Positions 1 through 46,939 of a stretch of 46,939 nt of DNA are shown piece after piece. The DNA lies in NCBI GenBank assembly GCA_903855945.1, contig CAIOAK010000019.1, positions 1-46,939 of the forward strand, in the 5' to 3' direction. The translations under genes and the position numbers were made by a program. Under the pieces are notes generated by a model, which worked only from the letters and a program-made list of their open reading frames with translations, made no database searches and was not told the origin of the DNA. Source of the DNA: an uncultured Anaeromyxobacter sp. GTDB lineage: Bacteria; Myxococcota; Myxococcia; Myxococcales; Anaeromyxobacteraceae. How positions within the stretch are numbered: position 1 is the stretch's first letter; each line of letters opens with the position of its first letter.

Positions 1-142
1 GTATCGTCGAGCGGGGAGCGACGCGCAGCCGGCTGCGAAGCCGTAGTTAATTCGGGATCTTAGGGGTGCGCTGTGCGCGCTGGGGACTGCACGGTCCCTT
101 GAATGGCTGTCAAGGAGCGTTCTGCTCTATTAGGTATTCTCA

Positions 143-1744
143 ATGCGGCACCTTTCCTTCCTCGGCTTGCTCCTGGCCATCGGCTGCTCGTCGCAGAATC
201 CGTTGCCAGCGCCGGAGCCCAGCGCTCCGGGGCGGGTGATCGTCGCGACCTTCTCGGGGTCCATCGACCCCGTCGCGGGGACCTTCACCATCCGGACCGA
301 GCCGACCCAGGTCGGCCTGGCCCTCGGGATGAAGGCGTCCCACGTGGACGCGAGCGTCACGGTGGCGAACTTCAGCGACGCCACCAGCGGCCCCTGGAAC
401 AACGATGTTCCCCTCTGGGGGGGGCAGAAGTGCCCCGGCATCCCGAGCTCGGGCGGTTACGTGACGGTCACCTCGAAGCTCACCGGCACGAGGCTCGACA
501 ACGTCTGGGCCGTCATCGACACCATGAGCTCCACCGGCAACGGTGCATGCAACGGGGACACCGCACTCGTGGGCAATCCCCCTCTCGGGTTCACGAGCGC
601 ACAGCTCACGAACGGGGTCTGGTTCTACGGCGACCTCACGGCCGGTGCGGCGTCGGCGGCGAAGCCCTGGGCGTTCACCTTCAACAGTGCGACCCAGCCG
701 TCGTTCTTCACGGGGCACGTCGAGGCGGCCAAGGTGGACACCTTCCCCGTGGGAAGGCTCCCCAACCTCTTTGTCGGTGGCCCCCCTGGAGGATCCTTCA
801 TGGCGGGGACCGCGACCCAGGCGGTGTTCATCGAAGGCGCCCCGGGCAACAAGCTCACCTTCGTCGCGAACGACGGATCGGTCGTCGAGTCGAATGCGAT
901 CAGCCAGACGCCGAACGCGGTCACGGTCACGGTCACCGAATCCGGGTCCAGGGCGTGGGTTGCCGCGGACGGCATCATCGCGGCGGTCACCCTCTCCAGC
1001 GGTGTGGTCGTGGAGATGGGTGTGGCGGGGCCCCCCTGGAACATGACGAGTCCCTCCCAGATCGCCGTGGATCCCGTCGTCGGCAGCATCTGGTTCACGG
1101 AACGTAACAATTCGAGGGTCGGCTGGTACCAGCCGGGCACTGCCTCGGGCGGTACGGTGATCCTGACCAGGGTGCCCGGGGACGGCCTTCCTCCCGACCC
1201 CGGCCCGATGGTTGCGGTCGAGGTCAACGACACCTGCAAGGTATTCATCGCGGATGTCTCGAACGGCGGCATCTACCAGGTGGACTGCGCCACGAAGACC
1301 GGCGGCACCCTCCTGGCCCTCCCGTCCGGGTGCGGCTACCCGGTCGACTACTTCGCCGGTCTTTTCTACGACCTGATCCAGGGGTCCGATGGTGACGTCT
1401 GGTTCTTCGGCCCGACGGTGGGTGGCACGGCCAAGGCTTGCAAGATCGAGGACACGACCGTGACCGCCGAATTCGGCATCACCATTCCGGACGGCGCCAG
1501 CGTTCCAGGGGTCTGGAGAGGCTCGACGTACGGGCCGGACGGAAATCTCTGGGCGGTCCTGATCGACCGGGACAGCAACAGCATCCTCGAGGTCATGCGC
1601 CTGTGGCTGACGGCCGGTACGAACTACGGCGCCAAGACCCTATTCAACGGCATCCCCGACAACCAATCGGACGGGATGGTGACGGGCGCCGGAGCCATCT
1701 GGATTCCCTACGACGACGGCAGCCTCGTCCGGGTATCGCCCTGA
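143..1744 (+). CDS. Secreted lipoprotein with Vgb/NHL-like propeller region
   Basis: A 533-residue protein with a lipoprotein signal: a short charged N-terminus, a hydrophobic stretch and the lipobox LAIGC, placing the lipidated Cys at residue 15. Residues about 30-290 are beta-rich without a family I can name. From about residue 300 there are spaced blade-like motifs (SQIAVDPVVGSIWFTE, VFIADVSNGGIYQVD, GNLWAVLI, GAIWIPYDDGSLVRV). These resemble the Vgb (virginiamycin B lyase)/streptogramin-lyase type of beta-propeller. A real lyase function is doubtful because the protein is exported and carries an extra N-terminal half; a binding or scaffold role at the cell surface is more likely. It is convergent with the DksA-type gene, 19 bases away. 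The start is the ATG directly before the signal peptide. Confidence 0.75.
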   Translation: MRHLSFLGLLLAIGCSSQNPLPAPEPSAPGRVIVATFSGSIDPVAGTFTIRTEPTQVGLALGMKASHVDASVTVANFSDATSGPWNNDVPLWGGQKCPGIPSSGGYVTVTSKLTGTRLDNVWAVIDTMSSTGNGACNGDTALVGNPPLGFTSAQLTNGVWFYGDLTAGAASAAKPWAFTFNSATQPSFFTGHVEAAKVDTFPVGRLPNLFVGGPPGGSFMAGTATQAVFIEGAPGNKLTFVANDGSVVESNAISQTPNAVTVTVTESGSRAWVAADGIIAAVTLSSGVVVEMGVAGPPWNMTSPSQIAVDPVVGSIWFTERNNSRVGWYQPGTASGGTVILTRVPGDGLPPDPGPMVAVEVNDTCKVFIADVSNGGIYQVDCATKTGGTLLALPSGCGYPVDYFAGLFYDLIQGSDGDVWFFGPTVGGTAKACKIEDTTVTAEFGITIPDGASVPGVWRGSTYGPDGNLWAVLIDRDSNSILEVMRLWLTAGTNYGAKTLFNGIPDNQSDGMVTGAGAIWIPYDDGSLVRVSP

Positions 1745-1763
1745 GCAAGCGGGCCGTGTCCCG

Positions 1764-2114
1764 TCAGGGCTTCGCCGCGCCGGCCCCCGCGCAGGACGCG
1801 CACAGGATGGCGTAGGGGCTCGCCAGGAGCCGCCTCGGTTCGATCGGCTCCGCGCAGTCGGCACAGGTGCCGTAGCTCCCCTCCGCGATGCGGGCGATCG
1901 CCGCGTCCACGCGGGCCAGCTCGGCCGCCTCGGCCTCGTCCACCTGGGCGATGCGGGTCTGCTCCTGCTCGGACTGCGACTCGTCGCCGAACTCGATCTC
2001 CCGCTCGGAGCGGATCTGCGCGATCCGTGCGTCGCCTCTCTGGATGATCCCGGCGAGCTCCTGGCGACGTTCCACCAGGCGCTTCCGTGCGGTCTCGAAC
2101 TCCTCGCGGCGCAT
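1764..2114 (-). CDS. DksA/TraR-type C4 zinc-finger protein
   Basis: A 116-residue protein starting MRREEFETARKRL. A long charged helical region (about residues 1-75) is followed by a four-Cys zinc finger, CADC-x17-CASC, near the C-terminus. This is the arrangement of the DksA/TraR family, which binds in the RNA polymerase secondary channel and modulates initiation with ppGpp. I do not see a clear DxxDxA tip in the coiled coil, so canonical DksA activity is uncertain and it may be one of the paralogues common in this group. A GTG start 14 codons upstream is possible, but the N-terminus is more family-like from this ATG. Confidence 0.8.
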   Translation of the reverse strand: MRREEFETARKRLVERRQELAGIIQRGDARIAQIRSEREIEFGDESQSEQEQTRIAQVDEAEAAELARVDAAIARIAEGSYGTCADCAEPIEPRRLLASPYAILCASCAGAGAAKP

Positions 2115-2215
2115 GGGACCCCCCCTGACCGCCGGGCGAAGGCCCGGGCTCCCCACAGCGTGCGCCCCCCCGCCCCGAGGCGCAAGACGTTCCGGCGTGA
2201 TAAGACCCCGCGGCG

Positions 2216-3550
2216 ATGGCCGAGAACGGCGACAGCCCGGTCCGGGTGACGGTGGTCGGGGCCGGGCTGGCCGGGAGCGAGGCGGCCTGGACGCTCGCCC
2301 GCGCGGGCGTGGGCGTGGACCTCGTGGAGATGAAGCCCGCCCGACGTTCGCCCGTGCAGCAGCTCGACGGCTTCGCGGAGCTGGTCTGCTCCAACTCCCT
2401 CCGTTCGGACGACCCCCTGAACGCGGTCGGCCTCCTGCACGAGGAGCTCCGGTGCGCCGCCAGCCTCGTGCTCACCTGCGCCGACGAGACCCGCGTGCCG
2501 GCCGGAGGCGCGCTGGCGGTGGACCGGGAGGCCTTCAGCGCGCTCGTCACCCGCCGCCTCTCCGAACACGCGCTCGTGCGGGTGGAGCACCGGGAGGTCG
2601 AGGAACTGCCGGCCGGTCCCGGGCTCTCCATCCTCGCCACCGGGCCGCTCACCGCCGAGCCGCTCGCCCGGGCGCTCGAGGCGCTCGTCGGTCCGGGGCT
2701 CTCCTTCTACGACGCCATCGCGCCCGTGGTCTCCGACGAGAGCGTCGATCGCACGGTGGCCTTCGCCGCCTCCCGCTGGGGGAAGGGGGAAGGGGACGAC
2801 TACCTGAACCTGCCGCTCGACGCGGAGCAGTACCGCGCCTTCGTCGAGGCGCTGCTCGCCGCCGAGAAGGTGCGTCCCCACGGATTCGAGGAGCCCCGCT
2901 ACTTCGAGGGTTGCCTGCCCGTCGAGGTGATGGCGGAGCGTGGGCTCGACGTCCTCCGGTACGGTCCGATGAAGCCGGTCGGGCTCGACGACCCGCGCAC
3001 CGGACGCTGGCCCCACGCGGTGGTGCAGCTGCGGCGCGAGGACGTGGCCGGCACCGCCTGGAACCTGGTGGGATTCCAGACGCGCCTCACCTGGCCCGAG
3101 CAGCAGCGCGTCTTCCGCGCGTTCATCCCCGGGCTCCGGAACGCCGAGTTCCAGCGGCTCGGTCAGGTGCACCGGAACACCTTCGTGGACGCGCCGCGCG
3201 TCCTCTCACCCGACCAGTCGCTCCGCGCCCGGCCCGAGCTCTTCCTCGCCGGCCAGATCACGGGGGTGGAGGGCTACGTGGAGTCGGCCGCCTCGGGGCT
3301 CCTGACCGCGCGCGCGGTCCTCGACCGGCTCGCCGGCCGTCCCTTCCGGCCGCCCCCCGACACGACGGCCGTGGGCGCCCTTCACCGTCACGTCACCGGC
3401 GTCGCCCACCCGGAGGGGCTCGCCTACCAGCCGTCCAACGTGGTCTACGCGCTCTTCCCGCCGCTGGCGGGACGACATCGCGGCAAGGGGGCGCGCAAGG
3501 AGGCCTACGCCGAGCGCGCCCGCCTCGACCGGAAGGAGTGGATCGGATGA
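2216..3550 (+). CDS. trmFO: Methylenetetrahydrofolate-tRNA-(uracil-5-)-methyltransferase TrmFO
   Basis: A 444-residue flavoprotein that makes 5-methyluridine at tRNA position 54 using methylenetetrahydrofolate and FAD. The N-terminal dinucleotide-binding motif [14 protein letters not shown] is followed by the TrmFO signature [11 protein letters not shown], with Cys58 matching one family-conserved catalytic Cys. Cys233 in [14 protein letters not shown] matches the other. The length is normal for the family. It overlaps the next gene by four bases (ATGA), which suggests translational coupling. TrmFO replaces the SAM-dependent TrmA of enterobacteria and is typical of Firmicutes, Deltaproteobacteria and other groups. 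Confidence 0.96.
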
Positions 3551-4956
3551 GAACCCGCACGACCCTGGCCGCCGCCGCGGCCCTCCTCGCCGCATGCACC
3601 CCGCGCAGCGCGCCTCCCGTGACCGCCGGGACGCGGATCTTCGACGGGCAGGCCCAGGCCCTCGCCCCCTCGCCCGACGGGAGCCGGCTCGCCTGGCTCA
3701 CCGGCTGCGGACCGGGGGAGGGTCCGGGCAGGCCATCGGGCTGCACGCTGCTCGTGGCTCCGGTAGGGGGCGGCGCTCCGGTGCGGGTGGCGGAGGGCAT
3801 CGCGCCGGCCGCGGGGTCCTTCGCCTGGATGACGGACGGAGCGCTCCTGGCGCTCGCCCGCCGCGACCCGGCCACCGGCGCCGGCGACCTCTTCCGCTGG
3901 AGCCCCGTGGCGGAGGCGCGCCTCCTCGCGCCCCGCGTCACCTCCTTCGCCACCGGCGCGGGAGGGCGGCTCGTGATGGCCTCGGGGGGCGAGGTCCTGG
4001 TGGTCGCGCCGGGCGCCGACCCGACGCGGCTCACCGGTGGGACGGGCGCCTTCGAGGTCGCCGTGGCCCCGGCTCCCGGCCGGGCCGTCGCGGCGCGCGC
4101 CCGCGGTGCGGGGGGCTCGCCCGTCCTCCTCCTGTGGCGCAACGGGGCCGGCGAGGGGGTCGCCGTGGCCCGCGACGTCGGTTCGTTCGCCTTCTCGTCC
4201 GACGGCGCGTGGCTCGCCGCCGTCGCAGGCGTGGCCCCGGGCACCGAGGGGAGCCTCCTCGCACTCCGGGTGGAGCCCGGTCCCGGGGGTGGGGCGGAGC
4301 CGGTGCGGGTCGCCCGCGGCGTCGGTCCGTTCCGCTGGGCGGAGGGAGGCGCGCGCCTCGCCTGGCTGGAGGGGTTCGATCCCCGCGCCCACGCCGGCCG
4401 CCTCGCCTCGGGCCGCCCCGGGGAGGGTGCGGTGGCTCTCGGGGACCGGGTCACCTCCTTCGAGATCGCACCCGGCGGGCTCCAGGTGGCCTTCGTCCGC
4501 CACGTCACCCAGGGTGGATACGCCGCCAACCTCGACCTGTCGCCCACGGCCGCGGCCGAGCCGGGCACGCTGGCGCAGGACCCGGCCGGCTTCACCTTCT
4601 CGCCCGACGGGCGCTGGCTCTGGTACCGGGCGGGCTGCGCGCCCTCCGGAGACGCCTGCGCCCTCTTCCGGGCGCCCGCGGCCGGCCTCGGCCCCTCGCA
4701 GGCGCCCACCCGCATCGCCGATGGAGTGGTGGCGTTCTCCCTCGCACCCGGCTCCTCCGATCGGGCGCTCCTCGCCTTCGGACGGCGGGACGGTGCGGGC
4801 GTGGACCTCTCGGCCTGGACCGGCGCGCGTCTCGTCCCGCTCGACACCCGGGTGTCTCCGTCGAGCGCGGTCTGGCTGGGACCGGACGGAAGGCGCGCGG
4901 CCTGGGTCGGGGGCTCCGCGGAGCGTCCGGCCATCCTCGTGGCCGACGTTCCCTGA
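3547..4956 (+). CDS. Lipoprotein with TolB/WD40-like propeller repeats
   Basis: A 469-residue predicted lipoprotein; the signal peptide ends in LLAAC, with the lipidated Cys at residue 17. The mature part repeats blade-like units with the motif SPDG followed by LAWL, WLAAV or WLWYR (for example [36 protein letters not shown]). This is the look of TolB/PD40-type beta-propellers. The start ATG overlaps the trmFO stop, so the two are probably co-transcribed, although no functional link is obvious. It separates trmFO from xerC, which are neighbours in many bacteria. Function unknown; a periplasmic or outer-membrane protein-binding role is the best guess. Confidence 0.75.
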
Positions 4957-5004
4957 GGGCGCTCCGAAATGGCCGCACCCGCCCGCGCGTGGTAGCAGGG
5001 AAGG

Positions 5005-5931
5005 GTGTCCCTCGACGTCGCCGCGCTCCCGGAGGAGGTGCAGCGCTTCGCGCGCTGGCTCTCGACCGAGCGGCGCGCGTCGCCGCAGACGAGCCGGGCC
5101 TACCTGACCGACCTCGCGGCCTACGCCGCCTACCTGTCCGGCGTGGGCGTTCCCATCGTGCCCTCCTCCCCGGTCGCCGTCCGGGGCTGGCTGGGGCGCG
5201 AGGCGGGCACGAACGGACCGGCCTCCCTCTCCCGCAAGCTCTCCTCGGTCCGGACCTTCTACCGGTTCCTGGTGAAGGAGCGGCTCGCCACCGGCAACCC
5301 CGCGCGGGCCGTCCAGGCTCCCCGCAGGGCGCGCCGCCTGCCCGAGGTCCTGCCGGAGGCGGACGTGGCCGCTCTCGTCGAGGCGCCCGGCGCCGACGAG
5401 CCGCTCCTGCTCCGCGACCGGGCCTTCCTGGAGCTGCTCTACTCCTCCGGGCTTCGCGTCTCCGAGCTCACCGGGCTCGACCTCGACGACCTCGACCTCC
5501 GCGAGGGTCTCGTGCGGGTCACCGGCAAGGGGGGCAAGGAGCGGGTGGTCCCGGTGGGCGGGCCGGCCCGGGAGGCGCTGCGCCGCTGGATCGAGGAGGG
5601 GAGGGCGGCGCTCCTCGCGGGCGTGGACGGTGTCGGCGCGCGGGGTTCACTGTTCGTGAACTATCGCGGCGGGCGGCTCAGCCCCCGCTCGGTGGCCCGG
5701 CGGCTCGACCGCTGGGTGACCGCGGCCGGGATCCCGCGCCACGTGCACCCCCACGTGCTCCGTCACTGCTTCGCCACCCACCTGCTCGGCAACGGCGCCG
5801 ACCTGCGCGGCATCCAGGAGATGCTCGGGCACGCCTCGCTCTCCACCACGCAGCGCTACACCCACCTCGACTGGAAGCGACTCGCCGACGTCTACGACCG
5901 GGCCCATCCGCGCGCGAGGTCGGACGGATAG
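5005..5931 (+). CDS. xerC: Tyrosine recombinase XerC
   Basis: A 308-residue site-specific recombinase that, with XerD, resolves chromosome dimers at dif. The N-terminal SAM-like core-binding domain (about 1-95) is followed by the catalytic domain with all expected residues visible: Arg151 (SSGLRVSEL), Lys175 (GKGGKERVVPV), His250 and Arg253 (HVLRHCFATH), His276 (LGHASL) and nucleophile Tyr285 (RYTHL). The start is GTG at 5005 with a GGAAGG-like ribosome site just upstream. Chromosomal context between trmFO and argD and the normal length favour XerC over a phage integrase. Confidence 0.92.
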   Translation: MSLDVAALPEEVQRFARWLSTERRASPQTSRAYLTDLAAYAAYLSGVGVPIVPSSPVAVRGWLGREAGTNGPASLSRKLSSVRTFYRFLVKERLATGNPARAVQAPRRARRLPEVLPEADVAALVEAPGADEPLLLRDRAFLELLYSSGLRVSELTGLDLDDLDLREGLVRVTGKGGKERVVPVGGPAREALRRWIEEGRAALLAGVDGVGARGSLFVNYRGGRLSPRSVARRLDRWVTAAGIPRHVHPHVLRHCFATHLLGNGADLRGIQEMLGHASLSTTQRYTHLDWKRLADVYDRAHPRARSDG

Positions 5932-5975
5932 TCGCCTTCGCGGCGCGTCGGCGGAGTTGTGCTATTCATGCCCGT

Positions 5976-7172
5976 ATGAACGGAAACGACGCGATCGCGG
6001 CCCGGGCGCGGGCGGTGCTCACCCCCAACTACCGGCAGGCGCCGGTGGCGCTGGTGAAGGGGGAGGGGAGCCGCGTGTGGGACGCCGACGGCAAGGAGTA
6101 TCTCGACCTCATCTGCGGGATCGCGGTGAACGCCCTCGGTCACTGCCATCCGGCCGTGGTGCGCGCGCTGGAGGAGCAGGGGCGCACCCTCTGGCACGTC
6201 TCCAACCTCTTCTACACGCCGCGCGCGGTGGAGCTGGCCGAGGAGCTCACCCGCGACTCGTTCGCCCGACGCGTCTTCTTCTGCAACTCGGGGGCCGAGG
6301 CCAACGAGGCGATGCTCAAGCTCGTTCGCAAGTACCACGCCGACGCCGGCCACCCGGAGCGCTGCGAGATCGTCGCCTGCGTGAACTCGTTCCACGGCCG
6401 CACCCTCTTCGCGCTCACGGCCACCGGGCAGGAGAAGTACCACCACGGCTTCGAGCCGCTCGTACCCGGCGTTCGCCACGTGCCCTTCGGCGATCTGGCC
6501 GCGCTCGCACAGGCCGTCGGCCCCCGCACGGCCGCCTTCGTGGTCGAGCCCATCCAGGCCGAGGCGGGCGTCCTGCCCCCGCCGGTGGGCTACCTCGCCG
6601 CGGCGAAGAAGCTCGTCCACGCCGCCGGGGCCCTCTTCTGCCTCGACGAGGTGCAGACCGGCATGGGGCGCACCTGCCGGCTCTGGGCACACGAGTGGGA
6701 GGGGGTCACGCCCGACGTGATGAGCTCCGCCAAGGCCATCGCCAACGGATTCCCCATGGGGGCCATGCTCGCCACCGAGGAGGTGGGGAACCACCTCACC
6801 CCCGGCAGCCATGCCAGCACCTTCGGAGGGACGGCGCTCGCGTCGGCCGTGGCGCTCGCCACGCTGCGGGAGATCCGCGCGGTGCTGCCCCGGGCCGCCC
6901 AGGTGGCCGGGCGGCTGCGCGCCGGCCTCGCCGCCATCCCCGGCGGCCGGGTGGTGGGCGTGCGCGGCCGCGGGATGCTGCTCGGCGTGCTCGTCCGCGG
7001 CGTGAAGGCCGGCGACGTGGTGAACGTGGCCCGGGAGCGCGGGCTGCTCGTGAACGCCATCGGAGACGACGTCGTCCGGATCGCCCCCGCACTCGTGCTC
7101 ACCGACGCCGAGGCCGACCGGGGCATCTCCCTGCTCGCCGAGGCCATCGCCGCGGCACCGGCCGCTCCATGA
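5976..7172 (+). CDS. argD: Acetylornithine aminotransferase
   Basis: A 398-residue class III PLP-dependent aminotransferase that converts N-acetylglutamate semialdehyde to N-acetylornithine in arginine synthesis. Visible hallmarks are FFCNSGAEANEAMLK (cofactor phosphate site), SFHGRT, FVVEPIQAEAG, LDEVQTGMGRT and the PLP lysine Lys253 in SSAKAIANGFPMGA. The start ATG is the one preceding NGNDAIAARAR. The stop overlaps the argF start by four bases, so argD and argF form a coupled pair. Related transaminases (ornithine, 4-aminobutyrate) share the fold; the argF neighbour supports ArgD. Confidence 0.92.
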   Translation: MNGNDAIAARARAVLTPNYRQAPVALVKGEGSRVWDADGKEYLDLICGIAVNALGHCHPAVVRALEEQGRTLWHVSNLFYTPRAVELAEELTRDSFARRVFFCNSGAEANEAMLKLVRKYHADAGHPERCEIVACVNSFHGRTLFALTATGQEKYHHGFEPLVPGVRHVPFGDLAALAQAVGPRTAAFVVEPIQAEAGVLPPPVGYLAAAKKLVHAAGALFCLDEVQTGMGRTCRLWAHEWEGVTPDVMSSAKAIANGFPMGAMLATEEVGNHLTPGSHASTFGGTALASAVALATLREIRAVLPRAAQVAGRLRAGLAAIPGGRVVGVRGRGMLLGVLVRGVKAGDVVNVARERGLLVNAIGDDVVRIAPALVLTDAEADRGISLLAEAIAAAPAAP

Positions 7173-8098
7173 CCACGGCCACTCCCACCAAGCGCGACCT
7201 CCTCCGGCTCACCGACCTCTCGCGGGCCGAGCTGCTCGACCTGCTGGAGCGGGCCGCCGAGTGGAAGCTCATCGGGAAGCGGGGGCCACAGCCGCTCGCG
7301 GGGCGATCGGTGGGGCTCGTGTTCGAGAAGGCCTCCACCCGCACCCGCGTCTCCTTCGGCGTGGCCTGCGCCCAGCTCGGGGCCGCCGAGATGATGCTCT
7401 CGCCGCGGGACATGCAGCTCGGGCGCGGCGAGCCCATCCGCGACACCGCGCGGGTGCTCTCCCGGTACCTCGACGCGCTCGTGGTCCGCACCTTCGCACA
7501 CGCCAAGCTGGAGGACATGGCCCGCTGGGCGACCGTACCGGTGGTGAATGCGCTCACCGACGCCTCCCACCCGTGCCAGGTGCTGGCCGACCTGCTCACG
7601 GTGGCCGAGCGGTTCGGGCACGACCGCGTGGCCCGTGGCGACCTCGCCATCGCCTGGGTCGGCGACGGCAACAACATGGCGAACAGCTGGCTCGAGGCGG
7701 CGATCCTGCTCGGCTTCGAGCTCCGCATCGCCTGCCCCCCCGGGTACGGTCCGGATCCCGAGCTGGTCCGGCTCGCCGGCGGAAAGGTGCGCCTCGCCGC
7801 CACCCCGGCCGACGCGATGCGCGGCGCCCACGTCGTGAACACCGACGTCTGGGCCAGCATGGGGCAGGAGGCCGAGGTGGACGATCGCCGCCAGGCCTTC
7901 CGGAACTACATCGTGGACCGGAAGGGGATGGCGCTCGCCGCACCGGACGCCATCGTCCTCCACTGCCTCCCCGCGCACCGCGGCGAGGAGATCGAGGAGG
8001 AGGTCCTCGAGGGGCCCCAGTCGGCGGTCTTCGACGAGGCCGAGAACCGGCTCCACGCCCAGAAGGCGCTCCTCGAGTTCCTGCTCGCGCAACGCTGA
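7169..8098 (+). CDS. argF: Ornithine carbamoyltransferase
   Basis: A 309-residue enzyme making citrulline from ornithine and carbamoyl phosphate. Carbamoyl-phosphate motif STRTR starts at Ser56; HPCQ starts at His134; the ornithine-binding region DGNNMANSW is present; HCLPAHRG, starting at His265, carries the catalytic Cys. The length is that of anabolic ornithine carbamoyltransferases. The ATG overlaps the argD stop. I see no ARG-box palindrome upstream of the pair, so regulation is unknown. Confidence 0.95.
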   Translation: MTTATPTKRDLLRLTDLSRAELLDLLERAAEWKLIGKRGPQPLAGRSVGLVFEKASTRTRVSFGVACAQLGAAEMMLSPRDMQLGRGEPIRDTARVLSRYLDALVVRTFAHAKLEDMARWATVPVVNALTDASHPCQVLADLLTVAERFGHDRVARGDLAIAWVGDGNNMANSWLEAAILLGFELRIACPPGYGPDPELVRLAGGKVRLAATPADAMRGAHVVNTDVWASMGQEAEVDDRRQAFRNYIVDRKGMALAAPDAIVLHCLPAHRGEEIEEEVLEGPQSAVFDEAENRLHAQKALLEFLLAQR

Positions 8099-8177
8099 GG
8101 TTCAGCGGCCTCCCGCGCGACGGGCCGTCCATTCCGCGCGGCTGGAGTCGCCCAACAATCCCGGCGTGCGCCCCAGG

Positions 8178-8207
8178 TTGACCCAGGTCAGTCCCGAGGG
8201 CTACATT
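8178..8207 (+). promoter_or_regulatory. Possible sigma70-type promoter of the J-domain/Hsp70 operon
   Basis: TTGACC (8178-8183) and TACATT (8202-8207) are separated by 18 bases in the 151-base gap after argF. Predicted transcription would start near 8214, upstream of the GTG preferred for the J-domain gene. The match is moderate and unproven. Confidence 0.35.
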
Positions 8208-8249
8208 CGAGTGACAGGTCGTCCAGGCGGGCGATCCCCGGAGAGCCGC

Positions 8250-9215
8250 GTGCGGCGCGACCAGAACCCCGGATTCCTCTTCGATTCCGAAGATTTGGCC
8301 GAGGAGGTCGAGATCGATCTCGACCTCCGGAAGGACATCCTATTCTTCGCGGGCTCCATGGCGGGCTGGACCCACTGGGAGGTGCTCGGTCTCCCCTGGA
8401 ACGCGCCGGCCGACCGGGTGCGGGAGGCCTACCTGGATCGGGCGAAGATCTTCCACCCTGACCGCTTCACTGGCCGGCAACTCGGCTCCTACCGCCAGCG
8501 GCTGGCGCGGATCTTCCAGCGCCTCACCGAGGCCCGTGACGCCCTCTCCAGCGAGGTCGCCCGTGCCGAGTACGCCCGGACCACCGCGCCGCCCGAGGAG
8601 GTGGCCCGGGTCGCCGCGCGCCAGATCGAGAACGACGACCGGGCCAGGGAACGGCGTGCCCGCATCGCTCGCTCCCACCCGCTCGTGGCGAGGATGGTGC
8701 GTGCCCGGGAACTCGCGGACCGGGGTCGCCGCGCGCTGGCGGAGGAGCGCTTCGAGGACGCTGCGCGCGACCTCCACACCGCGAGCGCGCTCGACGCCGG
8801 CGTGGGCGACATCCGCCCGCTCGCCGATCAGGCCAGCCGGAAGGCGGTGGCCGCGCGTGCGCGCGAGATCTGGGAGAAGGCCCGCGCCGCCGAGCTGCAG
8901 AACGATCTCGACCGGGCCCAGCTCCTCGCCGAGCAGGCGGCCGGGATCGACCCGGGCGACCCGCGCCACGGGATCTACGTGGCCCAGCTGGCGCTGGGGC
9001 GTGGAGCCCTCGAGACGGCCCGCTCAAGGGCCGAGGAGGCCGTCCGCGCCGCACCCACGCTCGCCGCCGCCCACGAGGTGCTCGGGGAGGTGCTCGCCGC
9101 ACAGGGGGATACGGCGGCGGCCCGAAAGGCGCTCACGCGGGCGCTCGAGATCGCTCCGTCCCTGCCCAGGGCGCGGGAGCAACTGCGCAAGCTTCCCTGG
9201 AGCTTCCTCCGATGA
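8250..9215 (+). CDS. J-domain and TPR co-chaperone
   Basis: About 321 residues from GTG 8250, which has GGAGAG (8240-8245) just upstream; GTG 8166 would add 28 residues that overlap the candidate promoter. Residues about 40-105 form a J domain ([20 protein letters not shown], then His69-Pro70-Asp71), the motif that stimulates Hsp70 ATPase. There is no G/F-rich or zinc-finger region, so it is not a classical DnaJ. The C-terminal half contains TPR-like helices ([38 protein letters not shown]). It overlaps the following Hsp70 gene by four bases, so the pair most likely works as a dedicated chaperone machine. Confidence 0.85.
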
Positions 9216-11080
9216 GCCAGGACCAGCCCTTCATCGGGATCGACCTCGGGACCACCAACTCGGCGGTGGCCACGTTGGTGGACGGTGTGCCGCGGTTGAT
9301 CCCGAGCCGCAGCGGGCAGTCCCTCACGCCGTCGATGGTGGCGGTGGCCCGGAACGGCAAGCGGCTCGTAGGTCAGATGGCGAAGCGGCAGGCCATCACG
9401 AACGCGGAGAACACCGCCTACGGCGCCAAGCGGCTCATCGGCCGGCGCTGGGGCTCCCTCGAGGTGGAGGACGCGCGGAAGGTCCTCCCCTTCGAGCTCG
9501 TCCCCGGACCGGAGGGGAGCGACATCCGGGTCGTCCTGGGGGGGCGCGCGTTCGCCATCCCGGAGCTGAGCGCACTCGTGCTCGCCGAGCTGAAGGCCGA
9601 CGCCGAGGCCTTCTTCGGCCGGCGCGTCACGAAGGCGGTGATCACCGTCCCCGCCTACTTCAACGACGGCCAGCGCCACGCCACCAAGGACGCCGGGCGC
9701 ATCGCCGGTCTCGAGGTGGTTCGCATCATCAACGAGCCCACCTCGGCGGCGCTGGCGTACGGGTTCGGCAAGCAGATGGAGAAGAGGGTTGTCGTCTTCG
9801 ACCTGGGCGGTGGCACCTTCGACGTCTCGATCCTCGACGTGGGGAGGAGCGTCTACGACGTCATCGCCGTGGGGGGCGACACCTACCTGGGAGGCGAGGA
9901 CTTCGACCGGCGCATCATCGACTGGCTGGTCCAGTCCTTCGCCGAGGAGCACCAGGGGATCGACCTGCGCGAGGACAAGATGGCGCTGCAGCGCCTCCGC
10001 GACGCGGCGGAGCGGGCCAAGGTCGAGCTCTCCGAGATCGAGCAGGCGGCCATCCTCCTCCCGTTCCTGGCGGGCGGGGGGGACGGGCGGGCGGCCCTGC
10101 ACTTCGACCGGCAGCTCACCCGGTCGAAGCTGGAGGAGCTGACCCTCGACCTCGTGCAACGTGCCATCGCCGTGACCGACCGGACGCTGCGCGACGCCGG
10201 AGTGCGCCCTGGAGACGTCGACGAGGTGCTGCTCGTGGGCGGGATGACCCGCATGCCCGGGGTGCAGCAGGCGGTGCGCGCCTTCTTCGGCCGGGAACCC
10301 TCCCGCGGTGTCCACCCCGAGGAGGTGGTCGCCCTCGGAGCCGCCATCCAGGCCCAGGCGCTCCTTCATCCGAGGGGGGACAAGGACATCCTGCTCCTCG
10401 ACGTCACCCCGCAGAACCTCGGCATCATGCTGGTGGGCGGCTACTTCGCGACCATCATCCCTCGCAACACCACCGTTCCCACGAGCCAGGCGCACCTCTT
10501 CACCACGGTGCAGGACAACCAGTCCTCGGTGCGAATCGCCGTGCTCCAGGGGGCGAGCGAGAAGGCGGTGGAGAACGAGCTCCTCGGAGAGTTCGTGCTG
10601 GACGGGATCCGTCCGGGGCAACGCGGCGAGGTGGATATCGAGGTCACCTTCGAGATCAGCGCGGAGGGCATCGTGGGGGTCTCGGCGCGCGACTCGGGCA
10701 CCGGAACGCGCCAGTCCATCTCCGTCACCGCGACCTCCGGGCTCTCCGAGCCCGAGATGCGCCGCATCATGGATGAGAACCTCGACGACCTGCTCGCCCG
10801 GCGCCAGGTGGGGGACTTCGAGAAGCTCCGGGAGCGCACCCACGCCATCCTCTCCGAGCTCGAATCCCTGGCCCCCGCGGTGAAGGCGACGCTCTCCCGC
10901 AGCCGCTTCGGGAAGGATGCGGTCCAGCGCGCCGAGGACGTCGTGGCACGCGCCCGGGGCGCCCTCGCCGACCAGGACCTCCAGAAGCTCTCCGCGGTCG
11001 AGGAGTCGCTCGACAGGGCCCTGCAGCTCTTCAGGGGTCTGGCGACCGGTGCGGGGCCCGCTCCGAAGGAGCAGGCATGA
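9212..11080 (+). CDS. Hsp70-family chaperone (DnaK paralogue)
   Basis: A 622-residue Hsp70. The nucleotide-binding domain shows the phosphate-1 loop [11 protein letters not shown] near residue 10, [14 protein letters not shown] near 196, and [14 protein letters not shown]. The substrate-binding part carries [12 protein letters not shown] and a beta-sandwich region, followed by a helical lid. The C-terminus ends in APKEQA and lacks an EEVD-like tail. It sits between a J-domain/TPR gene and a TPR gene with four-base overlaps on both sides, not next to grpE or a classical dnaJ. This suggests a specialised paralogue, not the housekeeping DnaK, which should lie elsewhere on the chromosome. Confidence 0.9.
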
Positions 11081-11796
11081 CCCGGGTCGCCGAGCTCCTC
11101 GACCAGGGCGTGCGCGCCTACACGCGTGGCGACGCGACGGAGGCGGAACGGCTCTGGTGCCGGGCGCTCGAGATCGAGCCGGACAACGAGCGGGTCCGGG
11201 CCTATCTCCGGCAGGTGCGGAGCGACCAGGCCGCGCCCCCGGCGACCACGGTACCTCCCCCCGGTCCGTTCGTCCGGTCCCCCTGGGACGCAGGCCCGGC
11301 CACCTCGCCGGTCGTCATCGTGGACGAGGGGAGCGGGCTCGACCTGGGGGCGGTGGACGAGAAGTCGGACATCCACGATCTCGTTCCCGAGCAGCGCCGG
11401 CAGGAACCCGAGCCCGCGCCCGGCTACGTTGCCGCCTGGATGGAGGAGGCGCGGGAGCTCTTCGCCCTGGGCGACTTCAGCGGTTCGCTCGGGCTCATCG
11501 AGCGCATCCTGCGGATCGACTCCGGCCACGCCGAGGCGCGCGCCTACCTCCGGCAGAACGAGGCCACGCTGGTGGCGATGTACGAATCGAAGATGGGGTC
11601 GCTCTCGATCCGTCCGCGGCTCGCCATCCACCCGGAGGAGATCCTCTGGCTGAACCTCGACCACCGGGCTGGATTCCTCCTCGCCCAGATCGACGGAACG
11701 GTGAGCTACGAGGACCTGTTCGCGCTCTCCGGCCTGCCGCGCCTCGACACGGCCCGGATCCTGGCCTCCCTCGTCTCCGAGGGCGTCATCCGCTGA
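11077..11796 (+). CDS. TPR protein with C-terminal winged-helix-like segment
   Basis: A 239-residue protein with two TPR-like pieces ([20 protein letters not shown] near residue 15 and [20 protein letters not shown] near 130) separated by a Pro-rich and acidic linker. The last 60 residues ([20 protein letters not shown], then [14 protein letters not shown]) resemble a small helical domain found in myxobacterial regulatory proteins. The start overlaps the Hsp70 stop, making a three-gene operon. It ends 11 bases into the convergent SDR gene. It is plausibly an adaptor that presents a client or signal to the Hsp70/J pair. Confidence 0.7.
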
Positions 11797-12904
11797 CGGG
11801 CGGCGCGAGCGGGTCGTCGTCCGGCTCGGGCTGCGCGGCCTCCTTCGACAGCCGCTCCCGGACGAAGTCGATGAGCCGGTCGAGGTAGCTCGTGATGGGC
11901 GGGCAGCGCACCCCGCTCCCCTCGAGCAGGTCGAGGAGGTTCCTGGAGTTGTAGAAGGCGAGCTGGTTCACCGACTCGATGGCGGCCCGCTGCTGCCGGG
12001 AGAAGCGCTCCAGCACCGGGAGGGAGAGGACCGCGTCCACCATCCGGGCCGGGAGCGTCACCCGCGGCATGCGCCGGTGGGCCCGCTCGGCGATGAGCTC
12101 GTAGACCCGCCGCGCCGAGAACGGTGCCGGATCGACCACGTGCACGGTCCGGCCCACCGAGGCGGGGTTCCGGGCCACCGTGAGGGCGGCCTCCACCAGG
12201 AAGTCCACCGGGACCACGTTGAGCGGGGCTCCGGCGTCGTCGGGGAGGGGCAGGGGTACCCGGAGCGGGGAGGTGACGAGCAGGATGGCCAGGTAGTACG
12301 GCCCCTCGAAGCGGTCGATCTCGCCGGTGCGGGAGTCGCCCACCACGATGGCCGGCCGGTAGATGGTGGTGGGAACCTCCCCCACGATGCGGCGAACCAG
12401 CTCCTCGGCCCGCGCCTTGCTCTGCTCGTAGGGGGTGCGGAACCGCTGCCCCGCCATGAGCTCGTCCTCCATGATGACGCCGCGCCGGTCGCCGGAGACG
12501 AAGGTGGAGGAGAAGTGGTGGAGGCGGGGAGGGTGGACGGCCGCGCGCGCCAGCTCGACGATGTTGCGCGTCCCGTCGATATTCACTCGCCGTGAAATCT
12601 CGCTCCCGGAGTCGAGCCGGGAGGCTGCGGCGAGGTGCCAGATGGTGCCGACGTCCCGCAGCAGGGACTTCCACTCCGACCCGGAGAGGCCGAGGTGCAT
12701 CGCCGAGACGTCCCCCTCCCAGACCTCGATCCGCGCCGACGGCGGGGCGTGGCGGGCCACCTCGGACCGAGCAGCGGCGGCGTGGGCCGGCTCGACGAGC
12801 AGGACGAGCCTCCCCGGCAGCCCCTGCTCCAGCATGCGGTGGACGAGGCGGCGCCCGATGAAGCCCGGGTATCCGGTGAAGAGGGTCGTCGCCGCGTCGG
12901 CCAT
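11786..12904 (-). CDS. Extended SDR / thioester-reductase-like oxidoreductase
   Basis: A 372-residue NAD(P)-dependent protein. The Rossmann motif TGYPGFIGRRL is at residues 10-20 (GxxGxxG variant with Pro), IWHLAAASRLD follows at 88-98, and the active-site pair Tyr159/Lys163 lies in YEQSK. The layout fits the male-sterility/thioester-reductase branch of extended SDRs, which act on acyl or sterol-like substrates. The C-terminal part beyond about residue 260 lacks a motif I recognise. It lies six bases downstream of coaE and is probably the last gene of that operon. Substrate unknown. Confidence 0.8.
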   Translation of the reverse strand: MADAATTLFTGYPGFIGRRLVHRMLEQGLPGRLVLLVEPAHAAAARSEVARHAPPSARIEVWEGDVSAMHLGLSGSEWKSLLRDVGTIWHLAAASRLDSGSEISRRVNIDGTRNIVELARAAVHPPRLHHFSSTFVSGDRRGVIMEDELMAGQRFRTPYEQSKARAEELVRRIVGEVPTTIYRPAIVVGDSRTGEIDRFEGPYYLAILLVTSPLRVPLPLPDDAGAPLNVVPVDFLVEAALTVARNPASVGRTVHVVDPAPFSARRVYELIAERAHRRMPRVTLPARMVDAVLSLPVLERFSRQQRAAIESVNQLAFYNSRNLLDLLEGSGVRCPPITSYLDRLIDFVRERLSKEAAQPEPDDDPLAPPVSG

Positions 12905-12910
12905 CCGTGG

Positions 12911-13546
12911 TCAATAACGCGCCGGGGGCGCGTTGGGAAGGCGCCGGCCCAGGCCGGAGCGGAGGGCGGCGAGGAGGGGCGCCGCCCGGGCCCGCAGCGA
13001 GGCCACGTCCCCCGTGTTCTCGACCAGCACGTCGGCGCGCCGGGCCTTCTCGTCGATGGGCATCTGGGCGTCGAGCCGCGCGCGGGCCTCGGCCGGGCCG
13101 ATCCCGTCCCGGGCCTCCAGCCGCGCGAGCTGGACGGCGGGGGGCACGTGCACCACCACCACGCAGTCCAGTTCCCGCTCCAGCCCCCGCTCGAAGAGGA
13201 GCGGCACGTCGTAGAAGGCGAGCTCGGTCCCCGCGGAGGCGAGGCGGGCGGTCTCGGCGGCCATCGCGGCCCGGACCGCCGGGTGGACGATGCCCTCCAG
13301 CCGGGCACGCGCCGCGGGGTCGGAGAAGACGATGGCCCCCACGCCCTTCCGGTCGAGCTCGCCGTCCGGGCCGATCGCGCCCGGGCCGAAGGTGCGAGCG
13401 ATCTCCTCGAGCGCGGGGGTCCCCTGCCGGACCGCCGCGTGCGCCAGGGCGTCTGCGTCGATGACCGGTGCGCCCAGTTCCCGCAGTGCGGCGGCGAAGG
13501 TGCTCTTGCCGCTCGCGATGCCGCCGGTGAGGCCGATGAGGCGCAC
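12911..13546 (-). CDS. coaE: Dephospho-CoA kinase
   Basis: A 211-residue kinase catalysing the last step of coenzyme A synthesis. The P-loop GLTGGIASGKST is at residues 5-16, followed by VIDADALAH and the VPLLFERGLE region typical of CoaE. The start is GTG at 13546, only two bases past the stop of the upstream secreted-protein gene, which indicates one transcript. Confidence 0.93.
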   Translation of the reverse strand: MRLIGLTGGIASGKSTFAAALRELGAPVIDADALAHAAVRQGTPALEEIARTFGPGAIGPDGELDRKGVGAIVFSDPAARARLEGIVHPAVRAAMAAETARLASAGTELAFYDVPLLFERGLERELDCVVVVHVPPAVQLARLEARDGIGPAEARARLDAQMPIDEKARRADVLVENTGDVASLRARAAPLLAALRSGLGRRLPNAPPARY

Positions 13547-13548
13547 GG

Positions 13549-14028
13549 TCAGTGGCTGGCGGCGGCGGGGGGAGCTGCCGGGGCGGCGGCGGGGGCCGCG
13601 GTCGGCTGGAACCGGATGGCCTCGACCGTGCCGTCCTTGCCGAAGAAGACCATCACCCCGACGGACCGGTACTGCCAGACGGTGCGGAAGTCGTCGGTGA
13701 AGGTCCTGGCCGGGTCCTTCCCGTAGGTCCCGAGCACGGCATCCTTCTCCAGCGGGCTCGCCGGGAAGACGTTGATCTCGGCCACCTTGCCGTCCTTCCC
13801 GACGAGGAACTGGGCCTGCCGCGTCCCGGTGATGGCCTGTTCGTCCCGGTAGACGAGCGCCGTCCGCCCCTCGAGCGCCCCGCGCGTGGAGGGCTCGCCG
13901 AAGCGGGTCACCACGTCGGCCAGCGTGCTCTGCCCCGGGGTGATGCCCATCCACGGCCGGGCCAGCGCCGGAGCGGGGAGGAGGATCAGGAGGGGAATCG
14001 CGGCGGCGAGGAGGCGGCGCGGGAGCAT
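13549..14028 (-). CDS. Secreted protein with BamE-like opening motif
   Basis: A 159-residue exported protein with signal peptide MLPRRLLAAAIPLLILLPAPALA. The mature part begins WMGITPGQSTLADVVTRFGEP, the pattern 'G(M/I)T..(Q/D)V...(L/F)GEP' seen in BamE/SmpA-like domains, and ends in a low-complexity Ala/Pro tail. The middle contains a FFGKDGTVEAIRF strand typical of such folds. It lacks a lipobox, so it is not BamE itself. It leads an operon with coaE and the SDR gene, and is divergent from engB with only 19 bases between the two starts. Confidence 0.65.
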   Translation of the reverse strand: MLPRRLLAAAIPLLILLPAPALARPWMGITPGQSTLADVVTRFGEPSTRGALEGRTALVYRDEQAITGTRQAQFLVGKDGKVAEINVFPASPLEKDAVLGTYGKDPARTFTDDFRTVWQYRSVGVMVFFGKDGTVEAIRFQPTAAPAAAPAAPPAAASH

Positions 14029-14033
14029 GAGGC

Positions 14034-14039
14034 ATTATA
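14034..14039 (-). promoter_or_regulatory. Perfect -10 hexamer close to the start codon
   Basis: On the minus strand TATAAT ends six bases before the ATG at 14028. Initiation would fall on or next to the start codon, implying a leaderless or very short leader mRNA. I see no good -35 at 17 bases, so confidence is low. Confidence 0.3.
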
Positions 14040-14047
14040 GTCGCGCC

Positions 14048-14665
14048 ATGCCCTTCCGCGTCCTGAGTGCCACCTTCCTCCGCACCGCCGTGCTCCGCAA
14101 GGACTGGCCGCCGCCGCCGGACGCCCCCGAGTTCGCCTTCGTGGGGCGCAGCAACGTGGGCAAGTCGTCCATGCTGAACGCGATGTCGCGGAAGAACGGG
14201 CTGGCGCGGGTCTCCAACACCCCCGGACGCACCCGGGCGCTCCAGTTCTTCGCGCTCGAGATCCAGCCGGCCGGTTCACGGAAGGTGACGCAGATCCGCT
14301 TCTGCGATCTCCCGGGCTACGGCTACGCCAAGGTCTCCAAGACCGAGAAGGCGCAGTGGGGTGGGATGATCGAGAACTACCTGCGCGAGCGGGAGCCCCT
14401 GCGGGCGGTGGTGCTCATCGTGGACGGGCGGCACGAGCCGCAGCCGGGCGACCACGAGGCGCTGGCGTTCCTGCGATCCACGGGGCGGCAGGTGATCGTG
14501 GCGGTGACGAAGATGGACAAGCTGGCCCGGAACAAGCGCATCCCCGCGCTGCGGGCGGCGGAGAAGGCGATGGGGCTCCCGGCGGGGGAGGCGATCCCGT
14601 TCTCGGCTGTGGAGGGGACGGGAACGGAAGCGCTCTGGACCCGGCTGGCGGAGATCGCGGGGTAG
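14048..14665 (+). CDS. engB: Ribosome-biogenesis GTPase EngB (YsxC/YihA)
   Basis: A 205-residue GTPase needed for 50S subunit assembly. G1 is GRSNVGKSS (residues 33-41), the G2 region is SNTPGRTRALQFF, G3 is DLPGYGYAK and G4 is TKMDKL. The length is normal. The start ATG precedes PFRVLSATFL; an in-frame ATG further upstream would overlap the divergent gene and add non-family sequence. Confidence 0.93.
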   Translation: MPFRVLSATFLRTAVLRKDWPPPPDAPEFAFVGRSNVGKSSMLNAMSRKNGLARVSNTPGRTRALQFFALEIQPAGSRKVTQIRFCDLPGYGYAKVSKTEKAQWGGMIENYLREREPLRAVVLIVDGRHEPQPGDHEALAFLRSTGRQVIVAVTKMDKLARNKRIPALRAAEKAMGLPAGEAIPFSAVEGTGTEALWTRLAEIAG

Positions 14666-14759
14666 GCTGGCAGAGGTCCGAAACGCCCTTCCGGGCGAAT
14701 TGTCTCCTGCTCAATCACCCTGGACGGTCCATATTGCGCCCCGATAGGGGCGTTGTCGC

Positions 14760-14919
14760 GTGTACCATACCGCGGCGTCGGGTTTGCGAGGCGCGTCAAA
14801 TCCCCCAGATCTTCGGGCACTTGAATGTGGATATCTCGCGTCGCCATAAATGACGTTTAGTCGTGGTACATCAAATAGTTAGGTCGGTACTGGACAGATT
14901 ACTAAGCGTGCCTTAAGTT
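14760..14919 (+). promoter_or_regulatory. Promoter region of the orphan SCPU pilin, homologous to the pilus operon promoter
   Basis: The 294-base gap after engB ends in a promoter-like segment. TGGACA (14891-14896), a 17-base spacer and TAAGTT (14914-14919) form a -35/-10-like pair. Upstream lie GTGTACCAT (14760), CACTTGAATGTGGA (14818-14831) and TCAAAT (14871). The same four blocks recur at exactly +4441 bases in front of the pilus operon, with identical spacing. The conserved GTGTACCAT and CACTTGAATGTGGA blocks are candidate activator sites. No other feature is evident in this gap. Confidence 0.6.
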
Positions 14920-14959
14920 GAGAGTGTCTCAAGGATAGCCCTCCACGAAAGGACGCAAT

Positions 14960-15436
14960 ATGAACCGCATCTCGAAGATTCTTCTCGCCGCGGCAGTTGC
15001 TACCGCGGTCGGCTTTGCCCCCCAGACACAGGCGGCCACGAAGACCGGGACGTTCATCGTCTCGGCCAGCGTCGCCAAGGCTTGCTCGACCGTGACGGCC
15101 ACGGGCGTCGACCTGGGCGTCTATGACCCGACGGGTACCGGAGACAAGACCGGAACCTCCACGATCGCGATCAAGTGCGTCAAGGGCACGGACTACACGA
15201 TCGGACTGACCTCGGCGAACAGCTGGAGCCTGAAGGGCCCCGGGGCCTCCGACCTGATCGCCTACAAGATCTACCAGCCGGGCGGCGTGATCGACTGGAC
15301 CGCGAGCACGCTCGCCGTCGCGGCCGTCACCAACAGCGCGGCGATCAACTACACCGCCACCGTCAAGGCGACCCAGGGGCAGGACGTCTCGGTCGGCGCC
15401 TACAGCGACACCGTCACCGTGACGGTCACCTACTAG
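14960..15436 (+). CDS. Orphan SCPU-domain pilin (archaic chaperone-usher subunit)
   Basis: A 158-residue secreted subunit with signal peptide MNRISKILLAAAVATAVGFA, cleaved near QTQA. The mature domain has the spore-coat-U/CsuA-B pattern: KTGTFIVSASVAKAC, DLGVYDPTGTGD, a second Cys in IAIKCVKGTDY, and an end in GAYSDTVTVTVTY. Such subunits are exported by Sec, bound by a periplasmic chaperone and polymerised by an usher. No chaperone or usher is adjacent; the complete locus starts about 3.7 kb downstream. Its 3' half is almost identical to the third operon subunit. A ribosome site (AAAGGA) precedes the ATG. It is followed by a strong hairpin, so it is probably monocistronic. Confidence 0.85.
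   Translation: MNRISKILLAAAVATAVGFAPQTQAATKTGTFIVSASVAKACSTVTATGVDLGVYDPTGTGDKTGTSTIAIKCVKGTDYTIGLTSANSWSLKGPGASDLIAYKIYQPGGVIDWTASTLAVAAVTNSAAINYTATVKATQGQDVSVGAYSDTVTVTVTY
15171..15436 (+). repeat. Duplicated 266-base segment, copy 1
   Basis: This segment aligns without gaps to 20722-20987. I count six mismatches by eye over 266 bases. Upstream of it the two genes are clearly less alike, so the border of high identity falls inside the coding region. Confidence 0.85.
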
Positions 15437-15463
15437 CTTCTCCTTCGGAACAGGGCTTTCCGC

Positions 15464-15491
15464 CGGCCGTCGGTCGCAAGACCGACGGCCG
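15464..15491 (+). terminator. Hairpin terminator after the orphan pilin
   Basis: A perfect 12-base stem (15464-15475 with 15480-15491) closed by a GCAA tetraloop lies 28 bases after the stop codon. The following sequence is only moderately T-rich (GTTCTACGTTCT), so termination may be partial. Confidence 0.6.
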
Positions 15492-15534
15492 TTCTACGTT
15501 CTCCAGGAGATCAATCCTCCGGCGCCTCGTCCGC

Positions 15535-16056
15535 TCACGCGCTCCTGGCCTCGATCTCCCCCAGGATCCGCGCGAGGCGCCGCTCCTCAGGCCCCACGTC
15601 GAAGCCCACAGCGCGCGCGCCGTCCACCACCGCCACCAGGAAGAGGAAGAGATCCAGGTGGTCGCGCGTCATCGGCTCGCCCGGGTGATCCACGAGCAGG
15701 TGCTCGATGCGCCCTGCCGTCGCCGCGAAGTCCCGGAAGCAGACCAGCTGCGGCAAGCCGGGGAGGGGACCCGTTCCGGCGGTGAGGGGCTCGAAGGCCA
15801 CCCCCACGTCGGCCAGGATCACCTGCCGCCCGTCGTCCCGCAGGAGGGCCAGGTAGGGCGCTCCGCTGTCCCGGTTCCGCGCCTCGGCCACCGCCTCGAT
15901 GCCCGCCCAGTCGAGCGGAAGCTGCTTCCCGGAGAAGACATCCATCACCGCCGGCGAAACGGAGTCGAGGAGCAGCGCCGCTGGGCGCTCCCGCACGAAG
16001 CGCTCGAGCAGGGTTCGCTGTGCGGGCCGATCGCGGAGCAGCTCCGGCCCGTTCAC
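15535..16056 (-). CDS. Hypothetical protein co-transcribed with greB
   Basis: A 173-residue soluble protein with no motif I recognise. It has no signal peptide or membrane segment. The middle reads APYLALLRDDGRQVILADVG and the C-terminal half is helical. The GTG start overlaps the greB stop (GTGA), so it is translationally coupled to greB. Confidence 0.6.
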   Translation of the reverse strand: MNGPELLRDRPAQRTLLERFVRERPAALLLDSVSPAVMDVFSGKQLPLDWAGIEAVAEARNRDSGAPYLALLRDDGRQVILADVGVAFEPLTAGTGPLPGLPQLVCFRDFAATAGRIEHLLVDHPGEPMTRDHLDLFLFLVAVVDGARAVGFDVGPEERRLARILGEIEARSA

Positions 16057-16553
16057 TTGCCCGCCTCCCAGGAGATCTCCAGCACGGTCACCTCGAAGCT
16101 CCCGGCCGGCCGACGCACCTGCACCACGTCCCCCTCCCGCTTGCCGAGCAGGGCCCGGCCGAGCGGCCCGTCCACGCTGATCCGCCCCGCCTCGACGTCG
16201 AACTCGTCCGGACCCACGAGCCGGTAGCGCTTCTCCTCGCCGTCCTCTTGCTCCAGGGTCACCCAGGCGCCGAAGTAGGCCCTCCCCGAGGGGTTGGGTT
16301 CCGGGACGATCACGGTGAGCGAGTCCATCCGTTCCGAGAGCTCCCGCAGCCGCCGGTCGAGCTCCCGCAGCTTCTTCTTCCCGTAGGTGTACTCGGCGTT
16401 GTCGCTCCGGTCGCCCAGGGCCGCCGCGGCCGCGACCTCCGCCACCACCCTGGGGCGGGTCACCGTCCAGATGCGCTGGTGCTCCTCGGAGATGCGGTGG
16501 AAGCCCTCCGGCGTGATGTAGCGCGCGGTCGGGGGGAGCTTCTCGGTGCTCAT
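16053..16553 (-). CDS. greB: Transcription elongation factor of the GreA/GreB family
   Basis: A 166-residue factor that stimulates RNA polymerase to cleave backtracked RNA. The N-terminal coiled coil carries the tip motif ALGDRSDNAEYTYGKKKL with the expected acidic residues; the C-terminal FKBP-like domain includes WVTLEQEDGEEKRYRLVGPD and the SVDGPLGRALLGKREGDVV signature. The KKL tip and overall layout look closer to GreB than GreA. The start ATG precedes STEKLPPTARYITP; upstream in-frame Mets overlap metF. Confidence 0.9.
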   Translation of the reverse strand: MSTEKLPPTARYITPEGFHRISEEHQRIWTVTRPRVVAEVAAAAALGDRSDNAEYTYGKKKLRELDRRLRELSERMDSLTVIVPEPNPSGRAYFGAWVTLEQEDGEEKRYRLVGPDEFDVEAGRISVDGPLGRALLGKREGDVVQVRRPAGSFEVTVLEISWEAGK

Positions 16554-16576
16554 TCTCGCGCCATCCTCACGGCCGG

Positions 16577-16604
16577 AATATACTCGCCCCCCTGTGAAGG
16601 TCAC
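16577..16604 (-). promoter_or_regulatory. Candidate greB promoter
   Basis: On the minus strand GTGACC (16604-16599), a 16-base spacer and TATATT (16582-16577) form a fair sigma70-type promoter about 25 bases from the greB ATG. The -35 overlaps the first codons of metF. Confidence 0.45.
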
Positions 16605-17502
16605 GGACATCCTCCGGTTCGCCCGGGAACGCGGCGAGCCCGTATTCTCCTTCGAGTTCTTCCCGCCCCGCACCGACGAGGGCGAGCGGCAGCTCTTCCA
16701 GACGGTGGAGGCGCTGCGCCCGCTCGGTCCCGGATTCGTCTCGGTGACCTACGGCGCAGGCGGTTCCGATCGAGCCCGCACCGTCGAGCTCGTGAAGCGG
16801 CTCAAGCGCGACGTCGAGGTCGAGCCGGTGGCTCACGTCACCTGCGTCGGCTCCTCCCGCGACGACGTGGGCTCCGTCCTCGACGACGTGGCCGCGGCCG
16901 GGATCCAGAACGTGCTGCTCCTGCGCGGCGATCCTCCGCGGGGCGCCCAGTCCTTCGTGCCCCACCCGGAGGGGTTCGCCTACGCGAGCGACCTCGTGGC
17001 CTGGGTGCGCTCCCAGCCGGCCCGATGGCGCTTCTGCATCGGGGCGGCCGCCTACCCGGAGGGGCACCCGGAGACGCGCGACCTCGCCCGGGATCTCGCG
17101 AACCTCAGGGTGAAGGTGGACGCCGGCGTGGACTTCCTCGTCACCCAGCTCTTCTTCGACAACTCCCACTACTTCCGCTTCGTGGAGCGGGCCCGGGCGG
17201 CGGGCATTTCACTCCCCGTGATGCCGGGCGTGATGCCCCTCACCAGCGTCGATCAGATCGAGCGCTTCACCGCCATGTGCGGGGCCAGCATCCCCCCGCC
17301 GTTCCGGGCCGCCATGGGGGTGCGGCGCGACGACGCCGACGCGTCGCTGCAACTCGGCGTGGCCTACGCGAGCCTCCAGGCGGCCGATCTCCTCCGCCGC
17401 GGCGCCCCGGGGATCCACTTCTACACGTTGAACCGGTCGCCGAGTTCGAGGGCCATCCTGGCGGCGCTGCGGGCCAGCACGCCCTGGCGCGAGAACGGCT
17501 GA
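16594..17502 (+). CDS. metF: 5,10-methylenetetrahydrofolate reductase
   Basis: A 302-residue flavoenzyme that reduces methylenetetrahydrofolate to methyl-THF for methionine synthesis. FEFFPPRTDEGE carries the catalytic Glu (Glu21), followed by SVTYGAGGSDR, HVTCVG, VLLLRGDPP and DFLVTQLFFDN, all typical of MetF. The length matches bacterial family members. I place the start at GTG 16594 (VKVTDILRFA); an upstream ATG at 16546 would overlap the divergent greB gene. No SAM riboswitch fits in the 40-base gap. Confidence 0.93.
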   Translation: MKVTDILRFARERGEPVFSFEFFPPRTDEGERQLFQTVEALRPLGPGFVSVTYGAGGSDRARTVELVKRLKRDVEVEPVAHVTCVGSSRDDVGSVLDDVAAAGIQNVLLLRGDPPRGAQSFVPHPEGFAYASDLVAWVRSQPARWRFCIGAAAYPEGHPETRDLARDLANLRVKVDAGVDFLVTQLFFDNSHYFRFVERARAAGISLPVMPGVMPLTSVDQIERFTAMCGASIPPPFRAAMGVRRDDADASLQLGVAYASLQAADLLRRGAPGIHFYTLNRSPSSRAILAALRASTPWRENG

Positions 17503-17654
17503 GACGCGATTCCGCGACCATCAACGCTTTTTTCCCCCCGCATGGTGCCCACCCGAAGAGTCGCCCCGTCTGTCCCGGGCGGACGCGCGGTGTCGCGCAT
17601 AGCAACTCGCCCTGCCGACGCCGAGAGTGTGCGATCGGCGAGGAGGAGCGAGCC

Positions 17655-17915
17655 ATGAAGCGAATCACGTGGGCGGTGCTGACGGTGGTGGGGATGGCCT
17701 TCGCGACGTCGGCGTGGGCCGAGGAGGATCAGGCCGGCGCCTCGACGCAGGGGACGACCCAGGTCGAGACGAAGGCGCAGGAGGCGGCTCAGCAACCGGC
17801 GCTCCTGACGCAGGACGTCCGGTCGGGCGCAGGGAGCATGGAGCCGGGAGAAGAGGAGACGGCCCAGGAGCAGGCCCACGAGAAGTGGGTCGAGTCGATC
17901 TGGGAATCGCCCTGA
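17655..17915 (+). CDS. Small secreted Gln/Glu-rich protein
   Basis: An 86-residue protein with signal peptide MKRITWAVLTVVGMAFATSAWA and a short hydrophilic mature part rich in Gln, Glu and Thr, ending HEKWVESIWESP. A strong ribosome site (AGGAGGAGCG, 17641-17650) precedes the ATG. The 152-base gap upstream shows a T-run near 17530 but no clear hairpin. Mature protein about 64 residues; no family recognised. Confidence 0.6.
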   Translation: MKRITWAVLTVVGMAFATSAWAEEDQAGASTQGTTQVETKAQEAAQQPALLTQDVRSGAGSMEPGEEETAQEQAHEKWVESIWESP

Positions 17916-17916
17916 C

Positions 17917-18612
17917 CTAGCGGGCGGCGGCCGCCTCGAGGTGGAGCCGGAGCCCCTCCTCGAAGTTGGGGAGCGGGCTTCCGGTGGCCGCCGCGAAGGC
18001 GGACGGGAAGGGCTGGCCGGTCGATAACGCTGCCAGGACGGCGCGCACGGCCTCGTCGCCGTGACGGGCGACGAGGTAGCGGAAGGCCCGGTCGGCTGAA
18101 CCGTAGGCCTGCGAGACATCGGCTGGCCCCGTGCCGGAGCGTCGTTCACCTGACGTGAAAGACGCCATCCCCTCCTCGAACCAGCCCGGCACGTCCCGGC
18201 GGGACCAGGAGGCGCCCAGTTCCTGGAAGAGCAGGCAGTGGGTGAGTTCGTGGGCGAGGAGCGCCGTCATGGCCTCGTCGCGCGCGCGCCCGCGGCTCCA
18301 GGTGCGAGGCGACTGGATATCCACCAGGCCGCGCCGCGCCCAGCCGCGCAGCCAGGTGTCCTCGGGGCGCCCCGCCGCGACGGCCATGGCGCCCGAGGTC
18401 GGCTGGATCCGGACGACGATCGGATCGGAGAGAGTTCCCCAGCGCGCGACGCGCTTCAGGGCGTCGGGGAGGACGCGGGCCACCTGGGCGGCCGCTTCTT
18501 CGTCGTCTCCCGCGTGGCGGATCTCGAATCCTCGCGGCGCGGCGGTAGGCGCAGGCGCGTGAGCGCATCCGATGAGGATGAGGAAGGCGGCGAGGAGGGC
18601 AGGGCGTCGCAA
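17917..18612 (-). CDS. Lipoprotein with HExxH metalloprotease-like domain
   Basis: A 231-residue lipoprotein; the signal ends ILIGC with lipidated Cys16. His121-Glu-Leu-Thr-His125 in LLAHELTHCLL is a zincin motif, and the sequence GWFEEGMASF about 20 residues later supplies the Glu expected as the third zinc ligand in gluzincins of the peptidase-MA type. This makes a secreted zinc peptidase likely, though substrate is unknown. It is convergent with the small secreted gene with one base between stops. It lies beside the pilus cluster but on the far side of the divergent SCPU gene, so a role in pilus processing is only a possibility. Confidence 0.75.
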   Translation of the reverse strand: MRRPALLAAFLILIGCAHAPAPTAAPRGFEIRHAGDDEEAAAQVARVLPDALKRVARWGTLSDPIVVRIQPTSGAMAVAAGRPEDTWLRGWARRGLVDIQSPRTWSRGRARDEAMTALLAHELTHCLLFQELGASWSRRDVPGWFEEGMASFTSGERRSGTGPADVSQAYGSADRAFRYLVARHGDEAVRAVLAALSTGQPFPSAFAAATGSPLPNFEEGLRLHLEAAAAR

Positions 18613-18680
18613 GGAACGATGCGTACCGCCATCCCCCTGTTCGGTTCCCTGACCTGGATCAGAAAGTGGATGCTTAGTCG

Positions 18681-19130
18681 CTAGAAGGCGAATGTGACCA
18701 CGATCGTGTCGGCGTACTCCCCGGTTCCCACATCCGCTTGAAGGGCAGGGACCCGACCGAAGACCGGCACGCTCCGCTGGGATCCGGAAGGCCCCTGGTA
18801 GGTGCTCGTGCCCCCGCTGCCATCACCCCAGACCTGCGTTCGGCCGGCGTTCAGGTAGAGGTTGTAGCGGAGCCTGGACGAACCGCTCGCCATCGTCCTC
18901 GTGGCAAAACTTCCCGAGATTCCCGCCGAGAGCATGACCTCCGGCTTCGCACTGCCGGTGCACGAATAGTTGATCGACCCCGCTGCGTCCACGGGAAGCG
19001 AGGAGAGCACGTCGTAGGTCCCGAAGATGGGACCGGCCGTCCCCGTGATGGTGCATGTCGACGAATCGGCGCTCGCGATCGCGGCGGCCCAGGCCAGAGC
19101 CATCGCAGCAACAGTCCGGAGGTGATTCAT
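18681..19130 (-). CDS. Canonical SCPU-domain secreted protein
   Basis: A 149-residue secreted protein with signal peptide MNHLRTVAAMALAWAAAIASA. The mature domain is a textbook spore-coat-U domain: early Cys pair region (STCTITGTAG), GTYDV, INYSCTGS, LRYNLYLNAGRTQVWGDG, SVPVFGRVPALQADVGTGEY and an end in ADTIVVTFAF. It is more canonical than the three subunits of the divergent operon and may be a minor, tip or alternative subunit. It is transcribed away from the operon, so the 283-base gap 19131-19413 carries both promoters. Confidence 0.85.
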   Translation of the reverse strand: MNHLRTVAAMALAWAAAIASADSSTCTITGTAGPIFGTYDVLSSLPVDAAGSINYSCTGSAKPEVMLSAGISGSFATRTMASGSSRLRYNLYLNAGRTQVWGDGSGGTSTYQGPSGSQRSVPVFGRVPALQADVGTGEYADTIVVTFAF

Positions 19131-19200
19131 CGCGCCATCCCATTTCCGCCCACCATCACTCTACCCCAGGCCTGTACACCCCAAACGGGTCTTCCTGGCC

Positions 19201-19360
19201 GTGTACCATGCGAGCCTGGCACCGACTGCCGACCGCCCAAACCACTTTCAAAACTGCCCACTTGAATGTGGACTGGATGAGTCAACTCAGGTGTCACCTA
19301 ATCAAGTGATATCAAATGCCTAGACCAGACATGGACACATCACTAAGCGTGCCTTAAGTT
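19201..19360 (+). promoter_or_regulatory. Promoter region of the chaperone-usher pilus operon
   Basis: TGGACA (19332-19337), a 17-base spacer and TAAGTT (19355-19360) form the core; the flanking ACTAAGCGTGCCTTAAGTT is identical in the orphan pilin promoter. GTGTACCAT (19201), CACTTGAATGTGGA (19259-19272) and TCAAAT (19312) also recur there at the same distances. The rest of the gap toward 19131 must hold the start signals of the divergent SCPU gene, which I cannot define. Confidence 0.6.
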
Positions 19361-19413
19361 AAGGACAGCACAGAAGTGACGCGATACGTCTACCTCGACA
19401 CGCAACGGGACTG

Positions 19414-19896
19414 ATGCTCCGTAAGAAGCTTCTCATCGCCGCCACGGTTGCGGCCACCTTCCTCCTCGCCCCCCGGGTGGCGGAGGCGGCGAATCGCACG
19501 GCCACGTTCACCATCGGTTCCACCGTGGCGGGCCAGTGCTCGATGCTGGCACCGGCGAACGTGAGCCTGGGCGTCTATGATCCGTTCGGCACGGGAAACC
19601 TCACCGGCACCACGACGCTCCGGGTCAAGTGCATCAAGGGCACGGGTTTCAGCATCGCGCTCTCGTCGTCCAACTCCTTCCGGATGGCCGACGGTGCGGG
19701 CAATTTCATCCCGTACGCCATCAAGCAGCCCGACAACTCCACCAACTGGGAGACGACTCCGCTCGTCGTCCCCGGCAGCGCCATCACGGACAGCAGGAAC
19801 TACTACACCTACGTGGCCAACGTGTCGGCCGCGAAGGGCCTGCCCGTTCCCCTTGGCGACTACAGCGACGTCGTCACGGTCACCATCACCTACTGA
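19414..19896 (+). CDS. SCPU-domain pilin, first operon subunit
   Basis: A 160-residue secreted subunit with signal peptide starting MLRKKLLIAATVAATFLLAP and cleaved near VAEA. The mature part follows the same plan as the other subunits: NRTATFTIGSTVAGQC, VSLGVYDPFGTGN, LRVKCIKGTGFSIAL and the terminal LGDYSDVVTVTITY. It is the first gene after the conserved promoter, and the major or basal subunit is often encoded first in these operons. The next subunit starts 30 bases downstream. Confidence 0.85.
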   Translation: MLRKKLLIAATVAATFLLAPRVAEAANRTATFTIGSTVAGQCSMLAPANVSLGVYDPFGTGNLTGTTTLRVKCIKGTGFSIALSSSNSFRMADGAGNFIPYAIKQPDNSTNWETTPLVVPGSAITDSRNYYTYVANVSAAKGLPVPLGDYSDVVTVTITY

Positions 19897-19926
19897 ACGA
19901 GGGTTCGCCAAGGACACCGGGAAACG

Positions 19927-20478
19927 ATGGAACGCGGATTCACAGACGGGAAGAACCGGCGCGGCCTCCTCGGGCTCCTCGCGGCCGCGCTCCTTGCCAC
20001 GCTCGCCCTCGTCGTTCCCGGGACGGCTCAGGCGACGAACATCACCGATTCTCTGGTGGTCTCGGTCGGCAACTCCGCAGCCTGCCAGACCGCCAATCCG
20101 GCGGACGTGAACCTGGGCGCCTACAGCCCCACGGGGACCGGGGACATCGCCGGCACCACCTCGGTCGGCGTGCGTTGCAACGGCTGCATCGACGGCCAGG
20201 GCAACAACAAGTGCAATGGCAAGAACAAGCTCATGTACACGGTATCGCTGAGCTCGGCGAACGGCTGGAAACTGAAGGGCAGTTCCCCCACCGACCTCAT
20301 CCCGTACCGGATCTACAAGCCGGACGGGGTGACGCTCTGGAACGCGACCTCCGTCATCGGCCCGACCCAGGGCGCCAACGCCTGGGTCTACTACACCGCC
20401 AACGTCAAGGCGGCACAGGGCGTGGACGTCCCCGTCGGCAACTACAGCGACACCGTCACCGTCACCGTCATCTACTAG
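19927..20478 (+). CDS. SCPU-domain pilin with Cys-rich insert, second operon subunit
   Basis: A 183-residue subunit, longer than its neighbours. A signal anchor-like N-terminus (about 35 residues, GLLGLLAAALLATLALVVPG) precedes the mature domain. It has DVNLGAYSPTGTGD, VGVRC, then an insert CNGCIDGQGNNKCNGKNK absent from the sister subunits, before MYTVSLSSANGWKLKG and the end VGNYSDTVTVTVIY. The insert adds extra Cys residues and could form an additional disulfide or bind a ligand. A different ATG could shorten the N-terminus, but none gives a better signal peptide. Confidence 0.82.
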   Translation: MERGFTDGKNRRGLLGLLAAALLATLALVVPGTAQATNITDSLVVSVGNSAACQTANPADVNLGAYSPTGTGDIAGTTSVGVRCNGCIDGQGNNKCNGKNKLMYTVSLSSANGWKLKGSSPTDLIPYRIYKPDGVTLWNATSVIGPTQGANAWVYYTANVKAAQGVDVPVGNYSDTVTVTVIY

Positions 20479-20507
20479 CAGTTCACCGATCGTAGAAGGG
20501 AAAGAGA

Positions 20508-20987
20508 ATGCGCGGATCCACGAAGCTTCTCCTCGCCGCGGCAGTTGCTGCCGCGGTTGCTTTCGCCCCCCGGGCCGAGGCCCAAGCAACCAAGACCGGG
20601 ACGTTCGTCGTTTCGTCCACCGTTGCCAAGGCCTGCTCGACCGTGACGGCCACGGACGTCGACCTGGGCGTGTATGACCCCACCGGGACGGGCGACAAGT
20701 CCGGAACCTCGACCATCTCGGTCAAGTGCGTCAAGGGCACGGACTACACGATCGGACTGACCTCGGCGCACAGCTGGAGCCTGAAGGGCCCCGGGGCCTC
20801 CGACCTGATCGCCTACAAGATCTACCAGCCGGGCGGCGTGATCGACTGGACCGCGAACGCGCTCGCCGTCGCGGCCGTCACCAACAGCTCGGCGATCAAC
20901 TACACCGCCACCGTCAAGGCGACCCAGGGGCAGGACGTCTCGGTCGGCGCCTACAGCGACACCGTCACCGTCACCGTCACCTACTAG
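20508..20987 (+). CDS. SCPU-domain pilin, third operon subunit
   Basis: A 159-residue secreted subunit with signal peptide MRGSTKLLLAAAVAAAVAFA cleaved near AEAQ. It has the same mature pattern as the orphan gene at 14960 (KTGTFVVSSTVAKAC, DLGVYDPTGTGD, VSVKCVKGTDY, terminal GAYSDTVTVTVTY). The 3' 266 bases are about 98% identical to the orphan. A ribosome site (AAGGGAAAGAG) precedes the ATG. The 87-base gap to the chaperone shows no convincing terminator, so the operon likely continues. Confidence 0.85.
   Translation: MRGSTKLLLAAAVAAAVAFAPRAEAQATKTGTFVVSSTVAKACSTVTATDVDLGVYDPTGTGDKSGTSTISVKCVKGTDYTIGLTSAHSWSLKGPGASDLIAYKIYQPGGVIDWTANALAVAAVTNSSAINYTATVKATQGQDVSVGAYSDTVTVTVTY
20722..20987 (+). 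repeat. Duplicated 266-base segment, copy 2
   Basis: Partner of 15171-15436; ungapped with six mismatches by eye. Both copies are in the same orientation, 5551 bases apart. Confidence 0.85.
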
Positions 20988-21074
20988 AGCGGCGCCTGAC
21001 GATCCGCGCCAACCTGGCAGGCGAGGACGCGGTTTCATTGAAGGGGACTTGGCTGATATGCTAAGGCGCCTCTT

Positions 21075-21860
21075 ATGAAAAACCGCATCCCAGCGTCGTC
21101 ACAGGGCCGGACCGGAATTCTCCTCGCAGCCGCCACCGCGATGGTGATGTTCAGTCCGCCAGCGCTCGCGGCCGAGGTCCAGATCGTCCCGGTCATCCTC
21201 ACGCTGACGCCCACGGCGCGCAGCGCCGTCGTCACCATCAAGAACGACGGGAAGGCGGAGGCTCGTTTCGACCTCCAGGTGAAGGCCTGGTCCCAGACCC
21301 CGCTCGGCGAGATGGTGCTCGCGGAGACCGACGACATCATCGTCTATCCGCTGGTCCTCGCGATCGCCGCCGGGGAGGAGCGAAACCTCCGGGTCGGAAT
21401 CGCCACACCGTTCGAGGAGGTCGAGAAGACGTACCGGCTCATCGTCGAGGAGATCCCCCCGGCAGAAAAGCCCGAGGGAGCGACGGTGGTCCAGATCCTG
21501 AACAAGTTCCTCATCCCGATCTTCGTGACCCCTTCGAAGGCGGTCCAGAAGCTCGTGGTGGCCGATCTCGCCGACATCGCCGGCAAGGTGACCTTCCGCC
21601 TCGTGAACGAGGGAAACGTGCACGAGAGGCCCGATACGGTGAAGCTCCTGGGGCTCGGAGCGGACGGGAAGGAGATCTTCCAGCAGGAACTGGCCGCCTG
21701 GTACGTGCTCGCCGGGGGAGTGCGTGAGTACACCGCGACCGTTCCCAAGGAGGCCTGCCCTGCCGTCCGACAGCTCGTGGTCGACGTCACCCTCCCACCG
21801 CCCCGGCCGCCCGAGCCGGTTCGCGGCCGGCTCGAGGGCCCCGTGACGTGCGCGCCGTAG
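21075..21860 (+). CDS. Archaic-type periplasmic pilus chaperone
   Basis: A 261-residue exported chaperone with signal peptide ending ALAAE. The N-terminal Ig-like domain has EVQIVPVILTLTPTARSAVV and VVTIKNDGKAEARFDLQVKAW; the conserved interface region YRLIVEEIPPAEKPEG and ILNKFLIPIFVTPSK is typical of the CsuC/archaic (sigma) family. The second domain runs to about residue 245. It caps subunits in the periplasm by donor-strand complementation and delivers them to the usher encoded three bases downstream. The ATG is the only start that leaves a proper signal peptide. Confidence 0.9.
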   Translation: MKNRIPASSQGRTGILLAAATAMVMFSPPALAAEVQIVPVILTLTPTARSAVVTIKNDGKAEARFDLQVKAWSQTPLGEMVLAETDDIIVYPLVLAIAAGEERNLRVGIATPFEEVEKTYRLIVEEIPPAEKPEGATVVQILNKFLIPIFVTPSKAVQKLVVADLADIAGKVTFRLVNEGNVHERPDTVKLLGLGADGKEIFQQELAAWYVLAGGVREYTATVPKEACPAVRQLVVDVTLPPPRPPEPVRGRLEGPVTCAP

Positions 21861-21863
21861 TCC

Positions 21864-24341
21864 GTGCCCTGGCGATCTGTCACGGTGGCGGTGGCCGTCT
21901 GGCTCGCGCTGGGGACTCCTGCGGCTGAAGCGCAGGCCCCGCCCTCCTCGCCGCCGCCCGGCCGCACGCTGGATCAGAGCCTAGCGCCCATGGCGCCTCC
22001 CTCCGGCGCCGCCAAGGCGAGCTCGGGTCCCGGAGGGCGGGTTCAGCGCGCCTTCTTCGACCTCCGGGTGAACACCGTTCGCCAGGGCGAAACGATGGTG
22101 CTGCTCGGGGGCGACGATGTCTGGGTCGCGGTGGAGGTGCTGCGCGAGGCCGGCCTCCATGACTTCCAGGGGCAGCGGCGGTCGCAGGACGGCAAGGACT
22201 TCGTATCGCTCCGGAGCCTTGCGCCCGATCTCACCTTCAAGCTGGACGATCGCGCGCTCCGGCTCGAGCTCATGGCCGGGCCGGCGCTTCTCCCCACCGG
22301 GCGGCTGGAGATCGGCCAGGGGCGCCCGCCCAACACCATCATGGGAAACCTCACCAGCGCCTTCCTCAACTACTCCGCCCAGGTGAACCTGGAGGGCAAG
22401 CCTTCGGGATTCGGCGAGCTCGGTGTGAGTTCGGGACCGGCGCTCTTCACCACGGCCCTGTCGGTCGATTCCACCGGGATGGCCAATCGGGGGATCTCGG
22501 CCATCATCTACGACATCCTGCCCCGCCTGGAGACCGTCACGGCGGGCGACGCCATCATCACGAGCGACATCATCGGCAGCTCGGGCGTGGTCGGGGGCCT
22601 GACCTGGGCGCGGAACTTCCGGCTCGACCCGTACTTCGTGGTCGCGCCTCGCCCCTCCTTCACCACCTTCGTCAGCACCCCGTCCACCGTCGAGGTCTGG
22701 GTGAACAGCGTGAAGGTTCGCCAGGAGCAGGTCCCGTCCGGCACCCTCGACCTCGCCAACCTCCCGGTGGTGAGCGGCGCGAGCGACGTGCGCACGGTCA
22801 TCCGGGACTCGTTCGGGCGCGAGCAGATCTACGACCTTCGCACCAACCTGAACCCGTCGCTCCTCGCCGAGGGGCTGACCGACTTCTCCTACACCCTCGG
22901 GTGGGTGCGGCAGGACGTGGCGACGTCGAGCTGGAGCTACACACGCCCCGCGGCGCTCGGGAAGCAGCGCTTCGGGTTGAACAGCTGGCTGACGCTCGGC
23001 GGCATCCTGGAGGCGTCGCTCGACCGGGGCATGGTGGGTCCGACGGTCACCTTCGGCACGCCGATCGGGCAGGTGGATGCGATCGTCGCCGGGAGCGTGA
23101 CGCAGGGGCTCCTGGGCTCCTCCTGGTCGCTCGGCTGGTCGTGGGGAGGGCGTGAGTGGGGAGGGCTGATTCGCTACCGCGGCCAGACCGATTCGTTCGC
23201 CACCGTGATCCTGGACCCGTGGAATGACCGTGCGACGGCCGACCTGTATGCCAACTTCACCGCGTCGCCCCTCATGGGGTGGACCTTCGGCCTGGACGTC
23301 CTCGGGTCCCACTTCCGCGACTCCGGCGAGTCCGCATCCGGCACCCTGCGCGCGAGCTACTACATTGGCGCCGGGCTGACCGCCATGGGGTCGCTGACGC
23401 AGGTCATCGGAGGGAGCCAGCCCGGACCGAGCGGACAGGTGAACTTGACCTGGTACGTCGGGGAGTCGATCACGGTCTCCGGGGCGGCGGGCGGTGGCGC
23501 CCAGGGTGCGATCGCCAACGTCGGGGTCTCGAGGCCTTTGCCCATCGGGCCCGGATTCGGCTTCCAGGCTCAGGGAAACCTGCTGGCCGGCAACGCCATG
23601 GCCACCGGTCTCCTCCAGTACCAGACCGGTTTCGGGCGTTACGAGGCGCAGTACGAGCAGAATGGTTCATCCGCGTCCGGCTCGGTCCGCGCGTCAGGCG
23701 GACTCGTCTTCGCCGGGAGTCGATTCTTCTTCACGCGCCCCATCGAGGAGGGCTACGCGCTCGCCCGGGTGGGAGCGCCGGGGGTGACGACCTACCTGGA
23801 GGGATGGCGCGCCGGCGTCTCCGACGAGGACGGGGAGATTCTCATCCCGAACCTGCTCGCCCGGTACTCCAGCCGGATCTCCATCCGCCAGGAGGATATC
23901 CCCATGAACTACGAGGTGGGGAAGCTCCAGAAGATGGCTTCGCCTTTCTGGAAGGGGGGCGTGCTCGTTCCGTTCGACGTCATGCCGGTCCGCGCGGTGC
24001 GGGGCAGGCTGATGGTGAACGGTGACCAGAAGCAACCGGTCGCCCGCGGCGAGCTGGTGATGGAACAGAACGGGACCGAGGTTCGCGTACCGACGTCGGG
24101 TGAAGGGAAGTTCTTCATCGAGCGGGTGATCCACGGGCGCTACCCGGTCGAGGGCATCTGGAAGGGCGGCCGGTGCAGGGCCGTCATCGAGATCCCGGAC
24201 AAGGTGGGCATCCTCGACCTGGGGCAGATCGCCTGCGAGTTCATCCCCGGGAGCGCGCCGGAGGCTCCGCCTCCTCCGCCACCCAAGAAAGATCCGCCGG
24301 CTTCCTCAGCCCCGGCGAGCCCCAGCCCTACCTCTCGATGA
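21864..24341 (+). CDS. Outer-membrane usher of an archaic chaperone-usher pilus
   Basis: An 825-residue usher (CsuD type) that assembles subunits across the outer membrane. The GTG start lies three bases after the chaperone stop and gives signal peptide MPWRSVTVAVAVWLALG, cleaved near AEAQ. The N-terminal chaperone-binding domain (about 50-150) is followed by the barrel region with alternating strands, the plug segment near VEVWVNSVKVRQEQVPSG and PSTVEVWVN, and C-terminal domains with the Cys pair GRCRAVIEI and GQIACEF. A Pro-rich tail (APEAPPPPPPKKDPP) follows. The last 14 bases overlap the convergent small gene. Confidence 0.92.
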   Translation: MPWRSVTVAVAVWLALGTPAAEAQAPPSSPPPGRTLDQSLAPMAPPSGAAKASSGPGGRVQRAFFDLRVNTVRQGETMVLLGGDDVWVAVEVLREAGLHDFQGQRRSQDGKDFVSLRSLAPDLTFKLDDRALRLELMAGPALLPTGRLEIGQGRPPNTIMGNLTSAFLNYSAQVNLEGKPSGFGELGVSSGPALFTTALSVDSTGMANRGISAIIYDILPRLETVTAGDAIITSDIIGSSGVVGGLTWARNFRLDPYFVVAPRPSFTTFVSTPSTVEVWVNSVKVRQEQVPSGTLDLANLPVVSGASDVRTVIRDSFGREQIYDLRTNLNPSLLAEGLTDFSYTLGWVRQDVATSSWSYTRPAALGKQRFGLNSWLTLGGILEASLDRGMVGPTVTFGTPIGQVDAIVAGSVTQGLLGSSWSLGWSWGGREWGGLIRYRGQTDSFATVILDPWNDRATADLYANFTASPLMGWTFGLDVLGSHFRDSGESASGTLRASYYIGAGLTAMGSLTQVIGGSQPGPSGQVNLTWYVGESITVSGAAGGGAQGAIANVGVSRPLPIGPGFGFQAQGNLLAGNAMATGLLQYQTGFGRYEAQYEQNGSSASGSVRASGGLVFAGSRFFFTRPIEEGYALARVGAPGVTTYLEGWRAGVSDEDGEILIPNLLARYSSRISIRQEDIPMNYEVGKLQKMASPFWKGGVLVPFDVMPVRAVRGRLMVNGDQKQPVARGELVMEQNGTEVRVPTSGEGKFFIERVIHGRYPVEGIWKGGRCRAVIEIPDKVGILDLGQIACEFIPGSAPEAPPPPPPKKDPPASSAPASPSPTSR

Positions 24342-24636
24342 TCGCCGTCGGGGCGCCGTCGGTGAGGACGCTCACGACCACCGGTCCGCGTGAGCCGCTG
24401 GCGGCGGAGGTGAAGGTGGCGATTGCGGCGCAGGAGGCCGAACCTTCGGCGCCGCAGAACGTGGCGGCGGGGCCGGAGGTGGTGATGAAGGCGGCCCTCT
24501 TGTTCTCGGGGAGGCCGGTCTTCACCCGGGGGAGGACCTGCATCGAGACCGTGAAGGAGCCCTTGGCCGACCCGGCCATCGCCGGGGTGGCGAGGCTGAG
24601 GAGGAGAAGTGCGCTGGCGGTCCGGAGGAGCCTCAT
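24328..24636 (-). CDS. Small secreted protein convergent with the usher
   Basis: A 102-residue protein with signal peptide MRLLRTASALLLLSLATPAMA. The mature part starts GSAKGSFTVSMQVLP, which echoes the N-terminal strand of SCPU subunits, and contains two Cys (TFCGAEGSASC). It is too short for a full SCPU domain. It ends TDGAPTAIIER within the last codons of the usher on the other strand. It may be an unrelated periplasmic protein or a shortened pilin relative. Confidence 0.6.
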   Translation of the reverse strand: MRLLRTASALLLLSLATPAMAGSAKGSFTVSMQVLPRVKTGLPENKRAAFITTSGPAATFCGAEGSASCAAIATFTSAASGSRGPVVVSVLTDGAPTAIIER

Positions 24637-24832
24637 GACACTGCCTAGCAGTGCAGAGGACGGTCCAGATCCCGGCCCAAGGAAGACGGCTGCTTACACG
24701 GTCAGTTAGGTGGGTCAAAAAATACCCGGAGTAAGTCTTATTGACCTGAAAGGCTAATAATCTAATGAATTCATAATGATAACTTCACAGAAAGCTAAGG
24801 GAAGCTTAGAAATTGGAGCAGGCAGGAGCCCT

Positions 24833-24850
24833 CCCGCCGTCGCCGGCGGG
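24833..24850. other. GC-rich hairpin in the 258-base gap 24637-24894
   Basis: CCCGCCG (24833-24839), a TCGC loop and CGGCGGG (24844-24850) make a perfect 7-base stem downstream of the Cys-rich gene on the minus strand. No T-run follows, so it is a weak terminator candidate. The remainder of the gap (about 24715-24825) is strikingly AT-rich compared with the window and contains no gene I can support. Confidence 0.4.
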
Positions 24851-24859
24851 CTCGAGAAC

Positions 24860-24876
24860 ATTCACTGTGTGTGAAT
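24860..24876. promoter_or_regulatory. Perfect inverted repeat ATTCAC-N5-GTGAAT
   Basis: ATTCAC (24860-24865), TGTGT, GTGAAT (24871-24876). The arms are the same as those of the LysR-box palindrome at 40326-40340, but the spacer is five bases instead of three. It lies between the 3' end of the Cys-rich gene and the start region of the small secreted gene. Confidence 0.35.
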
Positions 24877-24894
24877 CAGGCCCCGGCCGGAAGC

Positions 24895-25401
24895 TCAGCC
24901 GCCCTGCGGCCAGAAGACCGCCTGGCAGGAGGGCGAGAGCCGCTGCCGGGCCGTCACGAGGCAGGCGATGACGCCGCCGTCCCCCGCCGGTACCCCCGAG
25001 CAGAGCCGGTCGCGGTCGGCCCCGCAGGCCGACTTGAACCACTCGAAGGCCGCCATCCCCTTCTTGCACTCGGAGGAGATCTGATCCCGGTGCCCGGCGA
25101 GGCAGGCGAAGAGCCGCCCCGCGCCCGCCGGCACGCCCTGGCAGTAGGCGAAGGCGTCGGCCTGGCAGTCGAGCGTGATCTCGGTGGCGCGCTGCTGCGA
25201 CCAGTTGAGCAGGTCCTGGCAACCCTGCGAGAGCTGGTTCCAGTTGGAGCGGATGCAGTAGTAGACCCGCCCATCGCCCGGGGAGGTGGCCGAGCAGAGC
25301 CGCTTCGCGTCGGCGAGGCAGGCATCCTCGGCGCGGGAGGGGGAGGCCACCGCCAGGGCGGCGACGAGCAGCGTGACCATCGAAGCGCGGGATCGGAGCA
25401 T
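24895..25401 (-). CDS. Secreted protein with three Cys-rich GLG1-type repeats
   Basis: A 168-residue secreted protein with a signal peptide ending PSRA. Three repeats of about 45 residues share the pattern C-x(3)-A-(D)-x(4)-C-x(3-9)-G-x-G-x(3)-C-(L/I)-x(8)-(S)-x-x-C (for example ACLADAKRLC, DCQADAFAYC, ACGADRDRLC, each followed by GDGRVYYCI, GAGRLFACL, GDGGVIACL). This is the cysteine-rich repeat found in Golgi glycoprotein 1 and in many proteobacterial periplasmic proteins. Function unknown; disulfide-stabilised and probably periplasmic. Confidence 0.8.
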   Translation of the reverse strand: MLRSRASMVTLLVAALAVASPSRAEDACLADAKRLCSATSPGDGRVYYCIRSNWNQLSQGCQDLLNWSQQRATEITLDCQADAFAYCQGVPAGAGRLFACLAGHRDQISSECKKGMAAFEWFKSACGADRDRLCSGVPAGDGGVIACLVTARQRLSPSCQAVFWPQGG

Positions 25402-25426
25402 GTCGCGATGCTAACCTAATCGGTCC

Positions 25427-26515
25427 ATGCGCCCCAGTGCCCTCGTCGTCGTCGCGTTCCTCTGCACCTCCCTGCCTGGGGCGGTTCGCCCCGACGATCC
25501 GGAGGAGATCCCGGGCACGACGGCGCCGGAGGCCACCGACGCCACTCCGTTCGGCACGGTGGTGGCACGCGCCTGGGCCGGCTGGTCGGCCGGGCGCGAC
25601 TCCCTCTCCCGCGACGACCTCATCGCCGCCCTCGGGCGCCCCGAGATCCGCGGGGAGGACGCCGCCGCGCTCGCGGCGCTGGAGCGCTGGTCCTTCAAGA
25701 ACGGCCCTGCCACCCGGGACGCCGCCGTCGCCATCGACGATCCGAAGACCCTGAAGCGGTACCGGGTCGGAGTGGCCGCCTTGCGGGCGGTGAACCGGAA
25801 GCTCTTCGCCTCCGGAGGGCCGAACTTCTCGCAGATGCAGCAGGGGCCGGCCGGGGACTGCTACCTCTTCTCCGGCGCCGGCTGGACCGCGCGCTACCGC
25901 CCCGAGGTGATCGTCCGCGCCATCGCCCCGCTCCCCGACGGCAGCTACCGGGTCACCTTCCCGAACGGCGACGGCGCCACGGTGACGCCCCCCACCGACG
26001 GTGAACTGGCGGTGAACGATTCGGCCTCGACGCTCCGGGATGGCCTCTGGATGCCGATCCTCGAGAAGGCCACCGGCGTCATCATGGCGAGCCGCGGGGG
26101 CAAGTCGGCCGCCATCCCCGACCCCACCGTGGCCGTGGACGTCCCGAGCGGACCGAAGCCGGTCGTGGAGCGCTTCACCGGCCGCCGGGCCGCCACCTTC
26201 CACCTGGGCGCGAAGGCCCATCGCGGGAAGGTTCGCGAGGCGCTCGTGCGGATGGCCTCGCGGCGCCTCATGGCCGAGGTGCTCATCCTCCACCGCCCCC
26301 CGGCCCTTTCGATCCCGTGGGACCACGTCTACGCGGTCCTCGACTTCGAGCCGGCCACCGACACGGTCGTCCTCTGGAACCCCTGGGGCACCGACTTCCA
26401 CCCGCAGGGGCCGTCCGGACCGGAGAACGGCTACGAGCGGGTGCACGGCGTCTTCCGGATCCCCTTCGAGCAGTTCGTGAGCTTCTTCTCGTTCCTCGCA
26501 GTGGAGGAGTCATGA
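25427..26515 (+). CDS. Exported calpain-like (C2) cysteine peptidase
   Basis: A 362-residue protein with a short signal peptide (MRPSALVVVAFLCTSLPGAV). The catalytic triad of calpain-type peptidases is visible: Cys145 in QGPAGDCYLF, His300 in WDHVYAVLDF and Asn318 in LWNPWG. The spacing and the order Q-C-H-N match the family. There are no calcium-binding EF hands or C2 domain. It overlaps the following gene by four bases. Bacterial calpain-like proteins are patchy in distribution and mostly uncharacterised; target unknown. Confidence 0.8.
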   Translation: MRPSALVVVAFLCTSLPGAVRPDDPEEIPGTTAPEATDATPFGTVVARAWAGWSAGRDSLSRDDLIAALGRPEIRGEDAAALAALERWSFKNGPATRDAAVAIDDPKTLKRYRVGVAALRAVNRKLFASGGPNFSQMQQGPAGDCYLFSGAGWTARYRPEVIVRAIAPLPDGSYRVTFPNGDGATVTPPTDGELAVNDSASTLRDGLWMPILEKATGVIMASRGGKSAAIPDPTVAVDVPSGPKPVVERFTGRRAATFHLGAKAHRGKVREALVRMASRRLMAEVLILHRPPALSIPWDHVYAVLDFEPATDTVVLWNPWGTDFHPQGPSGPENGYERVHGVFRIPFEQFVSFFSFLAVEES

Positions 26516-27033
26516 CGACCTTCGCCGCCCTGACCCTGGTGCTCCTCGCCGCAGCCCCTCCCGCCGCAGCCCCTCCCGCCGATCCCTGGGCCTCGCTGCG
26601 ATTCCTCGTCGGTACCTGGAAGGCGGTGGAAGGGGAGGGGAAGCCCGGCACGTCCACGGGCGGCGGCTTCACCTTCGCCATCGAGCTCGACGGGAACGTG
26701 GCGGTTCGGCGCGGCCGCTCCGAGTTCGCGCCGCGAACCGGCGAGACGAAGGGGACGACCCACGCAGACCTGACGGTCCTCTACCCGAAGGGCAACGGGC
26801 TCCGCGCCGATTACTGGGACGACGAGGGGCACGTCATCCGCTACGCCGTGCGCAACGAGGCGGGGACGGTCATCTTCGAGAGCGAGGCGGGCGCTCCGGG
26901 CCCGCGTTTCAGGCTCGTCTACGCGCGGCGGGGCGCCGACGAGGTGGAGATCTCCTTCTCCATCGCGCCTCCCGGGCAGCCGTTCCAGCCCTACGTCACG
27001 GGGCTGGCGCGAAGGGTGAAGGAACCATCCTGA
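26512..27033 (+). CDS. Exported lipocalin-like/DUF1579-like protein
   Basis: A 173-residue protein with an Ala/Pro-rich signal sequence (FAALTLVLLAAAPPAAA). The mature part begins WASLRFLVGTWKAVEGEG, the GTW opening typical of small beta-barrel, lipocalin-like families (DUF1579/THAP4-like), followed by regular strands (VLYPKGNGLRADYWDDEG, VIFESEA). The ATG overlaps the stop of the peptidase gene, so they are co-translated. It may bind a small hydrophobic ligand or act with the peptidase. Confidence 0.7.
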   Translation: MTTFAALTLVLLAAAPPAAAPPADPWASLRFLVGTWKAVEGEGKPGTSTGGGFTFAIELDGNVAVRRGRSEFAPRTGETKGTTHADLTVLYPKGNGLRADYWDDEGHVIRYAVRNEAGTVIFESEAGAPGPRFRLVYARRGADEVEISFSIAPPGQPFQPYVTGLARRVKEPS

Positions 27034-27275
27034 AGGGCTTGAAGAGCACCGGCGCCGGGAAGAGGCTGTCTCGCACCGCCGCCGGGCAGCCCCACGTCCA
27101 TCACCACCGCATCGGGGGTGAGTTCCTTCGCCGAGCGCACCGCCTCGCGCCCCGTGGCCGCGGCGGCGACCAGGTATCCGGCCTTGGTGAGGCCGCGGAC
27201 GACGGCCTCCCGGAGGCCGACGTCGTCCTCGACGAGCAGCACGAGCGGGTTCTCGCGACGGGTGAGCGTGGTCAT
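26991..27275 (-). pseudogene. Decayed response-regulator receiver domain
   Basis: From ATG 27275 the frame encodes the first half of a receiver domain: LVLLVEDDVGLREAVVRGL (acidic pocket), GYLVAAAATGREAV and the phosphorylation region DAVVMDVGLPGG. The frame then runs into unrelated residues (GARQPLPGAG). In the +1 frame, from 27076 to the TGA at 26996, the sequence reads VRDSLFPAPVLFKPFRMV, which has the conserved Lys-Pro-Phe of the receiver C-terminal part. The middle strands and helices are missing. So the gene carries an internal deletion plus a frameshift. Its end overlaps the tail of the lipocalin-like gene. Confidence 0.7.
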
Positions 27276-27387
27276 CGGTTCTCCTCGCCCGGGGGAGGTT
27301 CCGGGGCTCCACCCTGGAAAAGCAACGGGCGTGCCTGCCGGAAACATGAGGAAAATAAAGACATTGCGCGGGCGGGACACCGCTTCG

Positions 27388-27404
27388 CCTGCCAATCTGG
27401 CAGG
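27388..27404. promoter_or_regulatory. Perfect 17-base palindrome CCTGCCA-ATC-TGGCAGG
   Basis: Seven-base arms (27388-27394 and 27398-27404) around ATC, in the divergent gap between the receiver remnant and the membrane-protein gene. The size and symmetry fit a dimeric repressor or activator site. A similar half-site (CTGGCA) lies near 27429. Confidence 0.45.
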
Positions 27405-27434
27405 GGGCGCCCCGCGCGGACGACATTCTGGCAA

Positions 27435-27455
27435 GCGGCGATGTACGATCGCCGC
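27435..27455 (+). promoter_or_regulatory. Hairpin ending one base before a start codon
   Basis: GCGGCGAT (27435-27442) and ATCGCCGC (27448-27455) form a perfect 8-base stem with loop GTACG, directly in front of the ATG at 27457. It covers the place where a ribosome site would be, and no purine-rich site is visible elsewhere. It could limit translation or be an operator. Confidence 0.45.
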
Positions 27456-27456
27456 C

Positions 27457-28473
27457 ATGTCCGAGAACGTGCCCCCCAAGCCGCAAGAGGCCACGACTCC
27501 CGACGAGCTGGCCCGCATCTCGACGGTGGACGAGCTGACGCGGATGAAGCTCGCCGAGGAGGTGACGAAGCTCCGCGCCGAGCGCTCCTCGCTGCGCATG
27601 AAGGCCGGGGCCATCACGCAGGCGCTCGTCGGCTTCGTCGCCCTGGCCGGACTCTGCGTGAATGCCTACCAGTCGCATGCCTCCAAGGCGCAGCAGGAGC
27701 ACCGCGACAGGACCGAGCAGGAGAAGTGGAACAAGGAGTTCGCCCGGGCGAGCCAGGCCGACAAGTACCGGGCCTTCTTCGAGACCAGCATGCTCGCCAC
27801 CGAGGCGGGGAACCCCGACAAGCGGCTCGTCGGCTACGCGCTCCTGCAGGAGTTCGTGCGCGACCCGATCTACGACGAGAAGGCGATGATCATGCTGGAG
27901 GAGTCGCTCTCGCAGGAGCTCCGGGGCGCGCCCAAGGACAAGCTCGACGACGTGCGCCGCGCGGCCGTCCGGGCCATCCTCACGTCGCTGGCCGGAACCG
28001 ACGACTGCCGCGCGCTCCAGCGGGCCTCGCGGAGCGTGGACCGGGTGGCCCGCTACCACGCCAAATCGAAGGACGAGGGGGAGACCCGCGAGGTGGTGGA
28101 CATCTACGTCCGTCGCCTGGTGGGGCGCGCCGCCCAGGTCTGCAACACGCCGAAGGACTTCGCGGCCGTCCGGCAACCCATCCGCGACACGATGCTGGCC
28201 AATCCGGAACTCCTCGGGCTCAACGCCCCGAGCGAGGCCGACGCCAACCTGCTCATGGCCGCCATCCTGGTCCAGAAGTGCGAGGAGGAGATCGCCTACT
28301 CGGGGGCGAGCGACTGCCCCTCCATCCTCCGCGCCTACGCAGCCATCTGCGCCAAGGGCTCCCGCGACACCCCGGCCGACAAGGCGGCCTGCGGCGTCAT
28401 CCAGATGAGCGTATCGGCGCTCGCGCCGGTCGCGTCATCTTCACAGACCGTGACGAAGGAGGGAAATCCGTGA
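27457..28473 (+). CDS. Membrane-anchored protein with helical cytoplasmic or periplasmic domain
   Basis: A 338-residue protein. Residues 25-48 are a charged, coiled-coil-like helix (ELTRMKLAEEVTKLRAERSS), residues 50-70 a single membrane helix (AGAITQALVGFVALAGLCVN), and the rest a soluble helical region (DKYRAFFETSMLATEAGNPD, then LVGYALLQEFVRD). No family recognised. The stop overlaps the next start, making it the first gene of a four-gene run ending with a lipoprotein at 30785. Two palindromes lie just upstream. Confidence 0.7.
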   Translation: MSENVPPKPQEATTPDELARISTVDELTRMKLAEEVTKLRAERSSLRMKAGAITQALVGFVALAGLCVNAYQSHASKAQQEHRDRTEQEKWNKEFARASQADKYRAFFETSMLATEAGNPDKRLVGYALLQEFVRDPIYDEKAMIMLEESLSQELRGAPKDKLDDVRRAAVRAILTSLAGTDDCRALQRASRSVDRVARYHAKSKDEGETREVVDIYVRRLVGRAAQVCNTPKDFAAVRQPIRDTMLANPELLGLNAPSEADANLLMAAILVQKCEEEIAYSGASDCPSILRAYAAICAKGSRDTPADKAACGVIQMSVSALAPVASSSQTVTKEGNP

Positions 28474-28901
28474 AGGGCTTCCGCGATGCAGCCGAGTTCC
28501 GCAGGGTCTTCGAGCAGATCTTCCAGCTGATGAACGAGACGCCCGAGGTGGGGCGGAAGCTCCGCGACGCGCACGCGCCGCACCGCTTCGTCATCACCGA
28601 CCTCGACCTCGAGTTCCACGTGGACGGGGCCCCCGTGAGCGCGGAGAAGGAGGGCAAGTTCCTGCGCTGGAGCTGGGGGAAGGCCGACTGGCAGCCGGTC
28701 ATCACCATGCGGATGTCGAGCGAGGTGGCGAACCGCTTCTTCCAGGGCAAGGAGAACGTCGCGCTCGCCCTCGCGCTCGGAAGGGTGAAGCTCTCCGGGC
28801 CGCCGCTCACGCTCCTGCAGCTCGCGCCGGTGACGAACCCCATCCACCCGGTGTACCGGGCCTGGCTGAAGAAGAGCCGGCTCGACCACCTGCTGGCCTG
28901 A
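28470..28901 (+). CDS. SCP2-like sterol/lipid-carrier domain protein
   Basis: A 143-residue protein starting at GTG 28470, which overlaps the preceding stop. The pattern WQPVITMRMSSEVANRFFQG, KENVALALALGRVKLSGP matches the SCP2 sterol-carrier fold (strand, helix, 'G' loop, then the 'G-k-(v/l)-(k/s)-G' strand). SCP2 proteins form a hydrophobic cavity that binds fatty acyl chains or sterols. It sits immediately before a wax-ester/diacylglycerol acyltransferase, so an acyl-carrier role fits. Confidence 0.7.
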   Translation: MKGFRDAAEFRRVFEQIFQLMNETPEVGRKLRDAHAPHRFVITDLDLEFHVDGAPVSAEKEGKFLRWSWGKADWQPVITMRMSSEVANRFFQGKENVALALALGRVKLSGPPLTLLQLAPVTNPIHPVYRAWLKKSRLDHLLA

Positions 28902-28905
28902 ACGC

Positions 28906-30249
28906 ATGCGAACCCCGTTCCGCCCGGTCGACGCGTCCTGGCTCCGGATGGACGATCCGGTGAATCTCATGGTCGTCACCGGGGTGCTCGTCCTCGATGC
29001 CCCGGTGTCGCTCTCCCGCCTCCGCGAGCTCGTGGAGCAGCGGCTGCTTCGCTTCGCTCGCTTCCGGAGCCGGGTGGTTCCCCCCTTCGCGGGAGTGGGG
29101 CTCCCCTCCTGGGAGCTCGACCCCGATTTCGACCTCGCCCACCACGTGCGGTCCGCCCCGCTCGGAGCGGGCGCCGGGGCAGCCGAGCTGCAGGCGTTCG
29201 CGAGCAGGCTCCTCTCGGAGCCCTTGCCCGCCAACCGGCCCCTCTGGTCGATCGACGTGGTCGAGGGATACCAGGGCGGCACCGCCATCGTCTCCCGGAT
29301 CCACCACTGCATCGGGGACGGTCTCGCGCTCGTGCACGTGCTCCTCTCCATGGCCGACGGTGCGTCGGTCCCGGAGAGCCGCCCCCGGAAGAGCCGGTCG
29401 CTCGTCTCCTGGGGCGTCACCCTGGGCGGGGAGGTGGTGAAGGGGGCGCGGGCGGTGCTCGCCCACCCCGGCCGCATCGGCAACCTGGCGCGGCTCGCCT
29501 CGGGGAGCGCCGGATCGCTCGTGGGGCTGCTGGCGCTTCGCGACGACCCTCGCACGGCGCTGAAGGGGGAGCTCGGGACGGAGAAGCGTGCCGCCTGGTC
29601 CCGCCCCTTCGACCTCGACGACATGAAGGCCATCGGGCGTGCCACCGGTTCCACGGTGAACGACGTGCTCATGGCGGCGCTCGCGGGCGCGCTGCGCCGC
29701 TACCTCGAGGGGCTGGGGGAGACGCCCCGGGGCATCGACGTGCGTGGCGTGGTGCCGGTGAACCTGCGCCGCCCCGACGCGGCGGGTCAGCTCGGGAACC
29801 GGTTCGGCCTCGTGTTCCTGGAGTTGCCCATCGGGCTCGAGGACCCGCTCGACCGGCTCTTCGAGGTGCGACGCCGGATGCGGGCGCTCAAGGGCAGCCC
29901 GCAGGCGCTCGCCATCTACCAGGTGCTCTGGGCCATGGGTGCGGCCCCGCGCACGCTCTTCGACCTGGCGCTCGGCATCTTCGCGGCCAAGGGGACGGCG
30001 GTGGTGACCAACGTCATCGGCCCGCGGCACGAGATCGCCATCGCCGGCGCGACGCTCCGCGAGGCGATGTTCTGGGTGCCCAGCGCCGGGCGGCTCGCAC
30101 TCGGAGTGTCCTTGCTCAGCTACGCGGGAAAGGTCTGGATCGGCCTGCAGTGCGACGCGTCGGTGATCCCCGACCCCTCGGGCGTGCTCGACGGATTCGC
30201 CGCCGAGGTGGACGCGCTGCTCGACCTGCGGCGGCAGGTCTCGGAGTGA
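28906..30249 (+). CDS. Wax ester synthase/diacylglycerol acyltransferase (WS/DGAT)
   Basis: A 447-residue acyltransferase making wax esters or triacylglycerol from acyl-CoA. The catalytic HHxxxDG motif is His133-His134-C-I-G-Asp138-Gly139 (SRIHHCIGDGLALVHVL). Other family marks are PLWSIDVVEGYQGG, STVNDVLMAALAGALRRYL and VVTNVIGP. Length is usual for the family. It starts four bases after the SCP2-like gene and overlaps the lipoprotein gene downstream. Storage lipid synthesis of this type is known in several Proteobacteria and Actinobacteria. Confidence 0.9.
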   Translation: MRTPFRPVDASWLRMDDPVNLMVVTGVLVLDAPVSLSRLRELVEQRLLRFARFRSRVVPPFAGVGLPSWELDPDFDLAHHVRSAPLGAGAGAAELQAFASRLLSEPLPANRPLWSIDVVEGYQGGTAIVSRIHHCIGDGLALVHVLLSMADGASVPESRPRKSRSLVSWGVTLGGEVVKGARAVLAHPGRIGNLARLASGSAGSLVGLLALRDDPRTALKGELGTEKRAAWSRPFDLDDMKAIGRATGSTVNDVLMAALAGALRRYLEGLGETPRGIDVRGVVPVNLRRPDAAGQLGNRFGLVFLELPIGLEDPLDRLFEVRRRMRALKGSPQALAIYQVLWAMGAAPRTLFDLALGIFAAKGTAVVTNVIGPRHEIAIAGATLREAMFWVPSAGRLALGVSLLSYAGKVWIGLQCDASVIPDPSGVLDGFAAEVDALLDLRRQVSE

Positions 30250-30785
30250 GGAGCCGGCTGGCCTGCGTGGCCGCGGTTCTTGCGCTCTCCGCGTGCAAGA
30301 CGCTGCCCCCCGCCGTGGCCGAGCAACTGAGCCGGACCGAGGACGGGGGGACGATCCGGATCGGTCCCGGATCGGCCCTGCCCAACGCGGCGAACCAGGT
30401 CCTGGACGTCATCGGCGTTCACTGCGTCGGCGGGTTCGAGGTGATGGCGATCACGCCCCGAGGGCTCACCCAGGCCACCTACGACGTCGCCCGGACCGAC
30501 GGGGTCGCCGTGACCTACCTCTGCCGAAAGCCGGCGAGCCGGGACCTGAACCAGATGCTGCGGGAGTTCGCGAGCGCGGACCACCTGGACGAGCTCTGCA
30601 CGAGCCAGAAGGACTGCGGCGCGCTCACCTGCGGATGGTCGCGCAAGTGGCCCGGCAACACCGCGTGCATGTTCTCGGACGGGAGTCCGCCGCTGCGAGG
30701 TGCCGGGGCCGCGTGCAAGGCCGACGCGGAGTGCCAGCCCCACCTCCGGTGCAAGGGGCTGCAGGACTTCTCGACCTGCGAGTGA
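30246..30785 (+). CDS. Cys-rich lipoprotein
   Basis: A 179-residue lipoprotein; start GTG 30246 overlaps the acyltransferase stop (GTGA), and the signal MRSRLACVAAVLALSAC places lipidated Cys17. The mature part has about ten Cys, concentrated in the last 65 residues (ELCTSQKDCGALTCGW, AACKADAECQPHLRCKG), in a spacing like the Cys-rich disulfide modules common in myxobacterial surface proteins. No enzyme motif seen. Confidence 0.7.
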   Translation: MRSRLACVAAVLALSACKTLPPAVAEQLSRTEDGGTIRIGPGSALPNAANQVLDVIGVHCVGGFEVMAITPRGLTQATYDVARTDGVAVTYLCRKPASRDLNQMLREFASADHLDELCTSQKDCGALTCGWSRKWPGNTACMFSDGSPPLRGAGAACKADAECQPHLRCKGLQDFSTCE

Positions 30786-30788
30786 GGA

Positions 30789-30819
30789 ACCGGGCCGCGG
30801 GAGTGCCCCACGGCCCGGT
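30789..30819. terminator. Bidirectional hairpin between convergent genes
   Basis: ACCGGGCCG (30789-30797) and CGGCCCGGT (30811-30819) form a perfect 9-base stem with a 13-base loop in the 55-base gap between two convergent lipoprotein genes. There is no T-run, so it may slow polymerase and not act as a strict terminator. Confidence 0.45.
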
Positions 30820-30840
30820 CGATTCCCGTCCCCGTCGCGG

Positions 30841-33800
30841 CTACGGCGTGACCGGCTTGCCCTCGGAGTACTTCAAGTCGGCAATCGGAACGTCCGGGGC
30901 CATGCCCGGGTCCGCGAACTCGAGGACTGTCTGGAAGCCGGGAGTGTTGAGGCCATCCGTGGAAACGGAGTTGCTGAGGTTCAGGGCCTTTGCCGCCGCC
31001 AGGTCGAGCGCGGTGGCGCTGGGCAGCATCTCCTTGAACTCGCTGATCTGGAGCTGCTTCACGATGTACGAACCGATCTCCGTGCCAGTGGGGACCGCAA
31101 AGCTCCGGTCCTTGAGATCCTGCGTGACCTTGAAGCCACTGGAGGTGAGGTCCTGCATCACGTTGGGGAGACCCTGCATCCAGTTCCCGTCGAACTGCAA
31201 GGTGAAGGTGCGCGAACCCTTCGGGTTGGTGAGGGTCACCGACTCGAGCTGGATCGGGTTGTCGAGCATCTTGTAGCTTCCGCCCGATTCGAGGAGGAAC
31301 TGCTGGACGCCTCCCATCTGCCCCTGCAGCGGATACTGCCAGTTGAACTGCACCGTGGCGCCGCCGACCGTGGCCGTCAGCCCCTGTAACGAGGTCGTGA
31401 CCACGTCCCCGACCTTCACCCCGTTCGACGCGTCGCTCTCGCTGACCGTCGCGTACACCAGCTTCATGAAGCTCTGGCTTCCGGCGGCCGTCACGAAGGA
31501 GTAGGTGCTGGGGGAGGTGCCGGGCTGGAAGAACTGCGGGGAGAAGACGGTCCCGGAGGGGATGAGGCTCGCAGCATCGGACGGATGGGCCACCGTCTGG
31601 ATCTCGAGCTGCACGCTGACGTTACCGCCCGACCTCTTCACCACGTAGTTCGTGCCCGAGTTGTTGAGGTAGTACTCCCGGTTGTCCTGGAGGGTGTACG
31701 GCGTGTCGCCGGCCGGGTCGAAGGTCGGGGTCCATGTCTTCAAGTCGAACGCCACGACCTTCTTCTTCACCCAGGTGGTTCCGTTCCAGGACACATAGAC
31801 GGGGCCACCGACGTTCACCTGGAGCCAGCTCCCCGACTGGAAGACGGTCGGGGTGGTCGCGCTCGGATCCCGCACCGGCTGCGAGCCCGTGAGCTGTGCG
31901 AGATAGAACCCATCGACGTGATTGCCGACCGTCGGGTAGTCCACCAGGTAGACGAAGTACTTCGGCGGCCCTGCGACCTGGAAGACCATGATGTTCCGCT
32001 GGGTGTCGAGGGGGTTGCTCACGAGGCTCGGGAAGTCCGTGAAGTCGACCGAGTTCGTGCCCCGCGCGGCCGTCGGCTGGCCTTGGGCCGGGACGAGATC
32101 CGGGTTCGTGTACCACTTGCCGTCGTACCCGATCATGTACGACGTGCTGTCGTAGCTCTGGACGACGATCCCGGTGAGGTCGGAGAGGGATGCTGGCGCG
32201 TAGGTGCGCTTGGTCAGGATCCCCGTGGAGACCTCACTGGTCGTGTACTGGGGAGCCGACTGCCCGGGCGCCACGTCAGCCCGGGTCACCGGGACGCCCG
32301 CCGGTACCGTCGAGCCGTTCGCCCAGACCTGGTGCTGCCCTTGCCACGCGCCGTAGTAGCCGAAGGTTTCGGTTCCATTGATCGTCGCCCGGATGGGAAA
32401 ACCGAAGTTCTTCGTCTTCGACACGTCTGCGCCCGTGGTCTTGTCGTAGAGGCCGTAGCGGTTCACGACGTCCACGTAGGAGTTCCGGGCGAACGTCACG
32501 GGCGCGTTGGTCCCGGACTTGAGCGTCACGTACTGCGAGTCGTAGGCATAGGGCTTCCCGATGAAGCTGCCGATCACATTCGGGTCGGGGATCCGGACCT
32601 TGCCGTACCCACTGGTCGCCGACTTGTGGAGCACGCCGCGGACGAGACCATTGCCGTCGTCCATCTTTTCCATCACGACGACCGAGCTTCCCGCCTGGGC
32701 ACCCGCGGTGGCGACGAAGCGGAACGCGCCAGGGATCGAGACGGGGTCCAACTCCGCCAGCCTTGCATCGATGCGCCATTCGCCGTAATCCGAACACGAA
32801 CCGTCGGCGTTCAGGACAGGTGCCCTGGTGATGGTGACCTTCACGAGGATGGTGGAGAGTCCGACGGGGGCCTTGCCCACCGGCTGCCGCATCCAGATGC
32901 TGACCACGCTGGGATCCGTGTTCGACGCGCGCTTGGAGTCCACGACCCATGTGTAGAGGTACTTCTGCCCCTGCCCCGACGAGTCGTTCTCGGTCCAGGA
33001 GACGATGGCCTTGTACGGGCCCTTGTTGACGTTCGCGGAGTCCTCGTAGTGGATCTGGGACATGGCGTTGAATACGGTGTTCAGGATGTCGAACACGGAA
33101 AGGTCCTGATCCACGACGAACTTGAAGGTCTTGGCCTTGGCGTAGTCCGAATCGGCCGGCAGGTTCGCGAGCACATGACTCCATGCCCCCGCGCGGAGTG
33201 ATTCGACCGGCTGGGTGTTCACCCCGCTGCCGGTGGGGATCGCCGAGACCTCCTGGGGCATCCCGATGCCGCTGAGCGTGACGTTGATGGTGTAGAGGGC
33301 GCTGCCGACCGCGCTGGTGGTGTACCCGGTGGCGGTGGCAATGGCCTTCACCGTCGTCGTGGCGCTGACCGAGATGGCGCTCGAGTAGGTGGTGGAGGAC
33401 GCGGTCGGGGTGGAACCGTCCGTCGTGTAGTGGATCGCCGCCCCGGAGGTCGTGGTGGCGAGGGTCACCGACTGAGTGGACGTATAGGTCCCGCCCGCCG
33501 GGCTGAAGGTGGGTGTCGCCGCCACCGGTAGCGGGATGGTGATGACGTAGGCGGCGCTGCCGATCGCGCTGTCGGTGTACCCGGTTGCTGTGGCAATGGC
33601 CTTCACGGTCATCGATGCACCGACCAGGATGGCGCCCGCGTAGGTGGGGGAGGACGCGGTTGGCGTCGAGTTGTCCGTGGTGTAGTGGATCGCCGCCCCG
33701 GAGGTCGTGGTCGAGATCGCGACGGACTGCGCCGAGGTGAATGTCCCGGCCGCCGGGCTGAAGGTGGGCGTGGCGGCGACGGGTAGCGGGGTGTTGATGA

Positions 33801-34158
33801 CGTAGGCGGCGCTGCCGACCGCGCTGTCGGTGTACCCGGTGGCGGTGGCGATGGCCTTCACCGTCATGGACGTTCCGACCTGGATGGCGGCCCCGTAGGT
33901 CGCCGACGACGCGGTGGGCGTCGAACCGTCGATGGTGTAGTGGATCGCCGCCCCGGAGGTCGTGGTCGAGATCGCCACGTTCTGTGGCGATGCAAATGTC
34001 CCGGCCGCCGGACTGAAGGTGGGCGTGGCGGCGGCCGTCGGCGTTGGAGTTGGAGTTGGGGCGTCCCCGCTGGTGCCCCCACATCCAGTCGCCAGAATCA
34101 GGGAGAGGGAAGACGAGAGCGCAACAAGAAGCGAACCGGCAGAGTTTCTCGACGCCAT
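30841..34158 (-). CDS. Large lipoprotein with three chitobiase C-terminal-type repeats
   Basis: A 1105-residue lipoprotein from ATG 34158 (signal MASRNSAGSLLVALSSSLSL, lipidated Cys26 in LATGC); a GTG at 34197 with GAAGGGAA upstream would add 13 residues. A Thr-Pro linker is followed by three near-identical repeats of about 80 residues (AATPTFSPAAGTF, then TSGAAIHYTIDGSTPTASS, MTVKAIATATGYTDSAVGSA). These match the CHB_HEX_C domain found on chitobiases and other surface enzymes. The remaining 800 residues have many beta-strands (YLYTWVVDSKRAS, GKWYTNPDL) but no catalytic domain I can name. It probably sits on the cell surface. Confidence 0.75.
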   Translation of the reverse strand: MASRNSAGSLLVALSSSLSLILATGCGGTSGDAPTPTPTPTAAATPTFSPAAGTFASPQNVAISTTTSGAAIHYTIDGSTPTASSATYGAAIQVGTSMTVKAIATATGYTDSAVGSAAYVINTPLPVAATPTFSPAAGTFTSAQSVAISTTTSGAAIHYTTDNSTPTASSPTYAGAILVGASMTVKAIATATGYTDSAIGSAAYVITIPLPVAATPTFSPAGGTYTSTQSVTLATTTSGAAIHYTTDGSTPTASSTTYSSAISVSATTTVKAIATATGYTTSAVGSALYTINVTLSGIGMPQEVSAIPTGSGVNTQPVESLRAGAWSHVLANLPADSDYAKAKTFKFVVDQDLSVFDILNTVFNAMSQIHYEDSANVNKGPYKAIVSWTENDSSGQGQKYLYTWVVDSKRASNTDPSVVSIWMRQPVGKAPVGLSTILVKVTITRAPVLNADGSCSDYGEWRIDARLAELDPVSIPGAFRFVATAGAQAGSSVVVMEKMDDGNGLVRGVLHKSATSGYGKVRIPDPNVIGSFIGKPYAYDSQYVTLKSGTNAPVTFARNSYVDVVNRYGLYDKTTGADVSKTKNFGFPIRATINGTETFGYYGAWQGQHQVWANGSTVPAGVPVTRADVAPGQSAPQYTTSEVSTGILTKRTYAPASLSDLTGIVVQSYDSTSYMIGYDGKWYTNPDLVPAQGQPTAARGTNSVDFTDFPSLVSNPLDTQRNIMVFQVAGPPKYFVYLVDYPTVGNHVDGFYLAQLTGSQPVRDPSATTPTVFQSGSWLQVNVGGPVYVSWNGTTWVKKKVVAFDLKTWTPTFDPAGDTPYTLQDNREYYLNNSGTNYVVKRSGGNVSVQLEIQTVAHPSDAASLIPSGTVFSPQFFQPGTSPSTYSFVTAAGSQSFMKLVYATVSESDASNGVKVGDVVTTSLQGLTATVGGATVQFNWQYPLQGQMGGVQQFLLESGGSYKMLDNPIQLESVTLTNPKGSRTFTLQFDGNWMQGLPNVMQDLTSSGFKVTQDLKDRSFAVPTGTEIGSYIVKQLQISEFKEMLPSATALDLAAAKALNLSNSVSTDGLNTPGFQTVLEFADPGMAPDVPIADLKYSEGKPVTP
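33283..34032 (-). repeat. Three tandem in-frame repeats of about 240 bases
   Basis: These encode the three CHB_HEX_C units of the large lipoprotein. Long identical stretches (for example GTGTAGTGGATCGCCGCCCC) recur in all three, pointing to recent duplication or homogenisation. Confidence 0.8.
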
Positions 34159-34359
34159 GGGAGCCCCACACGGGTGCGAGCCCCCCTCAGAGCGCACCGG
34201 ATTCCCTTCAGTATGAGGCCTCGGACCCTCGTGGCAAGTGACCCGTCCGGGACGCCGCGATGGCTCTCCAAAACACGATCTTCGCGAATAGTGAACAACG
34301 GCGACACGTTGGTTGCGGGCCTGTGCGTCGCTCAGAGTGTGAAGTCCAAAAAGAGAGAT

Positions 34360-34602
34360 TCAGGTCCGAGCGGTCCCCTTCCGGCGACGTCTTCGGATCA
34401 CGGCCACTACACCCCAGGTGACGTTCACCAGGAGGAGAATGGCGCCGTTGAAGAGGACGAAACCGGCCACGAGAATCTTGGGCGAGTCACCCTCACTCTT
34501 CGTCCCGACGGCCTCCAGCAGGAGGCCGAGGAGGATCGGCGCGCCGAAGAACCAGGCCAGGTTGCACACGAGCCAGCCGATCCAGAACTTGGTCCTCCGC
34601 AT
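34360..34602 (-). CDS. Small two-helix membrane protein
   Basis: An 80-residue protein with two membrane segments (WIGWLVCNLAWFFGAPILLG at about 6-28 and VAGFVLFNGAILLLVNVTWG) and a basic tail (RRRRRKG). It starts 38 bases after the radical SAM gene and is likely co-transcribed. No family recognised. Confidence 0.6.
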   Translation of the reverse strand: MRRTKFWIGWLVCNLAWFFGAPILLGLLLEAVGTKSEGDSPKILVAGFVLFNGAILLLVNVTWGVVAVIRRRRRKGTART

Positions 34603-34640
34603 CCCAGCCCCCGTCCTCGGGCCCGACGTGCGACGTCGCG

Positions 34641-35987
34641 TCAGGCGACCGTGGGCCCGTACGAACGCCGGCTCTTCATCGCCTCGGCGATCCGGTTGCG
34701 CACCACCATCTTCACGTAGGTGGTCACGAGGGAGCGCTCCCGCGGTGCCCAGCGGGCGATGGTCCGGCTCATGTTGACGATGTTGAAGAACGCGTCGAGG
34801 ACCCTCTTCCGACCGGCGACCGCCTCCTCGTGCGAGAAGTTCTTGAACTGGATGGAGGGCAGGTCCTTGCGCACCTGGTCCCAGTCCCGGTTGACGCGCC
34901 CCTCCTTCTCGAGTTCGGCGAAGAAGGGCGTGCCCGGCCAGGCCGTGGCGAAGAAGACGCGCGGGAAGTCGGCCTTGCACCGGCGCAGCGCGGCGATGAG
35001 CTTGTCGGGGTAGTCGGCGCCGTGGGAGTCGAGCCCGTAGATCGTGGAGGCGATCACCGCGAGCTTGTGCTCGTGCAGCCGGGCCACCACCTGCTGGTAG
35101 TCGAGCCCGATGTTGTGCCCCTTGTTGATCTGGGCCAGCCCCTCCTCGTCGATGGCCTCGAAACCGAGGAAGACGGCGCGGCAGCCGGCCCGGTACATGA
35201 GGTCCATGAGCTCGGGCTCGCTCGCCAGCTTCGTGGAGGCCTGACACCCCCAGTAGAACTTGTACCCGCGGCGGATCATGCGCTCCAGGAGCACCTTCCG
35301 GTCCTCGACGTCGGCCACGCTGTATCCGATGAAGTTCTCGTCGGTGACGATGACGATGCCCGGGTTGCGAAGCGAGTCGAGGTCCCAGAGCACCGTGTCG
35401 TGCGGGATGGTGCGGTACTTCCGGTTCTGGAAGACCGTGAGGTAGCAGAAGGAGCAGCCGTGGGGACAGCCGCGGGACGTCATCACCGAGGGGTACTGGT
35501 AGTTCTCGTGGATGAGGTCCCGGCGCGGCGCGCGCAGCCCGTCGAGCGGGACGTCCATCCGACCCCGGTAGACGGGCTGTACGCTCCCCCCCTCGAAATC
35601 CTGCAGGAACTGCTTCCAGGGTCCCTCGCCCTCGCCGACGCAGACCGAGTCGAAGTGCTGGAGCGCCTCGTCCGGCAGGGCCGAGACGTGGGCGCCCCCG
35701 ACGATGGTCTTGATCCCGCGCTGCCGAAGCCGGTCGGCGATGGCGTAGGCGCGGGTGATGCCCGGGGTGATGGCCGAGACCGCCACCACGTCGGCGCGGA
35801 CGTGGTCGGCGTCGAAGTCGGCGCCCACGTACTCGTCGTGGGCGGTGACGCGGTAGTGCGAGGGCGTGTGGCGCGCCAGGTAGGCGAGCGCGAGCGGGCT
35901 ATAGAGGAGCTCCTCGCCGGTCGTCTCCTTCACCCGCGAGGGGTACACCATGGCGAGGTCGATCATGTCGGTGCCGCACCATCTCAC
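34641..35987 (-). CDS. B12-binding-type radical SAM protein
   Basis: A 448-residue enzyme. The N-terminal part (about 10-140) looks like a cobalamin-binding Rossmann domain (VVAVSAITPGITRAYAIADR, then TIVGGAHVSALPDEAL). The 4Fe-4S cluster motif Cys174-x3-Cys178-x2-Cys181 (SRGCPHGCSFCYL) starts the radical SAM barrel, followed by VIVTDENFIG and CRAVFLGFEAIDEEGLAQIN. The C-terminal part resembles DUF4070 of class B methylases and related enzymes. The ATG at 35987 has GGAGAGTGAG upstream; ATG 35966 is an alternative. It follows the GH19 gene by 45 bases. Substrate unknown. Confidence 0.85.
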   Translation of the reverse strand: MRWCGTDMIDLAMVYPSRVKETTGEELLYSPLALAYLARHTPSHYRVTAHDEYVGADFDADHVRADVVAVSAITPGITRAYAIADRLRQRGIKTIVGGAHVSALPDEALQHFDSVCVGEGEGPWKQFLQDFEGGSVQPVYRGRMDVPLDGLRAPRRDLIHENYQYPSVMTSRGCPHGCSFCYLTVFQNRKYRTIPHDTVLWDLDSLRNPGIVIVTDENFIGYSVADVEDRKVLLERMIRRGYKFYWGCQASTKLASEPELMDLMYRAGCRAVFLGFEAIDEEGLAQINKGHNIGLDYQQVVARLHEHKLAVIASTIYGLDSHGADYPDKLIAALRRCKADFPRVFFATAWPGTPFFAELEKEGRVNRDWDQVRKDLPSIQFKNFSHEEAVAGRKRVLDAFFNIVNMSRTIARWAPRERSLVTTYVKMVVRNRIAEAMKSRRSYGPTVA

Positions 35988-36032
35988 TCTCCGTGAGCCG
36001 ACACGAGGGGAATCGGGCCGCAGCCGGGATCA

Positions 36033-38120
36033 TCAGGGGCCCTTGCAGGCCGCGACGATCCCGGGGGCGGTCACGCTCACGGTGGCGGCCCCTCCGTAGT
36101 TCTGCGCCAGACACGTCTTCGTGGAGAGGTCCACCCACGTCCGGAACCCCGGGTCGAGAGCTGGCCAGGAGAAGAGGGTATCTCCGCTGCACTTGGCGGT
36201 GAGGTCGGGGCAAGCGTACTGGATGATGGAGGCGCAGCCGACCGGGAGGTCCTGCTCCTCGGGGGTGAGGGTCGCCTGGAGCGCCGTCAGGACGCTGGAG
36301 TAGGACTGCGAGCGGTGGGTGGGGCCGATGTTGTCCTTGCCTCTGCGGCACTCGATGCCCCCGTTGATGATCTCGATGGTCGCCGTGAAGGGATGGGTGA
36401 GGCCCATGGTCGCGTCGTAGGCGAGGCCGCCGCAGGTGGCCTCCGTGCACTTGGTGCTGGGAGGAGCGTACCTGTGCAGGATGATCTCGTGGATGCTCGG
36501 CTTGGGGGGCTGGTTCGCCATCATGAACCAGATGCCGGAGAGGAAGTAGAGCTCCGTGTCGTAGGCCACGAGGTCCGGCCACTTGAGCAGGTAGTTGAAG
36601 TTCTTCATCGTCCCCGAGGTCACGAAGCGCGCCGCCGAGAAGCCGGCGTAGTTGTAGAAGTGGGTCACCTGCTTCGGGCCGCGGCCGTAGTAGAGCGCCC
36701 AGGCGTTGGAGCAGTCGAAGGGCGCGCCGCAGGGCGGGTCGGAGACGCCCGGCTGGTAGTTCTTGTTCCCGTAACTGCCCCCCTCGCGGAGGTACTCAAA
36801 CGAGTTGAGCGGGTCCCCGCCGCCGGTCTCCTGCGCCGCGTGGGCAAACAGCGCGGCGAGCTCCCGCTTGCAGGCCTCGGCGATGGTCGGGAAGGCGCCG
36901 ACGAGGGTCGAGTCGGTGGCCGAGACGGGGCGCCCACCCACCTCCCCGCAGAAGTAGGGGAACCGGGCGACCGCCGCGAGGAAGAGCCAGTAGGTCTTGC
37001 TCGTGTCCGTGAAGTCGGAGTCGTAGAGGGTGTTCACCTCCGCCGTGGCCGACTTGGAGGCGAACGTCTTCCAGGTGGCGAGCGGCATGACCGCCTTCAC
37101 CACCTGCACGTTCGGGGGCAGGTCGGCGTCGGCCACGAGGGACAGGTCGGGTGGCAGGCACGGCAGCATCGCCTCCCGGTACAGCGCCTGCTTCTCCGCG
37201 TCCGTGAAGGGGGACGTCGTCGTGACCGCGAGGGACATGTCCCCCGAGGTGATGCTTGCGTTCACGCGCGCCACCATCGCGGCGGTGCCGTAGTCGGCCT
37301 TGGTGCAGGTGGTCGGGTTCGGGTAGGAGGCGACCAGGGTCGAGTAGTCGTAGTACGCCCACTCGGGCTTCACTTCCGGGTCGTAGACCTTCCACTGGTT
37401 CGGGGTCACGACGCAATTCTTCAGGTCGACGCTCGCGACCGGGCAATTGTACGAATTCGCCCACCAGCCGAGCTCGTAGATGACGCCCGCCCACTGGACG
37501 AGCACCGCCGGCTTGCCCACGGCCGGGGGCTTGTAGGTCAGCGTGGGGTCGTACGTCGGGACGTCCTTCGCGGTGACCGTCGTGGTCGGGGCGGTCGCGG
37601 CGCCGAGAGCCGGGCTCAGGGCCGCGGAGATCGAGTCGTTGGTGACCCCGATCAGGACCGGGTAGGTGGTGCCATCGCCATCGGCGTGGCGCGCCTCGAG
37701 GGTGTAGTCGCCGGCCTGGAGCGAGACGAGGTTCCCCTGGCAGGTCGGGTCGGGCGAGGCGGTGACCGAGGCGAGGGTCACCCCTCCGGTCGTCTTCAGC
37801 GAGAGCTGGTGGGCCCGGGGGGACTGGAAGCAGAGGCGGAAGGAGACCGCCTCCGGGATCCGGACCGGCAGGACGTCCACGCCGGACGTGCCGGTGTCGG
37901 TCGTGGGGGAGGGGGAGGCCGATGCGGCCTCGAGTTGCAGGAGCACCTGGTCGCCCGGCGCCACGTGACCCGGATAGCCGGCCAGGACCTCCTGCTCGGA
38001 GAAGACCTTGGGCCCGTACGCCGAGGCGGCCGCGTCCTGCGGGGTCGACTTGCACGCCGCGGTGGCCGCGACGAGGAAGAGGATGGCGGGAAGGCTGAGG
38101 CGCCGGGGAAGGCTGTGCAT
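36033..38120 (-). CDS. GH19 chitinase lipoprotein
   Basis: A 695-residue lipoprotein; signal ends LVAATAAC with lipidated Cys23. The C-terminal catalytic domain (about 410-690) has GH19 signatures: FAHAAQETGGG with general acid Glu431, SFEYLREGG with Glu446, YYGRGPKQVTHFYNY, GIWFMMANQPPKPSIHEII and ATIEIINGGIECRRG. GH19 enzymes hydrolyse chitin with inversion. The N-terminal 300 residues include a beta-sandwich-like part (VSFRLCFQSPRAHQLSLKT) and may bind polysaccharide. The paired GH18 gene lies 158 bases upstream on the same strand. Confidence 0.9.
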   Translation of the reverse strand: MHSLPRRLSLPAILFLVAATAACKSTPQDAAASAYGPKVFSEQEVLAGYPGHVAPGDQVLLQLEAASASPSPTTDTGTSGVDVLPVRIPEAVSFRLCFQSPRAHQLSLKTTGGVTLASVTASPDPTCQGNLVSLQAGDYTLEARHADGDGTTYPVLIGVTNDSISAALSPALGAATAPTTTVTAKDVPTYDPTLTYKPPAVGKPAVLVQWAGVIYELGWWANSYNCPVASVDLKNCVVTPNQWKVYDPEVKPEWAYYDYSTLVASYPNPTTCTKADYGTAAMVARVNASITSGDMSLAVTTTSPFTDAEKQALYREAMLPCLPPDLSLVADADLPPNVQVVKAVMPLATWKTFASKSATAEVNTLYDSDFTDTSKTYWLFLAAVARFPYFCGEVGGRPVSATDSTLVGAFPTIAEACKRELAALFAHAAQETGGGDPLNSFEYLREGGSYGNKNYQPGVSDPPCGAPFDCSNAWALYYGRGPKQVTHFYNYAGFSAARFVTSGTMKNFNYLLKWPDLVAYDTELYFLSGIWFMMANQPPKPSIHEIILHRYAPPSTKCTEATCGGLAYDATMGLTHPFTATIEIINGGIECRRGKDNIGPTHRSQSYSSVLTALQATLTPEEQDLPVGCASIIQYACPDLTAKCSGDTLFSWPALDPGFRTWVDLSTKTCLAQNYGGAATVSVTAPGIVAACKGP

Positions 38121-38278
38121 GGGGTCCTCTCGATGAAAGTGCTGAAACTACCCGGGGATGAAGCAAGAACCGGCCCAGGAGGTGAAGATGTTTTTTCGGC
38201 TGTTTCCAAAGGGTTGGTCGTCCATGTAGTCACAAGAGGCTATGGGTCGATGCCGACCCTGGGTAGGTAGGTGATACC

Positions 38279-40228
38279 TCACAGACCCAACGCCTGGACG
38301 AAGCGGTTCGCGTAGCCCCATGTGGGTACGGTGGCAACCGAACTGCAGACCGGCGACGCGTAGGCCTGGGCGCAGGGAGTGTCGCGGTCCAGCGACCAGA
38401 AGTGGACGCCGGCGAGGTGGTTCGCGAGCACGAAGGCGCTCATGGTGTCCACGTCGGCGAGCGAGAAGGTCTCGTCCGTCACGTCGTTCACGCCGATCAT
38501 GGGGGTGAGCTCGATCCGTTCGTAGGGGATGCCGAACCGGGACTCGAGGTTCAGGGCGGCCTGGATGGCCGTCTGCCCCATGTCGCAGCGGCCGCTCTTC
38601 ACCACGCAGACCCCGGCGCTGGCCGAACCGTAGTCCATGACCATGAGGTTCACGGTGTAGTTCGCGATGGGATGCTTCACGAGCGACTGGACCACGTTGT
38701 AGCCGGTCACGCTCAGGTCGCCGTAGGGGGTGTTCAGTGCGCCTCCGTTCGAGGAGCCGAGCGTGGCAATGGTGAAGCTGAACCGGAGGTTGGGGTAGTC
38801 GGCTTGCACCGCAGCCACCTGCGCCACGAGCGTGTCGATGGCGGCGGCGCTCTGGCCCGCCTCGATGTCGAAGTCCACGCCCACCAGGTTCTTCGAGGCG
38901 TAGCGGTTGATGAAGGTCCTCATGCCCGAAGCCGTCGAGCAGGTGAAGGCCCCGGCGGCCCCGCCGGTCGAGATGACGTAGTCCACGTCGGCCGCGACGA
39001 AGGCCGGCACGTTGGCGGCTGCGAGCGCGTCCGGCGCGATGCCGGCCCAGTTCTCCTTGCCGCACTCGCCGGTGGCGAACGCCCAGGTGACCGAGGGGAC
39101 CCGTGCGGGCAGGACGTGGATGAGGGGCTGCAGGCTGCCGGTGGCCGCCGTGGACATGAGACTCGTGTTCCAGTTCATGGAGATCCCCGCGTCCTTGTAA
39201 GGGCCGAAGAGGAAGCCTCCGACGACCGCGCCGGTGGGAAGCCCGCCGGAGCCGTCCACGGGGGGCGGCGGCGTGGGCGGAGAAGGAGGCGCCGGGGGGG
39301 TGACCGACCCACCGGTCCCGGAGAACGAGACCGTCACCGAGGGATCGGCGCTGGTGGCCTTCGCGAGGTTGGCCGTCGAGCCGCCGTTGAACCCGCTGCT
39401 CGTCGTGGCGGCGGGGGCGAGAGGCGAGGCCCAGGACATCGGACTCAGGGTTGCGGTTCCGTCCGCGCCGAAGGCCACCTGGAAGTTCCAGGGGCCGCCC
39501 TGGAAGACGTCCCGTGCCGTCGCCGCATCCGGGAACCGGAGTCGAACCTGCCAGCCGGAGGCCCCGGCCGGGAGCGCAGCGCCGGACGCGTTCTTCACCG
39601 CGACGGTGCCGCCGAAGCCGGTCTGCCACGAGGTATCCACCGAGAGAACGACCTGGAGTGCGATCGTCCCGGTGGTGCCCGTGGTCCCGGTGCTGCCGGT
39701 CGGACCGGTCGGACCGGTGGTGCCGGCGGAGCCGCCGGTCGTACCGGCCTGGAGGCTCGCGAGCGTCTGCTGGGAATCGGCGCTCGTCATGACCGACGCC
39801 ACGCAGGGCTGCCCGTTGAAGGTGCACCCGGAGAGCGCGAAGCCCTGGCCGAGCACGCCGCTGCCGGCGAAGCCGATGGCGAGGACCGCGTTGGCCGCGA
39901 CGTCCCCGGCCCAGGACGGAGACCTCACCGTGAAGGTGTGGGTCGAGGCGTCGTAGCTGGCCGAGCCGTTCCAGAAGGAAGAGGCCTCGACCTGACGACC
40001 CAGTTCCGCCGACTGGAAGGTGAGGGTCCAGCCGCCCCGCACGGCCTGCGGCACCCAGATCTTCAGCGCGCCGGTGTAGCCGGCCCAGGAGTCGGTGGCG
40101 GTCCCCCAGGCCGAGTCGGCGCTGACGATGGCGCGGGGCACGGGGGCGGACGAGGTGGCGGCCCAGGCCGACGGCGCGGCGAGGAGGAGGGCGGCGGCGA
40201 GGAAGGCGACGGGGAGGCGGGTCTTCAT
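38279..40228 (-). CDS. GH18 chitinase with two CBM2-like modules
   Basis: A 649-residue exported enzyme; ATG 40228 has GGAGAA nearby and begins signal MKTRLPVAFLAAALLLAAPS. Two carbohydrate-binding modules of CBM2 type occupy about 35-155 and 190-310 (WAGYTGALKIWVPQAVRGGW and SWQTGFGGTVAVKNASG), joined by a Gly/Thr/Pro linker. A Pro linker (PPAPPSPPTPPPP) leads to the catalytic barrel with LVGVDFDIEAG; Glu456 is the expected acid of the DxxDxDxE motif. GH18 acts with retention, complementing the GH19 partner. The gene is divergent from the LysR regulator. Confidence 0.9.
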   Translation of the reverse strand: MKTRLPVAFLAAALLLAAPSAWAATSSAPVPRAIVSADSAWGTATDSWAGYTGALKIWVPQAVRGGWTLTFQSAELGRQVEASSFWNGSASYDASTHTFTVRSPSWAGDVAANAVLAIGFAGSGVLGQGFALSGCTFNGQPCVASVMTSADSQQTLASLQAGTTGGSAGTTGPTGPTGSTGTTGTTGTIALQVVLSVDTSWQTGFGGTVAVKNASGAALPAGASGWQVRLRFPDAATARDVFQGGPWNFQVAFGADGTATLSPMSWASPLAPAATTSSGFNGGSTANLAKATSADPSVTVSFSGTGGSVTPPAPPSPPTPPPPVDGSGGLPTGAVVGGFLFGPYKDAGISMNWNTSLMSTAATGSLQPLIHVLPARVPSVTWAFATGECGKENWAGIAPDALAAANVPAFVAADVDYVISTGGAAGAFTCSTASGMRTFINRYASKNLVGVDFDIEAGQSAAAIDTLVAQVAAVQADYPNLRFSFTIATLGSSNGGALNTPYGDLSVTGYNVVQSLVKHPIANYTVNLMVMDYGSASAGVCVVKSGRCDMGQTAIQAALNLESRFGIPYERIELTPMIGVNDVTDETFSLADVDTMSAFVLANHLAGVHFWSLDRDTPCAQAYASPVCSSVATVPTWGYANRFVQALGL

Positions 40229-40325
40229 GGCATGTTCTCCGAGAGGGAACGGCTTCATCGGAAGGCTCCGGAGAGGGTAGTGTCGGGTGGAGCCTGGAAG
40301 CCAATGGATAGGCGATAACTTCGAC

Positions 40326-40340
40326 ATTCACGGCGTGAAT
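40326..40340. promoter_or_regulatory. T-N11-A palindrome, candidate LysR operator
   Basis: ATTCAC-GGC-GTGAAT is a perfect inverted repeat with T40327 and A40339 separated by 11 bases, the classical LysR-box form. Its centre is 35 bases from the LysR start and 105 bases from the GH18 start, inside the divergent gap. Confidence 0.6.
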
Positions 40341-40367
40341 CCGGCAGGGGAAGGGAGGGATGCTCCC

Positions 40368-41525
40368 GTGGTGAACCTTCGCAGCGTCGATCTGAACCTC
40401 CTCACCATCTTCGAGGCGGTCTACGAGGAGCGCAGCCAGGTCCGGGCCGCCCAGCGGATCGGGATGACCCAGCCGGCGATCAGCAACGCCCTGGCCCGGC
40501 TGCGCCTGCTGGTGGGTGACCGGCTCTTCCAGGGGCGAACGAAGGGGCTCGTCCCCACCGGGAAGGCCGACGCCCTCTACGAGCAGATTCACTCCGCGTT
40601 GAGCCTGATCCGCGCGGAGCTGGACGCGCGCGAGACCTTCGACCCCGCGATCACCCGGCGCAGGTTCGTGGTCGCCACCTCGGTGGGCGGCGGGGCCCTG
40701 GTGGGCACGGGGCTCTACCACCGCTTCCGCGCGCTCGCGCCCGACGCGCGCCTCACCGTGCGCACCATCGACCCGGAGGAGGAGATCCCGGAGCTGCTCC
40801 GGGAGCAGCGGCTCGACCTCGCCGTCCACCACTCCCGGTTCGACGATTCCCTGCTCGAGCAGGCCCCGCTGATGGATCTGGAGAACGTGGTGATCGCCCG
40901 GCGGGGTCATCCGCGCGTCCGCCCGGGCACCGGGTCCATGGCGGAGCTCCTGAGGGAGCGCTTCGCCATGGTGTACGAGCCGACCGGGTTCGCAGCCATT
41001 CCCTCGCTGAGGCCGCTCGTGGAGACGCTGCGGGAGCGGGTCGCAGTGGAGGTGCCGAGCGCCCTCCTCCTCCCGTTCCTCGTGGCCGAGTCCGACCTGC
41101 TCGCGATCGTCTCCCTGCCGATGGCGAGGATGGTGAGCGGCCCGCACGGGCTCTTCCACTTCCCGCTGCCCCGGGACATTCCCTCCCCGCCGAGCTACCT
41201 CATCTGGCACCGCTCCCTGGAAGCCGACCCGGCCCACGCCTGGCTGCGCCAGCAGGTGCTCGCCGTGGCGGCCGAGCTCCGGAAACGAAAAACCCCTCCC
41301 GGGGATCCCGGAAGGGGCTCTGGTTCTGATGACCCCACGCGGATTCGAACCGCGGTTGCAGCCTTGAAAGGGCCGAGTCCTGGGCCTCTAGACGATGGGG
41401 TCGGGGCGCGGAAATTAGCCGAAGAGGGACCCCGGGGCAAGGTTACCCGCCGGCGTCAGCCCGTCACCTTCCTGACGCCGCCGGGCCAGACGAGCCGGAG
41501 CGCCGCCGGACGCTCCCGGAGGTAG
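40368..41525 (+). CDS. LysR-family transcriptional regulator with abnormal C-terminus
   Basis: From GTG 40368 (AGGGAGGG site at 40352-40359) the product is 385 residues. The winged helix-turn-helix is LNLLTIFEAVYEERSQVRAA, then RIGMTQPAISNALARLR; the substrate-binding domain follows (about 95-305), with NodD/NahR-like features. The family body ends near residue 305 (AELRKRK). The frame has no stop there and continues 77 residues through the terminator, the antisense strand of tRNA-Glu and the 3' end of cusA. Either the natural stop was lost or a small frameshift ends it at 41328. Likely controls the divergent chitinases. Confidence 0.8.
   Translation: MVNLRSVDLNLLTIFEAVYEERSQVRAAQRIGMTQPAISNALARLRLLVGDRLFQGRTKGLVPTGKADALYEQIHSALSLIRAELDARETFDPAITRRRFVVATSVGGGALVGTGLYHRFRALAPDARLTVRTIDPEEEIPELLREQRLDLAVHHSRFDDSLLEQAPLMDLENVVIARRGHPRVRPGTGSMAELLRERFAMVYEPTGFAAIPSLRPLVETLRERVAVEVPSALLLPFLVAESDLLAIVSLPMARMVSGPHGLFHFPLPRDIPSPPSYLIWHRSLEADPAHAWLRQQVLAVAAELRKRKTPPGDPGRGSGSDDPTRIRTAVAALKGPSPGPLDDGVGARKLAEEGPRGKVTRRRQPVTFLTPPGQTSRSAAGRSRR
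41288..41317 (-). terminator. Rho-independent terminator of tRNA-Glu
   Basis: Stem arms 41293-41303 and 41307-41317 (one mismatch) with a 3-base loop, followed on the minus strand by five T (41292-41288). It lies 13 bases past the tRNA 3' end. Confidence 0.75.
41330..41402 (-). tRNA. tRNA-Glu (anticodon TTC)
   Basis: A 73-base gene including the discriminator A. Acceptor stem GACCCCA pairs with TGGGGTC; the D-arm holds GTCTAGAGGCCCAGGAC as in other tRNA-Glu; the anticodon loop is CTTTCAA with anticodon TTC; the T-loop is GGTTCGAATCC. No CCA is encoded. Confidence 0.93.
41412..41440 (-). promoter_or_regulatory. Promoter of tRNA-Glu
   Basis: On the minus strand TTGCCC (41440-41435), a 17-base spacer, TAATTT (41417-41412), then a GC-rich stretch of nine bases to the tRNA 5' end. 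The layout fits a stringently controlled stable-RNA promoter. Confidence 0.5.
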
Positions 41526-44500
41526 AGGGCGAGACCGCCCAGGATGGCGAGCGCCGGCACCACCAGCGTGGCCGCGAGCAGGGTGCGCGGCCACTCCGTG
41601 TAGACCACCGCGCCACCCACGGCGACGAGCAGCCCCCAGCCCACCTGCTGGACCGTGGTGAGCATCCGGAGGCGCCGCAGCCGGCCGCCGTCGAGCGGGG
41701 CGAGCCGCTCCCAGAGGAGCTGCTCGAGGCGCCAGTAGGTGTAGACCACAGGGATGATCTCGAGCGTCAGGAAGGCGGAGGTGAGCAACCCGCCCACCAT
41801 GGGCGCCGCGATGCGCTTCATCACGTCGGCGCCGGAGCCGGTGGCCCAGAGGAGGGGCAGGAGCCCCACCAGCATGGTGCCCACCGTCATGAGCTTGGGG
41901 CGCACCCGCATCACCGTGCCCTCCATGTGGGCCCAGATGATGTCGTCGAGGTCCCGGATGAGCCCCGCCTTGCGGCGCCGCTCGTAGGCCGTGTCGATGT
42001 AGACGATCATCACGATGCCGGTCTGGGCGGCGAGCCCCACCAGCGCGATGAGTCCCACCCAGACCGCGGTGGAGAGCCGGTAGTCGAGGAACCAGAGGAG
42101 CCACACGCTCCCCACCAGCGCGAACGGGATGGAGAGCAGGACGATGAGCACCTCCGTCACGTTGCGGAAGTGGAAGAGGAGCAGCACCACGATGATGATG
42201 AGCGTGAGCGGGATGACGATCCGCAGCCGGTCGTTCATCTTCTCGAGCAGCTCGTACTGGCCGGTCCACTTGAGGAAATGGCCGGGCGGGACGGCGAAGT
42301 CGCCGGCCGCGGTGGCCTCGGCCACCTCCTCCTTGGCGTGGGCCACGTACCCGCCGATGTCCACCGACGGATCGACGTCCACGTAGACGTAGCCCACCAG
42401 CATCCCGCCCTCGTCGCGGAGCATGGGGGGACCGCCGACGATCCGGATGTCGGCCACCTGTCCGAGCGGGACGAAGCCGCTGCTCCCCGGGCTGCCCGAC
42501 TGCAGGCCGCGCCCGCCCATGGGGAGCTGCTGGATCTGCTGCGGGGGCCGGGACCAGTCGAGCGTCGGCGCGTCGGTGGAGGTGGAGCGGGGTCCGGGTG
42601 GGAGCGGGCGTCCGCCTCCGCCGCCTCCGCCGCCGCCCATCTGGGCGAGGAGCATCTCCGGGATGCGGGGCGGGGCGAGCGCCCCGGAGGCGCCCCCCAT
42701 GCCGCTCCCGCTCGGGCCCTTGCCGCCCGCACCCGGGACGGGCACGAGCACCTGCTTCAGCCGCTCCACGTCGCTGCGAAGGTCCTGCGGGTAGCGGACG
42801 CTGATGGAGAAGCGGGCACGCCCCTCCACGGTGGTGGTCACCGACGCGCCCCCGATGGCCGCCTCGATGGTGCGCTGCACGTCACCCACGGTGAGGCCGC
42901 GCCGGGCCAGCGCCTCCCGGTTCGGGTAGATGTCCAGGTAGAGGCCGCCCGTGTTCCGCTCGTAGTAGACGCTGCGCGTCCCGGGAACCGGCGCCAGGAT
43001 CCGCTCCAGCTTCACGCCCAGCTTCTCGATCTCGTCGAGGTTGCTCCCCATCACCTTCACGCCCACCGGCGTGCGGACGCCGGTCGAGAGCATGTCGATG
43101 CGGGCGCGGATGGGCATCGTGTAGGCGTTCGTCCAGCCCGGGAACTGCGTGGCCCGGTTCATCTCGGCGGTGAGCTCCTCCCAGGTGATGCGCCGCCGGT
43201 CGGGCCAGACGGGGCGCAGCACGGTCGCGAGCCAGCCGGGAGCCCATCCCGAGTACCAGCGACGGTTCTCCACGAGCCGCCACTCCGCGACCGGTCGGAG
43301 CCGGACCGTGGTCTCCACCATGGTGATGGGAGCCGGGTCGGTGGCGGTCTCGGCGCGCCCCACCTTGCCGAAGACCGAGGCCACCTCGGGGAAGCCGCGG
43401 AGCACGCGGTCCTGCCGCTGCAGCGCCCCCTTGGCCTCCTCGATGGAGATGCCCGGGAAGGTGGTGGGCATGAAGAGGACGTCCCCCTCGTTGAGCGGGG
43501 GCATGAACTCGCTGCCGAGCCGGATGGCGAGCGGCACCGCCGAGAGGATGGCGAGGAGGCCGAGCGCCACCGTGGTCTTGGGCCAGCGGAGCGCCACGAA
43601 TACGAAGGGCTTGTAGACCCGGATGATGGCCCGGGAGATGGGGTGCTGGGCCTCGGGGCGGATCCGGCCGCGCAGGAGCAGGTCCCGCAGCGCCGGTGCG
43701 AAGGTGATGGAGAGGCCGGCCGCCGCCAGCATGACGAAGGTCTTCGTGAAGGCGAGCGGGCGGAAGAGCCGCCCCGCCTGGCCGGTGAGGGTGAAGACCG
43801 GCAGGAAGCTCACCGCGATGATGAGCAGGGAGAAGAAGATGGCGGGGGTGACCTCGGCGGCGGCCTCGGCGAGCAGCTTGTGCCGATCGGCCCCGGGTGG
43901 GGCCGATTCGAGCCGCTTGTGCGACGCCTCGATCATGACGATCTCGGCGTCCACGGTGGCCCCGATGGCGATGGCGATCCCGCCCAGGCTCATGATGGTG
44001 GCCGGGATGTCGAGCAGGTACATCGGCACGAAGGCGAGCGCCACCGCGATGGGAAGCGACAGCATCGGCAGGAGCGCCGAGCGGATGTGCAGGAGGAAGA
44101 TGAGGATCACCGCGGCGACGGTGAGCATCTCCTCGATCAGGGCGCGCTTCAGCGTGCCGATGGACCGGTGGATGAGCTCGCTGCGGTCGTAGGCCACCTC
44201 GGCGGTCACCCCCGGAGGGAAGCCGGGCTTGAGCTCGACGAGCCGCTTCTTCACCCGGTCGATCACCTCGAGGGTGTTCTCGCCGTAGCGGGCCACCACG
44301 ATGCCCCCCACCGCCTCCCCCTCGCCGTTCCAGTCGAGGGCGCCGCGACGGATGTCGGGGCCGAAGCGGACGGTTCCGAGATCGCGGAGCAGCACCGGCA
44401 CGCCGGACGGTCCGGCGGCCTTCACGGAGGTGGAGGCGAGCGCGCCGATGTCCTGCACGTAGCCGCGTCCGCGCACGTAGTACTCGCGCCCGGACATCTC

Positions 44501-45166
44501 GATGACCCGGCCGCCCACGTCCTGGTTCGACTCGCGGACCGCCCGGACCACGTCCTCGAGGTTCACCCCGTAGGCGCGGAGCCGGTTGGGGTCCACGGTG
44601 ACCTGGTACTGCTTCTGGTATCCGCCGACGCTCGCCACCTCGGCCACGCCGGGAACGCTCCCGAGCGCGTAGCGCATCGAGAAGTCCTGGAAGGTCCGGA
44701 GCTCGTCGATGGAGGTCCGGCCGCTCTTGTCCACGAGCGTGTACTGGAAGGCCCAGCCGATGCCGGTGGCATCCGGACCCAGCGTGGGCACGACCCCGTC
44801 GGGCAGGCGAGCCCGGATGGTGCCGAGCATCTCGTTCACCCGGCTGCGGGCCCAGTACATGTCGGTGCCCTCGTCGAAGATCACGTAGACGAAGGACATG
44901 CCGAACATCGAGTAGCCGCGGACGTCCACCACCTGGGGCGCGGAGATGAGCGCCGACACCACCGGATAGGTGACCTGATCCTCGATGAGCGTGGGGCTGC
45001 GCCCCATCCACTCGGTGTAGACGATGACCTGGGGGTCGGTGAGGTCGGGGATGGCGTCGATCTTGGTCCGGGAGATGGCCCAGGCCGCGCCGAGCGTGGC
45101 GATGGCCACGCCGAACAGGACGACCAACCGGTTCCGTGCGCAGAGCTCGATGATCCGCGTGACCAT
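41456..45166 (-). CDS. cusA: CusA-type heavy-metal RND efflux transporter
   Basis: A 1236-residue inner-membrane RND pump, longer than E. coli CusA (about 1047). The Cu(I)/Ag(I) methionines align: Met566 (VLFMPTT), Met616 (ITMVETT) and Met692 (RIDMLST), with family spacing. Proton-relay Asp406 (GATVDAEIVM) and Lys1091 (RVRPKLMT) are kept, but the Glu of AAEFG in CusA is Gln1048 (AAQTGIVM). Extra sequence: about 27 residues near 630-655, a Gly/Pro-rich insert at about 811-896 including nine Gly in a row, and a C-terminal extension with two possible membrane helices. It starts 8 bases after the cusB stop. No outer-membrane partner is in the window. Confidence 0.9.
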   Translation of the reverse strand: MVTRIIELCARNRLVVLFGVAIATLGAAWAISRTKIDAIPDLTDPQVIVYTEWMGRSPTLIEDQVTYPVVSALISAPQVVDVRGYSMFGMSFVYVIFDEGTDMYWARSRVNEMLGTIRARLPDGVVPTLGPDATGIGWAFQYTLVDKSGRTSIDELRTFQDFSMRYALGSVPGVAEVASVGGYQKQYQVTVDPNRLRAYGVNLEDVVRAVRESNQDVGGRVIEMSGREYYVRGRGYVQDIGALASTSVKAAGPSGVPVLLRDLGTVRFGPDIRRGALDWNGEGEAVGGIVVARYGENTLEVIDRVKKRLVELKPGFPPGVTAEVAYDRSELIHRSIGTLKRALIEEMLTVAAVILIFLLHIRSALLPMLSLPIAVALAFVPMYLLDIPATIMSLGGIAIAIGATVDAEIVMIEASHKRLESAPPGADRHKLLAEAAAEVTPAIFFSLLIIAVSFLPVFTLTGQAGRLFRPLAFTKTFVMLAAAGLSITFAPALRDLLLRGRIRPEAQHPISRAIIRVYKPFVFVALRWPKTTVALGLLAILSAVPLAIRLGSEFMPPLNEGDVLFMPTTFPGISIEEAKGALQRQDRVLRGFPEVASVFGKVGRAETATDPAPITMVETTVRLRPVAEWRLVENRRWYSGWAPGWLATVLRPVWPDRRRITWEELTAEMNRATQFPGWTNAYTMPIRARIDMLSTGVRTPVGVKVMGSNLDEIEKLGVKLERILAPVPGTRSVYYERNTGGLYLDIYPNREALARRGLTVGDVQRTIEAAIGGASVTTTVEGRARFSISVRYPQDLRSDVERLKQVLVPVPGAGGKGPSGSGMGGASGALAPPRIPEMLLAQMGGGGGGGGGRPLPPGPRSTSTDAPTLDWSRPPQQIQQLPMGGRGLQSGSPGSSGFVPLGQVADIRIVGGPPMLRDEGGMLVGYVYVDVDPSVDIGGYVAHAKEEVAEATAAGDFAVPPGHFLKWTGQYELLEKMNDRLRIVIPLTLIIIVVLLLFHFRNVTEVLIVLLSIPFALVGSVWLLWFLDYRLSTAVWVGLIALVGLAAQTGIVMIVYIDTAYERRRKAGLIRDLDDIIWAHMEGTVMRVRPKLMTVGTMLVGLLPLLWATGSGADVMKRIAAPMVGGLLTSAFLTLEIIPVVYTYWRLEQLLWERLAPLDGGRLRRLRMLTTVQQVGWGLLVAVGGAVVYTEWPRTLLAATLVVPALAILGGLALYLRERPAALRLVWPGGVRKVTG

Positions 45167-45174
45167 GCGCGCCC

Positions 45175-46647
45175 CTACTTCCCGCCGAAGCCCTGGATGG
45201 CCGCGCGCAGCCGGCTCTCCGAGTCGATGAGGAAGTTGGCGGTGGTCACGACGTTCTCGCCGGGGTGGACGCCGCGGAGGATCTGGACCCGTTCGGCGTT
45301 GCGCGCGCCCACCGAGACCGGACGGGGCTCGAACCGGCCGCCAGGCAGCGCGACGAAGACGTACTGGGCCTCGCCGGTGTCCACGAGCGCGTCGGCGGGG
45401 ATCGTGATCCCCTCGGACGTGCCCAGGTCGATCACCACGTCGGCGTACATGCCCGGGCGCAGCCTGCCGTGGCTGTTGGAGGCGACGATGCGGGCCTGCA
45501 GGGTCCGGCTCTGGGGATTCACGGCCGGGTAGAGGTAGGCCACCTTGCCGGTGAAGACCTCGCCGGGGAGCGCCTGGAGCGTGATGGTGGCCTTCTGGCC
45601 GGCCCGGACCCGGCCGATGTCGGTCTCGTAGACGTCGGCCAGCACCCAGACGTGGGCGATGTCGGCGATCTCGAAGAGCTCCTGCCCCGGGGAGACGTAG
45701 GAGCCCACCTGCACCTCGCGCCGTCCCACGTAACCGTCGATGGGGGCGCGGACCATGATGAACTCGATCGTCGTGCGCTTCTCCTCGATCTCGGCGACGT
45801 CGGCCGGGCTGAAGCCGAGGAGGAGCAGCCGCTGACGCGCGTCGGTCTCGATGGCCGGGGTTGCGGCGGCGGAGGCGGGGCCGGCCTTGTCCCGCGTCCA
45901 TCGGAGTGCGTTCAGGTAGTTGATCTGGGGAGCCTGGATGTCGGGGCTGTAGATGCGCGCGAGGGGCTGCCCCTTCTTCACCCGGTCTCCGCTCTGGGTG
46001 ACGAGGAGCTTCTCGATCCAGCCGGTGATGCGGCTCGTCACCACGGCGACCGCCGCCTCGTCGGGCGCCACCATCCCGACGGTGCGGAGCGAGGGGGAGA
46101 GCTTCTCCATCAGCGCGGGTGCGGTGCGGACTCCGATGAGCTGGAGCCGGTCCGCGCTCACGTCGATCGGGGTGAGGCCTGGGACCTGCGCGCGCGGGAT
46201 GAGCTTCATCCCTCCGCACTTTTCACAGATGGCGTTCGGGTCGTCGCTCGACACCTCCGGGTGCATCGGGCACCAGTACTTGCCCGCTGCGCCTTGCGCG
46301 CCGGCGTGGTCGTGCCCTTGCGGACCGGACGGCCCCTTCGCCGCCTGGCCGAGGCTCGCGATGGGGACGAGGTCCATCCCGCAGATGGGGCAGCTGCCCG
46401 GGCGCTCGGAGAGGACCGACGGGTGCATCGGGCAGACGTACTTGGCCTCGGAGCGGTCGGTGATCTCCGAACCGGTGCGGGCGAAGTGGACCCAGGCCGC
46501 GACCGCCGCCACCGCCATGAGGCCGATGAGCACCCAGCGGACGATGGCCATGGTACGGACCCCGGGCGGGGGCGCCTCGGAGCCCTGCGGAAGCTCCTCG
46601 CGGGGCTGGTCCGCTCCGGCCGGTGGCCTGGAATCTGTGGAACTCAT
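45175..46647 (-). CDS. cusB: CusB-type periplasmic adaptor with two heavy-metal binding domains
   Basis: A 490-residue adaptor anchored by a membrane helix (about 33-53). Two short Cys/Met/His motifs follow: YVCPMHPSVL with CPICGMDL (residues 70-93), and YWCPMHPEVS with CEKCGGMKL (124-149). These are heavy-metal-binding domains (HMBD) of the kind fused to CusB-like adaptors. The barrel-sandwich and hairpin region runs from about 170 (RTVGMVAPDEAAVAVV) through GYVGRREVQVGSYVSPGQEL. The ATG before SSTDSRPPAG is preferred. It is the first gene of the pair with cusA. Confidence 0.9.
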   Translation of the reverse strand: MSSTDSRPPAGADQPREELPQGSEAPPPGVRTMAIVRWVLIGLMAVAAVAAWVHFARTGSEITDRSEAKYVCPMHPSVLSERPGSCPICGMDLVPIASLGQAAKGPSGPQGHDHAGAQGAAGKYWCPMHPEVSSDDPNAICEKCGGMKLIPRAQVPGLTPIDVSADRLQLIGVRTAPALMEKLSPSLRTVGMVAPDEAAVAVVTSRITGWIEKLLVTQSGDRVKKGQPLARIYSPDIQAPQINYLNALRWTRDKAGPASAAATPAIETDARQRLLLLGFSPADVAEIEEKRTTIEFIMVRAPIDGYVGRREVQVGSYVSPGQELFEIADIAHVWVLADVYETDIGRVRAGQKATITLQALPGEVFTGKVAYLYPAVNPQSRTLQARIVASNSHGRLRPGMYADVVIDLGTSEGITIPADALVDTGEAQYVFVALPGGRFEPRPVSVGARNAERVQILRGVHPGENVVTTANFLIDSESRLRAAIQGFGGK

Positions 46648-46939
46648 CGAGTGTCTTCTCCCCCGTCCGGACCGTCGGGAGGTCCGGAATTGACAGAGCA
46701 TATCCCTGGACCGGCTCGCCCGCGACCGGAAGGCGGGGGGCGAAGAGGTCCATCACCTCGGAGCCGTAGGAGTTTCGGGCGGCTTCGAGGTTATGAGCCT
46801 TGCATTATTCCGACTGGGGAATTATCCCGCGTTGTCCAGCGGATCTGCTGGTGTGCAACGGGATGAGCACGCAGGACGCGGCATAATCCGGGGCGGTCGA
46901 ACCAGGCATTCTTGTCTCTTCACGGCACTTCGCCGTCGA
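46648..46939. other. Upstream region of the efflux operon, no gene seen
   Basis: The 292 bases to the window end contain no supportable gene. Several ATAATCC/ATTATCC-like strings occur (46805, 46831, 46881), and GGATAATTCC/GGAATAATGC form an imperfect direct repeat on the minus strand. They could be regulatory but I cannot assign them. Confidence 0.3.

Follow-up and report, generated by a model that had tools for sequence, protein, structure and literature searches.

The Csu pilus of Acinetobacter baumannii, the nearest characterised counterpart of the system described here, is made with SCPU-domain pilins, a PapD-like chaperone and an usher, and has CsuA/B as its rod subunit; in the assembled fibre, the donor strand of one subunit occupies the groove of the previous subunit (PMC9452303). 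Pilin genes that lie apart from their assembly operon are known from Bordetella, in which the fimbrial subunit genes fim2, fim3 and fimX are unlinked from the fimBCD genes that serve them and the paralogs have been diversified by homologous recombination (PMC12952627). For chaperone-usher pili of Anaeromyxobacter, our literature searches found nothing relevant, nor was their control found described in the searchable literature. The window analysed in this study, a stretch of 46,939 nucleotides from an uncultured Anaeromyxobacter sp. (contig CAIOAK010000019.1 of assembly GCA_903855945.1, a draft in 213 contigs), likewise carries an operon on the forward strand with three SCPU pilin genes identified by Pfam domain matches, g1 (19414-19896), g2 (19927-20478) and g3 (20508-20987), followed by genes for a PapD-like periplasmic chaperone (21075-21860, forward; PF00345) and an outer-membrane usher (21864-24341, forward; PF00577), the one usher of its kind found in the genome. 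A further SCPU pilin gene of 158 codons, hereafter the orphan (14960-15436, forward), has no chaperone or usher gene beside it; both are present in the operon, 4-5 kb away.

Several features around the operon deserve mention in their own right. A divergent SCPU gene (18681-19130, reverse) encodes a signal peptide that leads directly to the first Cys without the donor strand that g1 to g3 possess; SCPU genes of this kind, divergent or neighbouring, are common in the family, and by donor-strand logic the product may be a single-domain tip subunit. Downstream, a secreted protein of 102 residues (24328-24636, reverse) starts with the donor-strand-like segment GSAKGSFTVSMQVL, lacks the length for a complete SCPU body and has no match in Pfam or NCBIfam; a homolog with 39% identity stands at the equivalent position in a related uncultured Anaeromyxobacter (G002, CAIQRS010000267), and the protein could be a pilus terminator or base subunit. 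The gap between g3 and the chaperone gene (20988-21074) is flanked by GGCGCCT and AGGCGCC, able to pair over long range as a possible processing or attenuation site, with a folding z-score of only -1.6. The usher is 50% identical to that of G002, compared with 81-89% for the neighbouring metF and engB, and the cluster (18681-24341; L050 in G002) lies to one side of the 24895-25401 gene here and to its other side in G002. The pilus cluster thus seems to move or to evolve fast at this place.

The orphan belongs to the SCPU family by a PF05229 score of 62.9 bits (family cut-off, 22.4), and its translation shows a signal peptide and an alternating-hydrophobic donor strand, TKTGTFIVSASV, before the first Cys, both read from the sequence and aligned with relatives, ahead of the pilin body. 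The structure predicted for it (pLDDT 86.4) finds its best matches in the PDB in CsuA/B, whether bound to its chaperone or assembled into the rod: Foldseek returned six CsuA/B chains of 6fq0, 6fqa and 7zl4 with E values of 7e-6 to 5e-5 and TM scores of 0.51-0.59 by query length, a match to the incomplete Ig-like pilin fold of that protein. The claim of the original prediction that the coding sequence corresponds to the third pilin of the operon is borne out, for in global alignment the orphan is closest to g3 (432/477 nucleotides, 137/158 residues), well ahead of g2 (334/477 and 75/158) and g1 (303/468 and 72/156). The count of 260 identical bases among the 266 of the 3' part (15171-15436) also proved exact, with differences at 15218, 15306, 15308, 15338, 15421 and 15424. 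From residue ~71 to the C-terminus the two proteins are nearly identical; their differences cluster in the signal peptide, in the early body and in the donor strand, which reads GTFIVSASV in the orphan and GTFVVSSTV in g3.

The genomic position of the orphan is explained by comparison with relatives. Its gene lies in a segment (14666-15534) between an engB-like GTPase gene on the upstream side (14036-14665, forward; PF01926 match) and orf173, convergent on the downstream side (15535-16056, reverse), which is without match in Pfam and NCBIfam and is conserved across 17 of 24 genomes in the family. In the two genus-mates that hold the junction (G002 and G003) and in one genome of the same family (G018), the engB and orf173 orthologs adjoin convergently, with a spacer of 18 to ~133 bp and no pilin in between. 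The comparison of synteny proposed earlier therefore identifies the orphan as an insertion in the present lineage. An origin from a mobile element was considered and rejected, the ends of the segment being devoid of terminal repeats and further copies being absent. BLAST of 14666-15534 against the whole genome had the three operon pilins and the proximal one of the promoter blocks described below as its only hits. A scan of contigs from other genomes with g3 as query found no relative, a scan with EngB placed the genome among uncultured Anaeromyxobacter MAGs and gave two named genus-mates, and no second strain carrying the orphan was found. The same junction in G003 contains a 117-bp element with 26-bp inverted repeats (L051:8036-8152), which has several more partial or full matches in G003 and one in G000 and is MITE-like, a hint that the convergent junction tolerates insertions. 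After the orphan stop codon there is a perfect 12-bp inverted repeat (15464-15491, forward), a possible terminator with a poor T tract. Its folding z-score is -6.1, and a consensus scan gave it no terminator score. Despite the poor T tract, the strong hairpin fits a one-gene unit.

Upstream of the orphan, the similarity to the promoter of g1 reported at a constant offset of +4441 was confirmed as four blocks spread across 160 bp, well above chance and in this combination seen nowhere else in the genome. Of the two outcomes that would have refuted the original proposal, chance-level promoter similarity and an orphan as close to g1 or g2 as to g3, neither was observed. Block 1, CGTGTACCAT (14759-14768, forward), is identical to its twin at 19200-19209. 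Block 2, CACTTGAATGTGGA (14818-14831, forward; twin 19259-19272), has two exact copies in the genome, one at each of these promoters, and with up to two mismatches 0.02 occurrences would be expected in the window. Block 3, ATCAAAT (14870-14876, forward; twin 19311-19317), is short and weak when taken alone. The proximal block, TGGACAGATTACTAAGCGTGCCTTAAGTT with the shared part given as TGGACAnATnACTAAGCGTGCCTTAAGTT (14891-14919, forward; twin 19332-19360), agrees at 27 of 29 bases between the two copies, and its 19-base core, ACTAAGCGTGCCTTAAGTT, occurs genome-wide with three or fewer mismatches only at the orphan promoter and at 19342-19360; it is absent from all 23 family relatives. The best local alignment of the two promoters reaches a score of 49, whereas 500 dinucleotide shuffles gave at most 31. 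Aligned without gaps at +4441, positions 14755-14955 are identical at 102 of 201 bases (next best place in the window, 77), and when the proximal block is left out, 14755-14890 still agree at 64 of 136 (next best 57, mean 35, s.d. 5 in the window). Between the blocks, agreement is 35 of 102 positions, a count good to one base, where chance would give ~25%; the leaders past 14920 and the ribosome-binding regions of the orphan are unlike those of g1. The two regions therefore share a set of short blocks whose spacing is fixed, and no continuous copy; the two promoters are understood as old copies in which the sequence and spacing of the blocks were kept while the rest has drifted. The proximal block contains TGGACA, which is -35-like, and a good -10 element is absent; a consensus scan called no sigma-70 promoter, and inspection by eye gave no sigma-54 -24/-12 match. 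At the loci of the family relatives compared, the operon promoter matched only weakly and locally, with all of the blocks missing, and direct reading of the divergent intergenic region of G002 revealed none of the four. A second dose, or a variant, of one subunit under the control of the operon, as was originally proposed, is plausible. We would go further only as speculation, and consider it rather unlikely, that the blocks are sites of an undescribed regulator of the upstream-activator type, dedicated to this pilus and with the orphan and the operon as its entire regulon, the orphan partnering ongoing pilin variation.

The silent divergence of the coding sequences indicates that the two halves of the orphan have had different histories. 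Between orphan and g3 (dN 0.07, dS 0.19 overall), dS falls from 0.547 over the signal region to 0.368 over the 5' part of the mature protein and then to 0.029 over the 3' part, which substantiates the earlier remark that the 5' half is less alike. The fall at ~15171 is at least 12-fold and is absent from the control pair g1/g3, for which the corresponding values are 0.813, 0.738 and 0.584. Codons for the same residue differ between orphan and g3 in 6/16, 11/37 and 2/81 cases in the three regions, thus in 17/53 before the boundary, where saturation would be ~0.43-0.48. None of 10,000 permutations produced a run lacking silent differences as long as the longest one observed, and a run test on variable codons gave p 0.005. 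A segment with almost no silent divergence between diverged flanks, with the control pair flat, is the pattern of gene conversion, and the tract so delimited (15171-15418, forward; 20722-20969 in g3) contains four base differences of which none is silent. Because dS is 0.37-0.55 in the 5' half compared with 0.03 in the 3' half, we interpret it as a recent recombination or gene-conversion tract lying over an old duplication. The data support a recent resetting of the 3' halves in either direction, with crossover also possible, and the promoter outside the blocks together with the 5' half of the gene, both well on the way to saturation, would be compatible with one old duplication given the sampling error. 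Selection on codons, RNA or protein could in principle lower 3' divergence in lieu of exchange, and the pair g2/g3 lends this some weight, its dS of 1.30, 0.885 and 0.231 across the three regions being reduced at the same end (3/42 same-residue codons differing); some of the contrast between orphan and g3 could hence reflect codon constraint, yet 0.03 is far lower. The lowered g2/g3 value points to an earlier exchange of its own or to a degree of constraint at this end of the gene. Considering also that g1/g3 lack the contrast and that the boundary near 15170 is sharp, we deem selection as the sole cause improbable. As a separate observation, the 3' halves of g2 and g3 show dN above dS (0.41 and 0.23), as if a partial exchange had been followed by fast protein change.

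Phylogeny constrains how the orphan came to combine the promoter of g1 with the coding sequence of g3. In a tree of 47 rows, the four donor-strand pilins of this genome form one clade (99/94) whose sister is the single pilin of G002 (100/98), and within it orphan and g3 are paired (99/92) with g1 and g2 outside; tandem pilins of the f2 family, tried as ancestors of g1 and g2, were placed elsewhere in the tree. The mosaic would arise if promoter, g1, g2 and g3 had been copied upstream and g1 and g2 then deleted, fusing the promoter to g3, and both the promoter blocks, which match those before g1, and the position of g1 and g2 in the free tree agree with that course of events. However, the whole-genome BLAST with 14666-15534 gave no sign that pieces of g1, g2, the chaperone gene or the divergent SCPU gene survive near the orphan, and the alignment shows no clear fusion junction. 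Moreover, in a tree of 23 rows, a clade of g1, g2 and g3 with the orphan outside costs 3.1 log units and is not rejected (p-AU 0.31; 0.30 on the 5' columns alone), and the operon of the nearest relative has a single pilin, so that duplication of the cluster with deletion is unneeded; it is possible but, in our judgement, doubtful. A promoter-pilin unit copied from a one-pilin operon could yield the same picture, and the orphan may simply preserve the ancestral order of promoter and pilin, g1 and g2 being later arrivals. Of the interpretation originally offered, duplication from the pilus cluster is thus supported, as is recombination or gene conversion of the 3' half, whereas copying the entire cluster and then deleting genes is not required. 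Alternatively, the orphan could be a relic without function, or a silent store from which pilin sequence recombines into g3. The exchange with g3, whose direction could be either way, speaks for this, but the frame is intact, dN is low relative to dS, the promoter blocks are conserved, the downstream hairpin is strong and a promoter would be needless for a silent store; we hold this to be the least probable of the alternatives.

Our preferred account, which we consider probable as a whole, is that of an extra CsuA/B-like rod subunit, which arose by an old duplication of promoter and pilin into the engB/orf173 site, later exchanged its 3' half with g3 and is co-assembled. The old duplication would have placed a promoter and a g3-like pilin gene in the convergent junction; purifying selection would then have preserved the pilin protein and, in the promoter, the four blocks with their spacing, before recombination or gene conversion brought about the exchange with g3. 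The product would be exported, held by the PapD-like chaperone of the cluster and polymerised by its usher beside g3, and would raise the dose or supply a variant donor strand, controlled by the regulator of the operon. The insertion, the promoter blocks, the tract, the protein family and the predicted fold are established by the present data; beyond these, we infer that the orphan is expressed, that it and the operon have a regulator in common and that its product co-assembles with g3. Going by the predicted fold, it would most likely serve the nearby usher as one more rod subunit. Orphan and g3 could share chaperone, usher and fibre neighbours, the orphan either adding dose or subtly altering the joint between subunits.

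Lastly, the locus has importance as a clean case of growth of the subunit set in an archaic pilus, from one ancestral pilin to four, in which one copy left the operon with its promoter architecture and recombination then homogenised half of its sequence. Comparing the paralogous promoters yields a footprint of where a regulator would be likely to bind. The cluster of G002 has a similar nearby position, a divergent SCPU gene and the same order of pilin, chaperone and usher; it differs in its one operon pilin, placed directly between promoter and chaperone gene, and in having neither an orphan nor the promoter blocks, while G003 lacks a chaperone-usher cluster at the corresponding place. Relative to Csu, the present cluster is distinct in its three operon pilins, the divergent SCPU gene without donor strand and the orphan, and a two-domain tip like CsuE was not recognised in the part examined here; although CsuA/B is the best predicted fold match of the orphan, sequence identity is about 18-19%. 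With Bordetella there exist analogies in a pilin gene that stands apart from the assembly operon and has a predicted promoter of its own, and in the paralogs reshaped by recombination. The Bordetella pilins are of the classical type I family and the orphan is SCPU; their copies are found elsewhere in the chromosome, whereas the orphan remains 4-5 kb from the operon and bears the promoter blocks of that operon. The orphan is a product of ordinary gene-family evolution and does not represent a novel type of system: it is the same kind of arrangement as in Bordetella, realised in an archaic SCPU system, to which the conserved spacing of the promoter blocks is an added detail.
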